Shown here in pieces: positions 1-64,000 of a DNA stretch of 64,000 nucleotides. A program made the position numbers and the translations under genes. The DNA lies in the NCBI GenBank assembly GCA_902790375.1, contig CADARY010000018.1, forward strand, positions 58,741 to 122,740. Reading direction: 5' to 3'. How positions within the stretch are numbered: the stretch's first letter is position 1; every line of letters begins with the position of its first letter. This DNA is from Oscillospiraceae bacterium (GTDB taxonomy: Bacteria > Bacillota > Clostridia > Oscillospirales > Oscillospiraceae). The notes under the pieces were generated by a model. That model was not told where the DNA came from. It did no database searches and saw nothing but the letters and a program-made list of their open reading frames with translations.

Positions 1-1
1 C

Positions 2-1183
2 CGCTACAACAATTCCGGCATGGTCGACGCCATCGTCCGCTACCAGGGCTATTCCATGACCCTGCCCCTCACCGTAAGGCAGATGCAGGAGCGGAAGATC
101 AGCTCCGTCACCATTGATACGCTGCCCCGCAAGACCGCCTACAATGACGGCGACCGGCTGGATACCACCGGGCTCCAGCTCCTGGTGAAGTACAGCGACG
201 GCAGCTATGAGCGCGTAAGCAGCGGCTTTACCGCAGGCCCCAGCGTCATCAGGTACAACAATACCAGCACCGCGAATGTGGCCGTCCGCTATCAGGGCTA
301 CACTGCCACCTACCAGATCAGCGTACGCAGCAGCCAGCAGGCAGTCTCGGATCAGGTTCAGCGCATCGAGATCCTGAGCTCGCCCCGCAAAACCAGCTAC
401 ACCGTGGGCGAGGCGCTGGATACCACAGGTCTCATGATCCGCGCCTACTCCTACGACGGCCGGTATCTCGATATCGGCGAGGGCTTTGAGTGCAGCCCCA
501 CCCGCTTCAACGGCACCGGCAACCAGGCCGTCATCGTGAGCTTCGCGGGCAAGACCGCGACCTTCACCGTGGCGGTGCAGGAGGCGCGGCGCGTCTACGG
601 TCTCACGATCACGAGCATGCCCGCCAACCGCAGCTATGCCGCGGGCGACACCATCAGCGCTGCGGGCCTCGTGCTGCAGCTTCAGACCAACAGCGGCTAT
701 GAGACCATCACCAGCGGCTACAGCATTTCGCCGCGAGTGGCCTCCGGTACGGGCACCCAGATGGTCACCGTCTCCTACGAGGGTCTGACCGCGAACTACA
801 CCGTTGAGGTGCACGCGAACAACATTCCGCGCGTCAGTCCCACTCCGGCCTCCGTCCCCACGCCCGCCGTCCCCACGCCCGCCGTCACGATGCCCGGCGC
901 CTCCCCGGTACCTTCCGGGATGCCGACGCCCGGCGTCAGCGCCTCCCCGGCGCCCTCGGTCACGCCGCGGCCAATGACCACTCCCGTCCCCGCCCGCCGC
1001 AACACCGGCGTCAGCACGTTGATCAAGGTGCTCTTTGTGGTGGCGATCCTGGCCCTCGCCGGTCTGATCGGCTATGTGCTGTATCTGAGAAAGCACGACG
1101 GCGAGGAGGACGCCTTCCAGGAGGAAAGCCCCAGCCAGAAGCTCCGCAATTTCTTCTCGAAGAAGGACCGGGACGACCGGTAA
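2..1183 (+). CDS. Ig-like repeat surface protein, C-terminal part (5' partial)
   Basis: The reading frame is open from base 2, and the first residues (RYNNSG...VRYQGY) repeat the pattern of a later copy, so the gene begins left of the window. At least three tandem modules of about 75 residues are visible. Each has a Y..GD/GE..LDTTGL core, a GF/GY..(S)P segment and an aromatic end strand, typical of bacterial Ig-like (Big_3 type) domains. They are followed by a Pro/Thr/Ala-rich spacer (about 835-1005), one transmembrane helix (LIKVLFVVAILALAGLIGYV) and a charged cytoplasmic tail. This is a single-pass wall-spanning surface protein. The repeats probably carry the protein across the wall or bind a ligand; no catalytic domain is visible in the part present. 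Confidence 0.85.
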   Translation, partial: RYNNSGMVDAIVRYQGYSMTLPLTVRQMQERKISSVTIDTLPRKTAYNDGDRLDTTGLQLLVKYSDGSYERVSSGFTAGPSVIRYNNTSTANVAVRYQGYTATYQISVRSSQQAVSDQVQRIEILSSPRKTSYTVGEALDTTGLMIRAYSYDGRYLDIGEGFECSPTRFNGTGNQAVIVSFAGKTATFTVAVQEARRVYGLTITSMPANRSYAAGDTISAAGLVLQLQTNSGYETITSGYSISPRVASGTGTQMVTVSYEGLTANYTVEVHANNIPRVSPTPASVPTPAVPTPAVTMPGASPVPSGMPTPGVSASPAPSVTPRPMTTPVPARRNTGVSTLIKVLFVVAILALAGLIGYVLYLRKHDGEEDAFQEESPSQKLRNFFSKKDRDDR

Positions 1184-1190
1184 GGCGCGC

Positions 1191-1231
1191 CGCCCCTCCC
1201 CCAGCCGCTTGCGGCGGCCGGGGGAGGGGGA
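1191..1231 (+). terminator. GC-rich hairpin after surface protein gene
   Basis: A very strong stem (CCCCTCCCCC paired with GGGGGAGGGG around a CCGCTTGCGG core) lies 8 bases after the stop codon. There is no T-run, so it is either a factor-assisted terminator or an mRNA 3' stabiliser. Confidence 0.5.
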
Positions 1232-1321
1232 CCGCTTCAGCGGCGGAAGACTCCAAAAAGTCTTGCAAATATTCCCGGCATTTTGTATAATCATCTCACC
1301 AAAAGAGAGGAGCTGCTGCAC

Positions 1322-1837
1322 ATGTTGTTGAACATTCTGAAAAGCCTTCTTATTGCCATCGCCGGCGTATTCCTGCTCCTGTTCCCGTCTGAGTCTTTGA
1401 ATACCGTGCTGTTCTATCTCGGCATCGCAATGGTGTGTTACGGTGCGTTTACCATTATTTCGTTTTTTACCAGCCGGAGCAAAGAAGCGGCAGAGCAGAG
1501 CGAAGCAAGCAAAAACCAGGGAAAGATCATATCTCTTGTTCTGGGGATCCTTGTGCTGATCTGCGGTATTGTCGTGCTGGCAAAAACTGAGCTTGTCATA
1601 CAATTCTTCCCCAGGCTTGCAAGCGTTTTCATCCTCGCGGTGGGTGTGGCGTGTATCGCAAAAGCATTGTCCAGGCGCAAGGAGGACGACAGCTGGCTCA
1701 ACCTGCTTGCGACCGCTGTCGCTACGGTGATCCTCGGCGGCATTATTCTGTTCCGGCCCTTTGACGAGCTTACCATCGTGCGCATCCTCGGAACCGTGAT
1801 GCTCTACCTGGGCGCAGGCGCCGCTGTAGAGAGATAA
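1322..1837 (+). CDS. HdeD/DUF308-family membrane protein
   Basis: 171-residue hydrophobic protein with about six transmembrane helices in three pairs, as in the HdeD/DUF308 family: (1) LLNILKSLLIAIAGVFLLLF, (2) LYLGIAMVCYGAFTIISFF, (3) ISLVLGILVLICGIVVL, then three more ending in GTVMLYLGAGAAV. The ATG at 1322 is chosen because a GAGAGGAG ribosome binding site precedes it; the upstream in-frame start has none. HdeD proteins were linked to acid resistance in enterobacteria, but in Firmicutes the function is unknown. Codon use is less GC-rich than the neighbours. No partner gene is adjacent. Confidence 0.75.
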   Translation: MLLNILKSLLIAIAGVFLLLFPSESLNTVLFYLGIAMVCYGAFTIISFFTSRSKEAAEQSEASKNQGKIISLVLGILVLICGIVVLAKTELVIQFFPRLASVFILAVGVACIAKALSRRKEDDSWLNLLATAVATVILGGIILFRPFDELTIVRILGTVMLYLGAGAAVER

Positions 1838-1925
1838 GTTCCCCGCCTTTCCGAATCCGGGTCCCGGCGCCGCTGCGGGGGCCGATGCAACGGCCTGCGC
1901 GCTGCAGGCCCAAATAAGGCAAACA

Positions 1926-1962
1926 GCCTCCGGCGAAATCGCCGGAGGCTGATGCATTTTTT
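1926..1962 (+). terminator. Rho-independent terminator
   Basis: A perfect 10-bp stem (GCCTCCGGCG / CGCCGGAGGC, loop AAAT) is followed within 8 bases by a run of six T. It ends the HdeD-like gene. Confidence 0.8.
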
Positions 1963-2144
1963 GGCTTTTCTCTGCCGGGTCGATCCCGGGATCGGCCTCC
2001 GCTGCGGTGTAACGACGCTATTCTTTTACGACAAAAAGCATCCTGTTCCCTGTTTCTCCAAAAAAACAGTGGCATTTTCGGGAAAGCTGTACTATACTGT
2101 GCGTTGTGCCTAAAAAACTATGACGATTTTTGGAGGCTTTACCC

Positions 2145-2662
2145 ATGAGCTTCATAAAGCAGGAGAGCCGGGAGATCCGCAAGACCATCCTTAGGGAAAC
2201 GCTGAATAAATCGCCGCGCACGTCTTGACGGCATCTTTCCCGCCTGATTTTGTCTCGAAATCTTGATGTACACAATACGATTCGCTTCGCTCACATGCAT
2301 AAGTTCGCGTTAGCCAAATCAAAGATTTGGACGCTTACTTAAGTACATCTGCAATTTCTCGCCTTCATCAGACGAAAAATCTGCTCGTCAATCCGCACAC
2401 TTCGATTTAATCAGCGCTTCCTTAGCTTTCTCAAATGGCTCCTGATCGCCCATTTCACAGGCACAGCGGGGGGGCTGGTGGACTCCGCCTCCCGTCTGAG
2501 CGTAAGCTGGGCACCTCCTTCCGCACAGCCCAACCCTGGATGCCAGATCTGCTGCCTGCTGCAGTCATGGTGATCGGGCTGATCCGTCGTTCCAATTTAC
2601 AGCCGGAAACAACGGCGAAACTGATTGACGAAAACAGCGCAGGGAACCAAAGCAGGAAATGA
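2145..2662 (+). pseudogene. ClC-type chloride channel remnant, split by a MITE and frameshifted
   Basis: A good ribosome binding site (TGGAGG) precedes ATG 2145. Sixteen codons (MSFIKQESREIRKTIL) run into a 227-bp insertion at 2195. After the insertion the same frame continues with SFLKWLLIAHFTGTAGGLV, the first helix of ClC chloride channels. Near base 2510 one base seems to be missing: the continuation TAQPWMPDLLPAAVMVIGL, matching the next ClC helix and its R-R-S ending, is in another frame. Coding stops at 2662 after about 90 residues, against 400-500 in the family, so the rest is deleted. ClC assignment rests on the helix pattern and remembered family sequences. Confidence 0.7.
2195..2421. 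mobile_element. MITE (family II), 227 bp, TTAG target duplication
   Basis: The ends are inverted repeats: GGAAACGCTGAATAAATCG (2195-2213) and its complement at 2403-2421, matching 17 of 19. The element is flanked by direct TTAG copies at 2191-2194 and 2422-2425. Inverted similarity continues inward (for example CGAAATCTTGATGTAC against CGAGAAATTGCAGATGTAC), so the whole unit could fold as a long imperfect hairpin. It encodes no transposase. Insert plus duplication is 231 bases, a multiple of three. An internal module (2314-2355) is also present, in the other orientation, in the family I MITE at 20616. Confidence 0.8.
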
Positions 2663-2741
2663 CTGTAAAAACAAACAGCGGCAGGTCACCGTTTCATACG
2701 CGGTGGGCGTATTGCTGTTATAGAAAAGAGGCATATTCATA

Positions 2742-4028
2742 ATGGAATCTTTATTGGCTACTTCAATTGCGCTCCTGGCAGGGCTTCTTATGACCCGTGT
2801 ATTCAAGCTGATCCATCTGCATTTCCCGGATGTGACGGCATTTCTTCTGGCAGGGCTTCTGGTGGGGCCTTACTGCCTTGGACGGCTGGGAATACCGGGG
2901 CTTGGTTTTGTCAGCATGGAGGCAGTAGACAGTCTTGATGTACTCAGCAATACCGCCCTCGGCTTTATTGCATTTGCCATCGGAAACGAATTTCGGCTGT
3001 CACAGCTTAAAGCCACCGGTAAGCAGGCTACAGTGATCGGGATCTTTCAGGCGGTAACGGCTACATTACTGGTGGATCTGGCGCTTGTCGGACTGCATTT
3101 CTGCTTCGGAGAAAACGTACTCCCCCTTTCCGCAGCCATTACGCTGGGCGCGATCGCCGCGGCTACTGCACCCGCGGCCACTTTGATGGTTGTCCGGCAG
3201 TATAAGGCAAAGGGTGAAGTAACGGATCTTCTGCTGCCGATCGTCGCTCTTGACGATGCGGTCGGGCTTATTATCTTCGCCGTATCCTTTGGAATCGCGC
3301 AGGCTTTGAAGGGCGGAGAACTGAATGTATACGCCATCATCGTCAACCCGATTCTGAAGATCATCTGCTCCCTGATTCTTGGAGCGGTACTCGGCGCTCT
3401 TCTCACGGAGCTGGAAAAGCTGTTCTTCTCCAACTCCAACCGTTTGTCTCTTTCGATTGCCTTTGTTGTGCTGACGATTGCTCTGTCCTCGATCAGGATC
3501 CCCCTGGGCGAGACCGAGATATCCTTCTCCTCTCTTCTGGTGTGTATGATGCTGGGAACCGTGTTCTGCAATATGAGTGATTATTCGGTAGATATCATGA
3601 ACCGGGCGGACAAATGGACAGCGCCCCTGTTCGCCACGTTCTTTGTCATCAGCGGCGCAGGGCTGGAGCTCAGTGTTTTCCGGTATCCGGCGGTTCTTTT
3701 GATCGGACTTGTCTATATCTTGACCCGGTGTCTGGGAAAGTATTTTGGGGCTTCCTTCAGCAGCATGATTACGGGATGCAGTGAGAACGTCAGGAAGTAT
3801 CTGGGGATTACACTGTTTCCACAGGCCGGTGTGGCTCTTGGGATGGTGGTGATGGCACAGTCTCTGGGCGGGAATGAGGCATCACTGATCCGGAACGTTA
3901 TCCTCTTCAGTGTGCTGATTTATGAAATTGTAGGCCCGATGCTGACCAAGATGGCGCTCACTGCTGCCGGCGAGATCGATTCGATCCCGGCCCAGAAGAA
4001 AACGAGGGAGCGTTTTGCACATCGATAA
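2742..4028 (+). CDS. Cation:proton antiporter, CPA2 family
   Basis: 428-residue integral membrane protein with 12 or so hydrophobic segments. The N-terminal half matches the Na+/H+ exchanger domain of the CPA2 (KefB/NapA-like) family: a GLLVGP motif near residue 43, a glycine/alanine-rich TAPAATLMVV segment, and a LDDAVGLIIFA stretch whose Asp pair is the expected ion-binding site in the membrane. It ends without the TrkA-N/RCK domain found in KefB/KefC, so it is a short antiporter. It probably exchanges Na+ or K+ for H+ at the cytoplasmic membrane. An AGAGG ribosome binding site lies 11 bases upstream. The gene follows the ruined ClC gene; both would have handled ions. Confidence 0.85.
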   Translation: MESLLATSIALLAGLLMTRVFKLIHLHFPDVTAFLLAGLLVGPYCLGRLGIPGLGFVSMEAVDSLDVLSNTALGFIAFAIGNEFRLSQLKATGKQATVIGIFQAVTATLLVDLALVGLHFCFGENVLPLSAAITLGAIAAATAPAATLMVVRQYKAKGEVTDLLLPIVALDDAVGLIIFAVSFGIAQALKGGELNVYAIIVNPILKIICSLILGAVLGALLTELEKLFFSNSNRLSLSIAFVVLTIALSSIRIPLGETEISFSSLLVCMMLGTVFCNMSDYSVDIMNRADKWTAPLFATFFVISGAGLELSVFRYPAVLLIGLVYILTRCLGKYFGASFSSMITGCSENVRKYLGITLFPQAGVALGMVVMAQSLGGNEASLIRNVILFSVLIYEIVGPMLTKMALTAAGEIDSIPAQKKTRERFAHR

Positions 4029-4039
4029 AGACCGAAAAA

Positions 4040-4068
4040 GGGGTCTGTCTCATATTGAGGCAGACCCC
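4040..4068 (-). terminator. Terminator overlapping the end of the tagO-like gene
   Basis: An 11-bp stem (GGGGTCTGYCT type) is followed on the minus strand by TTTTT. The stop codon of the minus-strand gene (4050-4052) lies at the stem/loop border, so the last codons form one arm. It may also stop plus-strand reads from the antiporter gene. Confidence 0.75.
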
Positions 4069-5168
4069 TGTCCGTTATCTGATTTTGTTTCCTCTCCCTG
4101 CTGCTTCTGCAGGCGCTGTTTTTTTCGTTCCTCCCGGGCTTTGGCGCGCCGGGGGTTGCGGATGAAGACCAGGATTCCGATGCCCAGCAGCGTCACCAGG
4201 ATCGCCGCAATGCAGAGCGTACGCACCACCGGGCCGCGGCCGGCGATCCAGAGGCTTATGACCCCGCCGATGGCGGCAATGCCGTAGAGCACCAGCACGG
4301 TCTGCTTCTGACTCAGACCCAGGGCGAGCAGCCGGTGGTGGATGTGGCCCTTGTCCGCATGGAAGGGACTCTGCCCGTGGGCCAGGCGCCGGATGACGGC
4401 AAAGCCCGTGTCGGCCAGGGGCAGGGCGAAGGCCACCACGGCCTGCAGCTTGAACAGGCCCAGGATCGAGGCGGTGGCCAGGATGAAGCCCAGGAACTGA
4501 GAGCCCACATCCCCCATGAAAATCTTGGCGGGGTTGAAGTTGAAGGGAATAAAGCCCAGGCACGCGCCGATCAGGGCAGTGAGGATGATGGCGGCGGCAG
4601 GCTCAGCCGTGAAGAAGAGGATGGAGCCCGCCAGCAGGAAGAACGAGCAGATGGCCGTGACGCCGGCCGCAAGCCCGTCCAGCCCGTCGATCAGGTTGAA
4701 GGCGTTGGTGCACAGGACGATCCACAGCATGGTCAGCGGCGGGCCCATCCAGCCGAGATCCATATAGGTCTGGCTGACGGGCCAGGTGATCGCGTCGATC
4801 ACGAGGCCGAAGCGCACACACACAAAGGCCGCAAACATCTGCAGCACCAGCTTGACCGAGGGGCGCAGATTCACGATATCGTCCACGAAGCCCATACCCG
4901 CAATGATGACGGCGCCGATCACAATGCCGTAAATCTTCTCCGACACGGGCACAAAGAGCAGCACCGCGAGGAAAAAGCCCACGATGATCGCAAGACCGCC
5001 CATGCGGGGGATGGGATGGTCATGGATGCGGCGCTCATCCTTGGGGATATCCATAGCGCCGATCCGCTCGGCAAAGCGCTTGACCGGCGGTGTCATGCGG
5101 TTGCAGACCACCAGCGCCACCACGAAGGCGGAAAACAACGTCAGCCAGGGGTTTAAGTTCGGAAACAT
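4050..5168 (-). CDS. tagO: Undecaprenyl-phosphate GlcNAc-1-phosphate transferase (TagO/WecA family)
   Basis: 372 residues with about 11 membrane helices. This family moves a sugar-1-phosphate, usually GlcNAc-1-P from UDP-GlcNAc, onto undecaprenyl phosphate and so starts wall teichoic acid or another lipid-linked glycan. Diagnostic motifs appear in order: HDHPIPRMGGLAI, GFVDDIVNLRPS (Asp pair), NAFNLIDGLDGLAAG, FMGDVGSQFLGF and the cytoplasmic loop HADKGHIHHRLLALG that separates TagO/WecA from MraY. The C-terminus is a basic Lys/Arg/Gln-rich tail. It could be the initiating enzyme for the glycan cluster at 14903-20478, but that link is inference. The exact sugar cannot be read from sequence. 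Confidence 0.9.
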   Translation of the reverse strand: MFPNLNPWLTLFSAFVVALVVCNRMTPPVKRFAERIGAMDIPKDERRIHDHPIPRMGGLAIIVGFFLAVLLFVPVSEKIYGIVIGAVIIAGMGFVDDIVNLRPSVKLVLQMFAAFVCVRFGLVIDAITWPVSQTYMDLGWMGPPLTMLWIVLCTNAFNLIDGLDGLAAGVTAICSFFLLAGSILFFTAEPAAAIILTALIGACLGFIPFNFNPAKIFMGDVGSQFLGFILATASILGLFKLQAVVAFALPLADTGFAVIRRLAHGQSPFHADKGHIHHRLLALGLSQKQTVLVLYGIAAIGGVISLWIAGRGPVVRTLCIAAILVTLLGIGILVFIRNPRRAKAREERKKQRLQKQQGEETKSDNGQGSASI

Positions 5169-5210
5169 AAGCGTCCTCCCTGAAATCAGTTAGGAGTCAG
5201 GAGTTTGAAA

Positions 5211-6227
5211 TTAAAACGGCTTCTCTACGAGCCCGATCTTCTTATAGACCTTCCGCAGCGTTCTGCGCGCCACGGCGCTCGCCTTCTGCGCGCCCTGGGT
5301 GTAGACCTCCTGGAGATAGGCCTTGTCGGCGATGATGTGCTCGGCCTCCTCGCGGATGGGGCGCAGGCTTTCAATGACCGCCTCGCCCACCTGCGGCTTA
5401 AAGACGCCGTAGCCCTTGCCGTCAAACTCGGCTTCGATCTCGCTGTAGCTCTTGCCGGTGACGGAGGAATAGATGTTCATGAGGTTTGCCACGCCCGGCT
5501 TGTTCTCGGGGTCAAAGCGGACGCAGCGCTCGGTATCGGAATCCGTGACGGCGCGTTTAAATTTGCGGGCAAGCTCCTCCGGGCTGTCCATCAGGAAGAC
5601 GCAGCCCTGGGGATCGGACTTGGACATTTTGGACGCGGGGTTGGAGAGGCTCATGATCCGCGCGCCCACCTTGGGGATATAGGGCTCGGGCACCTTGAAG
5701 GTCTCCCCGTAGAGGTTATTGAAGCGGATGGCGATGTTGCGCGTCAGCTCGCAGTGCTGCTTCTGATCCTCGCCCACAGGGACATAATCCGCCTGGTACA
5801 GGAGGATGTCCGCCGCCATCAGGGCGGGATAGGTAAAGAGCCCGCCGTTAATGTTGTCGGCGTGCTTTGCGCTCTTGTCCTTGAACTGGGTCATGCGGCT
5901 CAGCTCTCCGAACATGGTGTAGCAGTTGAGGATCCAGCCGAGCTCGGCATGCTCGTGCACATGGCTCTGCAGGAAGAGGGTGTTCTTCTCCGGGTCCAGG
6001 CCGCAGGCGATATACTGGGCAAGCTGCGTGGTGGAGCGGCGGCGCAGCTCCTTGGGTTCCTGACGCACGGTAATGGTGTGCAGGTCGGCCATGAAATAAT
6101 AGCAGTCAAACTGATCCGGCAGCTCCGCCCAGTTTTTCACCGCGCCGAGGTAGTTGCCAAGGTGCAGATCCCCGGAGGGCTGGATGCCCGAGAGCATGAC
6201 TTTTTTCTTTTCGCTTGCGTTATCCAT
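5211..6227 (-). CDS. trpS: Tryptophanyl-tRNA synthetase
   Basis: 338-residue class I aminoacyl-tRNA synthetase that charges tRNA-Trp. The HIGH-type motif is HLGN (residues 22-25, within SGIQPSGDLHLGNYLGA) and the KMSKS loop is KMSKSDP from K200, as in bacterial TrpS; length is normal for the family. The start at 6227 is chosen because GGAGG lies 9 bases upstream and the protein then begins just before the conserved core; longer in-frame starts would add unrelated residues overlapping gltX. It is divergent from gltX with overlapping promoters. No T-box motif was seen in the short leader. Confidence 0.95.
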   Translation of the reverse strand: MDNASEKKKVMLSGIQPSGDLHLGNYLGAVKNWAELPDQFDCYYFMADLHTITVRQEPKELRRRSTTQLAQYIACGLDPEKNTLFLQSHVHEHAELGWILNCYTMFGELSRMTQFKDKSAKHADNINGGLFTYPALMAADILLYQADYVPVGEDQKQHCELTRNIAIRFNNLYGETFKVPEPYIPKVGARIMSLSNPASKMSKSDPQGCVFLMDSPEELARKFKRAVTDSDTERCVRFDPENKPGVANLMNIYSSVTGKSYSEIEAEFDGKGYGVFKPQVGEAVIESLRPIREEAEHIIADKAYLQEVYTQGAQKASAVARRTLRKVYKKIGLVEKPF

Positions 6228-6270
6228 AAGGGGTTTCCTCCCATGTCGACAATTTTCCATACTTCCGTAT

Positions 6271-6299
6271 ATTTTAACAAAAGAACTGGTACTTGACAA
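6271..6299 (-). promoter_or_regulatory. Promoter of trpS
   Basis: On the minus strand, TTGTCA (6294-6299) is followed by a 17-base spacer and TAAAAT (6271-6276). The -35 hexamer overlaps the gltX -35 on the other strand. Confidence 0.7.
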
Positions 6300-6321
6300 C
6301 TGCCAATTTACAAAATAATAT
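6293..6321 (+). promoter_or_regulatory. Promoter of gltX
   Basis: TTGACA (6293-6298), a 17-base spacer and TAATAT (6316-6321). Five bases of the -35 element are shared with the divergent trpS -35. Confidence 0.75.
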
Positions 6322-6366
6322 AGCCGGTGTGAAGAAAACTCCACCCTTATCAAACGGAGGAACAAG

Positions 6367-7842
6367 ATGAAAGATATAAGCTGGTTCAATGACATGGAAG
6401 CGCGCATTCCCACCGGTGAGGTGCGCACCCGCTTCGCCCCCTCTCCCACAGGCTACATGCATGTGGGCAACCTGCGCACGGCGCTCTATACGTATCTCAT
6501 CGCCCGTCACGGGCAGGGCAAGTTCATCCTGCGCATCGAGGATACCGACCAGGGCCGCCTGGTGGAGGGCGCGGTGGATGTCATTTACAAGACCATGGCC
6601 GAGTGCCATCTGGAGCATGACGAGGGTCCCGACGTCGGCGGCCCGGTGGCCCCCTATGTGCAGACCGAGAGACGGCCGCTGTACAAGGAATACGCCGAGC
6701 TTCTCATGGAGCGCGGCCACGCCTACCGCTGCTTCTGCGAGAAAACCGAGAGCGAGGAGGACAGCGGCGACTTTGACCGCGGCGACGATCCCTGCCGCAG
6801 CCTGAGCCGGGAGGAATCCGACCGGCGCGCTGCCGAGGGCAAGCCCTATGTCATCCGCCAGCGTATCCCGCACGAGGGTACCACCACCTTCCACGACGAG
6901 ATCTACGGCGACATTACCGTGGAGAACAAGAGCCTTGACGACCAGGTCCTCTTAAAGCGCGACGGCCTGCCCACCTACAACTTTGCCAACGTCATCGACG
7001 ACCATCTTATGGGCATCACCCATGTCGTGCGCGGCAGCGAGTATTTAAGCTCCGCCCCCAAATACAACCTTCTGTACGAGGGCTTCGGCTGGCCCATCCC
7101 CAAGTACGTCCACTGCTCACCGGTCATGCGCGACCAGCACAACAAGATGTCCAAGCGCCACGGCGACCCCTCCTACGAGGATCTGATCGCCCAGGGCTAC
7201 CTGACCGACGCGGTCATCAACTATGTGACGCTGCTGGGCTGGAGTCCCAGAGGGGAGCGGGAGATCTATTCTCTGGACGAGCTGAAGGAGATCTTCGATC
7301 TCTCCGGTATCTCCAAGTCCCCCGCCATCTTCGACATTGAGAAGCTGCGCTATTTCAACGCCGAGTACATCCGCGCCATGAGTCCGGAGGCCTTTGCGAA
7401 GGTGGCCGAGCCCTTCATCCGGCAGACGGTGAAAAATCCCGCCATCGACGCGCACGCCGTTGCGGCGCTTCTGCAGCAGCGCACCGAGGTGCTGACCGAG
7501 ATCCCCGAAAAGGTGGACTTCTTCGACGCGCTCCCGGACTACGATCCCGAGCTCTTCGTGCACAAGAAATCCAAGTCCGACAAAGACTCCTCCCGCGCGG
7601 TGCTCGAGAAAGTGATCCCGGCCTTTGAGGCTCTTCCCGCATGGAACGACGAGAGCATCATGGATGTGATGGTAACGCTTGCCGAGGCGGAGGGCGTCAA
7701 AAACGCCAAGGTCATGTGGCCCGTGCGTATCGCGGCGGCGGGCAAGGCCGTCACCCCCGGCGGAGCGGTGGAGATCTGCCGCATCCTGGGCAGAGACGAG
7801 TGCCTCAGGCGTCTGCGCGTGGGGCTCGGGAAGCTCGCCTGA
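6367..7842 (+). CDS. gltX: Glutamyl-tRNA synthetase
   Basis: 491 residues, class I synthetase that attaches Glu to tRNA-Glu and, in organisms lacking GlnRS, also to tRNA-Gln. The N-terminal catalytic core contains TRFAPSPTGYMHVGNLRTAL (HIGH motif HVGN, residues 32-35), the RIEDTDQGR segment, and the KMSKR loop from K260. The C-terminal helical anticodon domain follows to the end. A GGAGG ribosome binding site precedes ATG 6367 by 6-7 bases. The gene is divergent from trpS. The papain-like gene follows after 40 bases with no clear terminator between. Confidence 0.96.
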   Translation: MKDISWFNDMEARIPTGEVRTRFAPSPTGYMHVGNLRTALYTYLIARHGQGKFILRIEDTDQGRLVEGAVDVIYKTMAECHLEHDEGPDVGGPVAPYVQTERRPLYKEYAELLMERGHAYRCFCEKTESEEDSGDFDRGDDPCRSLSREESDRRAAEGKPYVIRQRIPHEGTTTFHDEIYGDITVENKSLDDQVLLKRDGLPTYNFANVIDDHLMGITHVVRGSEYLSSAPKYNLLYEGFGWPIPKYVHCSPVMRDQHNKMSKRHGDPSYEDLIAQGYLTDAVINYVTLLGWSPRGEREIYSLDELKEIFDLSGISKSPAIFDIEKLRYFNAEYIRAMSPEAFAKVAEPFIRQTVKNPAIDAHAVAALLQQRTEVLTEIPEKVDFFDALPDYDPELFVHKKSKSDKDSSRAVLEKVIPAFEALPAWNDESIMDVMVTLAEAEGVKNAKVMWPVRIAAAGKAVTPGGAVEICRILGRDECLRRLRVGLGKLA

Positions 7843-7882
7843 TTCCAGGGCGATACCGGACGCGTTCTATGGAGGTTCTCGC

Positions 7883-9832
7883 ATGAAGCATCAGAAAGTC
7901 CTTTCTCTTCTGCTTTGCCTTGTTCTGTTCGTCTCCCTGCTGCCCGCCGCGGCGCTGGCAGATACCGGCGGTACGATCGTCGGCTTTGCCCCGCTGGGAG
8001 ATGCCGGGACCGTCAGCGTAAAGTACAAGCCCGCCCTGACAGAGCTGGAAAAGCGCTTCCCGGCAGCCCTGAGCGTCACGCTCTCCTCCGGGGCTGCGGC
8101 GAGCACGCCGGTCGCCTGGCGCTGTCTGGAGGATTATGACGAGGAGCTGACGGAATTTCACTTTGTCCCCGCGCCCGCTCTCCCTGTGGAGGCGGGGGTC
8201 TCGCTGCCTGCGATCACCGTTGTGATCGAGGCCGAATCCGCGCGCGCCGTCATGTCTGTGCCCCGGGAGCGCACGGAGGCGGAGCCGTCCATCGTCGGCG
8301 TTCTGCTGCCGGAAGGGCGCAGAGGAGCCTCGCTGCCGTCCTACTACAACGCCTACGAGCGGGGCCTGCTGCCGCCGCTGCGCAACCAGAACCCCTACGG
8401 CACATGCTGGGCTCACGCTGCCGTCGGCTGCATCGAAGCCGCCCTCATCCATGACGGCATTGCCGGCACGGACATTGATCTGTCCGAGCTGCATCTTGTT
8501 TACTTCGGCAACCACGAATATGCCGATGAGAAGGGCTGCAGCGTCGGCGACACCGTGGACGTTACGGTTTCCGACTATTACAATTACGGCGGATACTCAG
8601 GCCTCGCCGTAAGCAGGATGGCAAACCTTGTCGGCCCGGCCCGGGAGACGACGGTTCCCTACCGTTGGATCACCGACTATTATCCTGACCCGGCGGACGG
8701 GCGGAACGACGACTGCTCGATCCAGCTCTCGAGAGCTTACTACCTCAACAGCAGCGACCTCGATGCGATCAAGTACTGCATTCAGACCTGCGGGGCTGTG
8801 GAGATCGGTTATTACGCCGCAGACGCCAACTACAGCGCTACAAACAATTCCTATTACTGCTCCTCTGCCCGCTCGTCGAACCACGAAGTCATGCTGGTCG
8901 GCTGGGACGATTCCTTTTCCCGCTCCAAATTCAGAACCGGCACGCCCGATGGAGACGGGGCCTGGCTTGTGAGAAACAGCTGGGGCGGCAGCGGCTACGG
9001 CTATGACAGCTATTTCTGGCTCTCCTATTACGACAAAAGCCTGGACACCGCGACCGCAATGGAGGCGATCCCGGACCAGTATGACCACTGCTACGCCTAT
9101 AACGGCTCGCCCATCCTTGCATGGTACCCCATGCAGAGCGGCCAGGTCATGACGGAACAGCACTACAGCATCTCCGGTGGGGAGACGATCAGCGCCGTCG
9201 GCGTTGAGACATGCACGGCAAACCTGGATGTCTCCCTCAACCTGAGCTGCGCCGGAAAAACCGTCGCCCAGAGCTTCCGCACCACCTATCCCGGTTACTA
9301 TCTGATCCCCCTGAAGGACGCCCTTCCCGTCCCAAATGAATCTGCCGCGACGCTGAAGATCACCTATAGCGGCAATGGCGGCATGGATATCCCTGTTGAG
9401 AGCAGAAGCTACTCTTCCGTGATCTCCTACAACGCCTACTGCGGCAGCGACGGCATGTGCATCACATCGTTCGGTTCGACCTTCAACACCGACAGCGACA
9501 GCGTTGTGCGCCTGTTCACGAATAACGATGCCTCCCCCGTTTACGGCACGCCGGACTTTACGCTGCCGGCTTCGCTCAGGACAATTGGAGCCAACGCCTT
9601 CGAGGGGCTCGGCATGCACATTGTCTATGTGCCGGACCGCTGCACCTCCATCGGCGCCCGGGCCTTCTGCGGCTGTACCGGCCTGACCCAGATCCGTCTG
9701 CCGAAAAACTGCACGATCAGCAGCAGCGCCTTTGACGCCTGCACCGCTCCGATCCAGGTTTTCGCCCCGGCGGGCGGCACGACAGAGGCCTGGTGCACGG
9801 GCCGCAGCGACGTTGTCTTCATCGCGGAATAG
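7883..9832 (+). CDS. Secreted papain-family (C1A) cysteine protease with BspA-like C-terminus
   Basis: 649 residues. A signal peptide (residues 1-28, ending AAALA-D) directs export. After a variable region of about 120 residues comes a C1A peptidase domain with the full catalytic set: QNPYGTCWAHAA (Cys175), SNHEVMLVGWDD (His334) and VRNSWGGSGYG (Asn365). Next is a beta-rich lectin-like region (about 405-560) often found with such peptidases. The last 80 residues hold BspA-type leucine-rich repeats (FEGLGMHIVYVP...FCGCTGLTQIRLP). There is no sortase signal or membrane anchor. It probably digests proteins or peptides outside the cell; the repeat end may bind a surface. The start is set by TGGAGG 6 bases upstream. 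Confidence 0.88.
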   Translation: MKHQKVLSLLLCLVLFVSLLPAAALADTGGTIVGFAPLGDAGTVSVKYKPALTELEKRFPAALSVTLSSGAAASTPVAWRCLEDYDEELTEFHFVPAPALPVEAGVSLPAITVVIEAESARAVMSVPRERTEAEPSIVGVLLPEGRRGASLPSYYNAYERGLLPPLRNQNPYGTCWAHAAVGCIEAALIHDGIAGTDIDLSELHLVYFGNHEYADEKGCSVGDTVDVTVSDYYNYGGYSGLAVSRMANLVGPARETTVPYRWITDYYPDPADGRNDDCSIQLSRAYYLNSSDLDAIKYCIQTCGAVEIGYYAADANYSATNNSYYCSSARSSNHEVMLVGWDDSFSRSKFRTGTPDGDGAWLVRNSWGGSGYGYDSYFWLSYYDKSLDTATAMEAIPDQYDHCYAYNGSPILAWYPMQSGQVMTEQHYSISGGETISAVGVETCTANLDVSLNLSCAGKTVAQSFRTTYPGYYLIPLKDALPVPNESAATLKITYSGNGGMDIPVESRSYSSVISYNAYCGSDGMCITSFGSTFNTDSDSVVRLFTNNDASPVYGTPDFTLPASLRTIGANAFEGLGMHIVYVPDRCTSIGARAFCGCTGLTQIRLPKNCTISSSAFDACTAPIQVFAPAGGTTEAWCTGRSDVVFIAE

Positions 9833-9843
9833 AAAAAGCATAC

Positions 9844-9881
9844 CCTCTCCCGGCGGATTTGAACCCGGGAGGGGGTTTTTG
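9844..9881 (+). terminator. Rho-independent terminator
   Basis: Stem CCCTCTCCCGG / CCCGGGAGGGGG with a 9-10 base loop, followed by TTTTT, directly after the protease gene. Confidence 0.8.
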
Positions 9882-10000
9882 CTTTCAGCAAAATACTGTG
9901 CTGAAAAAACGTAATTTTTGCTGTTGTTTTTTTGGCGGGGCCTGATAAAATAAAAGCAGCAAATCAGAAACGTGCGTATCATGATAAGGAGGAACAAACC

Positions 10001-11086
10001 ATGCCGATGCAAATGGGCTTTCGCTGGTACGGCGAGGGCAACGACAACATCAAGCTGAGCGACATCCGGCAGATCCCCGGCGTGAAGACCATCGTCTGGG
10101 CCCTGCACAACAAGATGCCCGGCGAGATCTGGCAGCCGGAGGAGATCAGGAAGGTCGTTGACCAGATCACTGCCGCGGGCTTCAACGCCGAGGTGGTGGA
10201 GTCTGTGAACGTGCACGACGATATCAAGATCGGCCTTCCCACCCGCGAGCAGTACATTGAAAACTACATCCAGACCATCCGCAACCTCGCCCCCTTCGGC
10301 GTGAAGGTCATCTGCTATAACTTCATGCCCATCTTTGACTGGACGCGCTCGGACATGTTCCACCCCGTGGGCGACGGCTCCACGGCCCTTTTCTACCAGA
10401 AGGACATGATCCAGGACGATCCGAAGGAGATGGCGGACTATGTCATGGGCCTGACCGAAAAGTACCACATGACCTTCCCCGGCTGGGAGCCAGAGCGCAT
10501 GGCAAAGCTCGATGAGCTCTTTGAAAAGTACAGGCCCGTCACCAAGGAAAGGCTCTGGGAAAACTTCAGGTACTTCCTTGAAAAGCTCATGCCCGTCTGC
10601 CACGAGTGCGACATCAAAATGGCCGTCCACATGGACGATCCCCCCTGGGACATTTTCGGCCTGCCGCGCCTGCTTGTGGACGCGGAGAGCATCGACCGCT
10701 TCCTCAGGATGGTGGACGATCCGTACAACTGCCTGACGCTCTGCTCCGGCTCGCTGAATGCCAATCCCGCCAACAACGTCGCCGAGATCGTTCGCAGGCA
10801 CTGCGACCGCATTGCGTTCGCGCATATCCGCAACGTCAAGCATTTCCCGAACGGCGACTTCTCTGAGGCGTCGCACCGCGACTGCGACGGCGAGACCGGC
10901 ATCCTGGACATTCTCAAGGCCTACCACGACTGCGGCTTCGAGGGCTATATCCGCCCCGACCACGGCCGGCACCTCTGGGACGAGAAGCCCGGCAACGTCC
11001 GACCCGGTTACGGTCTCTATGACCGCGCCCTCGGCATCATGTACATGCTGGGCGCGTGGGACTACATGGACAAGTTTGGCGTTTGA
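10001..11086 (+). CDS. uxuA: Mannonate dehydratase
   Basis: 361 residues. UxuA dehydrates D-mannonate to 2-keto-3-deoxygluconate in hexuronate (glucuronate) breakdown. The sequence follows the family from end to end: MGFRWYGEGNDNIKLSDIRQ at the N-terminus, TIVWALHNKMPGEIW, VESVNVHDDIKIG, VICYNFMPIFDWTRSD, MAVHMDDPPWDIFGLPR and the closing YIRPDHGRHLWDE, whose His and Asp residues belong to the metal site of this TIM-barrel family. ATG 10001 has AAGGAGG 9 bases upstream; a weak promoter (TTGTTT, 16 bases, TAAAAT) may lie near 9922-9950. It is followed after 18 bases by the broken uxuB, so the pathway here is incomplete unless another reductase exists. Confidence 0.95.
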   Translation: MPMQMGFRWYGEGNDNIKLSDIRQIPGVKTIVWALHNKMPGEIWQPEEIRKVVDQITAAGFNAEVVESVNVHDDIKIGLPTREQYIENYIQTIRNLAPFGVKVICYNFMPIFDWTRSDMFHPVGDGSTALFYQKDMIQDDPKEMADYVMGLTEKYHMTFPGWEPERMAKLDELFEKYRPVTKERLWENFRYFLEKLMPVCHECDIKMAVHMDDPPWDIFGLPRLLVDAESIDRFLRMVDDPYNCLTLCSGSLNANPANNVAEIVRRHCDRIAFAHIRNVKHFPNGDFSEASHRDCDGETGILDILKAYHDCGFEGYIRPDHGRHLWDEKPGNVRPGYGLYDRALGIMYMLGAWDYMDKFGV

Positions 11087-11104
11087 AGTTTGGAGTGTGG
11101 AGTT

Positions 11105-12539
11105 ATGGTACTGAATAACGAATCCATCAAGAACAGAGAAGCCTGGGAAGCCCTGGGCTACCGGCTGCCCAAATTCGACCGGGACGCGATGGTCGGGAAG
11201 ACCGTCCAAAATCCCACCTGGCTGCACTTTGGCGCGGGCAATATCTTCAAGGCCTTCCAGGCCGACGCCTGCCAGCGCCTGCTGGACGCGGGGCTCTGGG
11301 ACACCGGCATCATCGCCGCCGAGCGCCGCGAGAAAAAGCCCGAGGTCAACGACAATCTGACCGTCAAGGTCACGCTCAAGGCCGACGGCCACGTGGAAAA
11401 GGCCGTCGTCGCCTCCATCGCCGAGAAGGTCTACCTCTACGGCAGCGAGGCAAGGCTCAGGGAAATCTTTGAAAACCCCAGCCTCCAGATGGTGTCCTTC
11501 ACCATCACTGAGAAGGGCTATGCGCTGTATGACGCAAACGGCGAATTTCTGCCCGACATCGCCGCCGACCTCGCAGGCAAGCCCGAGGACGCGAAGAGCT
11601 ACATGGGCAAGATTACCGGCCTGCTCTGCGCCCGCTATCTCAAGAACAAGGCCCCGCTCGCCATGGTGAGCATGGACAACTGCTCCCATAACGGCGACAA
11701 GCTCAAGGCCGCGATCACCTGCTTTGCCGAGAAGTGGGGCGGCCCCGGCTTCAATGCCTGGCTCAGGGAGTCGGTGAGCTTCCCCTGGTCGATGATCGAC
11801 AAGATCACCCCGGGGCCGGACGCCTCCGTCGCGGCCATGCTCAAGGAGGACGGGCTTGCCGACGGCACCCCCTTCGTCAACGCCGAGGAGTGCGAGTACC
11901 TGGTCATCGAGGACCAACCCCCTGCACACCAGCCTCGCCGTCTTCGGCTGCCTGCTGGGCTACGACAGGATCTGGAAGGAGATGCAGGACGAGGATCTCA
12001 AAAAGCTGGTGGAGCTTGTCGGCTACAAGGAGGGTCTGCCCGTCGTGACCGATCCCGGCATCATCAAGCCCCGGGATTTCATCGACGCGGTGGTGCACGA
12101 GCGCGTGCCGAACCCGTTTATGCCGGACATGCCGCAGCGCATCGCCATGGATACCTCACAGAAGCTGCCCATCCGCTTCGGCGAGACGGTCAAGGCCTAT
12201 ATGGCTTCTGACAAGCTGGATGTGAACGATCTCAAGTTTATCCCTCTGGTACACGCCGGCTGGCTGCGCTATCTGATGGCGATCGACGACAACGGCAACG
12301 CCTTTGAGCCGAGCTCCGACCCGCTGCTCGAGACCGCGCAAGGCTATGTCAAGGACTTCAAGCTCGGTGAGAAGCCCGACTGCTCCAAGCTCGATGGCCT
12401 GCTGAGAAACGCCTCCATCTTCGGCGTGGATCTGGTGGCCGCGGGCCTCGCGGAGAAGATTTACGACTACTTCACCGAGCTCACCGAGGGTGTCGGCGCG
12501 GTGCGCAGGACTCTGCACAAATACGTCTGGGGCGAATAA
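11105..12539 (+). pseudogene. uxuB: Fructuronate reductase (mannitol dehydrogenase family), disrupted by internal deletion
   Basis: Two pieces of one UxuB-type protein lie in different frames. The 5' part (11105 to about 11915) has the NAD-binding start WLHFGAGNIFKAFQ and the SMIDKITPGPD motif and runs to CEYLVIEDQ. The 3' part (from about 11916, another frame) begins NPLHTSLAVFGCLLGYD and ends LHKYVWGE at 12539. In related enzymes roughly 30 residues, including a Lys before the conserved N-x-x-H, lie between these blocks; here they are absent and the frame changes. The enzyme would reduce fructuronate to mannonate, one step before uxuA. The downstream frame is otherwise intact, so the break looks recent. 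The deletion size is estimated from memory of the family. Confidence 0.8.
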
Positions 12540-12555
12540 TTGCTCTGTTACGCCT

Positions 12556-12595
12556 CGGGCCTGCCCGCATTTTTGCGGACAGGCCCGATTTTTTA
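12556..12595. terminator. Bidirectional terminator between convergent genes
   Basis: Stem CGGGCCTGYCCGCA / TGCGGACAGGCCCG with loop TTTT, followed by ATTTTTTATT. It lies between uxuB and the convergent acyltransferase gene, whose stop codon begins at 12598. Confidence 0.85.
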
Positions 12596-13549
12596 TTACA
12601 GCTGCAGGCGCTTGCGCAGCAGACGCGACACGCCGACCAGAAGCGCCGTATAGACCGCCGTGAGCAGCAGGAACAGCGGCAGAGGCTTTTCCAGCGCCCA
12701 GAAGTGGGTGAGATAGATTTCAAAGGTCAGCCCGCCGAGGAAGCCCAGGCTCCGGTTTACGGCGCGGCCCGGCTTCCACCGCTCCAGCCATGACGAGACG
12801 GCGGCTGTCAGGATGCAGAGCCCCGGCGTGATGAGCAGCATCGGATACCATGCGATGCCATGGCTCCAGATGAGGTCCGGGAAAAATTTCGGGCTCTCCC
12901 AGATGATCGCCGCACCCACCGGCATCAGGCCCAGCAGCAGCGCAAGCTCCGCCTTCGTGAGCGCCTCCCGTCTCCCGCTCTCGGCGGCGAAGAGCATGCC
13001 CGTGAAGAATATGGGCAGGCGGGCGGCAATGATGATGAGCTCGTTATCCCCCCAGAAGGCGGCGGAGAACAGCAGCAGCGCCAGCACTGCGGCCGCGGCC
13101 TTCAGGCGTGTGCCGCATTTTTCCGCGAGAGGGGCCAGCCAGGGCGTGAGCAGATAGCTCAGCCACATGCCGGAGATATACCAGTTAAAGGAGGGCGAGA
13201 CGGCCGTGAAGCCATGCACGCCGAAAAGATTGGCCAGCGCCGCGGCAAAGCCGATCCCGCCGCCCCTGGCCTGCGCCAGAATCCAGACCAGAATAAAGGG
13301 CAGATAGACCGGCAGGATGCGCCCGGCGCGCCGACGCAGGAAGCCGACCGGATCCCGGTCCCGGCTGTAGGAGAAAAAGCAGCCGATGCCCGAGGCAAAG
13401 AAAAAAATGTCCACGCCGCCGTAAAAGAAACCGGCGGCTTTTTTCAGCGCCGTCTCCGGCCAGGCGCCCTTGGTGTGGTAGCACAGGATCAGCAGGATCG
13501 CCAGGGCCATCATGCTTTTCCGATATTTGAACAGGGTCTGAAAACGCAT
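12596..13549 (-). CDS. Acyltransferase 3 family membrane protein
   Basis: 317 residues with about nine or ten membrane helices. The N-terminus fits the acyltransferase 3 (OafA/YrhL) family: the ALAILLILCYHTKGAW segment puts a His in the first helix, then GGVDIFFFASGIGCFFSYSR and FLRRRAGRILPVYLPF. Such enzymes move acetyl or other acyl groups onto extracytoplasmic sugars, so it may decorate surface glycan or peptidoglycan; no substrate can be named. The start at 13549 is chosen because GGGAGGTGA lies 5 bases upstream; a longer frame exists but its first 77 residues are low-complexity and not family-like. Confidence 0.8.
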   Translation of the reverse strand: MRFQTLFKYRKSMMALAILLILCYHTKGAWPETALKKAAGFFYGGVDIFFFASGIGCFFSYSRDRDPVGFLRRRAGRILPVYLPFILVWILAQARGGGIGFAAALANLFGVHGFTAVSPSFNWYISGMWLSYLLTPWLAPLAEKCGTRLKAAAAVLALLLFSAAFWGDNELIIIAARLPIFFTGMLFAAESGRREALTKAELALLLGLMPVGAAIIWESPKFFPDLIWSHGIAWYPMLLITPGLCILTAAVSSWLERWKPGRAVNRSLGFLGGLTFEIYLTHFWALEKPLPLFLLLTAVYTALLVGVSRLLRKRLQL

Positions 13550-13820
13550 CCATTCACCTCCCGGAGCGGCGGCTCCGCCAATAGTATCAGCGGGGAAGCC
13601 TGCATCGGCGGATGATCTCCGCAATCGCGCAGACCAACTCGCTTCAATTCGTTTGAGGCTGTCTCTTTCCATCTTTCCGCCCTCTTTTTCTCCGCTCATA
13701 TACTGGAACAGTATGATTATAACACTTGTTTCATGAAAGCGGGAGTTTTCTTTGCTTTTTCTTCTCAGCGGGCACAGCATACGCCGGCAACTCTCACAGC
13801 AGTGTCACATACGCTCCGTC
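13550..13820. other. Intergenic region without a recognised gene
   Basis: Between the acyltransferase and nitroreductase start codons I see only upstream regulatory sequence. A minus-strand TATAAT (about 13715-13720) may serve the acyltransferase but lacks a clear -35. Confidence 0.4.
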
Positions 13821-13849
13821 TTGCGCGTTTGAAGGGATTGGCTTATAAT
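13821..13849 (+). promoter_or_regulatory. Promoter of nitroreductase gene
   Basis: TTGCGC (13821-13826), 17 bases, TATAAT (13844-13849); the start codon is 31 bases further on. Confidence 0.65.
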
Positions 13850-13880
13850 GACGATAACCATATTTTTCGGGGGGATTAAC

Positions 13881-14549
13881 ATGGAAAACGCAATGGAGCT
13901 TATCCGGGCACGCCACAGTGTGCGCCAGTACCTGGACAAAAAAATCCCGACAGAGATCAGGGAACAGCTCGACGCCTGTGCCGCGGGGCTGAACGAGAGC
14001 GCCGGCCTGCATATCCAGATCCTTTATGACGAGCCTGCCTGCTTCAGCTCCCGCATGGCAAAATACGGGCGCTTTGAAAACTGCGCCAATTACATCGCCA
14101 TGGTGGGGCCGAAGGCGCCTGACCTGGAGGAGCGCTGCGGCTGGTACGGCGAGCTGCTGGTGCTGAAGGCCCAGGAGCTGGGCCTCAACACCTGCTGGGC
14201 AGCGCTGACCCACGGGAAGAGCAGGGCACAGCTCTCGGACGGGGAGAGCGAGGTCATCCTGATCGCCCTCGGCTACGGCAAAACCCAGGGCGCCGAGAGG
14301 AGGAGCAAGACGCCCGCCGACGTCAGCAACATTGCTCCCGACAGCCCCGCCTGGTTTCGGCAGGGCGTGGAGGCAGCGCTGCTCGCGCCGACCGCCGTCA
14401 ACCAGCAGAAGTTTCATTTCACGCTGCACGACGGCTGCGTCTCTGCCAGGGCGGGCCTGATCGGCAGCTGCCTGAAAATCGACCTCGGCATCGTCAAATG
14501 CCATTTTGAGCTCGGCGCGGGGAAGGAAAACTTCCGCTGGGCGGAGTAA
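13881..14549 (+). CDS. Nitroreductase-family flavoprotein
   Basis: 222 residues. The opening MELIRARHSVRQYLDKKIP is the FMN phosphate-binding start of nitroreductases, here of the single-chain type formed by two half-domains (TM1586-like). The middle YIAMVGPKAPDLEERCGWYGE and ELGLNTCWAAL match the FMN and dimer regions, and the second half repeats the fold (LLAPTAVNQQKFHFTLHD). It probably reduces nitro compounds, quinones or another small electron acceptor with NAD(P)H; the natural substrate is unknown. ATG 13881 follows a G-rich ribosome binding site (GGGGGGAT). The gene stands alone with its own promoter. Confidence 0.85.
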   Translation: MENAMELIRARHSVRQYLDKKIPTEIREQLDACAAGLNESAGLHIQILYDEPACFSSRMAKYGRFENCANYIAMVGPKAPDLEERCGWYGELLVLKAQELGLNTCWAALTHGKSRAQLSDGESEVILIALGYGKTQGAERRSKTPADVSNIAPDSPAWFRQGVEAALLAPTAVNQQKFHFTLHDGCVSARAGLIGSCLKIDLGIVKCHFELGAGKENFRWAE

Positions 14550-14577
14550 TACAATCCTTTATCGGGGCTGTCTCTAA

Positions 14578-14688
14578 GGCAATACCGCATAATTCGGCAA
14601 GAGCAGATCCTGAGAAAATTTGGGTTCTGATAAAGGCACTTTTTCGCAGATGTACTTTGTGTACCTCAAGAGATTGTGCGGTGTTGCC
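14578..14688. mobile_element. MITE family I, copy A (111 bp)
   Basis: Begins GGCAATACCGCATAATTCGG and ends TTGTGCGGTGTTGCC, inverted ends of the family. The left arm and loop (GTACTTTGTGTACCTCAAG) are intact, but most of the right arm is missing. The flanks CTAA and CAAG are not a clean target duplication. Confidence 0.8.
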
Positions 14689-14742
14689 CAAGCCCTGCAG
14701 AAAAGGAATGCCGCAGGGGCCGACGGCCCAGGCCGGCCTCTC

Positions 14743-14787
14743 TTGCCAACAGGCCACCGGTTATTATGACCGGTGGCCTGTTGGCAA
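14743..14787. repeat. Perfect 19-bp palindrome
   Basis: TTGCCAACAGGCCACCGGT (14743-14761) and its exact complement (14769-14787) flank a 7-base loop. There is no T-run on either side. It lies between two convergent genes, where it could end or protect transcripts. Confidence 0.75.
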
Positions 14788-14902
14788 TTCACCCTCTGCC
14801 CTCATCGGTCCGCCGTTTTGCACTGCGTTTTTCGGCGGGCCGAGCCGGGGATCGGGCCCTGCGTTTTTTGCAGCCCTATATGTTTTGAGACAAGCTCTTT
14901 CA

Positions 14903-15658
14903 TTATATACTGCGCAAAAACTGCTCGATGATATACGATTCATAGAGGTGGGCCGCGTCGTTGGGGTGGGTGTTGACCGAGCCTGTGAGGCTGCCGGTAT
15001 AGTCCACTGCCCAGCGCCGCTTGAGCTCCTCCTTTACAAAGTCCGCCACATCGGGATTGACGCTGCGGATCATGGCGGGGGTGCGGCCGTCGCCGTTCAG
15101 GTCCAGGTAAGCCAGGCCGTACTTCTTTGCCGCGGCGATCGTCATGTCCCGGTAGGCTGCGGTCTCAACGCCGTTGGAGACGATGATGCCGATATGGGCC
15201 TTCGGCCGATTCCGGATCAGCCACCAGAGCACCATGTTCCAGGCGCCGCCGAAGCTGTGGATCGTCTCCTCCTCCAGCGAGCCCAGGGGAATCTTGCCGG
15301 TGATGTCCTCCCCGTCTCCGGAGAAGGCGCGGGGCGCGTGATGGCTGTCGTTGATACCGAGATAGAGGGTGATATAGTCGGCATCCTCGGGGATGTTCTG
15401 ATAGTTCCAGGGCATCTCCGGCGCGGTGAGGGAGTTGCGAAACGCTCCCGGCTCCGGCGGGTAGGCCAGGGTCCGCCCGCCCTCAAAGAAGGGCGCCAGC
15501 TCCATGTTGTTGCGGTTTGCGATCAGGTAGGGGTAGACGCTGCGCTTCCCCTGATAGCGGCCCGACGGGATGGGGGCGTTCTGCTCCAGGCCGTTTGTAA
15601 AGCTGTCGCCGCATACGACCCATTTTTTCCCGTTGAGGACATTATAGCTTTCCGACAT
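14903..15658 (-). CDS. SGNH/GDSL-family hydrolase
   Basis: 251 residues. The SGNH blocks are in order: WVVCGDSFTNG near residue 14 (nucleophile Ser), a Gly/Asn block ITLYLGINDSHH, and the C-terminal HPNDAAHLYESY with the catalytic Asp and His. There is no signal peptide. The family includes esterases that remove or transfer acyl groups on sugars. It is the last gene of the glycan operon, 68 bases after a GT2 gene, so it may trim acyl groups from a glycan intermediate; that is inference. GGAGGG lies 10 bases before ATG 15658. Confidence 0.82.
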   Translation of the reverse strand: MSESYNVLNGKKWVVCGDSFTNGLEQNAPIPSGRYQGKRSVYPYLIANRNNMELAPFFEGGRTLAYPPEPGAFRNSLTAPEMPWNYQNIPEDADYITLYLGINDSHHAPRAFSGDGEDITGKIPLGSLEEETIHSFGGAWNMVLWWLIRNRPKAHIGIIVSNGVETAAYRDMTIAAAKKYGLAYLDLNGDGRTPAMIRSVNPDVADFVKEELKRRWAVDYTGSLTGSVNTHPNDAAHLYESYIIEQFLRSI

Positions 15659-15726
15659 GTCAGAACCCTCCGCTGTTCAGTCTTCGGGCGGCATCCTGCG
15701 CACGCCCGTCAGGCCGTCGGCCTGCC

Positions 15727-16668
15727 TCATTTCCCGCCTTCTCCGGCGGGGATATATTCGCGCTCCACATACTGGGGCGTTGCGTTGACACACATGAAGA
15801 CCCTGCCCACATACTCGCCCACAAGGCCCAGCAGCAGCAGATTCAGCCCGCCGATGATGAGGATCAGGATCGTTGTGGTGGTCCAGCCCATCGGGGCGAG
15901 GTTCACCGTGAAGCGGCGGATCAGCACTATCAGGGCGTAAAGGAAGCCGATGAAGGCGATGAAGGCGCCGGAATAGGTCGCAATGCGCAGGGGCTTGACC
16001 GAGAAGGAGGTAAAGCCGTTCATCCAGAGCCCCAGGAGCTTGGAGAGGGTATAGCCCGAGCGGCCCTCCTCCCGCGCCCGGTGGGTGACCGGCACATTGC
16101 AGATGCGCTTGGTCGAGCGCAGCACCAGGCCCATCACATAGGGGTAGCAATGCTCATAGCGCAGCATCTCGTCCACAAGGAAGCGCCGGGCCGCAAAATA
16201 GGAGTTCAGCTCCAGTTCCCGCGGCTTTCCCAGCATGATCTCCGTCATGCGGCGGTTGACATCGCTCCCGAAACGGCGAAGGCCCGATTCCTGCTTGTCG
16301 GCATAGGCGGCATAGACCACATCATAGCCCTCCTCCAGCTTCTCCAGGAGCTTGCCCACCTCGTCTGCGGGCGTCTGCCCGTCGTCGTCGAGGCAGACGA
16401 CGTAATCGCCCTTCGATTTGCGCATGCCGCACATGAGGGCCGCGTGCTGGCCGAAGTTCTTGGCGAGGTCCACGGCGGCGATGTGCCGGTCCTTCGCCGC
16501 AAGCGCCCGGATCACGGCAAAGGTATCGTCCGGGGAGCAGTCGTTGACCAGCACGATCTCGTAGTCGTATTGCGGGAGTCTGTCCATGGCTCCGCCGATC
16601 TCCGCCGTGACCGCGCCGATGGTCTTTGCCGAACGGTAGCACGGGATCACAAAGGATACAAGCTTCAT
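15727..16668 (-). CDS. Glycosyltransferase family 2, polyprenyl-phosphate type (first of two)
   Basis: 313 residues. The N-terminal GT-A domain has SFVIPCYRSAKTIGAV, the substrate motif VLVNDCSPDDTFAVI and CLDDDGQTPADE (metal-binding Asp cluster). Two C-terminal membrane helices (about 230-252 and 264-286) and the ending LVGEYVGRVFMCVNATPQYV are typical of DPM1/GtrB/ArnC-like enzymes that load a sugar from a nucleotide onto undecaprenyl phosphate. It resembles the second GT2 (17847-18791) closely throughout, so the two are probably duplicates that have diverged in sugar use. AAAGGAG precedes ATG 16668; it starts 15 bases after the ATP-grasp gene. Confidence 0.88.
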   Translation of the reverse strand: MKLVSFVIPCYRSAKTIGAVTAEIGGAMDRLPQYDYEIVLVNDCSPDDTFAVIRALAAKDRHIAAVDLAKNFGQHAALMCGMRKSKGDYVVCLDDDGQTPADEVGKLLEKLEEGYDVVYAAYADKQESGLRRFGSDVNRRMTEIMLGKPRELELNSYFAARRFLVDEMLRYEHCYPYVMGLVLRSTKRICNVPVTHRAREEGRSGYTLSKLLGLWMNGFTSFSVKPLRIATYSGAFIAFIGFLYALIVLIRRFTVNLAPMGWTTTTILILIIGGLNLLLLGLVGEYVGRVFMCVNATPQYVEREYIPAGEGGK

Positions 16669-16683
16669 TCAAATCTGCTCCTT

Positions 16684-17850
16684 TCAGGGGTGACAATCCA
16701 GCCCGCTCTTCCGCAGCAGCGCCTGCATCTCATCCTGGGTGTCCGCCGTCAGGATGTAGTAGCCGTAGCGGGTGGAGCTGTCGCGGATCTCCCGCCCGTC
16801 GATGGGCAGGATCTCGCTCACGCGATAAAGCGCCGCCGGGTTCTCCCTCCGAATGCGCTCCAGAGCCCTGAGATCCGCCTCGCTGAACAGGAAGCGGATC
16901 GCCGCGACGCGCGTTTTGCCCGTGCTCTCCGTCGTCGGCTCCGTGCCGCAGGCGGTTTCGATCACGGCGCGCACGAAGTCCACGCCGGTGGAGAGCTTCA
17001 CGAGGTCCGAGCCGATGCAGTCCCCGCCCATGCGGGCGCCGCATTCAATGAGGCGGATGCCGCCCTTCTCGTCCACCTTGAGCTCCGTGTGAGAGGCGCC
17101 GTATTGTACGCCGAGGCTGTCGAGCACCTTCGGCACCAGCGCCTTGATCTTCGCAAGGGTCGCATCGTCCATGTGCTTCGGCGGTTGGAGATGGCCGGTC
17201 TCCACAAACAGCGGCGCGCCGGTGGTGAACTTCTCCGTCACGGCGAGGAAGCGGTGCTCTCCTCTCCAGGAGAGGTATTCCACGCTGTACTCCCGGCCCT
17301 CGGCAAACTCCTCCGCCAGCACCTTCTTTTCAAAGGACGGCTCCCGTGCAAGGGCGATCGCCCCGGGCAGCTCCTTCGGATCCGTGACCTTGTAGATGCC
17401 CCGGCTGCCGGAGCGGTCCGTGGGCTTTACGATCAGCGGATACCTGAGCGGCAGGGCGTCGAGATCCATGCCCTCCTCCACCAGGATGCTTTTGCAGGAG
17501 GGGAGCCCCGCCTTCTCAAAGGCCCGGCGCATGAGGTGCTTGTTCGTGGCGGTCATAGCGCTGACCATGCCGTTTCCCGTAAGGCCCAGGCCCTCGGCCA
17601 CGTAATTGACCGTGATGGCGGCAAGGTCCGAGGCGATCGAGCAGACGCCCGCCGGCCGGATGGCGCGGGCAATTTCCAGGATGCGCTCCTTCTCCACAAT
17701 GCTCACGGGGTAGAAATAATCCGCCGTGCGCTCGCCGATATCGCCGCACTGCCAGGCGAAGACGTGGGTCGTATAGCCCATGGCCTTCGCCTCCAGGATC
17801 AGCTGGTTTTGAAAATCATTGGCGCCGATGATAAGGATGGCTTTTTTCAT
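16684..17850 (-). CDS. ATP-grasp family ligase in a glycan operon
   Basis: 388 residues. The N-terminal pre-ATP-grasp fold opens MKKAILIIGANDFQNQLI. A central ATP-grasp domain follows, with YPLIVKPTDRSGSRGIYKV (phosphate loop and Lys), VLAEEFAEGREYSVEY, and the metal-binding LIECGARMGGDCIGSDLV. A C-terminal domain of about 100 residues is typical of carboxylate-amine ligases. Such enzymes join a carboxyl group to an amine using ATP. It sits between two GT2 genes, its ATG overlapping the upstream stop by ATGA (17847-17850), so it is co-translated with glycan genes. It may add an amino acid or other acid to an amino sugar, but the substrate is unknown. Confidence 0.85.
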   Translation of the reverse strand: MKKAILIIGANDFQNQLILEAKAMGYTTHVFAWQCGDIGERTADYFYPVSIVEKERILEIARAIRPAGVCSIASDLAAITVNYVAEGLGLTGNGMVSAMTATNKHLMRRAFEKAGLPSCKSILVEEGMDLDALPLRYPLIVKPTDRSGSRGIYKVTDPKELPGAIALAREPSFEKKVLAEEFAEGREYSVEYLSWRGEHRFLAVTEKFTTGAPLFVETGHLQPPKHMDDATLAKIKALVPKVLDSLGVQYGASHTELKVDEKGGIRLIECGARMGGDCIGSDLVKLSTGVDFVRAVIETACGTEPTTESTGKTRVAAIRFLFSEADLRALERIRRENPAALYRVSEILPIDGREIRDSSTRYGYYILTADTQDEMQALLRKSGLDCHP

Positions 17851-18791
17851 AACTCCGTCAGCCCCCGCTTTCGGATGACCTGCCGCTCTACATACTGGGG
17901 AGAGGCGTTGATGCACATATAGATGCGGCCGATGTATTCGCCGATCATGCCGAGCACCAGGAGGATCACACCGCCCAAAAGCAGCATCAGCGCCATGGTG
18001 GAGGCCCAGCCCTCGGGGATGGAGCTGTCGACAAAGTGCTTGACGATAATGACAACGAAGTAGATAAAGCCCAGCACCGCCGCGATCGCCCCGCACCAGG
18101 TCGCAATGCGCAGGGGCTTGACCGAGAAGGAGGTAAAGCCGTTCATCCAGAGAGAGAAGAGCTTGACGAGCGTGTAGCCGCTCTCCCCCTCCTCCCGCGC
18201 CCGGTGGGTGACCGGCACGGTGCCGATGCGCCGCGTGGAGCGGAGGATGAGGCCTTCCACATAGGGGTAGCAGTTTTTGTAAACCAGCATCTCGTCCACG
18301 ATGAAGCGCCGCATGGCAAAATAGCTCGTGATGGTGAGCTCCTTCGGCTTGCCCAGCATGATCTCCGTCATGCGGTTGTTGAGCACGGTGCCGAGATTGC
18401 GCCAGGCAGCGTGCTGCTTGTGGGCATATTCGGCGTAGACCACATCGTAGCCCTCGTCGAGCTTTTTGAGGAGCTTTCCGACCTCGCTGCCGGGAGTCTG
18501 CCCATCGTCGTCCAGGCAGACGGCGATCTCCCCCTCGGCACGCCGGAGGCCCGCCATCAGCGCCGCGTGCTGGCCGAAGTTTTTCGCAAGGTCCACCGCG
18601 GTGATCCTCCCGTCCTTCTCTGCCAGGTCCCGCAGGACCTCAAAGGTGTTGTCCGGGGAGCAGTCGTTGACCAGGATATACTCGCTGTCATATTCCGGCA
18701 TTTCCGCCATGGCGGCCCTGAGCTCGTCCACCACGCCGGTGATGGTGTTTGCCGAGCGGTAACAGGGGATCACAAAAGATACAAGGCGCAT
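17847..18791 (-). CDS. Glycosyltransferase family 2, polyprenyl-phosphate type (second of two)
   Basis: 314 residues, same architecture as the 15727-16668 gene: GT-A domain with SFVIPCYRSANTITGV, ILVNDCSPDNTFEVL and CLDDDGQTPGSEVG, then two membrane helices and MIGEYIGRIYMCINASPQYV. It probably makes a polyprenyl-phosphate-linked sugar on the cytoplasmic face for later export and transfer. The stop overlaps the ATP-grasp start (ATGA), and the gene begins 3 bases after the GNAT stop, so the operon is tightly coupled. Confidence 0.88.
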   Translation of the reverse strand: MRLVSFVIPCYRSANTITGVVDELRAAMAEMPEYDSEYILVNDCSPDNTFEVLRDLAEKDGRITAVDLAKNFGQHAALMAGLRRAEGEIAVCLDDDGQTPGSEVGKLLKKLDEGYDVVYAEYAHKQHAAWRNLGTVLNNRMTEIMLGKPKELTITSYFAMRRFIVDEMLVYKNCYPYVEGLILRSTRRIGTVPVTHRAREEGESGYTLVKLFSLWMNGFTSFSVKPLRIATWCGAIAAVLGFIYFVVIIVKHFVDSSIPEGWASTMALMLLLGGVILLVLGMIGEYIGRIYMCINASPQYVERQVIRKRGLTEL

Positions 18792-18794
18792 GTC

Positions 18795-19343
18795 TCAGCC
18801 CTCCTCTGCCAGTCTCGCCATGAAGACCACATCGGTGTACACGCCGCCCAGCTTTACATAGTCGCGGAAGATGCCCTCAGTCTGAAAGCCGGCCTTTTCA
18901 TAGCTGCGCCGGGCCACGGCATTGTCGCCCAGCACCTTGAGCGAGATGCGGTGCAGGCGCAGCACATCCAGGCCGAAGGCCGTGAAAAGCCGCGCCGTCT
19001 CGGTGCCGAGGCCGCGGTTTCTGGCCCAGGGCTCGCCGATGAAGATGCCGTACTCGGCGGATTCGTTTTTCCTGTCCACATCGCGGAAATAGACGCTGCC
19101 GACGCTTTTTCCGCCGGTGCGCTCAACAATGATATACTGGATAACCTTGCCGGTCTCCACCTTGTTTTTGAGCCAGTCCCGGTGCATCTCAGGGGTAAAG
19201 GGCTCCCGGAAGAGGAAGTATTTCCAGACCTCCGGGTCATTGCGCCATCTTACGACGTCCGCCGTGTCCGCGTCCGTGATCGGGCGCAGGCTCAGCTTCT
19301 CGCCGTTGATGACCGGCAGCTCGTTTGTTTGCAGAAGCAGCAT
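18795..19343 (-). CDS. GNAT N-acetyltransferase, RimL/PseH-like
   Basis: 182 residues with a GNAT fold: LSLRPITDADTADVVRWRND at the start, FIGEPWARNRGLGTETARL as the acetyl-CoA pyrophosphate loop (R/Q-x-x-G-x-G/A type, here RNRGLGT), and NAVARRSYEKAGFQTEGIFR closing the fold. Proteins of this subgroup acetylate protein N-termini or amino sugars (PseH type). Because it follows a WecE-type sugar aminotransferase by 4 bases, acetylation of the newly made amino group on a nucleotide sugar is the likeliest role (inference). Confidence 0.82.
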   Translation of the reverse strand: MLLLQTNELPVINGEKLSLRPITDADTADVVRWRNDPEVWKYFLFREPFTPEMHRDWLKNKVETGKVIQYIIVERTGGKSVGSVYFRDVDRKNESAEYGIFIGEPWARNRGLGTETARLFTAFGLDVLRLHRISLKVLGDNAVARRSYEKAGFQTEGIFRDYVKLGGVYTDVVFMARLAEEG

Positions 19344-19347
19344 GATG

Positions 19348-20478
19348 TTATGCTCCGTAAAAATCCCGCACAGCGGTGATGACCCGGTCCTGATCCTCTT
19401 TCGTCAGGCCGTAGTAGAGGGGCAGGCGCACAAGCCTGTCGGACTCCGCCGTGGTATAGCGGTCCTCCCCCGCAAAGCGCCCGAAGCGCAGCCCAGCCGG
19501 GGCTGAGTGCAGCGGCACATAGTGGAACACCGCGAGGATGTCCCGCTCCTTGAGGAATTGGATGAGCGCGGTGCGCTCGCTGAGGTCACGGCACTTGAGG
19601 TAGAACATGTGGGCGTTGTGGACGCAGCCCTCCGGAATGACCGGCAGCTCCACCCTGCCCCGGGCCGCAAGCTCCGCGAAGGCATCCTTGTAGCGCTGCC
19701 AGCTTCTCAGCCGGTCGTTGTTGATCTCATCCGCCAGCTCGAGCTGGGCCCAGAGATAGGCGGCGTTGAGCTCCGAGGGCAGGAAGCTGTCGCCGATATC
19801 CACCCAGGTGTACTTGTCCACCTGGCCCCGGTAGAAGCGGGTGCGGTTGGTGCCCTTCTCCCGCAGGATCTCCGCGCGGTCGACGTATGCGGGGGAATTG
19901 ATGAGGATAGCGCCGCCCTCGCCCATGGAGTAGTTCTTCGTCTCATGGAAGGAGAAGCACCCGAAGTCCCCGATGGTGCCGAGAGCCTTCCCCTTGTAGC
20001 TCGCCATGACGCCCTGGGCCGCGTCCTCGATGACCAGCAGACCGTGCTTTCGCGCGATGGCCATGATCGTGTCCATCTCGCAGGCCACGCCCGCGTAGTG
20101 CATGACGACGATGACCTTCGTGCGGCTCGTGATGGCGGCCTCGATCTTCGTCTCGTCGATGTTCATGGTGTCGGGGCGGATATCCACAAAGACCAGGCGC
20201 GCCCCGTAGTTGGCAAAGGCGTTGGCGGTGGAGGAGAAGGTGAAGCTTGGCAGGATCACCTCGTCCCCGGGCTGAAGCTCACACAGGAGGCTCGCCATAT
20301 CCAGGGCAGTGGTGCCGGAGGTGGTCAGCAGCACCTTGTGGGCGTCAAAGCGCTTTTCCATCCACTCGCTGCAGCGCTTGGTAAACTGTCCGTCGCCGCA
20401 GATCTTGCGGGAGGCAACGGCCTCGCCGATATATTTCATCTCGTTACCCGTGCAGGGCGGGACGTTGAAGCAGATCAT
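19348..20478 (-). CDS. wecE: Nucleotide-sugar aminotransferase, DegT/DnrJ/EryC1 family (WecE/RffA-like)
   Basis: 376 residues. PLP-dependent transaminase that makes a 4-amino sugar, in WecE dTDP-4-amino-4,6-dideoxygalactose from the 4-keto sugar and glutamate. Family features: TTSGTTALDMASLL, GDEVILPSFTFSSTANAF, LVIEDAAQGVMASYKGK, the PLP-lysine region SFHETKNYSMGEGGAI, and DSFLPSELNAAYLWAQLE. The ATG at 20478 has AAAGGA 9 bases upstream and gives the standard length. First gene of the glycan operon with its own strong promoter. With the following GNAT it may make an N-acetylated amino sugar; the exact isomer is not certain. Confidence 0.88.
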   Translation of the reverse strand: MICFNVPPCTGNEMKYIGEAVASRKICGDGQFTKRCSEWMEKRFDAHKVLLTTSGTTALDMASLLCELQPGDEVILPSFTFSSTANAFANYGARLVFVDIRPDTMNIDETKIEAAITSRTKVIVVMHYAGVACEMDTIMAIARKHGLLVIEDAAQGVMASYKGKALGTIGDFGCFSFHETKNYSMGEGGAILINSPAYVDRAEILREKGTNRTRFYRGQVDKYTWVDIGDSFLPSELNAAYLWAQLELADEINNDRLRSWQRYKDAFAELAARGRVELPVIPEGCVHNAHMFYLKCRDLSERTALIQFLKERDILAVFHYVPLHSAPAGLRFGRFAGEDRYTTAESDRLVRLPLYYGLTKEDQDRVITAVRDFYGA

Positions 20479-20531
20479 GGTATCGTTCCTTTCTGTCTGC
20501 AAAGCAAAAGCGTTAAAAAAGATGTCTTTAT

Positions 20532-20560
20532 ATTATATCAGTAGAAGCGGGGATTGACAA
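20532..20560 (-). promoter_or_regulatory. Promoter of the glycan operon
   Basis: On the minus strand TTGTCA (20555-20560), a 17-base spacer and a perfect TATAAT (20532-20537) precede the aminotransferase gene. Confidence 0.8.
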
Positions 20561-20615
20561 GGGCGAAGTTTTTTTGTGTACGGCGCAGCAACGGAAAAAT
20601 ATGCACGATCTCTTG

Positions 20616-20790
20616 GGCAATACCGCATAATTCGGCAAGAGCAGATCCTGAGAAAATTTGGGTTCTGATAAAGGCACTTTTTCGCAGATGTACTTAAGTG
20701 AGCGTCCAAATCTTTGATTTCAAGAAAAAGTGACGAAATCAGAGCACAAATTTTCCAGGAGATGCCGAAGGCGGATTGTGCGGTGTTGCC
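20616..20790. mobile_element. MITE family I, copy B (175 bp, full length, CTTG target duplication)
   Basis: The ends are GGCAATACCGCA and TGCGGTGTTGCC. CTTG flanks both sides (20612-20615 and 20791-20794). Left and right arms of about 68 bases are complementary with scattered mismatches, so the element can fold into one long hairpin. The loop holds GTACTTAAGTGAGCGTCC and AAATCTTTGATTT, also found in the family II MITE at 2195. It has no coding capacity. Confidence 0.85.
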
Positions 20791-20791
20791 C

Positions 20792-20819
20792 TTGACAAAA
20801 ATGCAAGTCCGGATATAAT
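20792..20819 (+). promoter_or_regulatory. Promoter of nhaC, partly supplied by MITE insertion
   Basis: TTGACA (20792-20797), 16 bases, TATAAT (20814-20819). The first three bases of the -35 lie in the CTTG target duplication right of MITE copy B. Confidence 0.75.
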
Positions 20820-20855
20820 GAGGAACGATTTCTTTTTTCAGGAGGAATAATAAAA

Positions 20856-22352
20856 ATGGCTGGAACCTTCTGGGCCCTTGTGCCGCCCATCGTGGCCATC
20901 GTCCTGGCCCTTATCACCAAGGAAACCTACTCGTCCCTGTTCATCGGCATCGTGGTCGGCTCGCTCTTTGTGGGCGGCTTCAACCTCGTCGATTCCCTGG
21001 ACGTCATGATCAACGACGGCTTCATCGGCGCCATTGCCGACGGCTGGAACGCGGGCATCTTCATGTTTCTCGTCCTGCTGGGCATCATGGTGGCGCTGGT
21101 CAACGCCGCCGGCGGCTCCGCCGCCTTCGGGCGCTGGGCCGTCAAGCACGTGCACTCCCGCGTGGGCGCCATGCTCGCGACCTTCCTGCTGGGTGTGCTG
21201 ATCTTCATTGACGACTATTTCAACTGCCTGACGGTCGGCTCGGTCATGCGCCCCGTCACCGACAGCCACAAGATCTCGAGAGCGAAGCTTGCGTACATCA
21301 TCGACGCCACCGCCGCTCCCGTGTGCATGATCGCCCCGGTCTCCTCCTGGGCGGCTGCCGTCTCCGCCACGGCGCAGGATCTGGACTCCGGCATCTCCGG
21401 CATCCAGCTCTTCATCCAGGCCATCCCCTATAACTTCTACTCTCTGCTGACCATCATCTTCGTCATCGCGCTGGCCGTCATGAACTTTGACTACGGCCCC
21501 ATGGCCAAGGCGGAGCTGCGCGCCGCCCAGGGCATAACCGGCTCCCTCGGCAATGAGAACGAGCAGAATGTCCCCGGCGCATCCATCTGGGACATGCTGA
21601 TCCCGGTCATTGCCCTTATCGTCAGCTGCATCGCCGGCATGATGTATGTCGGCGGCTACTGGTCCGGGGCAAGCCTCATTGACTCCTTTGCCGACACCGA
21701 CGCCTCCGTCGGTCTCCCCTGGGGCAGCATCATCGCCGTCATCTTCACCTTTATCTATCTGCTGTGCCGCCGCGTTATCACCTTCAAGGACGCCACCGGC
21801 TGCATCACCAAGGGCTTCATCGCCATGGTGCCCGCCATGCTGATTCTGACCTTTGCCCTGACGCTGAAGAATATCACGGGTCTTCTGGGCGCGGCCGACT
21901 ATGTGGCCGGTCTTGTGGAGGGTGCGGCCTCGGGCCTGTTCTCCATGCTGCCCGCCGTCATTTTCCTTGTGGCTCTGGGCCTTGCCTTCTCCACCGGCAC
22001 AAGCTGGGGCACCTTCGGCATCCTGATTCCGATCGTGCTGCCCGTCTTCAAGAACAGCCCCGAGCTTCTCATGATCGGCATCTCCGCCTGCCTTGCGGGC
22101 GCTGTCTGCGGCGACCACTGCTCGCCCATCTCCGACACGACCATCATGGCCTCTGCCGGCGCGAATGTGGATCATATCGAGCACGTCTCCACCCAGCTTC
22201 CCTACGCCCTCACGGTTGCGGGCATCAGCTTTGTCTGCTACATCATCGCGGGCTTTGCGAAAAACGCCGCTCTCTGCCTTGCAGTCGGCGCCGTCCTTGT
22301 GCTTGCGACCCTCTTTATCCTGCGCTCCCGCCAGGCAAAGGCGAAAGCGTAA
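20856..22352 (+). CDS. nhaC: Na+/H+ antiporter, NhaC family
   Basis: 498 residues, about 12 membrane helices. The NhaC superfamily pattern is clear: FWALVPPIVAIVLALITKE at the start, the conserved IDDYFNCLTVGSVMRP segment with a membrane Asp pair, APVCMIAPVSSWAA, and TGTSWGTFGILIPIVLP with CGDHCSPISDTTIMAS near the C-terminus. It exchanges Na+ (or a carboxylate or amino acid in some relatives) for H+ across the membrane. AGGAGG lies 9 bases before ATG 20856. The gene is monocistronic, with a terminator at 22378. Since several members of this superfamily are organic-acid antiporters, the substrate is not certain. Confidence 0.88.
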   Translation: MAGTFWALVPPIVAIVLALITKETYSSLFIGIVVGSLFVGGFNLVDSLDVMINDGFIGAIADGWNAGIFMFLVLLGIMVALVNAAGGSAAFGRWAVKHVHSRVGAMLATFLLGVLIFIDDYFNCLTVGSVMRPVTDSHKISRAKLAYIIDATAAPVCMIAPVSSWAAAVSATAQDLDSGISGIQLFIQAIPYNFYSLLTIIFVIALAVMNFDYGPMAKAELRAAQGITGSLGNENEQNVPGASIWDMLIPVIALIVSCIAGMMYVGGYWSGASLIDSFADTDASVGLPWGSIIAVIFTFIYLLCRRVITFKDATGCITKGFIAMVPAMLILTFALTLKNITGLLGAADYVAGLVEGAASGLFSMLPAVIFLVALGLAFSTGTSWGTFGILIPIVLPVFKNSPELLMIGISACLAGAVCGDHCSPISDTTIMASAGANVDHIEHVSTQLPYALTVAGISFVCYIIAGFAKNAALCLAVGAVLVLATLFILRSRQAKAKA

Positions 22353-22377
22353 GCGAAAACTCGGCTCGAAGAAAAGC

Positions 22378-22414
22378 GCCGGTCAGATCCAAACGGACCT
22401 GGCCGGTGTTTTTC
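22378..22414. terminator. Terminator between convergent genes
   Basis: Stem CGCCGGTCAGATCC / GGACCTGGCCGGTG with loop AAAC, followed by TTTTT, after nhaC and 6 bases before the end of the convergent GT39 gene. Confidence 0.8.
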
Positions 22415-22419
22415 ATTGC

Positions 22420-23952
22420 CTACCGCCACAGCACATCGAAGCAGCCGTGGCGTTCCACGGTGAAGCCCCGCCGGATCAGGTCTTCGGTGGGCGCGCCGTT
22501 CCAGAGCACATAGACGCCGAACATGTCCGTCGGCGCAGCGGCATCCTCACAGTAGACAAAGCGCCCGAAGCGCAGGGGACTCAGATACGCGGCGGGGTAG
22601 ACGGCATATTCCACGCTGTCGTGAAACGCCTGCGGGGGCAGCTCCGCCTTGAGCAGCAGCTTGGGATAGGACAGGGCCTTCGTGACATAGACCGTCCCCT
22701 CATGGCGGAGGGCGGCATCCAGCGCCTCGTCCCAGCCGAGGGTGAACTCCCCGTTTAAGGACGCGCTGTAATCCGTGAAGTAACAGCGCACAAAGAAGCC
22801 GAAGAACACGAGCAGCGCCGCCAGCAGCGCGGGGGCTGCGGCGCGGGCGTATCGGCCCGCGAGCCGAAGCGCCGTCTCCATGCCGAACCCCACGGTCAGG
22901 CCGACGGGCATGAGCAAAAAGTTCATGCGGTTGACGTTCACGGAGATGAGGGCCGTGAGCACAAGACCCGCAAAAAGCCAGATCAGCAGCAATACCGCCG
23001 GATCAAAGCGCCGGGCGCGAAAAGCTTTTACACCCCGGTAAAGCAGCGCCCCGAGGCCGATGAGCCCGAAGACCGGCAGCACCACGGGATAGAAAAGCCC
23101 ATAGATCCCGGGACTGTTCCACTTGAGCCCGTCCGACTGCCGCAGGAGGATAGACAGCATGGTTTTGAGATTCTCCGGCACGTTATGGAGCGAAATTTCC
23201 CCCGACCGCGCCGCCACAAGCTTCGGCACCGAGAAGGGGCCGATGGAAAACTCGCCCACGAATCCATAGTTCACCGCGAGAAAAGCCACCAGTGGCAGGG
23301 CCAGCGCCGCGAGAATCAGCCCCGCAAGCAGCAGCCGACGGTCAAGGCGCGGCCTTGCGTACAGGAGCATCAGCCCCAGAAGCCCCGGCATCACCGGCCA
23401 GATGGCGGAGTAGGCGTAGAGGGCCAGCCCGTAGCACAGAGCCGAGAGCGGCAGGAAGCGCCCGTCCTCCCGCCCCTTCAGGAAAAAGCAGAGGCCCAAA
23501 AGCAGCAGATTCGGGGCCATGTTGGATTCCAGCGCCCAGCGGGAGAGCAGGATATGCCAGGGGCAGAGCGCCAGCACCGCAAGGGCGCACAGGCCGCCGC
23601 GCCTGCCCGCCATACGACGCCCGACGGAGAAGGCCGCAGGCAGCGCGGCGAGGCCCAGCAGAAGCTGCGGCAGGCGGATGACCCAGGTCTTCACCCCGAA
23701 GAGGGCCAGAAAGGGGATCATCAGGTAGCTCTCCAAGGCGTTCATGCCGCTGCCCCAGGCGGTGAGGTAGACCGGCCAGGCGTGCAGGGAGCTGTCCTGC
23801 TCATAGTGCAGCAGGGCCCAGGACTCATAGGCGGCAAAGGCTTCGTCCTGATTGAGCCCCGGCGGTGCGTAGCCGAAGCGGTACACCCGCACAAAAAGCC
23901 CCAGACCAAGCAGGGCGAAAAAGATGCATTTTTCCGTTTTGGTCAGCGTCAT
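22420..23952 (-). CDS. GT39/ArnT-like membrane glycosyltransferase
   Basis: 510 residues with about 10-12 membrane helices. The first outside loop has PPGLNQDEAFAAYESWALL, the acidic N-Q-D-E site expected for GT-C enzymes of the PMT/ArnT type, followed by GVKTWVIRLPQLLLGL, the usual second block. GT-C enzymes take a sugar from a polyprenyl-phosphate donor and add it to protein, lipid or wall glycan outside the membrane. It may use the donors made by the GT2 enzymes of the 14903-20478 operon (inference). ATG 23952 overlaps the preceding stop (ATGA). A long soluble C-terminal part ends in GCFDVLWR. Confidence 0.78.
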   Translation of the reverse strand: MTLTKTEKCIFFALLGLGLFVRVYRFGYAPPGLNQDEAFAAYESWALLHYEQDSSLHAWPVYLTAWGSGMNALESYLMIPFLALFGVKTWVIRLPQLLLGLAALPAAFSVGRRMAGRRGGLCALAVLALCPWHILLSRWALESNMAPNLLLLGLCFFLKGREDGRFLPLSALCYGLALYAYSAIWPVMPGLLGLMLLYARPRLDRRLLLAGLILAALALPLVAFLAVNYGFVGEFSIGPFSVPKLVAARSGEISLHNVPENLKTMLSILLRQSDGLKWNSPGIYGLFYPVVLPVFGLIGLGALLYRGVKAFRARRFDPAVLLLIWLFAGLVLTALISVNVNRMNFLLMPVGLTVGFGMETALRLAGRYARAAAPALLAALLVFFGFFVRCYFTDYSASLNGEFTLGWDEALDAALRHEGTVYVTKALSYPKLLLKAELPPQAFHDSVEYAVYPAAYLSPLRFGRFVYCEDAAAPTDMFGVYVLWNGAPTEDLIRRGFTVERHGCFDVLWR

Positions 23953-25526
23953 GGTTCTTTCAACACCGCCTCGGCGCACCTTAGCCCGTCCACTGCGGCG
24001 GAGGTGATGCCGCCCGCGTAGCCCGCCCCCTCGCCGCAGGGATAGAGGCCGGGCAGGGACAGGCTCTGCAGATCCTCACCCCGCAGAATACGCACCGGGG
24101 AGGAGGATCTTGTCTCCGGCCCGGTGAGCACCGCCTCGGGATCGTCAAAGCCCCGGAGCTTTTTGCCGAGCGCCGGGATCGCATTCTGCATCACGTCCGT
24201 GATGCGCGCCGGCAGGATCTCCCGGAGATCGCCCCAGCGCACGCCCGGCGCATAGCTCGGCGTGACGGAGCCCGGCCCGGTGCTGGGGCGCTTATTCAGG
24301 AAGTCCCCCACGAGCTGGGCAGGCGCTTGATAGGAACCGGTACAGCGCCAGGCCGCCCGCTCGATCTCCCGCTGCCATTCCATGCCCGCGAGTACCCCCT
24401 CGCCGGGGAAATCCTCCGTGTGCAGGGTGACGAGCAGGGCCGCGTTCGCGTTTTCGCCGTCGCGTTTGGAATAGCTCATGCCGTTGGTGACCACGCCGCC
24501 CGCCTCCGAGGCCGCGGCGAAGACCTTGCCGCCGGGGCACATGCAGAAGGTGTAGGCGCTTGTGCCGTCCGGCAGGTGGACGTTCAGGCTGTAGTCCGCC
24601 GGGGGCAGCTCCCCGCGAGGCCGCCCGTACTGGGCAAGGTCGACAGCCGCCTGCTTATGCTCGATGCGCACCCCCATGGAAAAGGGCTTGCGCTCCATGG
24701 CGATGCCGTTCTCGTGCAGCCAGGTGAAGCTGTCCCGCGCCGAGTGGCCGATGGCGAGGATCAATTGACGGCACGGAAGCGTCTCCGTCACGCCCGCATG
24801 GGTGATCCTCGCCCCGCAGAGCGCGCCGTTTTCCATGACGAGGCCGTCAAGCCGCGTCTCAAAGCGCACTTCCCCGCCGAGGGCGAGGATCTCCTCCCGG
24901 ATCTTTTTCACCACGTCCACCAGCACGTCGGTGCCGATGTGCGGTTTTGCGTCAAAGGTCACGCTCTCCGGTGCGCCGTGGGCGGCAAACTCCTTTAACA
25001 CCCAGAACATGCGCTTATCGTGGGTGCCGGTGTTGAGCTTCCCGTCCGAGAAGGTGCCGGCCCCGCCCTCGCCGAACTGGACGTTGGACTCCGGGTTTAA
25101 GTCTCCGCCCCGGCGGAAGGCCTCGACAGCGATGCTCCTCTGCTCCACCGCCTGGCCCCGCTCAAGGACGATGGGCTTTGCCCCGGCTCTGGCCAGCACC
25201 AGCGCCGCGAACATGCCCGCCGGGCCGAAGCCCGCGACCACGGGCCGCTCTGTGGTTCTGACCTGCGGGATCTCATAGACCGGCGGCGCATAGGGCGCGG
25301 CATCCTTCCCCGCCCTGCGCATGGCCTGCTCTTCCCCGTGCCGCAGCGTCACCGCCGCAGAGCAGGTATAGTGGATGTCGTTTTTCTTGCGCGCGTCCAG
25401 GGAGCGCTTCACGGGAGCGCATTCCGTGATCTCGCTCTCCGCCACGCGCAGCTTTTTCGCCGCCTTTTGCCGCAGAGCCTCCAGCGGCTCGCCCGGCTCA
25501 AGGCGGAGATTGCGTATCAGGATCAT
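23949..25526 (-). CDS. FAD-dependent dehydrogenase (COG2509 type)
   Basis: 525 residues. An N-terminal region of about 80 residues (MILIRNLRLEPGEPLEALRQ...SLDARKKNDIHYT) precedes the FAD site VVAGFGPAGMFAALVLARAG with its GxGPAG fingerprint. Further family blocks are QFGEGGAGTFSDGKLNTGT, HIGTDVLVDVVKKIREEI, LAIGHSARDSF, CMCPGGKVFAAAS and LYPCGEGAGYAGGI. This is the uncharacterised FAD-dependent dehydrogenase family widespread in Clostridia. The substrate is unknown. The start at 25526 overlaps the preceding stop (ATGA), with GGGAGG just upstream. Confidence 0.85.
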   Translation of the reverse strand: MILIRNLRLEPGEPLEALRQKAAKKLRVAESEITECAPVKRSLDARKKNDIHYTCSAAVTLRHGEEQAMRRAGKDAAPYAPPVYEIPQVRTTERPVVAGFGPAGMFAALVLARAGAKPIVLERGQAVEQRSIAVEAFRRGGDLNPESNVQFGEGGAGTFSDGKLNTGTHDKRMFWVLKEFAAHGAPESVTFDAKPHIGTDVLVDVVKKIREEILALGGEVRFETRLDGLVMENGALCGARITHAGVTETLPCRQLILAIGHSARDSFTWLHENGIAMERKPFSMGVRIEHKQAAVDLAQYGRPRGELPPADYSLNVHLPDGTSAYTFCMCPGGKVFAAASEAGGVVTNGMSYSKRDGENANAALLVTLHTEDFPGEGVLAGMEWQREIERAAWRCTGSYQAPAQLVGDFLNKRPSTGPGSVTPSYAPGVRWGDLREILPARITDVMQNAIPALGKKLRGFDDPEAVLTGPETRSSSPVRILRGEDLQSLSLPGLYPCGEGAGYAGGITSAAVDGLRCAEAVLKEP

Positions 25527-26734
25527 ATACCGAGCCTCCCTGCCATCCGTCCGCTTGCCCAGGCCCACTGCAAATTATAGCCGCCGCAGTCCCCGTCGAT
25601 ATCCAGCACCTCTCCGCAGGCGAAGAGGCCGGGGACAAACCAGCTCTCCAGCGTCTCGGGGTTGAAGCCGGAGGTCTTCACGCCGCCCGCTGTCACCTGG
25701 GCCTTGTCAAAGCCCTCGGTTCCGCGCACGTCAAGCCGGAAATCCTTGCAGGCCGACGCGAGCCTTTGCAGCGCCTTGTCATCCATCGTATGCAGCGGGG
25801 CGTTCGCGTCGAGACCCGCGTACTTGACCAGCATCCGGCCCAGGCGGTTGTGGACGATGCCGGTCAGCATGTCCCCGGTCGGGAGATCGGGCAGATTTGC
25901 CCGGCGGGCTTTTAACAGCTCAAGGACGGCGGCTTCGCCATAGTCTCTCAGAAAGTCCGCCGCGAGGACGAGATCCTTCCCGCCCGTGGCGACGGCGCGG
26001 GAGAGGTCGAAGACTGCCGGACCGGAGACGCCCGTCTCGGTAAACTGCAATTCTCCTGCGCTTTCGACAAGGACTTCCCCGCCCGCGTACAGCTTCAGGG
26101 CGCAGTCGGCCCGCACCCCCTTGAGGGCGCGGGGATAATCCGGCGCAGTCAGAAGCTGCACCAGCGAGGGATAGAGCGCTGTGCGCTTGTGGCCCAGGGC
26201 TTTCAAAAGCTCATACCCGTCCATGACGCCGCCGAGCTTCTCGCCCGCCGCGCCCCCGCAGGCGACGATCAGCTTGTCCGCGTGCAGCGTTTCGGTATCG
26301 GTGACGACAGTAAAGCCCTGCTTTTCCCGCTTTAGCTCCCGCACCGGGCAGGCGGATTTCAGCTCCACGCCCCGGGCTTCCAGGGCGAAGCGCAGCACGT
26401 CCACCACGCTGTTGGCGGAGTCGGACAGGGGGTAGACCCGCCCGCCGTACTCCTCAACGGTCACAAGGCCGAGCCCGTGGAAGAAGTCCAGCGCCGCCGC
26501 GGGTGGGAAAGCCGCGAGAGCGGGCGCGGCGAAATCCCGCTCCGCCCCGTGGTAATTCTCGATTGCCGCGCCGGTATTGGTGAGGTTGCAGCGCCCGTTG
26601 CCGGTAGCCAGCAGCTTGCGCCCGGCGCGCTGCTGCCGTTCAAGCAGCACCACGCGCCGCCCCGGCGTCTCCGCTGCCGTCAGCGCGGCCATCATGCCGG
26701 ACGCCCCGGCGCCGATGATGATTACAGTTTGCAT
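25523..26734 (-). CDS. NAD(P)/FAD-dependent oxidoreductase, HI0933/BaiN family
   Basis: 403 residues. Opens with the FAD-binding VIIIGAGASGMMAALTAAE, then KLLATGNGRCNLTN, the signature of the HI0933/YhiN group to which BaiN belongs. The internal domain holds KLIVACGGAAG, QFTETGVSGPAVFDLSRA and VTAGGVKTSGFNPETLES, and the end ACGEVLDIDGDCGGYNLQWA closes the FAD site. Members reduce C=C bonds or unknown metabolites; BaiN acts on bile-acid intermediates, but that activity cannot be inferred here from sequence alone. It starts 7 bases after the asparaginase stop and overlaps the COG2509 gene by 4 bases. Confidence 0.87.
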   Translation of the reverse strand: MQTVIIIGAGASGMMAALTAAETPGRRVVLLERQQRAGRKLLATGNGRCNLTNTGAAIENYHGAERDFAAPALAAFPPAAALDFFHGLGLVTVEEYGGRVYPLSDSANSVVDVLRFALEARGVELKSACPVRELKREKQGFTVVTDTETLHADKLIVACGGAAGEKLGGVMDGYELLKALGHKRTALYPSLVQLLTAPDYPRALKGVRADCALKLYAGGEVLVESAGELQFTETGVSGPAVFDLSRAVATGGKDLVLAADFLRDYGEAAVLELLKARRANLPDLPTGDMLTGIVHNRLGRMLVKYAGLDANAPLHTMDDKALQRLASACKDFRLDVRGTEGFDKAQVTAGGVKTSGFNPETLESWFVPGLFACGEVLDIDGDCGGYNLQWAWASGRMAGRLGI

Positions 26735-26741
26735 AGAATCT

Positions 26742-27740
26742 TCACTCTCTTCTCAGCATATCGTGCGCCACGGGGGTATAGAAGAGCTTTGCCACCTCCT
26801 GCGGCTCCTTCGTCTGGCCGAGAATCCACATCATCTTGGCATAGAGGGACTCGCTCGTCATGTCGTAGCCCTCGAGCACCAAAGGGTTCTGCTTGAGGCT
26901 GTGGCCCACGGAGTAGACCGAGAGATCCGAGCCCTCGTTCTGCACCTGGGTGGTGACGACGAGGAACTTGCCCGACGCCGTGTGCTTCTGCACGAGGCGC
27001 AGAATACGGTCGTCCTCATAGGCGGGAAGGCCCCCAACGCCGAAGCACTCCATGATGAGCGCGTCGTTTCGCTCCAGCAGGAAGTCCAGCACCGCAGGGT
27101 CCATGCCCGGCACCATCTTCACAAGTGCCACCTTTTCATCCAGCACATCGAAAAAGCGCGGGGCGTAGAAGGCGTCCGGCGCGATGTAGCGCACCAGATG
27201 ATGATCCAGCAGGATGCCCACGTCGGGGTAGTTGATACTGGAAAAGGCCGCGAAGCTCTTCGAGCAGGTCTTGCGCGCGTGGGTGCCGAGGATGACGCGC
27301 CCGCTGAACACGATGTTCACCCCCGCGAGTTCTCCTGAGGCGGCGCAGACGAAGGCGTCGGTCAGGTTCAGCTTGGAGTCGGTGGAGTCGTAGTTGATGG
27401 GCTTTTGCGCCCCGGTGAGCATGATGGCCTTGTCCGCCCCCTGCACCAGATAGCTCAGGGCCGCCGCGGTATAGGCCATGGTGTCGGTGCCGTGGCTGAT
27501 GACAAAGCCGTCGTACTCGTCATAGGCCTCCCGGATGGCTGCGGCGGTCTTGACCCAGTGGGCCGGTGTGATGTTGGTGGAATCCAGAGAAAAAAGATTC
27601 ACGCAGTCCACATGGCAGAGATCCCGGATCGCCGGCACATACCGCAGAAGCTGGGCCGGGCTGAGCTCCGGCGCAAGGCCGTCCGGCGTCATCTCCGAGG
27701 CGATGGTCCCGCCGGTCCCGATCATGAGGATGTTTTTCAT
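26742..27740 (-). CDS. ansA: L-asparaginase
   Basis: 332 residues; hydrolyses L-asparagine to aspartate and ammonia. Both catalytic threonine blocks are present: ILMIGTGGTIASEM (Thr12 nucleophile) and GFVISHGTDTMAYTA. A Lys in MLTGAQKP completes the site. No signal peptide is seen, so it fits the cytoplasmic type I enzyme. First gene of a four-gene minus-strand operon with two flavoproteins and a GT39 enzyme; no shared pathway is obvious. Confidence 0.93.
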   Translation of the reverse strand: MKNILMIGTGGTIASEMTPDGLAPELSPAQLLRYVPAIRDLCHVDCVNLFSLDSTNITPAHWVKTAAAIREAYDEYDGFVISHGTDTMAYTAAALSYLVQGADKAIMLTGAQKPINYDSTDSKLNLTDAFVCAASGELAGVNIVFSGRVILGTHARKTCSKSFAAFSSINYPDVGILLDHHLVRYIAPDAFYAPRFFDVLDEKVALVKMVPGMDPAVLDFLLERNDALIMECFGVGGLPAYEDDRILRLVQKHTASGKFLVVTTQVQNEGSDLSVYSVGHSLKQNPLVLEGYDMTSESLYAKMMWILGQTKEPQEVAKLFYTPVAHDMLRRE

Positions 27741-27813
27741 GGCGTCACGCTCCGCATTTTGCTTTTTGTTTTCTCATTATACCCTCTTCCCGGACTTTGC
27801 ACAAGCATTGTAT

Positions 27814-27843
27814 TTGACAGAGAACGGCCTTGCGCGGTATAAT
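27814..27843 (+). promoter_or_regulatory. Promoter of the CotH-type gene
   Basis: TTGACA (27814-27819), 18 bases, TATAAT (27838-27843), 52 bases before ATG 27896. Confidence 0.75.
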
Positions 27844-27895
27844 TATTTAATACGTGTTGTTTTTCACCGACTGTCGACTGTTTCCGGAGGTGCCC

Positions 27896-30370
27896 ATGCG
27901 CAAGCGCAATCACCCCATATTGTATATTCTCGCCGTGCTGATGCTGACGGTGATCGCTTTTGCTGCCCTTCTTGAGAAGAAGGCCAATCCGTTCGCCCGG
28001 GCGGACGCACCGGCGGCGCTGAGCCCCGCGCCCGCGCCGACAACCACGCCGGAGCCGGTCTCCTCCTTGATGGGCAGGCTGCGCATCTCGGAGCTGATGG
28101 AAAAAAACCGCAGCGTGCTCCGGGATGAGGACGGGGATTTCTCCGACTGGATCGAGCTTGCCAACGTCTCTGACGAGGCGATCAATCTCGAGGGCTGCCG
28201 CATCGCCGACCGCGTGGGCCGCTACGGCTGGACCTTCCCGTCGATCGAGCTGGAGCCCGGTGAAAAGCTGGTGCTCTTCGCCTCAAGGAAAAACCGCTTC
28301 GACGATGAGATGCATATGGACTTTGCCCTCTCGGAATACGACTGCGTCTATCTCTATGACTCCGCCGATAACGCGGTGGACTGTGCCGCCTGCGGCGGCT
28401 GCGCGGCGGACGTGTCCATGGCTCTGGACGCAGAGGGGAACTGGGCGGCCAGCCTCTACCCGACACCGGGCTATGCCAACACCCCCGCCGGGTATGAGGC
28501 CTGGCAGCAGAGTCTTGTCCCTGCCGGTCCCCTGGTGATCAGCGAGGCGGCGGTCCGGAACCTGGGCCTCACGGTGGCGGGCAATTCCAGGGAATGCGAC
28601 TGGGTGGAGATCAAAAACATCTCTGATGAGGCGGTGCGCCTTTCGGATTACTGTCTCTCCGACAAGGAGGCCGAGCCCTTCCTCTGGCAGATGCCGGATG
28701 TGGAGCTGAAAAGCGGCGCCGTTATGCTCTTCGTGTGTGAGGCGCCGGGCTCGGACTTCTACGGGAATGTGCCCTGCACGGGCTTTTCTCTCAATTCCAC
28801 CCATGAGCAGCTTTATATTACGGACAAAACGGGCGAGCTTGTGGACGCGGCAAGCCTGCGGGACATTCCCGCCGGCGGCAGCTACGGCCGTATGGATGGG
28901 GAGAATGGCTTCTTCTATTTTGCAAAGCCCAGCCCCGGGAAGGAGAATGCCGGGGGCCTGCGCCGCGTCAGTGCAAAGCCCCGGGCCCTCACGGCGGACG
29001 GCGTTTTTGAGGGCGTGGAGAAAATCACGCTCGAGCTTGAGGGCGAGGGAGAAGTGCGCTATACGATCAACGGCTCCGCCCCCACGCGGGAGAGCGCGCT
29101 TTACACCGGCCCCATCGAAATTGACAAGACCTGTGTTGTGAGTGTGAAGAGCTTTGAGCCGGGCGCCCTGCCCAGCCGTACCCTGTCCCTGAGCTATATC
29201 GTCAACGAGGGGCATACTCTGCCGGTGGCAAGCTTCGTGGCCGAAAACTTCAAGGAGTTTCACGGCATTTACAGCGTAGGCAGCAAGCTCTATGAGCTGC
29301 CCGGCACCCTGGCCCTTTACCGCGAGGACGGGGAGAGCTTCAACATCAACTGCGGCGTCACCCTCAACGGGGAGACAAGCCTGGTCCTGCCGAAGAAGAA
29401 CCTCGCCGTACACATCAGCGGCGGCTATGGGGATGAAGTGCTCGACTGCGATCTTTACGGGGGCGGCGCGACCTCCTTCACGGCGCTGCTGCTGCGGGCA
29501 GGGCAGGACCAGTATCAGGGCGTCATCCGCAATGAGCTTGCCCAGCGCTTGGCCGAAAAGGCGGAAACCGCCGCCATCAACCAGCGCAGCCTCTACTGTG
29601 TGCTTTATCTCAACGGCGAGTATGAGGGCATCTATACCCTCAAGGAGCGGCCCAACGCCTCGCTCTATGCCAATGTGGCCGGAGTGGAGAAGGACAGCGT
29701 GGAGTGCTTTGAGGCCCCCGCCCCTTACGGGACGGCGTTTTATAAGCAAACCGTGGACTTTATCAACGACAATGACATGAGCCTGGAGGAAAACTACGCC
29801 CGGTTCTGCAAGGTCGTGGATATTGACAGTCTCATCGACTGGCTCATTCTGGAGGGCTTCTGCGCCAATACCGACGTGACCAGCGGCAACCTCCGCTATG
29901 CCCGCTCCGACCAGGCCGACGGCAGATGGCACCTGCTGTTCTACGATCTGGACGCGGCCTTCCGCAGCTTCGACAGCATCCAGAGCAACCTGCTCAATGA
30001 CTACAGCGCAGAGCGCATCCAGGTGGCAGCTATCTCGGTGCCGCTGATGAAAAACGAGAGCTTCCGCACCCGGTTTCTCGCCCGGGCGGCCGCGCTTCTG
30101 CAAGGCCCCCTGTCCAACGAATCCGTGCTGGAGGAGATCGACCGCATGACCGACGAGCTCCGCCCGGAGATTCCCCGGGACTACGGAAAGGTCGGGTCGA
30201 GCGAGGCCTCCTGGGAGCGCTCCATCCGGGATCTGAAGAGCATGATCGCAGACAGGGACTGGTGCCAGGCTAACATCGACAGCCTCTCCCGCATCTTCGG
30301 CCTGAGCAGTGATGAGCGGGCAGCATACTTCGGCGAGATCGACAAGAACCCGCCGAAGCCGAAAGAATAA
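27896..30370 (+). CDS. CotH-kinase protein with lamin-tail and CHB_HEX_C domains
   Basis: 824 residues. N-terminal membrane anchor or signal (residues 7-28) and a Pro/Thr linker. Two lamin-tail domains follow (about 55-165 and 210-330; both contain D-W-x-E-I/L plus ...LEPGEKLVLF or ...LKSGAVMLFV). A chitobiase/hexosaminidase C-terminal-like domain comes next (about 370-435; VRYTINGSAPTRESALY). The CotH kinase-like domain fills the rest, with YLNGEYEGIYTLKERPN and the metal motif FYDLDAAFRSF. CotH phosphorylates spore coat proteins in Bacillus, but versions with lamin-tail domains are extracellular and of unknown target. GGAGGTG sits 4 bases before the ATG. A membrane-protein gene follows after 17 bases. 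Confidence 0.87.
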   Translation: MRKRNHPILYILAVLMLTVIAFAALLEKKANPFARADAPAALSPAPAPTTTPEPVSSLMGRLRISELMEKNRSVLRDEDGDFSDWIELANVSDEAINLEGCRIADRVGRYGWTFPSIELEPGEKLVLFASRKNRFDDEMHMDFALSEYDCVYLYDSADNAVDCAACGGCAADVSMALDAEGNWAASLYPTPGYANTPAGYEAWQQSLVPAGPLVISEAAVRNLGLTVAGNSRECDWVEIKNISDEAVRLSDYCLSDKEAEPFLWQMPDVELKSGAVMLFVCEAPGSDFYGNVPCTGFSLNSTHEQLYITDKTGELVDAASLRDIPAGGSYGRMDGENGFFYFAKPSPGKENAGGLRRVSAKPRALTADGVFEGVEKITLELEGEGEVRYTINGSAPTRESALYTGPIEIDKTCVVSVKSFEPGALPSRTLSLSYIVNEGHTLPVASFVAENFKEFHGIYSVGSKLYELPGTLALYREDGESFNINCGVTLNGETSLVLPKKNLAVHISGGYGDEVLDCDLYGGGATSFTALLLRAGQDQYQGVIRNELAQRLAEKAETAAINQRSLYCVLYLNGEYEGIYTLKERPNASLYANVAGVEKDSVECFEAPAPYGTAFYKQTVDFINDNDMSLEENYARFCKVVDIDSLIDWLILEGFCANTDVTSGNLRYARSDQADGRWHLLFYDLDAAFRSFDSIQSNLLNDYSAERIQVAAISVPLMKNESFRTRFLARAAALLQGPLSNESVLEEIDRMTDELRPEIPRDYGKVGSSEASWERSIRDLKSMIADRDWCQANIDSLSRIFGLSSDERAAYFGEIDKNPPKPKE

Positions 30371-30387
30371 GGGGGGAGGAGCCCTTT

Positions 30388-31566
30388 ATGACCGAAAAAT
30401 GCGAGGCGCGAAAGCGCTTCTGTCTCCTGTTCTGCGCCGTGCTGACAGCTTTCCTCTGCTGGCGCTGGCAGCGGATCTTCTATCTCATGTGCGCCGATTA
30501 TATCCTCTCGGACATGCCGGCCCACGTGAAGCTGGCTCTCGGTCGAAACGACTACAGCCTGGCGTCCTGGTTTGTGCGCCTGCTGTGGGGCCTTCTGGGC
30601 GAGGCGCGGGGTCAGACCGCCCTGTCGCTGCTGCTCACGGCAAACCAGCTTCTGGGCCTTGTGACCCTGTGGCTTCTGCTGCGGCGCATGTTCCCGCGGC
30701 TTGCGGGCGAATATGCCTTTCTTGCGGTATTGCTTGCCCATCTCTGCGGGCCCTGGATCTTCCCGGGGCAGACGGGCATGTACCTCGGCGTCTATAACGG
30801 CAATGTCTACCACAACATGACCCTGCTCTTCAGCCGCACACCCATTCCGCTTGTGCTGCTGTGCTTCTTCCGCCTCTGGGATGACCGGCGCGCGGCGCTG
30901 CGTCTCGGCGACTGGCTTGGTCTTTCCGTGTGGCTGCTGCTGTCAACGCTCTTTAAGCCCAGCTTTCTCGGTGCCTTTGCCCCGGCAGTCTTCGCCATGC
31001 TGGTGTGGGACTTCTTCAAGACCCGCGCCCGCGGATTCAAAAACGAGCTGCTGATCGGCCTTGCCTTCATTCCCGCGCTGCTGGCCCTGGTATGGAGCTC
31101 CAGCGCTCTCTTTGCCGAGGACTTTGCCGGCACAAGCTCGGGCGTCGCCCTCAGAAGCTGGACTCTTGCCGGGCTTTTGGCTGCGCTTGTCATGTATTTC
31201 CGGGGCCTGCTGCTGCCGATCTGGAGCTGGAGCAGCCAGGGAGTGCGGGAAAAGGAGCAGCGCGGTCACCTCGCCATTCTCGCGGGGGTGCTGGGCGTGT
31301 CGATCCTGGAGGCGCTGGTTCTCACGGAGACGGGCTTTCGCGCAAACGACGGCAACTTCGAGTGGGGCAGCCTCTCCCTCTATCCCACGGTCTTCGGCGC
31401 AGCCATCACCCTGCTGTTTCTTCTGCTCAAGGGGACGGACTGGAAAAAGAGCCCGGAGCGCATCCGCGCCGTTGTGGGCATCGTTTTGCTCCTCGGTCAC
31501 CTCATCGTCGGGGTCTACTGCCTGAGCCGCCCGGGTCACGCGGGGTACGATTGGTTCTACTTCTGA
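30388..31566 (+). CDS. Polytopic membrane protein, unknown function
   Basis: 392 residues, mostly hydrophobic, with about nine or ten membrane helices and a short basic N-terminus. Helices are separated by Arg-rich loops (LWDDRRAALRLGDW, FFKTRARGFKNE). A conserved-looking outside loop GPWIFPGQTGMYLGVYNGN recalls polytopic glycan-handling enzymes such as GT-C or polymerase proteins, but no catalytic acid motif is evident and I do not assign a family. It is 17 bases after the CotH-type gene with a strong GGGGGGAGGAG site, so the two are probably expressed together at the membrane. Confidence 0.75.
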   Translation: MTEKCEARKRFCLLFCAVLTAFLCWRWQRIFYLMCADYILSDMPAHVKLALGRNDYSLASWFVRLLWGLLGEARGQTALSLLLTANQLLGLVTLWLLLRRMFPRLAGEYAFLAVLLAHLCGPWIFPGQTGMYLGVYNGNVYHNMTLLFSRTPIPLVLLCFFRLWDDRRAALRLGDWLGLSVWLLLSTLFKPSFLGAFAPAVFAMLVWDFFKTRARGFKNELLIGLAFIPALLALVWSSSALFAEDFAGTSSGVALRSWTLAGLLAALVMYFRGLLLPIWSWSSQGVREKEQRGHLAILAGVLGVSILEALVLTETGFRANDGNFEWGSLSLYPTVFGAAITLLFLLLKGTDWKKSPERIRAVVGIVLLLGHLIVGVYCLSRPGHAGYDWFYF

Positions 31567-31571
31567 AATAT

Positions 31572-31607
31572 AAAACGCACGGCTGAACGCCGTGCGTTTT
31601 ATATTTT
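31572..31607 (+). terminator. Rho-independent terminator
   Basis: Perfect 12-bp stem AAAACGCACGGC / GCCGTGCGTTTT with loop TGAAC, then ATATTTTA, just after the membrane protein stop. Confidence 0.85.
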
Positions 31608-31608
31608 A

Positions 31609-31739
31609 GGCAACACCGCACAATCCGCCTTCGGCATCTCCTGGAAAATTTGTGCCCTGATTTCGTCACTTTTTCTTGAGGTACACAAAGTACATCTGCG
31701 AAATCAGGATCTGCTCTTGCCGAATTATGCGGTATTGCC
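31609..31739. mobile_element. MITE family I, copy C (131 bp, inverted orientation)
   Basis: Begins GGCAACACCGCACAATCCGC and ends GAATTATGCGGTATTGCC, so it lies inverted relative to the other copies. Both arms are present and complementary. Flanks are TTTA and TTCA, an imperfect target duplication. It fills most of the gap between a terminator and the 3' end of greA. Confidence 0.85.
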
Positions 31740-31750
31740 TTCACATCGTA

Positions 31751-32254
31751 TCAGTATCCCAGCAGGGGGACGGAGCCGTCGTCCTCACCCTTGGTGATGG
31801 CGCGGATCTCGGCCTCGTAGCTGTAGCTGTCGTTGACATGGACGGTGATCACGTCGCCCACCTTCCGGCCGAGAACGGATTTGCCGAAGGGGGAGTCCAT
31901 GCTGATGAGCCCCTTGCGCGGGTCCGTGCGCACCGTGGACACCACCTGGATGACCTGGGTCTCGTCGTCCTCGGGGATGTAGATCTCCACCTTGTCAAAA
32001 AGCCCCACCTCGTCCGCGGCGGAGCGATCCTCGATCACGTGGGCGGTCTTGATCATGCCCTCGAGATAGCGGATGCGGCTGCGGTTCTTGTTCTGCGCCT
32101 GCTTGGCGGCCTTGTATTCAAAATTCTCGCTCAGATCCCCGAAGGCGCGGGTGCGCTTGACCTCCTCGATGAGGCCGGGCATCAGCTCGAGCCGGCGGTA
32201 ATCCAGCTCCTCCTGCATCTTTTTGATGTCTTCTCTTGTCAGTTCGTCGTGCAT
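31751..32254 (-). CDS. greA: Transcription elongation factor GreA
   Basis: 167 residues. The N-terminal coiled coil (about 1-80) contains LTREDIKKMQEELDYRR and the tip RAFGDLSENFEYKAAK, with Asp and Glu in the D-L-S-E-N position that prompts RNA cleavage in backtracked RNA polymerase. The C-terminal FKBP-like domain has VGDVITVHVNDSYSYEAEI. The start at 32254 is chosen for the GAGGA site 7 bases upstream and the usual GreA length. It follows a small conserved gene by 17 bases. Confidence 0.93.
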   Translation of the reverse strand: MHDELTREDIKKMQEELDYRRLELMPGLIEEVKRTRAFGDLSENFEYKAAKQAQNKNRSRIRYLEGMIKTAHVIEDRSAADEVGLFDKVEIYIPEDDETQVIQVVSTVRTDPRKGLISMDSPFGKSVLGRKVGDVITVHVNDSYSYEAEIRAITKGEDDGSVPLLGY

Positions 32255-32271
32255 ATCGTCCTCACAAAATG

Positions 32272-32679
32272 TCAAAGATCAATATTGATCGTGCTCAGGC
32301 CGTTTTTCTCAAACTCCTGCATGTACTCCTCCATCCGGGCGGACAGCTCCGTAAAATCCTCGGGATCGCAGTCCTCGAGACCGAGGTCGCGCCTTGCCAG
32401 CTCCTCGGCCAGGATGTTGAAGAAAACTGCGTCCTCATAATCGGCGATGGCCTCATGGATGCCGCCGTCCTCATAAGCCTGGGAGGGGAAGACATGCCCG
32501 TGCCAGCGCTGCACCAGCGAGCGCATCCCCTGTCCCGGCGCCAGGGCGAAGAGCTTTTCCTGCAGCAGGTCATAATCCTCAAACCGGTCGTCGCCCCTGG
32601 CCGAGTTCAGGATCCAGTTGCCGATATACACCATGTCCAGCAGCCGCCGGTATTCCTTGTCGCTCAGTTCGATGTTCAT
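32272..32679 (-). CDS. Conserved hypothetical protein upstream of greA
   Basis: 135-residue acidic, soluble, probably helical protein (MNIELSDKEYRRLLDMVYIG start; ends NGLSTINIDL). No signal, membrane helix or known catalytic motif. A strong AGGAGG site lies 8 bases before the ATG at 32679. It precedes greA in the same operon. I cannot assign a family. Confidence 0.8.
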   Translation of the reverse strand: MNIELSDKEYRRLLDMVYIGNWILNSARGDDRFEDYDLLQEKLFALAPGQGMRSLVQRWHGHVFPSQAYEDGGIHEAIADYEDAVFFNILAEELARRDLGLEDCDPEDFTELSARMEEYMQEFEKNGLSTINIDL

Positions 32680-32921
32680 GAAGCTCCCCTCCTTGCATCC
32701 CCGCATATATTGTGCTCAAAGCATTATAGCAGAACAGCCAGTACAATTCCACAGGAAAAGGATACAAATTTTATTGCGCTCACGCATGCTTGTTCATGTT
32801 TTCTCGTTATTATTCCGCGCTGTACGGCTCGGAATGCCGCCGCGGCGTATTTTTTTCTTGCCATGCGCCCGGCTTTGGGTTATAGTATAGTGAAATTTTT
32901 CTTTGCGGGGAGGCGACGCGT

Positions 32922-33728
32922 ATGGATACACGGCCCATCGGAGTGTACGATTCCGGCGTGGGAGGTCTGACCGGGCTGCGGGCGTTGATGCGTATGCTGC
33001 CGGATGAGAATTATCTCTACTTTTCGGATTCCGGGCGCATGCCCTACGGCCCGCGGCCGCTCGGGGATCTGCGCCGCATCGCCGTGCAGGACATGGATTA
33101 CCTGGCCTCCTTCGGCGTCAAGGCCATTCTCGCCGCCTGCGGCACTATCTCCAGCGCGGCGAAGGAAGAGATCGGCGCCTATCCCATCCCCGCCTTCGGC
33201 GTGCTGACCCCCGCGCTCGACGCCATGGCGGCCGTCCCGGGGGACGGACCTCTCGCCGTGCTCGCCACGGCGGCGAGCATCAGGAGCGGGGAATTTACCG
33301 AAGCGCTCCGGAAAAAGTGCGGCATGTGCCGGGAGATCGTGGGCGTTTCCTGCCCGGAGTTTGCTCCGCTCATCGAGTCCGGCCGCATCCGCCGCAGCGA
33401 CCCCGCAGTGCAGGAGTGCGTTCAGCGCGCCCTCAAGCCTGTCCGGGGGATAAAATTTGACGCGATTCTGCTCGGCTGCACCCACTACGGCTTTATTGAG
33501 GACGCTATCCGGGACTGTCTCGGAGAGGACGTGAAGCTCATGTCCGCCGCAGACTGCGGAGCCCGGGCGCTGCGGGACTATCTGGCGGCGCACGAGCTCA
33601 CCGGCGGAGAGCGCCATGCGCCGCGTTATTTCGTCAGCGGCGATACGAGCGCCTTTGAGGCCTTTGCCGAACCCTATTTACAAGCGGGCCCCGTTCATGC
33701 AGAACAGGCCCCGATCATGGAGATTTGA
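32922..33728 (+). CDS. murI: Glutamate racemase (Asp/Glu racemase family)
   Basis: 268 residues. MurI makes D-glutamate for peptidoglycan. The start block IGVYDSGVGGLTGLRAL with Asp10 and the Cys pair (Cys73 in AACGTISS, Cys186 in LGCTHYGF) are the expected acid/base residues. The first block reads ACGT where most MurI have ACNT, a variant worth noting. The length is normal. It is followed after one base by the YwiB-like gene and then argS, so it is part of a plus-strand operon. A TATAGTATAG element near 32881 may be its -10. Confidence 0.88.
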   Translation: MDTRPIGVYDSGVGGLTGLRALMRMLPDENYLYFSDSGRMPYGPRPLGDLRRIAVQDMDYLASFGVKAILAACGTISSAAKEEIGAYPIPAFGVLTPALDAMAAVPGDGPLAVLATAASIRSGEFTEALRKKCGMCREIVGVSCPEFAPLIESGRIRRSDPAVQECVQRALKPVRGIKFDAILLGCTHYGFIEDAIRDCLGEDVKLMSAADCGARALRDYLAAHELTGGERHAPRYFVSGDTSAFEAFAEPYLQAGPVHAEQAPIMEI

Positions 33729-33729
33729 T

Positions 33730-34182
33730 ATGACAAAAAAAGATGTTGTGATTTATATCCGCAGCCTCTACGGCTACGGCGAGGAGGAAGAGGATTCCAT
33801 CGACTTCACCACCGACGGGCTCTATACCTTTGACGGGAACACCGCCTCCCTGACCTATCAGGAGAGCGAGGTCACCGGCATGGAGGGCACCGAGACGAAC
33901 GTAGTGGTGAGCGCGGACAAGGTGGTCGTCGACCGCAACGGCACCGTCACGAGCCGCATGGTCTTCCAGCCGGGGGCCAAGCACGCCTTCCTCTACGATA
34001 CGCCGGTGGGCTCAGCCACCATGCACATGAATACCCGCGGTCTCTCCAGCCGCTTCAACGAACACGGCGGCCATGTTGAGATCGACTATGTGCTTGATAT
34101 GGAGCATGCTTTCGTCAGCCGCAACCGTTTTAAGCTCACGGTGAAAGAACAGAAAAAGATGGAGGACAGAAGCAATGGCTAA
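33730..34182 (+). CDS. DUF1934 / YwiB-like protein
   Basis: 150 residues, predicted beta-barrel (calycin-like) protein. The family marks are the start KKDVVIYIRSLYGYGEEEEDSIDF, here split by acidic residues, then LTYQESEVTGMEGTETNV and the C-terminal HGGHVEIDYVLDMEHAF. In B. subtilis ywiB lies next to argS, and the same order is seen here: the last 8 bases overlap the argS start. The function is unknown. Confidence 0.85.
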   Translation: MTKKDVVIYIRSLYGYGEEEEDSIDFTTDGLYTFDGNTASLTYQESEVTGMEGTETNVVVSADKVVVDRNGTVTSRMVFQPGAKHAFLYDTPVGSATMHMNTRGLSSRFNEHGGHVEIDYVLDMEHAFVSRNRFKLTVKEQKKMEDRSNG

Positions 34183-35914
34183 TATGATCCAGAACGCGAA
34201 GGACAGCATCGACGCCCTGCTGCAGGCCGCCTGCGTGAAGGCGGCTGAGAAGGGACAGCTCCCCGCAGGGGCCGTTCTCAGCGGAACGGTCGAGATCCCG
34301 AAGGATACCCAGAACGGCGACTTCGCCGCGAACCACGCCATGACCGGGGCCCGCGCCCTGCACATGGCCCCCCGCAAAATCGCGGAAGCGCTGGCAGAGA
34401 ATCTGGACCTCTCGGGAAGCTGGTTTTCCTCCGTGGAGGTGGCCGGCCCCGGCTTCATCAACTTCCGCCTGGCTCCCTCCTGGTATGCGGACGTTCTGAA
34501 GACCGTCGCAGAGGAAGGGGAGGATTACGGCCGCGTGGACGAGGGCCACGGGAAAACGCTGATGGTGGAGTTTGTCTCCGCCAATCCCACGGGGCCCATG
34601 CACATGGGCAACGCCCGCGGCGGCGTGCTGGGCGATGCGCTGGCAAGCGTTCTGGACCGGGCAGGCTACAGGGTCTGGCGCGAGTTCTACGTCAACGACG
34701 CCGGCAACCAGATCGAAAAGTTTGCCTCCTCCATCGACGCCCGCTACCGCCAGCTCATTCTGGGGGAGGACGCGGTGCAGTTTCCCGAGGACGGCTATCA
34801 GGGCGAGGATATCAAGGAGCTGGCCGCAGCCTTTCGCGGCGAATACGGCGACAGCTACCTTGACAAGGATGTCGAGACCCGCCACGCGGACATGGCAAAG
34901 TTCGGCCTTGAGCGGAACATCCCCAGGATGCAGGCCGACCTCAGGCGCTACGGCGTGAACTACGACCAGTGGTTCTTTGAAAGCTCGCTGCACGAAAGCG
35001 GCTTTGTGGCCGACACGGTGGCAAAGCTTGCCGAGCGGGGCTACACCTATGAAAAGGACGGGGCTCTCTGGCTCAAGACCGCGCAGATCCTGACAGAGAA
35101 GCTGCTGCAGGCCGGCAGAAAGCCGGAGGAGATCGAGAAGCTCGAGCTCAAGGACGACGTTCTGAAAAGGGCCAACGGCTTCTACACCTATTTTGCCGCC
35201 GACATCGCCTATCATCGCAACAAGCTGGAGACGCGCGGCTTTGACTATGCGGTCAATGTCTGGGGCGCGGATCACCACGGCCATGTCGCCCGTCTCACCG
35301 GCGCGCTGGACGCCCTGGGTCTCGACGGGGAGCACCGCCTGCACATCGTGCTGATGCAGCTTGTCAAGCTCATGAGCGGCGGCCAGGAGGTGCGCATGTC
35401 CAAGCGCACCGGCAAGGCCATCTCTCTCACGAACCTGCTGGACGATATCCCGGTGGACTCCGCCCGCTACTTCTTCAACTCCCGGCCCGAGTCGGCCGTG
35501 CTCTTCGATCTGGAGCTTGCCCAGCGCCAGGATAACGAAAACCCCGTTTACTACGTCCAGTACGCCCACGCGCGCATCTGCACGCTGATCGCGAACCTCG
35601 CCGCGGAGGGCCACGCCCTGCCCGCGCACGCCGATGCGGAAAGGCTCTCCGACGAGACGGAGAAGGAGCTCATCAAGCAGCTCGCCGCCCTGCCGGAGGA
35701 GATCCGCCTGTCTGCGAGAGACTACGACCCCAGCCGCATCAACAAGTATGTGACGGAGCTGGCCGGGCGTTTCCACCGCTTCTACACGGTCTGCCGCATC
35801 AAGGATGCCGAGCCCGGCCTGCTGGAAGCGCGCCTCAAGCTCTGCGACTGCGTGCGCCGGGTCATTGCGATTTCGCTGGCCATCATCGGCGCCTCCGCTC
35901 CGGAGAAAATGTAA
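34175..35914 (+). CDS. argS: Arginyl-tRNA synthetase
   Basis: 579 residues, class I synthetase for Arg. An N-terminal Add-1 domain (about 1-115) is followed by the catalytic core with VEFVSANPTGPMHMGNARGG (HIGH motif from His143) and, in place of KMSKS, RMSKR (407-411) in VRMSKRTGKAISL. The C-terminal DALR anticodon domain begins near YYVQYAHARICTL. GGAGG precedes ATG 34175, which lies inside the end of the ywiB-like gene, so translation is coupled. Confidence 0.96.
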   Translation: MANMIQNAKDSIDALLQAACVKAAEKGQLPAGAVLSGTVEIPKDTQNGDFAANHAMTGARALHMAPRKIAEALAENLDLSGSWFSSVEVAGPGFINFRLAPSWYADVLKTVAEEGEDYGRVDEGHGKTLMVEFVSANPTGPMHMGNARGGVLGDALASVLDRAGYRVWREFYVNDAGNQIEKFASSIDARYRQLILGEDAVQFPEDGYQGEDIKELAAAFRGEYGDSYLDKDVETRHADMAKFGLERNIPRMQADLRRYGVNYDQWFFESSLHESGFVADTVAKLAERGYTYEKDGALWLKTAQILTEKLLQAGRKPEEIEKLELKDDVLKRANGFYTYFAADIAYHRNKLETRGFDYAVNVWGADHHGHVARLTGALDALGLDGEHRLHIVLMQLVKLMSGGQEVRMSKRTGKAISLTNLLDDIPVDSARYFFNSRPESAVLFDLELAQRQDNENPVYYVQYAHARICTLIANLAAEGHALPAHADAERLSDETEKELIKQLAALPEEIRLSARDYDPSRINKYVTELAGRFHRFYTVCRIKDAEPGLLEARLKLCDCVRRVIAISLAIIGASAPEKM

Positions 35915-35927
35915 GCCCTGCCTGCAA

Positions 35928-35961
35928 AAATTCGGCGGCCCAAACGGGCCGCCGCTGTGTT
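35928..35961. terminator. Bidirectional terminator
   Basis: Nine-bp stem CGGCGGCCC / GGGCCGCCG with loop AAAC. AAAAATT on the left gives a T-run for the minus strand; TGTGTTTT is on the right. It lies between convergent genes. Confidence 0.75.
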
Positions 35962-36729
35962 TTAAAAGAGCTCCATCAGGAAGGGCAGCACGTGCAGGGC
36001 CGTGCCGATGATGAGCCAGATTTTGGCCGAGTTCAGGAGCCGGTATTTCATGGCCCCGTCCATGGTCTTGCGGGCTTTGATGGTTTTGACAAGACCGACG
36101 ATGCCGCAGACACTGCAAAACGACGTGAGGATAATGCTCCAGATCAGCATCAGCGTCTCGTCGGGCGTTTTCTTCTGCTGCTCCGGCGGGGTGCGGGACA
36201 TGGTGTAGTCGTGCGGCAGCTCCGTCTGGCGGTCCGTGCTCTGCTGAGAGCTGTAGTGGACCTGGCCGCCGCGGGCAGGGCCGTGATATTCGGCGTCAGG
36301 CCGCTCGTAATCACGGTCCTCCGTCTTGTTGGCGACCTCTCCGGCATTCGGGGCCGCTGCCTGCGCCGGGTCCGGCGCGGCGGTTTCTGCGGCTGCGTTT
36401 GCTGCGGCGGCTGCACTGCTTTTTTTCAGAGAATCCGGCTCCAGGGTGAGCTCCGGCATCTTGTCGGCCTGTTTCGGCTCCGGGGCAGGCGCGGCGGCCG
36501 TCGCGGCAGATCCGGAACCCCAGAGGTCCGGCTCCAGCGTCAGCTCCGGCACCTTCTCCTCCTTTCTGGGCTTCGGGCCCGGTACGGCTTTGTTCAGCGC
36601 GGGGTCCTTCTTCCGGCGTTCGTCCCCGGTATACACGGGCTCGCGCGGCAGGTTGAGCTGTGCGCCGCATTCGCCGCAGAAGCGCTGGCCCTCCTCGATC
36701 GGGGTGCCGCAGTTGGGACAGGTTTTCAT
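35962..36729 (-). CDS. Zinc-ribbon protein with C-terminal CD225-like membrane hairpin
   Basis: 255 residues. An N-terminal zinc ribbon (CPNCGTPIEEGQRFCGECG, residues 4-22) is followed by a long low-complexity Ala/Pro/Glu linker containing a near-repeat (VPELTLEPD and MPELTLEPD). Two membrane helices at the end (about 190-215 and 230-250; LMLIWSIILTSFCSVCGIVG and IWLIIGTALHVLP) resemble CD225/DUF4190-type membrane domains. The function is unknown; zinc-ribbon plus membrane proteins of this type are common in Clostridia. Last gene of the ymdB-yhaO-yhaN operon. Confidence 0.78.
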   Translation of the reverse strand: MKTCPNCGTPIEEGQRFCGECGAQLNLPREPVYTGDERRKKDPALNKAVPGPKPRKEEKVPELTLEPDLWGSGSAATAAAPAPEPKQADKMPELTLEPDSLKKSSAAAAANAAAETAAPDPAQAAAPNAGEVANKTEDRDYERPDAEYHGPARGGQVHYSSQQSTDRQTELPHDYTMSRTPPEQQKKTPDETLMLIWSIILTSFCSVCGIVGLVKTIKARKTMDGAMKYRLLNSAKIWLIIGTALHVLPFLMELF

Positions 36730-36756
36730 TGAGATCGCCTCCTTTGTTGATTGCCG

Positions 36757-37257
36757 TCAGCTCATGGACGGAATGAAAAGCTCATGGTTTGGCGCAAGGA
36801 ACGCAAAGCCCGGGAGATTGCGCAGCAGCCAGAAGCTCAGAATCAGCACCAGCGCCGTGCGCCCCGCCCAGGCGGGAAGCACGGGCTTTTTTAATGCAAG
36901 CCCCGGGAACACAAAGCGCAGATACTCCCACAGCAGGAGAACGCCGCAGGGCAGGCCCAGCAGAAACAGCAGCGGGTTATAGCCCATCGCCTCCAGGGGA
37001 TGCCCGCGCAGCAGGGCGATCGCCGCCCGCCCGGACCCGCAGCCGGGACAGTAAAGCCCCGTCAGCTCCCGAAACAGGCAGCAGAGACCGCCGCCATGCA
37101 GCAGCCAGCGGCAGCCGAGAAAGACGAAGAGCGGCGCGCCGAGCCCGACGGCGAGCCTTGCAGGGCGCGAAGCGGAGCCGTTACCCGATCCATCCCCGGT
37201 GGGGCGCTCTTTACTCTCCGCTCTCTCCATTTTCACCGCTCTCTCCATTCTCTTCAC
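36757..37257 (-). CDS. DUF2752 membrane protein
   Basis: About 150-166 residues depending on start. The DUF2752 signature LTGLYCPGCGSGRAAIALLRG is clear and is followed by two or three membrane helices. Possible starts are GTG 37257 (AGGTGA 4 bases upstream), ATG 37248 and ATG 37230; the last two lie in the two copies of a tandem 18-base repeat, so the true start is uncertain. All overlap the 3' end of the yhaN-like gene. The function is unknown. Confidence 0.75.
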   Translation of the reverse strand: MKRMERAVKMERAESKERPTGDGSGNGSASRPARLAVGLGAPLFVFLGCRWLLHGGGLCCLFRELTGLYCPGCGSGRAAIALLRGHPLEAMGYNPLLFLLGLPCGVLLLWEYLRFVFPGLALKKPVLPAWAGRTALVLILSFWLLRNLPGFAFLAPNHELFIPSMS

Positions 37258-39250
37258 TCTTCACCTGCTCTTCCGTGTCCGCATTCTCCGCAATTGCCGG
37301 GGCGGGCGCTTGCGCCGCCGTTTCCTCGTGCGCGGGCAGGGCGTTGTCCTGGCGGCGGCAGCTGAAGAGGATGACCTGCCGCTCCCTGGCGATCTCGCCC
37401 AGCAGCTTCATCGCCTGCTCAAGCCGTTCCTCGTCCAGGTTCACCAGCGCGTCGTCCAGGATCAGGGGGCAGGGCTCTCCCTCCGGGAGGGCCAGCTCGC
37501 ACACGGCCAGACGCACGGCGAGGTACATGATGTCCAGCGTTCCGGCGCTCAGATACTCCGCGCTGTGGGAGACGGCATCGTCGCTCACCCGCGTCATGGC
37601 GGAGAAGTCCCGGTTGATGAGCACGTCGGAATAGCGCCCGCCGGTGACCGCCGACATGTATCCGGAGGCCACGCGCCCCAGCTCCGGCGAGAAGCGGCGC
37701 TGGATCTCCTCGTCCGCGTCCTGCAGGGTGTCGAGCGCGAGGGCAATGGCGTCGTATTCATCGCTGAGCTCTTCATATTCGTTTTTCATATAGGTGAGGG
37801 AGCTCGAGAGCACGAGCGGGTCGCCCATGGCGGCAAGGCGGCCGTTGGCGTTGGCGAGCTGCCGCGACAGCGCCTCGATCTCCGCCCGCCCCGCGGCGAG
37901 CTGCCGCGTGAGCCGGGCAGCCTCAGAGCTGCCGTCGGTGAAGTCCAGTTCCTTCAGCGCTGTCTCCTCCACCTCATTGAGCTCGCCCCGGGCGCTTTCA
38001 AAATTCCTGCGGCATGCCCGTTCGGTCTGCTCGGCCTGGAGCATGCGCTGCCAGAGGGCGCGGTGCTCTTCGAGCGCCTCCCGTATTTCCGAGGCCGACT
38101 GGGCATGGTATTTTTCCAGCAATTGCTGGCGCTGGCTTCGCGCCGCCTCCTGCTGCCGGTGGTCCCGGCTGAAGCGGAAGAGGAAGAAGATTGCCGCCGC
38201 GCACAGGATGCCCGCTGCAACGATCCATGCGATGTTCTGGTAATTGGCGTACAGGGCCGCCGCTGCCATGGCCAGGGCCACGAACAGCACCGTGAGCAGG
38301 ACGCTTGCCGATTTGGTCGATTCCACGCGCAGATTCGAGAGTGTTTCCAGATCCGCGGCGGTGTCCGCCTCCAGACGCTCCGGCGGCTGGAGGCCGAAGC
38401 GGTCGTGCCGCAGCTCCTCCCGGATCTGGGAGAGGCTTTCCATGGCCTCGTCGTGGGCCGCGGAGCTCTCCTCCATGCTGCTGCGGCTTTGGTTGAGGCG
38501 GTCCAGCGCCTCACGGCGCTGCCGCTTGCGGGCCTCGGCCACCTGCAGCTCCAGCTTTTCGCATTCTGCCTGGCGCTGGTCCAGCCGATCCTCCAGCTCC
38601 TCCACATTCTGGATGGAGCTGCTCATCTCCTCCAGGCGGCGCTGGGTATCGTCCATCTTCCCCTCCAGCGCCGGCAGCAGCCCCTTGCGGTTATAGCGCC
38701 GCCGCCGCTGCCAGGCGCGCAGCCTGGCGTCCGCCTCGGAGTAGGAGCACTCCTCCTCTCCGGTGGTGACGATGGCACTGATGCGCTTTTCAAGCTCCGG
38801 GCTCCCCGTGACCCCGACGCCCCCCTGGGCGATAAAGGCGCTGCGGCGGAACACGTCCTTGCTGACGCCGGTCAGCATTTCCCCGGCGTTCTGGCCGGTT
38901 AGACCTTTGACCGGGATATTGGTGCCGGTATACACGGCGGAAAACTCCTGCATGGGGCCGTTTTTGCCCTTGGTGCGGCGGGAGATGGTGATGTCGCAGC
39001 GGTCTGCCACGAGGTCCATGCTGCCCTCCATCGGGGCGCCGGACCAGGGGGCATAGCGCAGCTTGTCCGGCAGATAGCCGGCCCGCACCCGCTCGGAGCT
39101 GTCTATTCCGTAGAGCATGGCCTGGATGAAGGCGCACCAGGTGGATTTGCCGCTCTCGTTGGGGGCGTAGATCACGTTGAGCCCGTCACGAAAGCTGAGG
39201 CTCTCGTTCTCCAGCTTCCCGAAGGAGGCCGTACATTTACGGATCATCAT
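37211..39250 (-). CDS. yhaN: YhaN-like AAA/SMC-type ATPase with membrane hairpin
   Basis: 679 residues. The N-terminal Walker A is APNESGKST (about 29-37) after GLNVIY. Long coiled coils surround two adjacent membrane helices (about 318-362: VLLTVLFVALAMAAAALY and IAWIVAAGILCAAAIFFLF). The C-terminal ABC signature LSAGTLDIMYLAVR and Walker B LILDDALVNLDE complete the ATPase. The architecture fits YhaN, partner of the YhaO nuclease, in the Rad50/SbcC class. ATG 39250 overlaps the nuclease gene by 14 bases and has AGGAGG about 10 bases upstream. The tail repeats ENGESG twice. Confidence 0.85.
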   Translation of the reverse strand: MMIRKCTASFGKLENESLSFRDGLNVIYAPNESGKSTWCAFIQAMLYGIDSSERVRAGYLPDKLRYAPWSGAPMEGSMDLVADRCDITISRRTKGKNGPMQEFSAVYTGTNIPVKGLTGQNAGEMLTGVSKDVFRRSAFIAQGGVGVTGSPELEKRISAIVTTGEEECSYSEADARLRAWQRRRRYNRKGLLPALEGKMDDTQRRLEEMSSSIQNVEELEDRLDQRQAECEKLELQVAEARKRQRREALDRLNQSRSSMEESSAAHDEAMESLSQIREELRHDRFGLQPPERLEADTAADLETLSNLRVESTKSASVLLTVLFVALAMAAAALYANYQNIAWIVAAGILCAAAIFFLFRFSRDHRQQEAARSQRQQLLEKYHAQSASEIREALEEHRALWQRMLQAEQTERACRRNFESARGELNEVEETALKELDFTDGSSEAARLTRQLAAGRAEIEALSRQLANANGRLAAMGDPLVLSSSLTYMKNEYEELSDEYDAIALALDTLQDADEEIQRRFSPELGRVASGYMSAVTGGRYSDVLINRDFSAMTRVSDDAVSHSAEYLSAGTLDIMYLAVRLAVCELALPEGEPCPLILDDALVNLDEERLEQAMKLLGEIARERQVILFSCRRQDNALPAHEETAAQAPAPAIAENADTEEQVKSEENGESGENGESGE

Positions 39251-40358
39251 GTCGGACCGCCTCCTCTCTTCTGTCCAGCGCGGCCAGACCCCAGCGGGCC
39301 GCCTGCTCGATGGCGCGCCGCCCGGCCTCGTCGGGAGCTTCGTCATATTTCCTGCGCAGCTTTTTCAGGAACAGGCCGCGCAGGGTGTCGTCCCCGGCCT
39401 TTTCCCAGAGGCTGCGGCGGATGCGCGTCTCGTCCCGCAGCTGCAGCTCAAAAAACAGCTCGCTGAGATTGACGCGCAGGCGGTTTAAGTCCGGGGCCTC
39501 GTCCGTCTCCCCGGTGAGAGTGACGCGGTAGATGTCCCGCACCGTCTCGTCCGGCAGCAGGGTGTGCACGGCGAGCAGGGGGTCCGCTCCCGTTACGTCC
39601 ACGCGCAGCTCCTCATAGCGGCGCAGGGCGATGCAGCGCGTCTCCAATTGGCAGGCGCCGCTGTCCGAGAGGGTAACGAGGTTCACGCTCTTCTCTCCGG
39701 TCTCGTCAAAGCCCCGCCCCTCGGGGCAGCCGGGCCAGGAATACCAGGTGTCACCCGCGCGCAGGAGGCCGCTTGCCTTGTGGATGTGCCCGAGGGCCAC
39801 ATAGTCCATGCCGCACTCGCGCAGCTCCTGCTCCGTGATGGGGTTATAGGGCGAGTCCTGCCGGGCGCACAGCTCCCCGTGCAGGACCAGAAGGTTCCTG
39901 ACGCCGTACACCCGCTCGGCATGGTAGCCGCTGAGCAGGGGGCCGCTGCGCTTTTCGTTGAAGGCCGCGCCGTAGACCCTGAGGCCCAGGGCGGGCAGCT
40001 CCATCCCGCGGATGCGGTTTTCGGTGAAAAGGTAGACGTTCCCCGGCAGCTCCAGCCGCGTCCATGGGGACTTCTCCGTATAGAAATCGTGGTTGCCGGG
40101 CGCGATGAACACCGGCGCGCCCATCCCGGCGAGGCAGCGGCAGAGCTCCTCCCCGGTCTCGAAATAGCTGTGGTCGCTGTCCAGCAGGTCGCCCGCCAGG
40201 AGCACAAGCTGCACCCGCTCCTGCCGCGCAAGCTCGGAGAGCCTGGACAAAAGCGCGCGCTGCTCCTCCCGTCTGAGGGCGGCCTTGCCTGCCGGCAGCC
40301 CCTCAAAGGGGGAGTCCAGGTGCAGGTCGGCCGCGTGCAGAATCCGAATCTCGCTCAT
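39237..40358 (-). CDS. yhaO: YhaO-like DNA repair metallophosphoesterase
   Basis: 373 residues. SbcD/Mre11-type phosphoesterase blocks in order: LHAADLHLDSPF, LLAGDLLDSDHSYF, APGNHDFYT and YVALGHIHKASG, which supply the two-metal site. The protein should be a nuclease acting with the YhaN-like ATPase encoded immediately downstream. Its ATG overlaps the ymdB stop (ATGA, 40355-40358). A DNA-end or damage role is taken from the family, not shown here. Confidence 0.87.
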   Translation of the reverse strand: MSEIRILHAADLHLDSPFEGLPAGKAALRREEQRALLSRLSELARQERVQLVLLAGDLLDSDHSYFETGEELCRCLAGMGAPVFIAPGNHDFYTEKSPWTRLELPGNVYLFTENRIRGMELPALGLRVYGAAFNEKRSGPLLSGYHAERVYGVRNLLVLHGELCARQDSPYNPITEQELRECGMDYVALGHIHKASGLLRAGDTWYSWPGCPEGRGFDETGEKSVNLVTLSDSGACQLETRCIALRRYEELRVDVTGADPLLAVHTLLPDETVRDIYRVTLTGETDEAPDLNRLRVNLSELFFELQLRDETRIRRSLWEKAGDDTLRGLFLKKLRRKYDEAPDEAGRRAIEQAARWGLAALDRREEAVRHDDP

Positions 40359-41128
40359 TTCAGTCTGACCCCCTCGGCCTTCAGGCAGCGGCCGGTGTCG
40401 CTCTCGATTTCGAAAACGCAGCCCTCCAGCTTGCTCGGGCCCTTGGCGGATTCATAGCGCCTTGGCGGGTCGCCCAGGAATTTGCCGATACTCTGCTCCG
40501 GGTCGATGCCGAGAACCGAGTGCACGGCTCCGGTCATGCCGAGGTCGCTGATATAGCCCGTGCCCTTGGGCAGCACCTCGGCGTCCGAGGTCTGCACATG
40601 GGTGTGGGTGCCCCAGACGGCGCTGGCCTTCCCATCGAGCAGGAAGCCCATGGCGCGCTTTTCGCTGGTCCCCTCGGCATGGAAGTCCACCAGGATGATC
40701 TTCTCCTGGATCTCCGCCATATAGCCGTCGGCGATGACGAAGGGGTTGTCGGTATTGCTGTCCAGGGTAAAGCGGCCCATCAGGTTCAGGACGCACACGT
40801 CCCCGAAGTCCCGGTGATAGAGCGCGATGCCGCGGCCCGGGCACTGGGGGCCGAAGTTTGCCGGGCGCAGGATGCGCGTGCGCTCGGCGAGGTAGGGCTG
40901 CATCTCCGTGCGGGTCCAGGTGTGGTTGCCGAGGGTGATGACGTCGGCTCCGGCGCGGAAAATGAGATCCGCCTGCTTGGGTGTGATGCCCACCACATTG
41001 GCGTTCTCGCCGTTTACCACGGTGAAGGCGATGTCGTTTTCCTTTTGAAAGGGCTTGAGCCGCTTCTCCAGACAGTCCAGTCCCGGCTGTCCGCAGACAT
41101 CCCCTACCGCCAGTATTTTCACGATCAT
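40355..41128 (-). CDS. ymdB: YmdB-type metallophosphoesterase
   Basis: 257 residues, matching the TIGR00282/YmdB family from end to end: ILAVGDVCGQPGL, VVNGENANVVGITP, VITLGNHTWTRTEM, VDFHAEGTSEKRAM and WGTHTHVQTSDAEVLPKGTG. YmdB hydrolyses 2',3'-cyclic nucleotides and affects biofilm and motility decisions in B. subtilis. First gene of a five-gene minus-strand operon; GGAGG lies 9 bases before ATG 41128. A long inverted repeat (41164-41233) is in its upstream region. Confidence 0.93.
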   Translation of the reverse strand: MIVKILAVGDVCGQPGLDCLEKRLKPFQKENDIAFTVVNGENANVVGITPKQADLIFRAGADVITLGNHTWTRTEMQPYLAERTRILRPANFGPQCPGRGIALYHRDFGDVCVLNLMGRFTLDSNTDNPFVIADGYMAEIQEKIILVDFHAEGTSEKRAMGFLLDGKASAVWGTHTHVQTSDAEVLPKGTGYISDLGMTGAVHSVLGIDPEQSIGKFLGDPPRRYESAKGPSKLEGCVFEIESDTGRCLKAEGVRLK

Positions 41129-41163
41129 GACAAAACCCTCCCGGCATGCAGAATCCTTGATTT

Positions 41164-41233
41164 TATTATTAATTCGGCAATCAATAGCCGAAAATCTCTT
41201 GCAGAAACGTAAGAAATTGCCGAATTAATAATA
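41164..41233. repeat. Perfect 18-bp inverted repeat upstream of ymdB
   Basis: TATTATTAATTCGGCAAT (41164-41181) and its exact complement (41216-41233) enclose 34 bases. The AT-rich arms cover the likely ymdB promoter, so it may be an operator or a small non-coding repeat. Confidence 0.7.
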
Positions 41234-41287
41234 GCCATGTTTTTCGGTTGCCCCGCCAGGGGCGAGAAAAATGGCATATTATAATCT

Positions 41288-41343
41288 TAATACTCCGGCT
41301 GTACAGCCCTATGGCATGGAGATATTTCATTGCCGGAGTATTA
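41288..41343 (+). repeat. 12-bp inverted repeat upstream of small membrane gene
   Basis: TAATACTCCGGC (41288-41299) and GCCGGAGTATTA (41332-41343) are exact complements, with GGCTGTACAGCC as an inner palindrome. TTTTA follows. This could act as a weak terminator or attenuator, or a small RNA hairpin, before the 41421 gene. Confidence 0.6.
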
Positions 41344-41420
41344 TTTTACCACAAATTGCATGGGAACAGCAAGGCCTTTGCGCACATACTGATAGTATCT
41401 TCATGAAGGAGGCTTTTTTG

Positions 41421-41588
41421 ATGAACAAGCGCAATTTTTATGTGGGCATGGGACTGGGCCTTGCGGTCGGCGGCGCGGCAATGTTCGCCATGCGCCCGAA
41501 GAAGAGCGGCGTCAAGACCGTGGTGGGCCGCACGCTCAAAACCATGGGCGAGGCGGCGGACGCCGTTTCGGATCTGATGGGCTGGTAA
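41421..41588 (+). CDS. Small membrane-associated protein, 55 residues
   Basis: MNKRNFYVGMGLGLAVGGAA is a basic N-terminus plus one glycine/alanine-rich helix; the remainder is basic and amphipathic (VVGRTLKTMGEAADAVSDLM). It resembles small YtxH-type proteins, but the match is loose. A strong AAGGAGG site lies 8 bases before the ATG, and a terminator follows immediately, which supports a real single-gene unit. Confidence 0.75.
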   Translation: MNKRNFYVGMGLGLAVGGAAMFAMRPKKSGVKTVVGRTLKTMGEAADAVSDLMGW

Positions 41589-41592
41589 AACC

Positions 41593-41621
41593 TGCAGGGG
41601 CGGCCGCATGGCCGCCCCTGT
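41593..41621. terminator. Terminator between convergent genes
   Basis: Stem CAGGGGCGGCC / GGCCGCCCCTG with loop GCAT, then TTTAAT; serves the 41421 gene and possibly the convergent HAD gene. Confidence 0.8.
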
Positions 41622-42446
41622 TTAATTCAGCACAAAGCGCTCCACCGCACGGGCAAAGCCCGCCTCGTTGTTGCTCAACGTCACATAGTCCGCCGCCTCG
41701 AGCAGCGCGGGGGCGGCGTTCGCCATCGCCACACCGACACCGGCAAGCTCCAGCATGTCGAGGTCGTTGGTCCCGTCGCCGAGGGCCATGCTGTCCTTCG
41801 CCTCCACATCGAGGATGCGGCACAGGCTCATCAGGCACTGGCCCTTGGTGGCCGCAGGGGCGTTGACCTCGATGTTGAAGGGCATGGAGGTGGAGAAGGC
41901 GAGGTGCGGAAAGCGCTCCGGCAGCTCCTCCAGCATCCGCGCGCGCAGCTGCATATCGCTGAAGTAGAGCTGCAGCTTCTGCACGCCGGTTCCCTTTTCC
42001 CGGAGATAGGCCTTCAGCTCCGGCACGGGAGCGCGAAGGTCGATGATGAGCTTGCGCACGCCGGGGTCCGGGATGATGCCGGGGGCGACCTTCAGCATGT
42101 CGGCGGTCATATAGCCCCAGTTATCCTGATAGCAGTCATAGAGTACCCCGAGGGTATCGGCGTATTCAAAGAAGGCCACAGCCTCCTCCGCCGGGATCTC
42201 GGCCCGCGCGGCGGCGTGGTCCTCCGCCGCGTCGTAGAGGTAGGAGCCGTTGGCCGTAATGAACCAGCGCATGAAGGGCAGGCTTTTGAGCTCGTCAGGG
42301 ATGCCCTTATAGATGCGCCCCGTGGCGGGTACGATCTGTACGCCACGCGCGGCGGCGCGTTTGATGGCGTCTATATTGTCCTGGGGGATCTGCTTGCTGT
42401 CGTCCAGCAGCGTCCCGTCGAGGTCAAAGGCGAGAATTTTGATCAT
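41622..42446 (-). CDS. Cof-type HAD-IIB phosphatase
   Basis: 274 residues. HAD motif I is LAFDLDGTLLDDS (Asp8 nucleophile), followed by the Cof cap of about 110 residues. Motifs III/IV are KGQCLMSLCRILDV and MALGDGTNDLDMLELAG, with ANAAPALLEAADYVTLSNNEAG at the end. Such enzymes dephosphorylate sugar phosphates, FMN or pyridoxal phosphate; the substrate is not predictable. It follows comM by 11 bases on the same strand. Confidence 0.88.
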   Translation of the reverse strand: MIKILAFDLDGTLLDDSKQIPQDNIDAIKRAAARGVQIVPATGRIYKGIPDELKSLPFMRWFITANGSYLYDAAEDHAAARAEIPAEEAVAFFEYADTLGVLYDCYQDNWGYMTADMLKVAPGIIPDPGVRKLIIDLRAPVPELKAYLREKGTGVQKLQLYFSDMQLRARMLEELPERFPHLAFSTSMPFNIEVNAPAATKGQCLMSLCRILDVEAKDSMALGDGTNDLDMLELAGVGVAMANAAPALLEAADYVTLSNNEAGFARAVERFVLN

Positions 42447-42457
42447 GGCGATTGCTC

Positions 42458-43975
42458 CTAACTCAGCTCATAGGTTCTGTACTGTATCGCCTCGGCGATA
42501 TGATCGGCGCGGATGGCGTCGGAGCCCTCCAGATCGGCGATGGTGCGGGCGACCCTGAGAATGCGGTCATAGCTGCGGGCCGAGAGATTCATCGTGTCGA
42601 AGGCCGCCTTCATCAGGGCGTCCCCCTCCGCGTCCGGGGCGCAGTACTGCCGGAGATCTTTGCCCTGCATGCGGGCGTTGCAGAGGGCCTTGTCCGTAAA
42701 GCGCGCCCGCTGCCGCTCTCTTGCGGCGTTGACGCGCTCGCGGATCGCGGCGGAGCTCTCCGCCGGGGAGCGGCGCTTCAACTCCTCGTAGTCCAGGGCC
42801 GGAACCTCCACAATGAGGTCGATACGATCCAGCAGCGGGCCCGAGATGCGCGAATGATAGCGGTGTACCTCCGCCTCCGAGCATTTGCATCTTCCCGAGG
42901 GGTGCCCGTACCAGCCGCATTTGCAGGGGTTCATGGCGCACACCAGCATGAAGCGGCTCGGAAAGCTCACCGAGCCCGCCACGCGCGAGACCGTGACCAC
43001 CCCGTCCTCCAGCGGTTGGCGCAGAACCTCGAGGGCGTCGTTGCGAAACTCCGGCAGCTCGTCCAGAAACAGGACGCCGTGGTGGGCAAGGCTGATCTCG
43101 CCGGGTCTGGGGATCGCGCCGCCGCCGGCAAGCCCCGCCGCCGACACCGTGTGATGGGGCGAGCGGAAGGGCCGCGAGGCGACGACCGGCTTTTCATGGC
43201 TTGTGAGTCCCGCCACGGACCAGATCTCCGTGGCCTCGATGATCTCCTCGCGGCTCATGTCCGGAAGAATGCCGGGCAGGCGCTTTGCCAGCATGGACTT
43301 GCCCGCGCCGGGCGGGCCCACGATCAAAATGTTGTGGCCGCCCGCCGCGGCGATCTCAAAGGCGCGCTTGACGTTCTCCTGCCCCTTCACATCGGCAAAA
43401 TCCAGCAGCGCGTCCGCCTCCGCCGTGAGGGCTGGGGCCGCGGTCGGGGAGAGCGTCTTTTCACCGCGCAGATGCCTGACAAGCTCTGTGACCGTGCGCA
43501 CCCCGCAGACCTCCAGCCCCTCGGCAAAGGCGGCCTCGCTGGCGTTCTCCGCCGGGACAAAGAGGCGGCGCAGCCCCTCACGCTTGGCGGCCAGGGCCAT
43601 GGGCAGCGCGCCCTGCACGGGGCGCAGCTCACCGGTGAGGCTGAGCTCCCCGATAAAGGCGGCGTCCTCCTCCGGCGGCCTGATGTCCCCGGAGGCGGCA
43701 AGGATGCCCACCAGGATCGGCAGGTCATACACCGTGCCGGTCTTTTTCTTGTCCGCCGGGGCCAGGTTCACCGTGAGGCGGGACACCGGGAAGCGGAAGC
43801 CGCTGTTCTTGACGGCGGCGTGCACCCTCTCCCGGGCCTCCTTGACCGCCGCATCCGGCAGACCCACAATATCAAAGTGGGGCAGGCCGTTGGAAATATA
43901 GACCTCCACCGACACCCCGTAGCCGCCGATACCGCTGACCCCGAGGCTTTTGACGGATGAGAACACGTTGTTCAC
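42458..43975 (-). CDS. comM: YifB/ComM family Mg-chelatase-like AAA+ ATPase
   Basis: 505 residues. The N-terminal ChlI-like region has GLPHFDIVGLPDAAVKEARE. The AAA+ core has GHNILIVGPPGAGKSMLAKR (Walker A) and GVLFLDELPEF (Walker B); Cys residues in NPCKCGWYGHPSGRCKC form the zinc site of the family, and the Mg-chelatase C-terminal domain follows. ComM is a hexameric helicase that promotes branch migration in natural transformation. The start is GTG 43975; no ATG fits. The ribosome binding site is weak. Confidence 0.9.
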   Translation of the reverse strand: MNNVFSSVKSLGVSGIGGYGVSVEVYISNGLPHFDIVGLPDAAVKEARERVHAAVKNSGFRFPVSRLTVNLAPADKKKTGTVYDLPILVGILAASGDIRPPEEDAAFIGELSLTGELRPVQGALPMALAAKREGLRRLFVPAENASEAAFAEGLEVCGVRTVTELVRHLRGEKTLSPTAAPALTAEADALLDFADVKGQENVKRAFEIAAAGGHNILIVGPPGAGKSMLAKRLPGILPDMSREEIIEATEIWSVAGLTSHEKPVVASRPFRSPHHTVSAAGLAGGGAIPRPGEISLAHHGVLFLDELPEFRNDALEVLRQPLEDGVVTVSRVAGSVSFPSRFMLVCAMNPCKCGWYGHPSGRCKCSEAEVHRYHSRISGPLLDRIDLIVEVPALDYEELKRRSPAESSAAIRERVNAARERQRARFTDKALCNARMQGKDLRQYCAPDAEGDALMKAAFDTMNLSARSYDRILRVARTIADLEGSDAIRADHIAEAIQYRTYELS

Positions 43976-44012
43976 CTCTTTATTCAGTGTGGAGTTTTAT
44001 TTCGGTTTTATC

Positions 44013-44046
44013 AAAAAAGCCGGAGACGCAAGCCTCCGGCTTTTTT
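44013..44046. terminator. Bidirectional terminator after aspS
   Basis: Perfect 13-bp stem AAAAAAGCCGGAG / CTCCGGCTTTTTT with an 8-base loop. It gives a T-run in both directions and separates aspS from comM. Confidence 0.9.
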
Positions 44047-44051
44047 GATGC

Positions 44052-45836
44052 TTATTCTTCCTCCACGTCGCCGACGACCGCGATGTGCAGCTCGTCAAGC
44101 TGCTTCTGCGTGACCTCGCCGGGAGCGCCCATGAGGATGTCCTGGGCGTTCTTGTTCATCGGGAAGGGGATGACCTCGCGGATGGAATCCTCGCCGGCCA
44201 GGAGCATGACCATGCGGTCCACGCCCGGGGCGATACCTGCGTGCGGGGGCGCGCCGTAGCAGAAGGCGTTGTACATGGCGGGGAACTTCTTCTTCACGTC
44301 CTCCTCGCCGAGGCGGACCATCTCAAAGGCCTTGATCATGATCTCGGGGTCATGGTTGCGCACGGCGCCGGAGGAGAGCTCCACACCGTTGCACACCAGG
44401 TCGTACTGGTCGGCGGTGATGGTGAGGGGGTCAAGCTCTCCCCGCTCTGCCTTGAGCAGCACATCCAGGCCGCCCGCAGGCATGGAGAACGGGTTGTGGC
44501 AGAATTCCAGCTCGCCGGACTCCTCGCCGATCTCGTACATCGGGAAGTCCACGATCCAGCAGAACTCGTAGCGCTCTTTATCCATATGGCCGGGGACGGC
44601 GGCGCCCAGCATCTTGCGCATGACGCCCGCGGTCTTGAGGGCCTGATCGTGCTTGCCTGCGGCGACGCCCACGAGTGTGCCGGGCTTGAGGCCCAAGGCC
44701 TCGATGACGGCGTCCTTCTTATCGGCCAGGAACTTGGCAACGCCGCCTGCAAGCTCGCCCTTCTCGTCGAGCTTGAACCAGTAGGGCTTCGCGCCTGCCT
44801 GCACCTCCACGTCGGCGCAGAGCTTGTCGATCTGCTTGCGCGTCAGGTCGCAGCCGGAGACCGCGATGGCCTTGACGGTGTTTCCCTCGGCGAAGGGGGC
44901 AAACTCGGAACCCTTGACAAGCTCCGTGATGTCCTGCAGCTTGAGGTCGATGCGCAGGTCGGGCTTGTCCGAGCCGTAGGTCTCCATGGCCTCCAGATAG
45001 GGGATGCGCTTGAAGGGGGCGGTGGAGGCAATGTCATAGGTGCCGTACTTGGCAAAGATCGGGGGCAGCACGTCCTCCAGCACGGCGAACACATCGTCCT
45101 GGGTGGCGAAGGCCATCTCCATATCGAGCTGATAGAACTCACCGGGGGAGCGGTCGCCGCGCGCGTCCTCATCGCGGAAGCAGGGGGCAATCTGGAAATA
45201 GCGGTCAAAGCCGGAGGTCATCAGGAGCTGTTTAAACTGCTGGGGCGCCTGGGGCAGGGCGTAGAACTTGCCGGGGTGCTTTCTCGCCGGGACCAGGTAG
45301 TCGCGCGCGCCCTCGGGGCTGGAGGCCGTGAGGATGGGCGTCGTGATCTCCAGGAAGCCGTGCTCGGTCATGGCCTGGCGCAGGGCCGCCACCACGTTGC
45401 AGCGGAGGATGATATTCTTTTTGACGGCTGGATTGCGCAGATCCAGGTAGCGGTATTTGAGGCGCTGGGTCTCATCAGCCTCGCGGCTGCGGTTGATTTC
45501 AAAGGGCAGCTCGTTATAGCGGCAGCGGCCGAGAACCTCGATCTTCTCGGGCACGACCTCGATATCGCCGGTGGGGAGCTTGGGGTTCTTGCTGTCGCGC
45601 TCACGCACGACACCCTCCACGGAGATCGTGGACTCCTTGTTGATGCCCTTGACGACGCGCATCATGTCCTCATTCTCGATGACCACCTGGGTGGTGCCGT
45701 AGAAGTCGCGCACGACGACGAAGGCGAAGTTATTGCCGACCTCGCGCACGTTCTCCATCCAGCCGACGATCTTGACCTTCTGGCCGACATTCTCAATGCG
45801 CAGCTCGCTGCAGGTGTGGGTACGGGATTGTGTCAT
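44052..45836 (-). CDS. aspS: Aspartyl-tRNA synthetase
   Basis: 594 residues, class II synthetase. An N-terminal OB anticodon domain (CSELRIENVGQKVKIVGW...) is followed by the catalytic core with motif 2 APCFRDEDARGDRSPGEFYQ, a GAD insertion domain of bacterial type, and motif 3 APPHAGIAPGVDRMVMLLAG. The ATG at 45836 is chosen with AAAAGGA about 9 bases upstream. A palindromic repeat lies in the upstream region (45873-45984). Length and insertion mark it as bacterial AspRS or AspRS/Asx type. Confidence 0.95.
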   Translation of the reverse strand: MTQSRTHTCSELRIENVGQKVKIVGWMENVREVGNNFAFVVVRDFYGTTQVVIENEDMMRVVKGINKESTISVEGVVRERDSKNPKLPTGDIEVVPEKIEVLGRCRYNELPFEINRSREADETQRLKYRYLDLRNPAVKKNIILRCNVVAALRQAMTEHGFLEITTPILTASSPEGARDYLVPARKHPGKFYALPQAPQQFKQLLMTSGFDRYFQIAPCFRDEDARGDRSPGEFYQLDMEMAFATQDDVFAVLEDVLPPIFAKYGTYDIASTAPFKRIPYLEAMETYGSDKPDLRIDLKLQDITELVKGSEFAPFAEGNTVKAIAVSGCDLTRKQIDKLCADVEVQAGAKPYWFKLDEKGELAGGVAKFLADKKDAVIEALGLKPGTLVGVAAGKHDQALKTAGVMRKMLGAAVPGHMDKERYEFCWIVDFPMYEIGEESGELEFCHNPFSMPAGGLDVLLKAERGELDPLTITADQYDLVCNGVELSSGAVRNHDPEIMIKAFEMVRLGEEDVKKKFPAMYNAFCYGAPPHAGIAPGVDRMVMLLAGEDSIREVIPFPMNKNAQDILMGAPGEVTQKQLDELHIAVVGDVEEE

Positions 45837-45872
45837 GATTATCAATTCCTTTTCATGTTATGTGTTAGACAC

Positions 45873-45984
45873 GTAGGGGCGATTCATGAATCGCCCGGCG
45901 GTACAGCGCACGTTATACGTATGCGCCCGGGCGGACACGAAAAACACAGGCTTTGCTGCCGGGCCGTTCATGAACGGCCCCTAC
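45873..45984. repeat. Palindromic repeat (family III), copy 1, 112 bp
   Basis: GTAGGGGCGATTCATGAAT begins the unit and ATTCATGAA-type sequence with GGCCCCTAC ends it. The 26-base ends are inverted copies differing at only two compensating positions. Each end is also a palindrome in itself (GGGCGATTCATGAATCGCCC). It has no coding capacity and sits between hisS and aspS. Confidence 0.75.
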
Positions 45985-46040
45985 ATTTATAGCATTGCTC
46001 AGTATCATGCAGGGATGCAGAATGATGCCCACTGCAGTTT

Positions 46041-47396
46041 TTATTCCTTTATCACGCTGCCGCTGTTCAGCACAGCGACTTTATCGGCAATGTACTTAGC
46101 GGCTTCGTCCGGCGTGAGCTTGACCTGCTCGCCCGAGCGCATGTCCTTCACCGACAGGACGCCCTCGTTCATCTCGTCCTCGCCGATGAGCACCGCGAAG
46201 GGTACGCCGATCTTGTCGGCGTAGGCCATCTTGGCCTTGAACTTGCGCTTCTCGCCGTAGAGCTGGGTGCGGACCCCGGCATTGCGGAGCGTGGTGGCCG
46301 CGGCAACGGCGAAGCCCAGCTCCTCCGTCATCGGCAGCACCAGCGCGTCGCAGGGAGCGGTGACAAGCTCGTCGGACAAAAGGCCCTGCTCATTGAGCAC
46401 ATAGAACAGCCGTGTCAGTCCGATGGAGATGCCGACGCCCGGAAGCTGCTTGTCGGTGTAATATTCCGCAAGGTTGTCGTAGCGCCCGCCGGAGCAGACG
46501 GAGCCGATCTCGGGGTGCTCGGTCATTTCAGTCTCGTAGACGGTGCCGGTGTAGTAGTCAAGGCCGCGGGCAATGGTGAGGTCGACGGCGAAGTTTTCCT
46601 CCGGCACGCCGAAGTCCTTGAGGTACCTTGTGACGGCGATCAGCTCGTCCAGGCCCTCATCAAAGATCCCGTCCATACCGCGATAGCGCTCCAGCGCCTC
46701 GATCACCTCGGCGTTCGTGCCGCAGATGGCCATAAAGTCCAGCACGTTTTCCGCCTTGCAGGGAAGCATCTTCACCTCGTCAATGAGAAGCTCGCGCACC
46801 TTTTGCGCGCCGATCTTGTCGAGCTTGTCCACGGTGCGCATGATCTCGCCGGCCTTCTCGCTCATGCCGTTCATGGCGTAGAAGCCGTTCAGGAGCTTGC
46901 GGTTATTCACGCGGATGCGGAACCTTTTGAGTCCCAGCTTCGTGAAGGTGCTGTAAATAATGGCGGGGATCTCCGCCTCGTTTAAAATGTCCAGCTTCCC
47001 GTCGCCGATCACGTCGATGTCGGCCTGGTAAAACTCCCGGAAGCGGCCGCGCTGGGCGCGCTCTCCCCGGTAGACCTTGCCGATCTGGTAACGGCGGAAG
47101 GGGAAGGCCAGCTCGGAATAGTGCTGCGCCACATATTTGGCAAGCGGCACCGTGAGGTCAAAGCGCAGGGCCAGATCGCTGTCGCCCTTCTGGAAGCGGT
47201 AGATCTGCTTTTCGGTCTCGCCGCCGCCCTTGGCCAGCAGCACCTCCGCCGATTCGATGACCGGGGTGTCCAGAGGCGTGAAGCCGTAGAGGGCGTAGCT
47301 TTCCCGCAGGATCGAGAGCATGCGCTCCATTTTCATCTGCTGCCGCGGCAGCAGCTCCATAAAGCCGGACAGAGTCCGGGGGCTGACTTTTGACAT
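46041..47396 (-). CDS. hisS: Histidyl-tRNA synthetase
   Basis: 451 residues, class II. Motif 2 is KVYRGERAQRGRFREFYQAD, the HisA block is ARGLDYYTGTVYE and motif 3 begins SVCSGGRYDNL. A C-terminal anticodon-binding domain begins near CDALVLPMTEELGF. The length is slightly above the bacterial mean. The gene is flanked on both sides by family III palindromic repeats. No T-box was recognised in the leader. Confidence 0.95.
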   Translation of the reverse strand: MSKVSPRTLSGFMELLPRQQMKMERMLSILRESYALYGFTPLDTPVIESAEVLLAKGGGETEKQIYRFQKGDSDLALRFDLTVPLAKYVAQHYSELAFPFRRYQIGKVYRGERAQRGRFREFYQADIDVIGDGKLDILNEAEIPAIIYSTFTKLGLKRFRIRVNNRKLLNGFYAMNGMSEKAGEIMRTVDKLDKIGAQKVRELLIDEVKMLPCKAENVLDFMAICGTNAEVIEALERYRGMDGIFDEGLDELIAVTRYLKDFGVPEENFAVDLTIARGLDYYTGTVYETEMTEHPEIGSVCSGGRYDNLAEYYTDKQLPGVGISIGLTRLFYVLNEQGLLSDELVTAPCDALVLPMTEELGFAVAAATTLRNAGVRTQLYGEKRKFKAKMAYADKIGVPFAVLIGEDEMNEGVLSVKDMRSGEQVKLTPDEAAKYIADKVAVLNSGSVIKE

Positions 47397-47434
47397 AGGT
47401 TTTCCTTTCCAATGAAAAATGGCCGTAAAACGCC

Positions 47435-47504
47435 GTAGGGGCGCTTCACGAAGCGCCCGTCTACAATGCGCAGGTCAAACGGGCGATTCGTGAATCGCCC
47501 CGAC
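47435..47504. repeat. Palindromic repeat (family III), copy 2, 70 bp
   Basis: GTAGGGGCGCTTCACGAAG at the left and GGCGATTCGTGAATCGCCCC at the right are inverted-type ends like those of 45873-45984, joined by a short spacer. It lies just upstream of hisS. Confidence 0.7.
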
Positions 47505-47518
47505 AGACATAATGGATC

Positions 47519-47923
47519 TTATTTCTTCTGGGGGTTGACGATGTTGCGCCAGTCAAGATCGCCGCGTCTCAGCCCCTGCACCAGAACCTCCGCCGTGGCG
47601 GCGTTGGTGGCAAAGGGGATCTGATACTGGTCGCAGAGCCTCTCGATCTTGTTGATGTCGTCGAAGCCCTTGGGGTTCGTTGGGTCGCAGAAGAAAAGGA
47701 CAAGATCGATCTCGTTGAAGGAGATGCGCGCCCCGATCTGCTGGGCGCCGCCCTGCTCGGCGTGGAGATAAAGCGTAATGGGCAGCCCCGTAGCCTCGGC
47801 CACGAGCTTCCCGGTGACATGGGTCGCGCAGAGGGAGTGCTCCGCCAGGATGCCGCAGTAGGCGATACAGAACTGAACCATCAGTTCCTTTTTTCTGTCA
47901 TGGGCCATTAAAGCAATGTTCAT
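47519..47923 (-). CDS. mgsA: Methylglyoxal synthase
   Basis: 134 residues. MgsA turns dihydroxyacetone phosphate into methylglyoxal. Family segments are MNIALMAHDRKKELM, LYLHAEQGGAQQIGARI (phosphate-binding Gly-Gly-x-Gln-Gln-Ile-Gly) and DLVLFFCDPTNPKGFDDINK (catalytic Asp), ending IPFATNAATAEVLV. The length is typical. It stands alone between hisS and PBP2. Confidence 0.92.
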   Translation of the reverse strand: MNIALMAHDRKKELMVQFCIAYCGILAEHSLCATHVTGKLVAEATGLPITLYLHAEQGGAQQIGARISFNEIDLVLFFCDPTNPKGFDDINKIERLCDQYQIPFATNAATAEVLVQGLRRGDLDWRNIVNPQKK

Positions 47924-48049
47924 CCGAATACTCCGTTTCTCATTTCACATCTTAATTCTCAAATCAATTTATTATAAACACTTCGGCTTGAAACTTCAAT
48001 ACGGATTTTCCATTTTTTTAGGACGCGAATCGGTGAGTTTTTCTGTTAA

Positions 48050-48145
48050 GGCAACACCGCATAATTCGGCAAGAGCAGATCCTGAGAAAATTTGGGTTCT
48101 GATAAAGGCACTTTTTCGCAGATGTACTTTGTGTACCTCAAGAAA
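48050..48145. mobile_element. MITE family I, copy D (left part only)
   Basis: Begins GGCAACACCGCATAATTCGG and runs through the left arm and loop (GTACTTTGTGTACCTCAAGA) but ends after CTCAAGAAAA without the right arm. It stops 8 bases before the 3' end of the PBP2 gene. Confidence 0.8.
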
Positions 48146-48152
48146 ATAAAAC

Positions 48153-50267
48153 TCATTTCAGCAGCGTCATTTCCGGCTCTGAGGTATCGCTGTAGCCGCG
48201 GATGGTGATGTATGCGTCCATGATCTGCCGGGCGATGAACTGCACGTCGGCGCCGGCGCCGCCGCGCTCCACCACCACGAAGATGGCGACCTCCGGATCC
48301 TTATACGGCCCGTAGCACATGAAGATACCGTCGTTCTGGATGCCCTCGCCCTTCTGGGCGGTTCCGGTCTTGCCGGCGCAGCGCCAGGCGCAGGGGACCC
48401 AGATGTTGGCGTTTGTCTCGTTGGTGTAGTCATTGAGCACCATCCACATTCCCTCGTGTACCGCGTCCCAGTTATACTGGGCGGTCTCCACGGAGGACAT
48501 GATCTTCTTCTCGCGCTCGTAGAGCTTTTCGGAATAGTCGTAGTTGCGGATGGTTTTGATGATGGAGGCGGAGTAACGAGTGCCGCCGTTTGCGACGGTG
48601 GCGCAGTATTCCGCCATCTGGATCGGGGTGAACACGGAGTCGGACTGGCCGATGGCGGCCTGCAGCGTGTCGCCGATGCGCCACTCGCTCCCGGCGTAGT
48701 CCTGGTGGTTTGCGCGGTTGGACATGTTGCCCTTGGCCTCCACCAGCTCGATGCCGCTGAACTGGCCGAGGCCGAAGGCGGCGGCAAATTCGCCCATATC
48801 GTCAACGCCGAGGTCGTTGCCCACGGTGTAGAAGAAGTAGTTGCAGGAGTCGCGGATGGCGGTGGTGACGTTTTCCTCCGGGTGGGTCAGATGCTCCTTC
48901 TTGTTGGCGTTCCAGATCCAGCATTCCGGAGCGTAGCCTTCAGCCGCGTAGCGGGTGTATACGCCCTGGCACTTGACCTTCTTCTCCGTGTTGATGATGC
49001 CCTTGGTCAGGCCCGCGATGGCGGTGCAGGGCTTGAAGGTGGAGCCGGGGGCGTAGGTGCCGAGCAGCGCCCGGTTGAACAGCGGGGCGTTCTCCGCCGC
49101 CAGCAGCTCCTGATAATCCTCGATGATGCGCGACACGTCATAGGTCGGCCAGCTTGCCAGAGCCAGAGGAGAACCGTCCTTCACGTTCACCACCACGGCG
49201 GAGGCGCCGGTGATGTTGTCCTTCAGATCCACGTTGTAGTCGCCGCGGGCCGTGCCCTCGGCGCGCTTCTGGGCGATGTTTTTCTTCAGGATCTCCACGC
49301 CGTTGCCGAGGATGCGCTCGGTCTGCTCCTGCAGGACGCTGTCGATGGTGAGGTAGATGTGGTTGCCGGGCACCGGCTCCTTGGTGTAGACGGTGGCGAG
49401 GATGGTGCCGGCGGCGTTGCGCGTCTCCTCCACCTCCCCGTCCTGGCCGTGAAGGTAGTTTTCAAAGGCATACTCGATGCCGTCCTTGCCCACCATGGCG
49501 TCGGTGGAATAATCCAGCAGGGAGTATTTTTCAAACTCCTCCTGGGTCATGAGGCCCACGTAGCCCAGGATGTGGGCGGCATAGTCGGTGGAGTACTGGC
49601 GGATATAGGCCCGCTTGACCTCGATGCCGACGAGCTTGTTCTCCATGATGGAGGAGATGAGGTTCATGCTCGCGTCCTCGACGAAGACGTAGTCGGCGGT
49701 GTTGATAGCGTAGCGCACGTTGATGGAATAGCGCACCCCCGCGATCAGGCGCATCTCGGCGGCGGAATAGCTGTTGTCGATGTTGTAGCGGGTGCGCATA
49801 TAGCTCATCAGCTCCACGGCCGTGCAGTCGGGACTCAGCTCCTGGCGCTTGTAGTAGGCCTCCAGCATGGTGCGCTGGATAGCGGTCATGTTTTCGTCAT
49901 ATTCAAAGGGCGGCTCGAGGGTGACGGGCAGGTCGTCGGTATACTCGTCGCCGTAGGAGCGCACCATGCTCACCAGCTCCAGGATGACGGCGTTGGGGTC
50001 GTCGTTGGCAAAGAGCTTGTCCGTGTCGATCTTGAGGTTGTAGCATTCGGCGTTGGACACCAGTACGCGCCCGTAACGGTCGAGGATATTGCCGCGGGCC
50101 GCGGTGACGGTGCGGGTGGTCTTGGTCAGCTCGTTTGCGCGGTTATAGTAGGCCTCGCCTTGGACGATCTGAAGCTGATAGAGAAAGTACATATAGACGG
50201 CCAGCAGCAGAGCCGCGATCACCGCGAGCGCCGCCACCCGGCCGGGCTTGATGAGTCTGCTGTTCAT
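48153..50267 (-). CDS. mrdA: Penicillin-binding protein 2 (class B, elongasome)
   Basis: 704 residues. One N-terminal membrane helix (about 10-30), a PBP dimerisation domain opening with RGNILDRYGRVL, and a transpeptidase domain with all three motifs: SxxK (Ser409, APGSTFKPC), SxN (Ser474, RDSCNYFF) and KTGT (Lys633). Crosslinks peptidoglycan during side-wall growth together with MreC/MreD, encoded just upstream. It lacks PASTA domains. An insertion of roughly 100 residues compared with E. coli PBP2 is seen between the helix and the catalytic domain. Confidence 0.93.
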   Translation of the reverse strand: MNSRLIKPGRVAALAVIAALLLAVYMYFLYQLQIVQGEAYYNRANELTKTTRTVTAARGNILDRYGRVLVSNAECYNLKIDTDKLFANDDPNAVILELVSMVRSYGDEYTDDLPVTLEPPFEYDENMTAIQRTMLEAYYKRQELSPDCTAVELMSYMRTRYNIDNSYSAAEMRLIAGVRYSINVRYAINTADYVFVEDASMNLISSIMENKLVGIEVKRAYIRQYSTDYAAHILGYVGLMTQEEFEKYSLLDYSTDAMVGKDGIEYAFENYLHGQDGEVEETRNAAGTILATVYTKEPVPGNHIYLTIDSVLQEQTERILGNGVEILKKNIAQKRAEGTARGDYNVDLKDNITGASAVVVNVKDGSPLALASWPTYDVSRIIEDYQELLAAENAPLFNRALLGTYAPGSTFKPCTAIAGLTKGIINTEKKVKCQGVYTRYAAEGYAPECWIWNANKKEHLTHPEENVTTAIRDSCNYFFYTVGNDLGVDDMGEFAAAFGLGQFSGIELVEAKGNMSNRANHQDYAGSEWRIGDTLQAAIGQSDSVFTPIQMAEYCATVANGGTRYSASIIKTIRNYDYSEKLYEREKKIMSSVETAQYNWDAVHEGMWMVLNDYTNETNANIWVPCAWRCAGKTGTAQKGEGIQNDGIFMCYGPYKDPEVAIFVVVERGGAGADVQFIARQIMDAYITIRGYSDTSEPEMTLLK

Positions 50268-50282
50268 AGCAATCCTTTCCGC

Positions 50283-50783
50283 TCATTCTCTGCTCCACTT
50301 TGCCGGCAGGGGATACGCCAGCGCGGCGGCGGGCAGAGAAAAGAGCGTCTGCAGCAGGGCGACCTTGAGCATCTCGAGGCTCCAGGCATCCCCTGCCAGG
50401 GTTTTGAGCATTTGCAGGAGCGCCGTAATGAGCAGGGCCAGCAGGGCAAGGCCCATGAAGGCGAAGAAACGGCGGTTGATGAAAAACTGGGAGATGAATG
50501 CGGACAGCAGGCTCAGCACCGGCAGGAGGATGAGGAAAAACACCCTGTTTTCCACAAAGCTCATGTCCGCAAAATAGCCCATCAGCAGGCTGAACAGCGG
50601 CCCCCAGGTGGCCCCCTCGAACATGCCGAGCGCGGCAGACACCGCGGGCAGCGCCAGGGGGCAAACATTCATGGGCCTTATATGGCTGAATACCATGTTC
50701 TGGGCCATCAGGGTCAGAAACATGAACAGCAGATAGCGCAGCACCTTGTTCAGGTCGATCTTTTCCAGTAAATCCTTCATCAT
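50283..50783 (-). CDS. mreD: Rod shape-determining protein MreD
   Basis: 166 residues with five or six membrane helices. Genes around it (mreC upstream, PBP2 downstream) and the length are typical of mreD, and LFMFLTLMAQNMVFSHIRPM with GATWGPLFSLLMGYFADMSF fits the family. It anchors MreC in the elongasome. ATG 50783 overlaps the mreC stop (ATGA). Confidence 0.88.
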   Translation of the reverse strand: MMKDLLEKIDLNKVLRYLLFMFLTLMAQNMVFSHIRPMNVCPLALPAVSAALGMFEGATWGPLFSLLMGYFADMSFVENRVFFLILLPVLSLLSAFISQFFINRRFFAFMGLALLALLITALLQMLKTLAGDAWSLEMLKVALLQTLFSLPAAALAYPLPAKWSRE

Positions 50784-51622
50784 TCCACCACGGTAAAATC
50801 CTTGATCACGAACACCTGCACCAGGGAGTCCAGGTTTGCCTGGGGCTCCACGATGCCGTATTCGATCTGGCCGCCGGCCTCGGTCTGCACGGCCGTGAGG
50901 GTGCCGATCATCAGCCCCGCCGGAAACGCGCCGCCGGAGCCGGAGGTCAGCACATCGTCGCCTACGAAGATCTGCGCCCCGTCGGCAAGATAGGTGAGCT
51001 TGGCGGTCTTCTCGCGCATGAAGGAAAATTCACCCACCACCATGCCGGAGTTGCCCGTGGCCCCGACGAAGGCGCCCACGGACATGTCCACGTCGATGAG
51101 GGTGGAGACCGTGGCCCAGTTGGTGCCCAGCTCCGTGATCTGGCCCACTACCGCGCCGTACTCGGTCACGACGGGGTCTCCCATCTCGATGCCGCTGGAG
51201 GCGCCCTTGGAGATGGTGAAGGCGCTGGACCAGTTGGAGCTGGACCAGAGCACCACCTTGCACGACTCCATCACATAGTCGGTGTGCTTTTCCCGCAGCT
51301 CCAGCAGCTTTCTGAGGCGGGAGTTCTCCTCCGAGGCCTCGATACCCTCGCGGGCGGACTGCTGCGCGTCTGCAAGCTGAGAGCGCAGGGATTCGTTCTC
51401 CGCCAGAAGCGAGTCGTATTCATAGAGGTACCCGTACATGCTGTCAAACCAGTTGACGGCGGAGGACAGCACCTTCTGGATGGGGGACTTGATGACGCCG
51501 GCCAGATTCTGCACAAAGCCGATGCGCCCGTCCCGGGCCGCGGCGCCAAGGCCGATGATGAGGGCCGCGGCGGCAATGATGATGCCGATGCGCAGGCCGT
51601 TTTTCTGCAGATATTGCTTCAC
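50780..51622 (-). CDS. mreC: Rod shape-determining protein MreC
   Basis: 280 residues. One N-terminal membrane helix (IGIIIAAAALIIGLGAAA), a coiled coil (about 65-105) and the beta-barrel MreC core with GDPVVTEYGAVVGQI and FVGDDVLTSGSGGAFPAGL, ending in VQVFVIKDF. MreC links peptidoglycan synthases to the cytoskeleton. mreB is not in this window, so the usual mreBCD set is split. ATG 51622 overlaps the maf stop (ATGA). Confidence 0.92.
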   Translation of the reverse strand: MKQYLQKNGLRIGIIIAAAALIIGLGAAARDGRIGFVQNLAGVIKSPIQKVLSSAVNWFDSMYGYLYEYDSLLAENESLRSQLADAQQSAREGIEASEENSRLRKLLELREKHTDYVMESCKVVLWSSSNWSSAFTISKGASSGIEMGDPVVTEYGAVVGQITELGTNWATVSTLIDVDMSVGAFVGATGNSGMVVGEFSFMREKTAKLTYLADGAQIFVGDDVLTSGSGGAFPAGLMIGTLTAVQTEAGGQIEYGIVEPQANLDSLVQVFVIKDFTVVE

Positions 51623-52191
51623 AGCAGCGTCACCCCCAGTTCCTTGAGCATCAGCCCCAGACGGCAGAGCGGCAGGCCTACGACGTTGAAGAAATCGCCC
51701 TCGATCCCCTCAACAAAGAGCGAGCCTCTGCCCTGGATGCCGTAAGCCCCGGCCTTGTCCATAGGCTCGCCGGTGGCGATATAGGCGGCGATCTCCGCAT
51801 CGGTCAGCGTCCGGAAGCGGACAGCGCTCCGCTCGGCGGCCAGGAGCTCCTGTCCGCCCCGCAGTACGCACACGCCGGTATATACCGCATGCGTGTCCCC
51901 GGACAGCCCGCGCAGCATACGCCTGGCGTCCGCCTCGGTATGGGGTTTGCCGTAAACCTGTCCGTCGTGCCAGACGATGGTGTCCGCCGCCACGATGATG
52001 TCGTCCTTCTCGCATTTTTCCGCCACCTCGCGGGCCTTGTGGGCGGCCAGGGCCTTCACCAGTTCATCCGGCGGGAGCGCCCGCCCGGCTTTTTCCTCCC
52101 CGACTGCGGGGAGAATGACGAGATCCCTGACGCCCAGCATCTGCATGAGCTCACGCCGCCGCGGTGACGCGGAGGCAAGTACAATAGACAT
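51619..52191 (-). CDS. maf: Maf-family nucleotide pyrophosphatase
   Basis: 190 residues. The start IVLASASPRRRELMQMLG is the Maf signature; VAADTIVWHDGQVYGKP and GEPMDKAGAYGIQGRGSLFV complete the active site. Maf proteins hydrolyse noncanonical or canonical NTPs (dTTP/UTP type here by the K-P-x-x-x-x-D-A pattern) and slow septation. It heads the maf-mreC-mreD-PBP2 group, a common Firmicutes order. Confidence 0.92.
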   Translation of the reverse strand: MSIVLASASPRRRELMQMLGVRDLVILPAVGEEKAGRALPPDELVKALAAHKAREVAEKCEKDDIIVAADTIVWHDGQVYGKPHTEADARRMLRGLSGDTHAVYTGVCVLRGGQELLAAERSAVRFRTLTDAEIAAYIATGEPMDKAGAYGIQGRGSLFVEGIEGDFFNVVGLPLCRLGLMLKELGVTLL

Positions 52192-52257
52192 TTCTGAATA
52201 TCTCCGATTCCTGTTAGTGTGGAGCGTGGAGTCAGGGCAATCCCGCTCACTCCAAAC

Positions 52258-54342
52258 TCACTCGACTCCCCGGTAGTACAGCCCTCTTGTCAGTACATTC
52301 GGCTGATAGTCGGACTGACCGAGATAGACCTTTGCCACCTCCAGGCATTCGCGCGGGGACTCAGTGGTGAACATCATGCGCATGCCCCAGAGGCCGGCGC
52401 CGTAGAGATCCTGCGCCTTGTCGGCAAGGTAGAGCTTGTGGGCGTTGTAGATAACATTGCGGCAGCCGAACTCCTTGACCACCGGGAACACCGCGCCCAT
52501 ACGGTCGGACATCTGCGCCGGGGTCGCGCAGGTGCAGCGCCCCGAGGAATGGCGGATCACGCACTGATCCGATACCATGAGCGGGAGTCTCCCGTATACG
52601 ATCATCTCGGTATCGAGCGTCTTGGAAAGATCCCGGATCTGGGCGATGCGCAGCTCAAAGGAGGCGGTTGCGGAGCTGAAGCCCGCCTGGCGCACCATCT
52701 CCATACTGAGGGAGTTGAACACGTTCAGGCCGAAGTCGCCCCGGATGCGCATGCCGACATTCTTCGCCAGCATCGCGTGGCCGAGGTTTCCGACCAGCGC
52801 CTCGTTGATGCCGAAGTCAAAGAGCTTTTCCAGCATCTCCCGGACATAGGGCTCCTCCTCGTCCGTGATGACGCGCGGCAGCACCGCCACCGGGATCGTA
52901 CCCTGCTCCTCAAAGGGCTCGAGCAGGTCAAAGTATTCGTTCATGACCGTGACGGGCACATAGAGATACCGGGGGTGCAGGGCCGCAAGCTCGGGCGTGA
53001 GCTGCTCGGCTGTGAGCACCTGGAAGATCATGGCCGGGTCCACCCCCGGCGCGCTGCCCTTCGGCTTTGCGGGGATGGTCCCCACGCGCCGCTTCGGCGG
53101 TCTGCCCCGCTGCTCGCTGAGCTCCGCCACCAGGCTGCGCCTGAGCTCATTGATGGCGGCGGCGGGCAGGAAGAGGCCCGGATCGGTCTGGGCCTTGTTC
53201 TCCACCACGTTGTAGGGAGTGCCGCCGGTTTTGAACATCTGATCCGTGAGATAGGAGGGCGTGAGCCCCTGGCCCCGGGCCTTCTCCGGCACCCGGCCCG
53301 CGGCGACGGCCTTGTGCCCGTCGTCGTCAAAGGCGATGGCGCGGATGGGCTGGCCCTTCTCGGCCACGGTGTAAAAGTGCACCGGCACCCGCCGGAGCTC
53401 CCCTTCGGCATAGCCCTTGCGGGCCTGGTCAAAGAGCTGCTCCGTATCCCGGTCGGCCTCTCCGCGAACGCCGAACATGTCCTCCCGGTCGCCGTTGAAG
53501 TAGCCCTGGGTAAAGCCCTGGCGGGAGAAGGCCCGCTCCAGATCCGCCATCTCCTCGGGCGTGGGCTGGCGGTGCTCCTTGAGGGCCTTGGCGTAGATTT
53601 TGGTGGTGATGGCGGTGTACTCCGGCCGCTTCATGCGTCCTTCGATCTTGAGGCAGGCGACGCCCGCGTCCTCAAGCTCCTGGAGCCTGTCCACGAGGCA
53701 GTTGTCCTTGAGGGAGAGGGGGTAGTCGTCCATGCGCCCGCCAAGGGAATACTGCATGCGGCAGGGCTGGGCGCACATGCCGCGGTTGCCGCTGCGCTGG
53801 CCGATAAGGGCCGACATGTAGCACTGGCCCGAGTGGCAGAAGCACAGCGCCCCGTGGACAAAGACCTCCGTCTCGATGGGGGAATTCTGTGTGATATAGC
53901 GGATCTGCTCCAGGCTCAGCTCCCTTGCCAGCACCGCCCTCGTCATGCCGAGCTCCGCCGCCGCCTCCACCCCCGCAAGGTTGTGGATCGACATCTGGGT
54001 GCTCGCGTGCAGGGGGATATCCGGCAGATACTGGCGGACGGCGGCGGCAAGGCCCAGATCCTGGATGATGATGCCGTCCGTCCCGGTCTCGGAGGCGATG
54101 CGCGCCGCCGCAAGCGCGTCCTCCACCTCCCGGTCATTGACCAGGGTGTTGAGCGTGACATAGACCTTGCAGCCGCGTATATGGCAGTAGCGCACCGCGC
54201 GCTCATATTCCTCATCGGTGAAATTTTTCGCGCCGCGCCGGGCGTTGTAGTTGCCCATGCCCATGTACACGGCGTCCGCGCCGTTCTGCACCGCGGCGAT
54301 CACGGCCTCGGGCGACCCGGCGGGGGAAAGCAGTTCGATCAT
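52258..54342 (-). CDS. U32 family peptidase (RlhA/YrrO-like)
   Basis: 694 residues. An N-terminal TIM-barrel half (IELLSPAGSPEAVIAAVQNG...GADAVYMGMGNYNARRG) holds the U32 block ETEVFVHGALCFCHSGQCYM with Cys residues, and MCAQPCR. The large C-terminal extension contains another Cys-rich part (HSSGRCTCATP). Family members have been called collagenases, and RlhA-type proteins modify 23S rRNA in enterobacteria; the role here is uncertain. It precedes maf by 66 bases. A divergent promoter serves dnaD. Confidence 0.86.
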   Translation of the reverse strand: MIELLSPAGSPEAVIAAVQNGADAVYMGMGNYNARRGAKNFTDEEYERAVRYCHIRGCKVYVTLNTLVNDREVEDALAAARIASETGTDGIIIQDLGLAAAVRQYLPDIPLHASTQMSIHNLAGVEAAAELGMTRAVLARELSLEQIRYITQNSPIETEVFVHGALCFCHSGQCYMSALIGQRSGNRGMCAQPCRMQYSLGGRMDDYPLSLKDNCLVDRLQELEDAGVACLKIEGRMKRPEYTAITTKIYAKALKEHRQPTPEEMADLERAFSRQGFTQGYFNGDREDMFGVRGEADRDTEQLFDQARKGYAEGELRRVPVHFYTVAEKGQPIRAIAFDDDGHKAVAAGRVPEKARGQGLTPSYLTDQMFKTGGTPYNVVENKAQTDPGLFLPAAAINELRRSLVAELSEQRGRPPKRRVGTIPAKPKGSAPGVDPAMIFQVLTAEQLTPELAALHPRYLYVPVTVMNEYFDLLEPFEEQGTIPVAVLPRVITDEEEPYVREMLEKLFDFGINEALVGNLGHAMLAKNVGMRIRGDFGLNVFNSLSMEMVRQAGFSSATASFELRIAQIRDLSKTLDTEMIVYGRLPLMVSDQCVIRHSSGRCTCATPAQMSDRMGAVFPVVKEFGCRNVIYNAHKLYLADKAQDLYGAGLWGMRMMFTTESPRECLEVAKVYLGQSDYQPNVLTRGLYYRGVE

Positions 54343-54444
54343 ATCGTGTGGTCCTTTTTATCTCTGTAATAGCAGTAAACAAAGCCGAAGCCTGTTTGCA
54401 ACTGAACATAAAAATACAGTGTAATTATACCACAGTGTCAAGGC

Positions 54445-54473
54445 TTGCGGCAAGGGGATTCTCGTGGTATAAT
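54445..54473 (+). promoter_or_regulatory. Promoter of dnaD-dnaI
   Basis: TTGCGG (54445-54450), 17 bases, TATAAT (54468-54473). On the minus strand TATAAT (54424-54429) with TTGCCG 18 bases away probably serves the U32 gene, so the two divergent promoters overlap. Confidence 0.7.
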
Positions 54474-54516
54474 GTGCCCACTGCGTAAACAAACCATGAA
54501 CTTTGGAGGTGAGCAC

Positions 54517-55443
54517 ATGCAGGGAGAAGCGGAAGCCTTTCTTGTCTCTCCGGAGGAGGCGCAGCGCCTGATCGCCGCCCACGACGGGGACATAACCCTG
54601 CTGTGGCTCTTTCTGCGCCAGCGCCCCGGCAGCACGCTGGAGGACGCGGCGCGGGCCCTCTGCCGTACCCGGGCGGAGCTGGAGGCGGCCTATGAGAAGC
54701 TGCAGCGGCTGAGCCTGCCGGCTGTGAAGGCCGCGCCCGCCGCTGCCCCTGCGGGCAAAAAAACCGGGCCGAGCCTGCCGGTGCCCGAACCTGCGCACGA
54801 GCTGCCGCAGTACACGTCGGAGGATCTCGTGCAGCGCAGCCAGGAGGATGCGCGCTGGACAGCGCTGCTCACCGAGGCGCAGCGGGCGCTGGGCCGCAAG
54901 CTCAACAGCGGCGAGATGAAAACGCTCTTCGGCCTGTACGACTATCTGGCCCTGCCGCCGGAGGTGCTGATGATGCTGCTCAACTACTGCGTCGCAAACG
55001 CCCCGTCCGGCAATTCCCCCTCCATGCGCTTTATTGAGAAGGAGGGCTACGCCTGGGCAAACCGCGAGATCCTGACCCTGGAGCAGGCGGAGGAATACAT
55101 CGCCGCAAGTCAGCGCCGCAGGGAAAAGCTCAGCCGGACGGCAAAGATTCTCGGCATCAACGGCAGGGCCCTGACGAATACCGAGGCTAAATATCTGGGC
55201 GCGTGGCTCGATATGGGCTTTGACGATGAGATGATCGGCATGGCCTATGACCGGACCGTCACGAATACCGGCGCCCTCAAGTGGAGCTATATGAACGGCA
55301 TCCTCAAGAGCTGGCACGAGAAGGGCCTGCACACGCCCGAGGCGGTCCGGGAGAAGGATACCCGCCGGCCCAGAGGACAGGCGGGCAAGCAGGAGGCGCC
55401 GCGGGACATGGACAAGCTCCTTGCGGCCCTGGAAAAGCTTTAA
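54517..55443 (+). CDS. dnaD: DnaD-domain replication protein
   Basis: 308 residues. A winged-helix-like N-terminal region (residues 1-75; VSPEEAQRLIAAHDGDITLL...TLEDAARALCRTRAEL) is followed by an Ala/Pro linker and the DnaD/DnaB-like domain (about 130-280), which includes LNSGEMKTLFGLYDYLALPP and the W-x3-NGILKSW motif (SYMNGILKSWHEKGL). DnaD-type proteins remodel DNA at oriC or restart sites and help load helicase; the DnaI-type loader is encoded next door, 15 bases after. GGAGGT lies 7 bases before ATG 54517, so the upstream in-frame ATG codons are rejected. Confidence 0.87.
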   Translation: MQGEAEAFLVSPEEAQRLIAAHDGDITLLWLFLRQRPGSTLEDAARALCRTRAELEAAYEKLQRLSLPAVKAAPAAAPAGKKTGPSLPVPEPAHELPQYTSEDLVQRSQEDARWTALLTEAQRALGRKLNSGEMKTLFGLYDYLALPPEVLMMLLNYCVANAPSGNSPSMRFIEKEGYAWANREILTLEQAEEYIAASQRRREKLSRTAKILGINGRALTNTEAKYLGAWLDMGFDDEMIGMAYDRTVTNTGALKWSYMNGILKSWHEKGLHTPEAVREKDTRRPRGQAGKQEAPRDMDKLLAALEKL

Positions 55444-55458
55444 TGGGACGGTGATCAA

Positions 55459-56457
55459 ATGCCCTACGACGGAAAACTCCTGGCCCGGGCCAGGAGTGAG
55501 CTTGACAGTATCCGTGAAAAAAACCGGGAGGAACAGCAGCGCCGCTATGCCGCCGCCTGCGCAAAGATCCCGGAGCTGCGGCAGATCGACCAGCAGCTTC
55601 GCGCCCACATGGCCCAGCTTGTGCGCCTGACGCTGAGCAAGCGCCCCGATCTGAAGGAGCGCCTGGATGAGCTGCGGGACGAAAACCTGAGCCTCCAGAT
55701 GCGCCGGGCCGAGCGGCTGACCGCCGCGGGCTTCGGCGGGGACTATCTGGACGAGATCTTCTCCTGCCCGGTCTGCCGGGATACGGGCTTTACCCAGGGG
55801 CGCGTCTGCCAGTGTCTCGACAGGCTCTACAACCGGGAGCTGACCAGGGAGCTCGGCACGCTCATGCGCCGGGGGGACGAGAGCTTCCAGCACTTTGACC
55901 TGAGCTATTATCCCACCGAGCCCGACCCGGAAACGGGGCTTGTGCCGCGGGATGTCATGCGCCGGGTCTCGGAGGCCTGCCGGCGTTATGCGGAAAACTT
56001 CTCCGACAGCTCCCGGAATCTCCTGTTTCAGGGGGGCACGGGCCTCGGCAAGACCTATCTCTCGGCCTGCATTGCCCGGGTGGTCTCGGCGCGGGGCTAC
56101 TCGGTCTGCTATGAAACGGCCGCCGCCGCGCTGGACAATTACGAGAAGGCAAAGTTCAATCGCGACACCGAGGAGGGGGAGGCCGCCGCCGTGCGCATCA
56201 AACGCATGGAAAGCTGCGATCTCATGATCCTGGACGATCTGGGCACCGAGATGCCCACGCCCATGGCCCAGAGCGCGCTGTACACGCTGGTCAACAACCG
56301 CCTCGTAAACGAGAGGCGGACCATCATCAGCACCAACCTTACAAATGACGAGCTGAACCGCCGCTACACCCCGCAGATCGCCTCCCGCATCCTGGGAGAG
56401 TTCCAGTGCCTGCCCTTCGTGGGCACGGACATCCGCCGTCTGAAGCGGGGCCTGTGA
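55459..56457 (+). CDS. dnaI: DnaI/DnaC-type helicase loader ATPase
   Basis: 332 residues. An N-terminal helical region (1-90) is followed by a Cys cluster (CPVCRDTGF...CQC, about 96-115) like the zinc-binding part of DnaI. The AAA+ domain has LLFQGGTGLGKTYLSACIAR (Walker A) and DLMILDDLGTEMPT (Walker B), with sensor residues in IISTNLTNDELNRRY. It loads the replicative helicase together with the DnaD protein encoded upstream. Confidence 0.9.
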   Translation: MPYDGKLLARARSELDSIREKNREEQQRRYAAACAKIPELRQIDQQLRAHMAQLVRLTLSKRPDLKERLDELRDENLSLQMRRAERLTAAGFGGDYLDEIFSCPVCRDTGFTQGRVCQCLDRLYNRELTRELGTLMRRGDESFQHFDLSYYPTEPDPETGLVPRDVMRRVSEACRRYAENFSDSSRNLLFQGGTGLGKTYLSACIARVVSARGYSVCYETAAAALDNYEKAKFNRDTEEGEAAAVRIKRMESCDLMILDDLGTEMPTPMAQSALYTLVNNRLVNERRTIISTNLTNDELNRRYTPQIASRILGEFQCLPFVGTDIRRLKRGL

Positions 56458-56461
56458 CAGT

Positions 56462-57208
56462 TCAGCGATTCAGCCGCCAGTTCTCCTTCGGCGCCCAGCC
56501 GGGGAGGGGCATGCGCTGCATGGCGCCGAAGATCTTGGACTTCATGTCCGGGTATTCGGCGCTCATTCCTTTTAAAAGCTGCTTGATCTCATAACGCTTG
56601 CTGGTTTTGTCCTGGGGGCAGGGGTTCTCCACCACCGGGATCTCGAGCTGCGCGGCGAGATTTGCGATCTTTTGTTCCCCGGCGTAGATGAGCGGGCGGA
56701 TCTGGGTCACGCCGGAGCGATCCAGATAGGTCACGGGCCGAAAGCAGCTCAGCCTTCCCTCAAACAGCAGACTCATCATAAAGGTCTCCACCGCGTCGTC
56801 AAAATGGTGGCCCAGGGCCAGCTTGTTCACGCCGCGCTGGCGGATCAGATCGTTGATGGCGCCCCGGCGCATCTTGGCGCAGAGGGAGCAGGGGTTTTCC
56901 TCCTTGCGCACGTCGAAGACGACCTCCTTGATATCCGTCCTGAGGCAGGTATAGGGGACCTCCAGCTTTTCACACAGCTCCTTCACCGGTGTGAAATCCA
57001 TGCCCTCAAAGCCGAGCTCCACCGTGACGGCCTCCAGCGTAAAGCGCCGGGGATAGAAGCGGCGCAGATGGCTCAGGGCCAGCAGCAGGAGCATGCTGTC
57101 CTTGCCGCCCGAGACGCCGACCGCCACCCGGTCGCCTTCCAGGATCATATCGTAATCATCCACCGCGCGGCGCACGGTGCCGGTAAAATCGTTGAGCAGC
57201 CTGTCCAT
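56462..57208 (-). CDS. ttcA: TtcA-like tRNA 2-thiocytidine synthetase
   Basis: 248 residues. The PP-loop is VAVGVSGGKDSMLLLL (Ser33-Ser38). CSLCAKMRRG carries the CxxC pair and NPCPQDKTSKR a third Cys, the set that holds an Fe-S cluster in TtcA proteins. It thiolates C32 of some tRNAs, though related Fe-S PP-loop enzymes modify other bases. The start at 57208 gives the family length and has GGGAAG upstream. Convergent with dnaI, only 4 bases apart. Confidence 0.85.
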   Translation of the reverse strand: MDRLLNDFTGTVRRAVDDYDMILEGDRVAVGVSGGKDSMLLLLALSHLRRFYPRRFTLEAVTVELGFEGMDFTPVKELCEKLEVPYTCLRTDIKEVVFDVRKEENPCSLCAKMRRGAINDLIRQRGVNKLALGHHFDDAVETFMMSLLFEGRLSCFRPVTYLDRSGVTQIRPLIYAGEQKIANLAAQLEIPVVENPCPQDKTSKRYEIKQLLKGMSAEYPDMKSKIFGAMQRMPLPGWAPKENWRLNR

Positions 57209-57373
57209 AAAGCTTCCCGCCTCTCTCCTGCTTTTTATGCCGTCTATTGTAACGGCACAGCGCCTGAATGTCAAAGCGTTTTGAAAAACGAAAAATCGAA
57301 AATCAGAATACGGGAGATTTTGCGAGAATTCATGAGCTTTTGCGAGATTCCAAAATCAGAATCAAATTTTCTG

Positions 57374-57402
57374 TTGACAGCTTCCCGCCCCTGTGGTATA
57401 AG
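57374..57402 (+). promoter_or_regulatory. Promoter of rplM-rpsI
   Basis: TTGACA (57374-57379), 17 bases, TATAAG (57397-57402). Confidence 0.8.
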
Positions 57403-57408
57403 AATGAA

Positions 57409-57441
57409 GCGCGCCGGACGGGACCCGTTAACCGCCCGCGC
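57409..57441 (+). promoter_or_regulatory. Candidate ribosomal-protein leader hairpin
   Basis: GCGCG (57409-57413) pairs with CGCGC (57437-57441) around a GC-rich interior containing CGGGACCCG. The position is right for an L13-type autoregulatory leader, but I could not match the known consensus. Confidence 0.35.
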
Positions 57442-57483
57442 CCTGAAACAGTCAAAACATGATTTTAATATGGAGGCAAGACT

Positions 57484-57912
57484 ATGTCCACAACCATGCT
57501 CACCAAGGAGACCGTTGAACGCAAATGGTACATCCTTGACGCAGCCGGCAAGCCCATGGGCAAGACCGCTGCCCTCGCCGCCGATCTTCTGCGCGGCAAG
57601 CTCAGACCCGACTACACCCCCCACGTCGACTGCGGCGATTACGTCATCATCATCAACGCCAAGGACGCTGTCCTCACCGGCAAGAAGCTGGAGCAGAAGT
57701 ACTACCGCACTCACTCCGGTTATCCCGGCGGGCTGAAAGAGACCCAGTACAAGATCCTGATGCAGAAGAAGCCGGAGCTGGCCATGCGTCTGGCTGTGCG
57801 CGGCATGCTGCAGAAGAACACCATCGCCCAGTGGCAGCTCAAGCGTCTGCGCATCTTCGCCGGCGCCGAGCATACCCACGCCGCCCAGAAGCCCGAAGTC
57901 TGGGATCGCTAA
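57484..57912 (+). CDS. rplM: 50S ribosomal protein L13
   Basis: 142 residues. The L13 signature KWYILDAAGKPMGKTAALAA and DCGDYVIIINAKDAVLTGKK, with YRTHSGYPGGLKE, are unmistakable. The length is standard. An AGGAGG-like site (TGGAGG) lies 9 bases upstream. It is followed after 16 bases by rpsI, the usual pair. Confidence 0.98.
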   Translation: MSTTMLTKETVERKWYILDAAGKPMGKTAALAADLLRGKLRPDYTPHVDCGDYVIIINAKDAVLTGKKLEQKYYRTHSGYPGGLKETQYKILMQKKPELAMRLAVRGMLQKNTIAQWQLKRLRIFAGAEHTHAAQKPEVWDR

Positions 57913-57928
57913 GAGGAGGTAAAGAACT

Positions 57929-58339
57929 ATGGCAACCTACAAGACCAAGAAGCCCTATATGTACGGCACCGGCCGCAGAAAGTCTTCTGTCGCCCGCGTC
58001 CACCTCATCCCCAACGGCAGCGGCGTGATCACCATCAACGGCCGTGATATCGACGATTACTTTGGTCTCGAGACCCTCAAGCTCATCGTCCGTCAGCCCC
58101 TGGTCACCACCAGCACGCTCGGCAAGGTCGACATTGAAGCGACCGTCACCGGCGGCGGCGTCTCCGGTCAGGCCGGCGCCATCCGCCACGGCATCGCCCG
58201 TGCCCTGCTCGTCGTGGACGAGAGCTACCGCGCAGCCCTCAAGGCCGCAGGCTTCCTCACCCGCGACCCCAGAATGAAGGAACGCAAGAAGTACGGTCTC
58301 AAGGCCGCACGCCGCGCGCCTCAGTTCTCCAAGCGTTAA
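57929..58339 (+). CDS. rpsI: 30S ribosomal protein S9
   Basis: 136 residues. The start [19 protein letters not shown] and the basic tail [20 protein letters not shown] end in FSKR, whose final Lys-Arg reaches the ribosomal P site. AGAGGAGG precedes the ATG. Confidence 0.98.
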
Positions 58340-58345
58340 TCGTTC

Positions 58346-58381
58346 AAAAGCCCTGGAAATTCAAAGGTTTCCAGGGCTTTT
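58346..58381 (+). terminator. Rho-independent terminator of rplM-rpsI
   Basis: Stem AAAGCCCTGGAAA / TTTCCAGGGCTTT with an 8-base loop, ending in TTTTCC. Confidence 0.88.
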
Positions 58382-58415
58382 CCATTGGCATTGCAAGGAA
58401 AGGAAAACAAACACC

Positions 58416-59363
58416 ATGAAGTCACTTGAAAGCTTCCCGAGGATCAGCCTGGGTATCCTGCCGACGCCGATCCATAAGCTTGAAAACATCAGCAGACTCC
58501 TCGGCAGGAACATCTACATCAAACGCGACGACATGACCGGGCTCGGCCTCGGCGGAAACAAGATCCGGAAGCTCGAATTCCTCCTGGCCGACGCGAAAGC
58601 GCAGGGCGCGGAGGTCGTCTTTACGACCGGCGGCGCGCAGTCCAACCACGCCATGCTGACCGCCGCCGCGGCAGGGAAGCTGGGGATGAAGGCTGTGCTC
58701 GTGCTCAAAAAGCGCGGCGTGACCGACTGCGTGGGTAATCAGCTCCTGGAACGGCTGATGGGGACGGATGTGCGCTTTGTCGACACCGATGATTACGCCG
58801 ACATTTACGCGGAGATGGACCGAATCGGCAGCGAGATGGGCAGGCCGTATTACAAGATCCCCTGCGGCGGGTCGAACGCCCTCGGCGCGCTGGGTTATGT
58901 GGCGTGCGCCAGAGAGATTGCCGGGCAGGGCCCGCGCTTCGACCATATCATCTGCGCGGAGGGCAGCGGCGGCACGATGGCGGGTCTGGCCCTCGGCGCA
59001 AAGCTCTTTTTGCCGGGGACAACGGTGCACGGCATGATGGTCGACACCGATCCCTTTGACCAGATCACGCCTGCCCTGATGCGGGAAACGGCGGAGCTGC
59101 TGGAGATCACGCCCGCGATCACGCCGGAGGATTATCCCCTTCGGGACATGTGCGGCCCCGGCTACGCGATCGCCTCGGAGGCCGGGAACGCCGCCGTCTC
59201 TCTGATGGCGGAGCGCGAAGGGATCTTTCTCGATCCGGTATACACCGGAAAGGCGTTTGCCGGCTTGCTGGAGCTGGCAAAAGAGGGCGCCTTTGCTGAG
59301 ACGGACAGCATTCTGTTTCTGCACTCGGGCGGCGCAGGCGGGCTTTTCGCCATCAAGATGTAA
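58416..59363 (+). CDS. dcyD: D-cysteine desulfhydrase / ACC-deaminase family PLP enzyme
   Basis: 315 residues. Fold type II PLP enzyme that breaks D-cysteine into pyruvate, ammonia and H2S, or acts on a related amino acid. The Schiff-base lysine is Lys49 in GLGGNKIRKLEF; TTGGAQSNHAM and CAEGSGGTMAGLALGAK hold the cofactor phosphate. The length matches DcyD. The AAGGAAAGG region provides the ribosome binding site. It stands alone; a truncated MITE follows 30 bases downstream. Confidence 0.88.
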   Translation: MKSLESFPRISLGILPTPIHKLENISRLLGRNIYIKRDDMTGLGLGGNKIRKLEFLLADAKAQGAEVVFTTGGAQSNHAMLTAAAAGKLGMKAVLVLKKRGVTDCVGNQLLERLMGTDVRFVDTDDYADIYAEMDRIGSEMGRPYYKIPCGGSNALGALGYVACAREIAGQGPRFDHIICAEGSGGTMAGLALGAKLFLPGTTVHGMMVDTDPFDQITPALMRETAELLEITPAITPEDYPLRDMCGPGYAIASEAGNAAVSLMAEREGIFLDPVYTGKAFAGLLELAKEGAFAETDSILFLHSGGAGGLFAIKM

Positions 59364-59393
59364 GCAGTCCGCAGGGCTCCGCGCCATCTCAAG

Positions 59394-59488
59394 GGCAATA
59401 CCGCATAATTCGGCAAGAGCAGATCCTGAGAAAATTTGGGTTCTGATAAAGGCACTTTTTCGCAGATGTACTTTGTGTACCTCAAGAA
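59394..59488. mobile_element. MITE family I, copy E (left part only)
   Basis: GGCAATACCGCATAATTCGG start, left arm and loop through GTACCTCAAGAAG, then the match ends. The right arm is lost, and a gene fragment begins at the same point. CAAG precedes it. Confidence 0.8.
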
Positions 59489-59666
59489 GCCCAAGCTTTT
59501 GCAGGTCGCTCAGCCTTCTGCCGGAATAATGTGCGGCATCCGATACGCAGAGGACGGGTTTCTTCTTCGTTTTGTTTTCCAGATCCTTTGCGCCGAAGCA
59601 GACGCCGTGATGATACCCGTCCGTGCCGGTGACTGCCCGTTGTGCATAATCCTCGATCTTCATCAT
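59489..59666 (-). pseudogene. Gene fragment, 5' part only, unknown family
   Basis: On the minus strand, from ATG 59666 (or 59663), an open stretch reads MKIEDYAQRAVTGTDGYHHG, later ...VSDAAHYSGRRLSDLQKLG, and then runs straight into the truncated MITE at 59488. The wording looks protein-like, but I cannot name the family and there is no strong ribosome binding site, so it is either a decayed gene or a chance frame. Confidence 0.35.
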
Positions 59667-59675
59667 TGTCCGTGC

Positions 59676-59705
59676 TTGACGGAGGGAAAGGGCGCATGGT
59701 ACAAT
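59676..59705 (+). promoter_or_regulatory. Promoter of aldo/keto reductase gene
   Basis: TTGACG (59676-59681), 18 bases, TACAAT (59700-59705). Confidence 0.65.
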
Positions 59706-59760
59706 TTTTATAGACGAAGGGCACTGCATGGCTTTTCCATCTATCGAAGGAGGAATCCAA

Positions 59761-60879
59761 ATGTCAGGTAAAAAACTGGGCTTCGGACTGATGCGGCTTC
59801 CGCTGACCGATCCCGACGACGAGAGCAGCATCGACATCGAGCTGATGAAACAGATGGTGGACACCTTTCTTGCGCGGGGCTTCACCTATTTTGACACCGC
59901 CTGGATGTACTGCGGCGGCAGGAGCGAGGAGGCTGCCCGGGAGGCGCTGGTTTCGCGCTACCCGCGTGACAGCTTCACCCTGACGACCAAGCTGCCCTCC
60001 TATATGATCAAAAGCGAAGACGACCGCGAGATGATCTTTTCCGAACAGCTGCGGCGCACCGGAGCGGGATACTTCGACTATTACTGGCTTCACAACGTCA
60101 ATTCCGAGTCTGTGGAGGTCTTCGACAAATATCGCTGCTGGGATTTTATCCGCTCCAAGAAGGAGGCCGGACTTGTCAAGCACATCGGCTTTTCGTATCA
60201 CGACGGGGCGGAGCTGCTGGACAGGCTGCTGACTGCGCACCCGGAGATCGAGTATGTGCAGCTGATGATCAACTACCTCGACTGGGACAATCCCGGCGTA
60301 CAGAGCCGCGCCAACTACGAGGTCTGCGTGAAGCACGGCAAGCCCGTCATCGTCATGGAGCCGGTCAAGGGCGGAACCCTCGCCAGCGTCCCCGGTGAGC
60401 TTGAGGCGCAGTTCAAGGCCCGTGAGCCGCAGATGTCCGTCCCCTCCTGGGCGATCCGCTTCGCCGCCAGCCAGGAGCAGGTTTATATGGTGCTCAGCGG
60501 CATGAGCAACATGGAGCAGCTGCTCGACAACACCGCCACGATGGAGGACTTTAAACCGCTCAGCGCAGAAGAGCTGCAGTTTATGGAGAGCGCAGCATCG
60601 CTCATCAAGGCGCGCATCGCCATCGCCTGTACGCGCTGTTCCTACTGCACGGTCAATTGCCCGCAGCACATTGCCATCCCCGAGTATTTCGCCCTGTACA
60701 ACAACGAAATGCTCATCGATGAGGACAAGCGCCCTGTACATGGCGGCTATTACAAGCGTCTGACCCTCAAAAACGGCAAGGCCAGCGACTGCATCAAATG
60801 CGGCCAATGCGAGGAGATGTGCCCCCAGCACCTGCCCATCCGGCAGTACCTGGAGGACGTGGCAAAAACCTTCGAATAA
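59761..60879 (+). CDS. Aldo/keto reductase with C-terminal 4Fe-4S clusters
   Basis: 372 residues. The AKR barrel covers about 1-285: LGFGLMRLPL, FTYFDTAWMYCGG with the catalytic Asp and Tyr, LTTKLPSYM with Lys, and DYYWLHNVN with His. The C-terminal part has two cysteine sets, CTRCSYCTVNCP (about 294-305) and CIKCGQCEEMCP (about 346-357), as in ferredoxin-like AKR proteins of anaerobes. It is probably an electron-transfer-linked reductase for an aldehyde or ketone; the substrate is unknown. AAGGAGG lies 7 bases before ATG 59761. Confidence 0.9.
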   Translation: MSGKKLGFGLMRLPLTDPDDESSIDIELMKQMVDTFLARGFTYFDTAWMYCGGRSEEAAREALVSRYPRDSFTLTTKLPSYMIKSEDDREMIFSEQLRRTGAGYFDYYWLHNVNSESVEVFDKYRCWDFIRSKKEAGLVKHIGFSYHDGAELLDRLLTAHPEIEYVQLMINYLDWDNPGVQSRANYEVCVKHGKPVIVMEPVKGGTLASVPGELEAQFKAREPQMSVPSWAIRFAASQEQVYMVLSGMSNMEQLLDNTATMEDFKPLSAEELQFMESAASLIKARIAIACTRCSYCTVNCPQHIAIPEYFALYNNEMLIDEDKRPVHGGYYKRLTLKNGKASDCIKCGQCEEMCPQHLPIRQYLEDVAKTFE

Positions 60880-61002
60880 GCACAGATCCCACGCATGCCT
60901 TAAGAATGGGGCCGCTGCAAAACCTTCATTTTGCGGCGGCCTCATACTCATTCCAGATCGGCAGGCGGCACGGCTGTTCAGTATTTTCAGGAGGCGCGGC
61001 GC

Positions 61003-61551
61003 ATGATTGAAATTTCTTTGCTGAGCGGCGAATTGGTTTTCGCAGCGCTCTGGCTCCTCGGCCGCGGCATCCTCTGGCTGCGGCAGAAGAAGATTGACTG
61101 GAAAAGAGAAGCGGTTCTTCTTTTGATGTTTGTCAACCTCGCTGTTCTGATTCGCTTCGTCTTTTACCCGTTTTTCACTGTCAACGGTCATGTGCGGCCG
61201 CTTATCATCAACCTGAGCAGCATTCGGCCGCTTCGGATCAATTTGATTCCGTTTGTCCATATTCTCGATTATGACAAGAAGCGCGAGGCTGCCATCAATA
61301 TCATCGGGAATATCTGCATGTTTATCCCGACAGGCATCATCCTGCCGATTTTGTATCCCCGCCTGAACCGCTTTTGGAAAGTTCTTCTTGCCGGCGCGGG
61401 ACTGTCGTTTTTCATTGAGCTGCCGCAATTGCTCTTCCCCGGAAGTGTAAGCGATATCGACGATCTGATTCTCAATACGGCCGGTGCGGCCATTGGATAC
61501 GGTATTTATAGGCTTGCCAGGGGAAAGGCGATGGAGAAGGTACGGAGATGA
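61003..61551 (+). CDS. VanZ-family membrane protein
   Basis: 182 residues, about five membrane helices. The VanZ-like core is NLIPFVHILDYDKK...INIIGNICMFIPTGIILPIL and the end FFIELPQLLFPGSVSDIDDLI. VanZ gives low teicoplanin resistance in enterococci; for most relatives the role is unknown. GGAGG lies 8 bases before ATG 61003. The end overlaps a DUF4143 remnant in another frame. Confidence 0.85.
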   Translation: MIEISLLSGELVFAALWLLGRGILWLRQKKIDWKREAVLLLMFVNLAVLIRFVFYPFFTVNGHVRPLIINLSSIRPLRINLIPFVHILDYDKKREAAINIIGNICMFIPTGIILPILYPRLNRFWKVLLAGAGLSFFIELPQLLFPGSVSDIDDLILNTAGAAIGYGIYRLARGKAMEKVRR

Positions 61552-61804
61552 AGGGGAAACGTATTTCAGCTTTTGTAAAGACTCTGGCCTGGAAATTGAT
61601 TTTGTAATTCGTTGGCGTGGAGAATGTGCATTGGTCGAAGTCAAAGCAGAAACAGGAAACGCCAAAAGTGCCGCAACGATTTTAAAACATCCGGAGAAAT
61701 ACCATGTAAATCAATGTATCAAGCTGGGCAACTACAATGTTGGCCGCAGCGGGAAGATTCTTACCCTTCCGCTGTATATGGGTTTCTTGCTATATGAGGT
61801 CTGA
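61544..61804 (+). pseudogene. C-terminal remnant of a DUF4143-type ATPase
   Basis: From about 61544 one frame reads GDEGETYFSFCKDSGLEIDF, then VEVKAETGNAKSAATILKHP and GKILTLPLYMGFLLYEV, ending at TGA 61804. This is the nuclease-like C-terminal end (D-F...V-E-V-K) of AAA_14/DUF4143 ATPases. The upstream 300 or so residues with the Walker motifs are missing, replaced by the vanZ gene. There is no start codon or ribosome binding site of its own. Confidence 0.75.
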
Positions 61805-61844
61805 GTAAAAATGATAAACGGAAAAGGAATCCGCTGACCGGCTC

Positions 61845-61874
61845 TTGACTTCGCCGTTCGGCGCAGCTTATACT
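61845..61874 (+). promoter_or_regulatory. Promoter with dyad operator before the cloverleaf element
   Basis: TTGACT (61845-61850), 18 bases, TATACT (61869-61874). The spacer holds the palindrome CGCCGTTCGGCG (61852-61863), a likely repressor site. Transcription would begin at about 61880, inside the first cloverleaf. Confidence 0.6.
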
Positions 61875-62087
61875 ATTCTTCAACAAAACGATCAGAAATC
61901 GTTTTGTTGCCTGTGAGCCAATGTGCTCACAGGCAATGGCGCATGGCGCCATTGAAGAAGTCGTGCAATACTGATCTTTCGCAAAGCAAGGGCTTTGCGA
62001 AACGCAGCGTATGCTGCGTATAAAACGCTTGAAAAACAAGCGTTTTATTGAAGATCAGTACGCTAATAGATTTGTGCGAACGGCGAA
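61850..62087 (+). other. Tandem cloverleaf structured element, function unknown
   Basis: An 11-bp outer stem (61850-61860 with 62077-62087) encloses two cloverleafs. The first has closing stem 61876-61881/61954-61959 and three hairpins: 61882-61908 (11 bp), 61909-61934 (10 bp) and 61935-61953 (8 bp); no base is unpaired at the junction. The second has closing stem 61969-61978/62051-62060 (10 bp) and hairpins 61979-62000 (9 bp), 62002-62019 (7 bp) and 62020-62048 (12 bp), with three unpaired junction bases. All stems are perfect. It lies between a promoter and a hipB remnant. It could be a structured leader RNA, an RNA gene or a hairpin-forming mobile DNA end. Confidence 0.8.
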
Positions 62088-62101
62088 ACGGAGGCTTTTT
62101 C

Positions 62102-62164
62102 ATGATTACCGACGCGAAATCCTTTGGCGAGGCGCTGCGTAAGCGGCGCAAGGAGCTCGGCTAA
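62102..62164 (+). pseudogene. HipB-type antitoxin, first 20 codons only
   Basis: ATG 62102, with GGAGG 8 bases upstream, is followed by MITDAKSFGEALRKRRKELG and a stop. This is the first helix of a HipB-like helix-turn-helix regulator; the recognition helices and the rest are gone. The sequence breaks exactly where a minus-strand AAA-ATPase fragment begins. HipB assignment is from memory of family starts. Confidence 0.6.
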
Positions 62165-62486
62165 ACAGGGAAACCATTGGCCTTTCATCCAGAAGATCAC
62201 GGATCATAAGAGTCTTATCCACATAATAATAGTTCGTAACCGCATTGCGATAATCCGAAACGCCAATGGGCAGCGGGAGGCGTACAGCAGACATCGTATT
62301 CTCTTTTGTGTAAGCCCCGGTTTTTACGCGCAGGTCTGCAGGTCTGGCTGTGCCGACAGGAATCATCCATCGGTGGCCGATCAACACCGCGCCGGGGATG
62401 CGTCCTTCTTTGCAAAGCGTCGAAACTCTCCTTGATGTCAGATTCCACAGCTCGGCCGCTTCTTTTACATTAATCATCTCCGCCAT
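62162..62486 (-). pseudogene. HTH plus AAA-ATPase-like protein, 5' fragment
   Basis: From ATG 62486 (GGGAGG 8 bases upstream) the protein reads MAEMINVKEAAELWNLTSRR, a MerR/helix-turn-helix start, then LPIGVSDYRNAVTNYYYVDK and LLDERPMVSLF, the N-terminal block of AAA-ATPase-like (PF09820 type) proteins. The next expected residues (R-P-R-R-F-G-K-T, Walker A) are missing: coding breaks at about 62163, where the hipB remnant meets it, and an unrelated frame runs on to 62106. The two truncated genes meet head to head, the scar of a deletion. Confidence 0.7.
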
Positions 62487-62517
62487 GATCATGACCTCCC
62501 TATAAGGATACAGTTTA

Positions 62518-62545
62518 ATTATACACATTTCAGGAAGGACGTCAA
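62518..62545 (-). promoter_or_regulatory. Promoter of the HTH/AAA fragment
   Basis: Minus strand TTGACG (62540-62545), 16 bases, TATAAT (62518-62523). Just upstream (62547-62593) an inverted repeat of GCGAAAAAAGAATAT type may be an operator. Confidence 0.6.
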
Positions 62546-62703
62546 CGCGAAAAAAGAATATTTCTTTTTGAAAATGATATTATTCTTTTCGCGCCTCGAC
62601 GCATCTTATATGCAATCGTTTTAAAGTGCACTTTAGACAGCCTTGTCTGCCGCGATCAATTGCGATATAATGAAGAAAACGCGCAGCCAAAGGAGGATCT
62701 GTG

Positions 62704-63336
62704 ATGTCCAAACCTGAAAAGCAGACTGTCACCTGCCCCAAGTGCGGAGAAACGATTGCATTTACGCTCTGGCACTCCATCAATACCGACATGCCGGAGG
62801 CGATCCCGGATATCATCAGCGGCAAACTGTTTGAAGTGGAATGCAAAAAATGCGGCTATAAAACCCATGTGAATTATCCCCTGCTGTTCAATGACATGAT
62901 CCATCAGGTGATGATTTACAACGCCGTTCCCGAAAACGCCAGGGAAGCGGGGGACGCATTGAACTCCATGAAAACGCTGTATCCCGGCCGTACCCGCATC
63001 GTTCTGGATCAGAGTACCCTGCGGGAAAAGGCGTCGATTTTCAACACAGGTCTCGATGATCGTGTGACGGAGATCTTGAAGCTGATCGTCATGGCGCAGC
63101 TGCAGGAGCAGCTGGCCGGGAAAAAGCTCATGGGCGTGTACTTCATTCCCGGCGACGAGCCCTCGTTTGAGGTCGCGCTGGAGGAAGGGTCCGGATATGT
63201 CCCGGTCTCCATGGAGATGTACAGGAGTATCGAAGAGCAATTCCGGAAGCAGCTTTCCACGGATGATGAATACTACATCAATCAGGATTGGGCATTGACT
63301 TTTCTTTCTTCCCCGCAGAACCAGCTTCAACAATGA
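62704..63336 (+). CDS. CpXC-domain protein
   Basis: 210 residues. The N-terminal CpXC domain (CPKCGETIAFTLWHSIN...FEVECKKCGYKTHVNYPLLF) has two Cys pairs, Cys12/Cys15 and a second CKKCG, fitting a zinc site. The C-terminal 120 residues are mixed alpha/beta with no known motif. The function is unknown; such proteins are frequent in Clostridia. GGAGG lies 8 bases before ATG 62704. First of three plus-strand genes. Confidence 0.85.
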   Translation: MSKPEKQTVTCPKCGETIAFTLWHSINTDMPEAIPDIISGKLFEVECKKCGYKTHVNYPLLFNDMIHQVMIYNAVPENAREAGDALNSMKTLYPGRTRIVLDQSTLREKASIFNTGLDDRVTEILKLIVMAQLQEQLAGKKLMGVYFIPGDEPSFEVALEEGSGYVPVSMEMYRSIEEQFRKQLSTDDEYYINQDWALTFLSSPQNQLQQ

Positions 63337-63357
63337 TCGTGAATCCGGGTGAATTCT

Positions 63358-63555
63358 ATGAGTAAAACACGCTGGATACAGAAAACTCACCTTTTCAAGG
63401 CCGATGAATATATCTGCTCGGCATGCGGAACTTCTTTCAGGAAACCTTTTTCTCAGTGCCCCGCGTGTAGGGCGTCCATGAAGAAATCGAAGTATGACGC
63501 CTCCTGGGTGAATGAGGCTGAGGGGCTTTCCGCTCTGCTGGATGATGATTGGTAA
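63358..63555 (+). CDS. Small zinc-ribbon protein, 65 residues
   Basis: MSKTRWIQKTHLFKADEYIC begins a CSACG...CPACRASM double-Cys zinc ribbon followed by a helical acidic tail. The function is unknown. It lies 21 bases after the CpXC gene and 20 before the DUF2779 fragment, so an operon is likely. A GGTGA site lies upstream of ATG 63358. Confidence 0.7.
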   Translation: MSKTRWIQKTHLFKADEYICSACGTSFRKPFSQCPACRASMKKSKYDASWVNEAEGLSALLDDDW

Positions 63556-63575
63556 TATGAGGAGCTTGCGAAAGA

Positions 63576-63929
63576 ATGGCGATAACAAAAACGGATTTCA
63601 TGCGCGGCATGCAGTGCCCGAAAATGTTGTGGCTGGACAAGCACAAGCCGGGTCTGAAAGTCATACCTCCGGAAATTCAAGCCAAGCTGGACGCGGGCAA
63701 CGACTTCGGCGATCGGGCCATGGGCATGTTCGGTCCCTATGAAGAAATGACGGTATATCGTCCCGGCACAACGATCCCGGATAAAGCGGCTATGTTGCAA
63801 AAGACGCAGGAGCATCTGGAAGCCGGAACGTCCGTGATCTGTGAGGCAGCCTTTTCCAATTACAACAACTACTGCGCTGTCGATATTCTTCGCAGGACGG
63901 ACACCAATGTCATTAAGCTAAAAATCTAG
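63576..63929 (+). pseudogene. DUF2779-type nuclease, N-terminal fragment
   Basis: 117 residues before a stop. MAITKTDFMRGMQCPKMLWL is the start of DUF2779/Cas4-like PD-(D/E)XK nucleases (Cys14, then KMLWL), and VICEAAFSNYNNYCAVDILR matches their first nuclease block with D and the coming E-x-K. After RRTD the sequence turns into an unrelated TNVIKLKI and stops, so a sequence of another origin has replaced the rest at about 63903. Related full-length proteins have 400 or more residues. Confidence 0.7.
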
Positions 63930-64000
63930 TAATCTGTGAAAATGAGCTTTCTGTAAAGGAGGCTCATTTTTTGCGAAAAAATGGTTGACAAAACAAGGAA
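63903..64000. mobile_element. Probable end of an inserted element (partial, at window edge)
   Basis: The nuclease gene breaks near 63903 and an AT-rich, lower-GC sequence follows. It contains a terminator-like hairpin (AAAATGAGC 63939-63947 with GCTCATTTT 63962-63970, then TT) and a TTGACA near the right edge, as is usual upstream of an IS transposase gene. No transposase is inside the window. Confidence 0.4.

Follow-up and report, generated by a model that had tools for sequence, protein, structure and literature searches.

The two adjacent cloverleafs in the window, by which we mean the whole 64,000-nucleotide stretch of Oscillospiraceae bacterium DNA that we analysed, belong to one copy of a dispersed short repeat with the fixed ends TACT...AGTA. 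This repeat is a MITE with an atypical target duplication and an exceptional six-hairpin architecture, and we consider it very probable that it is non-autonomous, that an IS630-type transposase would move it in trans, and that its hairpins are kept as DNA.

Fold and extent of the window copy

The original prediction had described two perfect cloverleafs stem by stem, and we found the stems exactly where it had placed them. The first cloverleaf has a closing stem of 6 bp and hairpins of 11, 10 and 8 bp that meet with 0 unpaired junction bases, and the second has a closing stem of 10 bp and hairpins of 9, 7 and 12 bp. For 61840-62110 (271 bases), RNAfold gave -128.1 kcal/mol, compared with -75.0 +/- 4.6 kcal/mol in 200 dinucleotide shuffles (z -11.6), and 0 of the 200 shuffles were as stable, in line with the accompanying claim that such junctions do not arise by chance. 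The opposite strand of the same interval folded equally well (z -12.0), and the 190-nt MITE alone folded at -98.4 kcal/mol. The likelihood that these are coincidental palindromes or an assembly artefact is vanishingly small: the assembly is a draft in 95 contigs, with nothing further in favour of that reading, but the z-score already contradicts it, as does the occurrence of independent copies in named public records and in many genomes. The window copy and its surroundings comprise the following features.

61871..62060, + strand: mobile element, a 190-bp double-cloverleaf MITE (TACT...AGTA), delimited by comparison with a 99% identical copy (G000:C32) and with relatives whose flanks are unrelated
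61868..61870, + strand: left target-site triplet TTA, read from the sequence; the TNA duplication is defined in relatives
61871..61884, + strand: left terminal inverted repeat TACTATTCTTCAAC, agreeing at 13 of 14 letters with the left terminus of the IS630 element L179
62047..62060, - strand: right terminal inverted repeat, read inward as TACTGATCTTCAAT, agreeing at 13 of 14 letters with the right terminus of L179
61876..61959, + strand: first cloverleaf, with its closing stem and hairpins A (AT-rich), B and C
61960..61968, + strand: linker between the cloverleafs, mostly GCCGTGCAA in the relatives from the genus (alignment A1)
61969..62060, + strand: second cloverleaf, with its closing stem and hairpins D, E and F (AT-rich)
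61850..61860, + strand: left arm of a perfect outer 11-bp inverted repeat in flanking DNA, absent from the second copy
62077..62087, - strand: right arm of the outer inverted repeat
61845..61874, + strand: promoter-like TTGACT-18-TATACT, a consensus match only
62102..62164, + strand: 20-codon frame (MITDAKSFGEALRKRRKELG) that may be left over from a gene for an HTH regulator, the HTH likeness being judged by eye only

The closing stem of each cloverleaf incorporates a terminal repeat. The outer 11-bp stem, which had been predicted to close the whole structure, exists and is perfect, but it does not close the element, and because it is missing from the other, 99% identical copy in this genome, we assign it, on this comparison of two copies, to the host site, as flanking sequence outside the element. 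A stem of that length at that spacing was rare, occurring in 29 of 20,000 random placements within the window. It overlaps the promoter-like site and is possibly the operator of a broken regulator gene; the element landed between the arms of the inverted repeat, probably within the regulatory sequence upstream of what looks like a broken regulator gene. The -10-like hexamer of the promoter-like site spans the left junction, being made of the last two bases of TTA and the first four of the element, and three such sites were found, compared with 1.4 in shuffles. The 20-codon frame had no Pfam match, as a fragment too short for a fair test.

On the right, the element is followed by CGC (62061-62063), and a right triplet matching the left one was absent from both full copies in this genome (TTA/CGC in the window and TTA/TCG in C32). 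These two copies also share flanking bases, with GCAGC before TTA and CGCT soon after the right end (window 61863-61870 and 62061-62064; L002 near 1501-1508 and 1695-1702). Together, the unmatched triplet and the shared flanks perhaps reflect an altered end or a linked duplication.

Dispersal, target duplication and a candidate partner

Sequence searches of the same genome returned nine matches at eight places, among them G000:C32, a 99% identical copy of window 61863-62064, and others that include partial copies. Across the genus, 21 of 101 genomes had matches, some of them only short end pieces. When 22 of these rows were aligned with their flanks, the ends were sharp and the flanks unrelated, except in the orthologous pairs L019/L020 and L026/L040. 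Alignment A1 was made of 17 near-full copies from the 22 rows, leaving out the partial ones and the orthologue L019, and a covariance model built from it matched (E <= 0.001) 31 of 400 genomes and 20 of 106 genera of the family, with at most six candidates scored per genome and E-values that are rough. Forty family matches from 11 further genera were fetched and folded, bringing the genera inspected to 12. Thirteen stretches in named public records, titled Ruminococcaceae, Clostridiales or Oscillibacter, matched the linker pattern exactly; window 61700-62300 had no match in collections of plasmids and phages, and viral contigs gave no exact match to one linker pattern.

The folded copies of the MITE were 139-220 bp long. 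Among those listed from distant genera, most hairpins had different letters yet near-perfect stems; AT-rich, two GC-rich, linker, two GC-rich, AT-rich was a common order, and a similar linker motif was present in many, not all, family copies. Exactly six hairpins and two multiloops were seen in 34 of 57 folded copies, and the remaining 23 had between four and seven hairpins and at most two multiloops; shortened forms were reduced to one cloverleaf (L015) or a single hairpin (L033 and L177). We also noted MITE types that share the TACT ends, measure 158-161 bp and differ in the interior (L181, L189, L197, L198, L032 and L035), of which L032 and L035 are adjoined by tRNA-Ser-like sequence, as judged by eye. 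One genome, G069, had many further weak model matches, at eight places exactly 163 bp long, which suggests another amplified relative.

The clearest evidence of transposition came from G467, where the repeat matched at 24 places with 88-100% identity. Eight of these places lacked the full end pattern, seven being cut by contig ends and the eighth being L126, which has TAA on both sides by eye. Of the 16 copies with both ends found by pattern, 15 were flanked by identical TNA triplets (TCA in six, TGA in six and TAA in three), the exception being L132; the middle base was thus equal in 15 of 16, which 0 of 100,000 permutations reached. Across groups, equal triplets were found in 46 of 57 copies, a weaker count than 15 of 16, since the boundary score favoured equal triplets; for the window copy it placed the boundary a few bases too far.

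Empty sites were sought by joining the flanks of six G467 sites and searching 17 genomes of that genus, and alignments crossing the junction with a single triplet were found for three of the six. At L137, five sister species aligned at 84-86% with a single TGA, which is the stop of an upstream frame of 302 codons, and six more loci aligned at 69-76% with gaps, TGA not being present in all. At L119, two species aligned at about 85% with a single TAA, and at L124 one species aligned at 78% with a single TCA and another at 77% without TCA. Among the fetched loci, no junction-crossing alignment was found for L115, L120 or L122, and a search with the flanks of L039, where the intergenic DNA has diverged, was not decisive. 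The flank of L119 (query 175-267) also holds a second, unrelated repeat that is present on many G467 contigs. The family is thus short, multicopy and dispersed, with the fixed ends of a MITE, and target-site duplication and empty sites were found in relatives. The insertion site in these relatives is TNA, all three bases of which are duplicated, and a simple TA reading is excluded for the MITE because TCA and TGA duplications exist. Of the three options that the original prediction had offered, a structure used by a mobile element comes nearest, with the amendment that the feature is itself a transposable element.

A search of the 101 genus genomes with the end pattern revealed an inward-facing pair of ends 1113 bp apart in G006, another species (L179 836-1948), which reads TTA|TACTATTCTTCAAT...ATTGAAGATTAGTA|TTA and agrees with the window element in 13 of 14 letters at each end. 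Between these ends, at L179 845-1781, a transposase is encoded in two overlapping frames, as if made via ribosomal frameshift. The two frames matched the IS630-family model NF033545 (E 1.1e-38 and 7.5e-17), the C-terminal frame at 133.3 bits, above the cut-off of 100, and the N-terminal frame alone at 61.7 bits; the transposase also matched PF13358 (DDE_3; E 2.4e-20, 73.3 bits). The terminal repeats are therefore common to the MITE and to an autonomous element whose transposase matches the IS630 family, and the same or related ends adjoin the same gene in G040, G087, G054 and G331. We infer that the shared ends are bound by the L179-type transposase, or by one closely related to it, which would then move the MITE in trans.

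IS630-family elements insert at TA and duplicate it, according to the available part of PMC2170065. A 2-bp TA target duplication was not what we found here: the MITE duplications were TCA, TGA and TAA, and in G006, where this IS has seven left ends, the triplets before them were TTA, TTA, TCA, TCA, TAA, TAA and TCA, so that three of seven left flanks were TCA. The sole IS with both ends intact has TTA/TTA, which fits a TA or a TNA rule alike. TNA duplication is a property of IS5/IS1031-type elements, and a mobiliser of that type was dropped once the partner proved to be IS630.

Agreement between IS and MITE ends in other genomes was variable. The right end of the IS in G331 is 1 of 14 letters off the G467 MITE end and 5 of 14 off that of G331's own MITE, and in G054 there are 3 mismatches in 14 letters between the IS and MITE ends. 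A transposase of this subgroup was not found in the draft assembly of the window's own genome, nor was an autonomous copy found in G467 by end pattern, and only two of 26 double-cloverleaf genomes (G054 and G331) had the IS. The genomes with the clearest IS copies (G006, G040 and G087) had no double-cloverleaf match, G006 and G040 having only other MITE types. Among 30 MITE genomes, the IS630 model matched in 14 at E <= 0.001 and above the cut-off in two, one of these with other ends; the IS630 of G262 was rejected as a partner, having no TACT ends. We read this poor co-occurrence as weak counter-evidence because draft assemblies break at repeats or lose them.

Covariation and the upkeep of the hairpins

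Compensatory changes in all stems of a fold are normally regarded as strong evidence for a functional RNA. Within the genus, 20 of 68 pairs had changed on both sides, with at least one such pair in each of the eight helices, a result that 0 of 500 shuffles reached, so that the compensatory changes in all eight stems that the original prediction had proposed to look for are indeed present. They do not discriminate here between RNA and DNA because the count of G-U against A-C pairs, set beside RNase P RNA, shows no clear RNA signature.

The logic of this count is that selection on a transcript should leave half-changed pairs as G-U rather than A-C. The control was RNase P RNA from the same genus in the same pipeline, for which 27 of 30 fetched loci were used (excluding L275, L283 and L300), and it gave 36 G-U versus 10 A-C events and 171 versus 12 cells, with 22:22 events on the wrong strand. 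The MITE groups gave 37 G-U versus 30 A-C events and 55 other mismatches (59 sequences in six alignments), a difference from RNase P that was significant by Fisher's test for all groups (p = 0.016) but not for the window's own genus alone (p = 0.11). By cells, the six groups gave 72 G-U versus 35 A-C, an excess driven by two of them (G467 at 21:3 and g11 at 18:4), where many copies can carry a single inherited change; the own genus gave 17:18. Folded on the other strand, the own-genus alignment gave 16:10 G-U to A-C events. RNAalifold prefers G-U when it chooses pairs, a bias that runs against the DNA reading. Of the 24 G467 places the count covered 19, and it took in a subset of the family copies, leaving out, among others, L075, L076, L078, L082, L091, L094, L102, L104, L106 and L111-L114.

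It is improbable that the feature is a conserved structured RNA (a leader, a 3'-UTR element or a stand-alone RNA) spread by transposition, with its fold selected in the transcript. The covarying pairs, the related folds in 20 of 106 genera, the promoter-like sequence that reads into the element in the window and the excess of G-U cells would all suit such an RNA, but by events there is little G-U preference beside the RNase P ratios in both events and cells, and the two strands fold equally well. Position and orientation relative to genes were likewise inconsistent among 59 copies: 23 lay between convergent frames, 18 were tandem antisense, 10 divergent, seven tandem sense and one unassigned, as counted from rough ORF calls. 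Rfam gave no match to the window at the gathering threshold, and at E <= 5 the element region and six relatives had weak matches only, far below the family cut-offs, in agreement with the earlier statement that no known riboswitch could be recognised. The suggestion that the fold is a leader RNA for a downstream hipB-type gene is not supported, since other copies lie in unrelated places and in both orientations; we dropped it given the orientations, with seven of 59 copies in tandem sense and none of the consistency of a leader position, and the 20-codon frame with its lack of a Pfam match.

The loops offered a second line of evidence. Hairpin C in 16 G467 copies has the loop GTT in eight, AAC in six and AGC in two, and in the orthologues L026 and L040 the four bases of the D loop are exactly inverted (CTGT versus ACAG). 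The same two orthologues differ by three double-sided pair changes, besides several single changes; gene conversion by another copy is a possible source of these differences. Being an orthologous insertion common to two species, L026/L040 is a natural pair for measuring hairpin mutation. Template switching has been reported to yield both compensatory changes and loop inversions (PMC8794818, PMC8604942, in the portions available), and the accessible part of PMC8794818 describes a compensatory change together with a loop inversion as very rare. Taken together, the G-U/A-C strand test and the loop inversions lean towards upkeep at the level of DNA over selection on RNA. Hairpins that form in replicating single strands would template their own repair, and such switching would make both arms match and flip the loops; this is the most likely way in which the six hairpins are kept as DNA.

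An alternative that also acts on DNA is that the fold is selected, as a single-strand structure or cruciform needed for transposition (joining the ends) or for harmlessness near gene ends. The terminal repeats built into the closing stems, the recurrence of three hairpins twice over in distant genera with rewritten letters, and the 34 of 57 copies with exactly six hairpins and two multiloops would all be expected of it. We nonetheless regard it as unlikely, given that less structured copies exist (L109/L137, with a matched TGA, has four hairpins), as do the single-hairpin forms L033 and L177, whose triplets are unequal, and that, over 200 nt, the two termini of the autonomous IS have much weaker folds (-47.7 and -26.7 kcal/mol) than the MITE. 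Template switching, moreover, accounts for matching arms without selection. The fuller proposal, that template switching during replication keeps the six hairpins across genera, that the folded DNA serves the transposon and that an IS630-type transposase duplicates TNA, is one we put forward tentatively, as possible though doubtful in its entirety.

Relation to known repeats and implications

Several small repeats resemble this one in part, as far as the available portions of their descriptions go. RUP of pneumococcus, moved by IS630-Spn1, is likewise a short intergenic non-autonomous repeat with IS630-like ends (PMC3049150, PMC2229807), but it is 107 bp long and tied to TA targets, unlike the 139-220 bp and TNA duplication seen here, and the two three-hairpin domains set the MITE apart further, by descriptions rather than sequences. 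BOX of Streptococcus pneumoniae is another small modular repeat that folds tightly and bears terminal repeats and duplications (PMC3049150); compared by description only, it differs in its boxA-boxB-boxC modules and in its proposed mobiliser, ISSpn2. The CIR repeats of Caulobacter share the plan of two arms and a linker, but each CIR arm is a long inverted repeat, with GANTC in one, and three-hairpin domains are not described in the part of the source at hand (PMC2229807). With ISY100 and IS630-Tc1-mariner elements the partner element shares its transposase family; ISY100 inserts at and duplicates TA (PMC2170065, in part), whereas the MITE duplicates TNA. Covarying structured RNAs in Rfam have in common with the MITE compensatory changes in all helices, but the MITE matches no family at cut-off and has little G-U preference by events. 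None of the titles or abstract openings listed for the literature searched, which lay mostly outside subscription journals, described a cloverleaf MITE, an IS630 element with TNA duplication or MITEs of Oscillospiraceae.

If our reading is true, covariation of the grade expected of RNA can arise without an RNA function, and covariation searches would need a strand test of G-U against A-C pairs. If an IS630-type element does duplicate TNA, the range of targets known for that superfamily would likewise be wider, and the bursts of near-identical copies are ready loci for measuring hairpin mutation.
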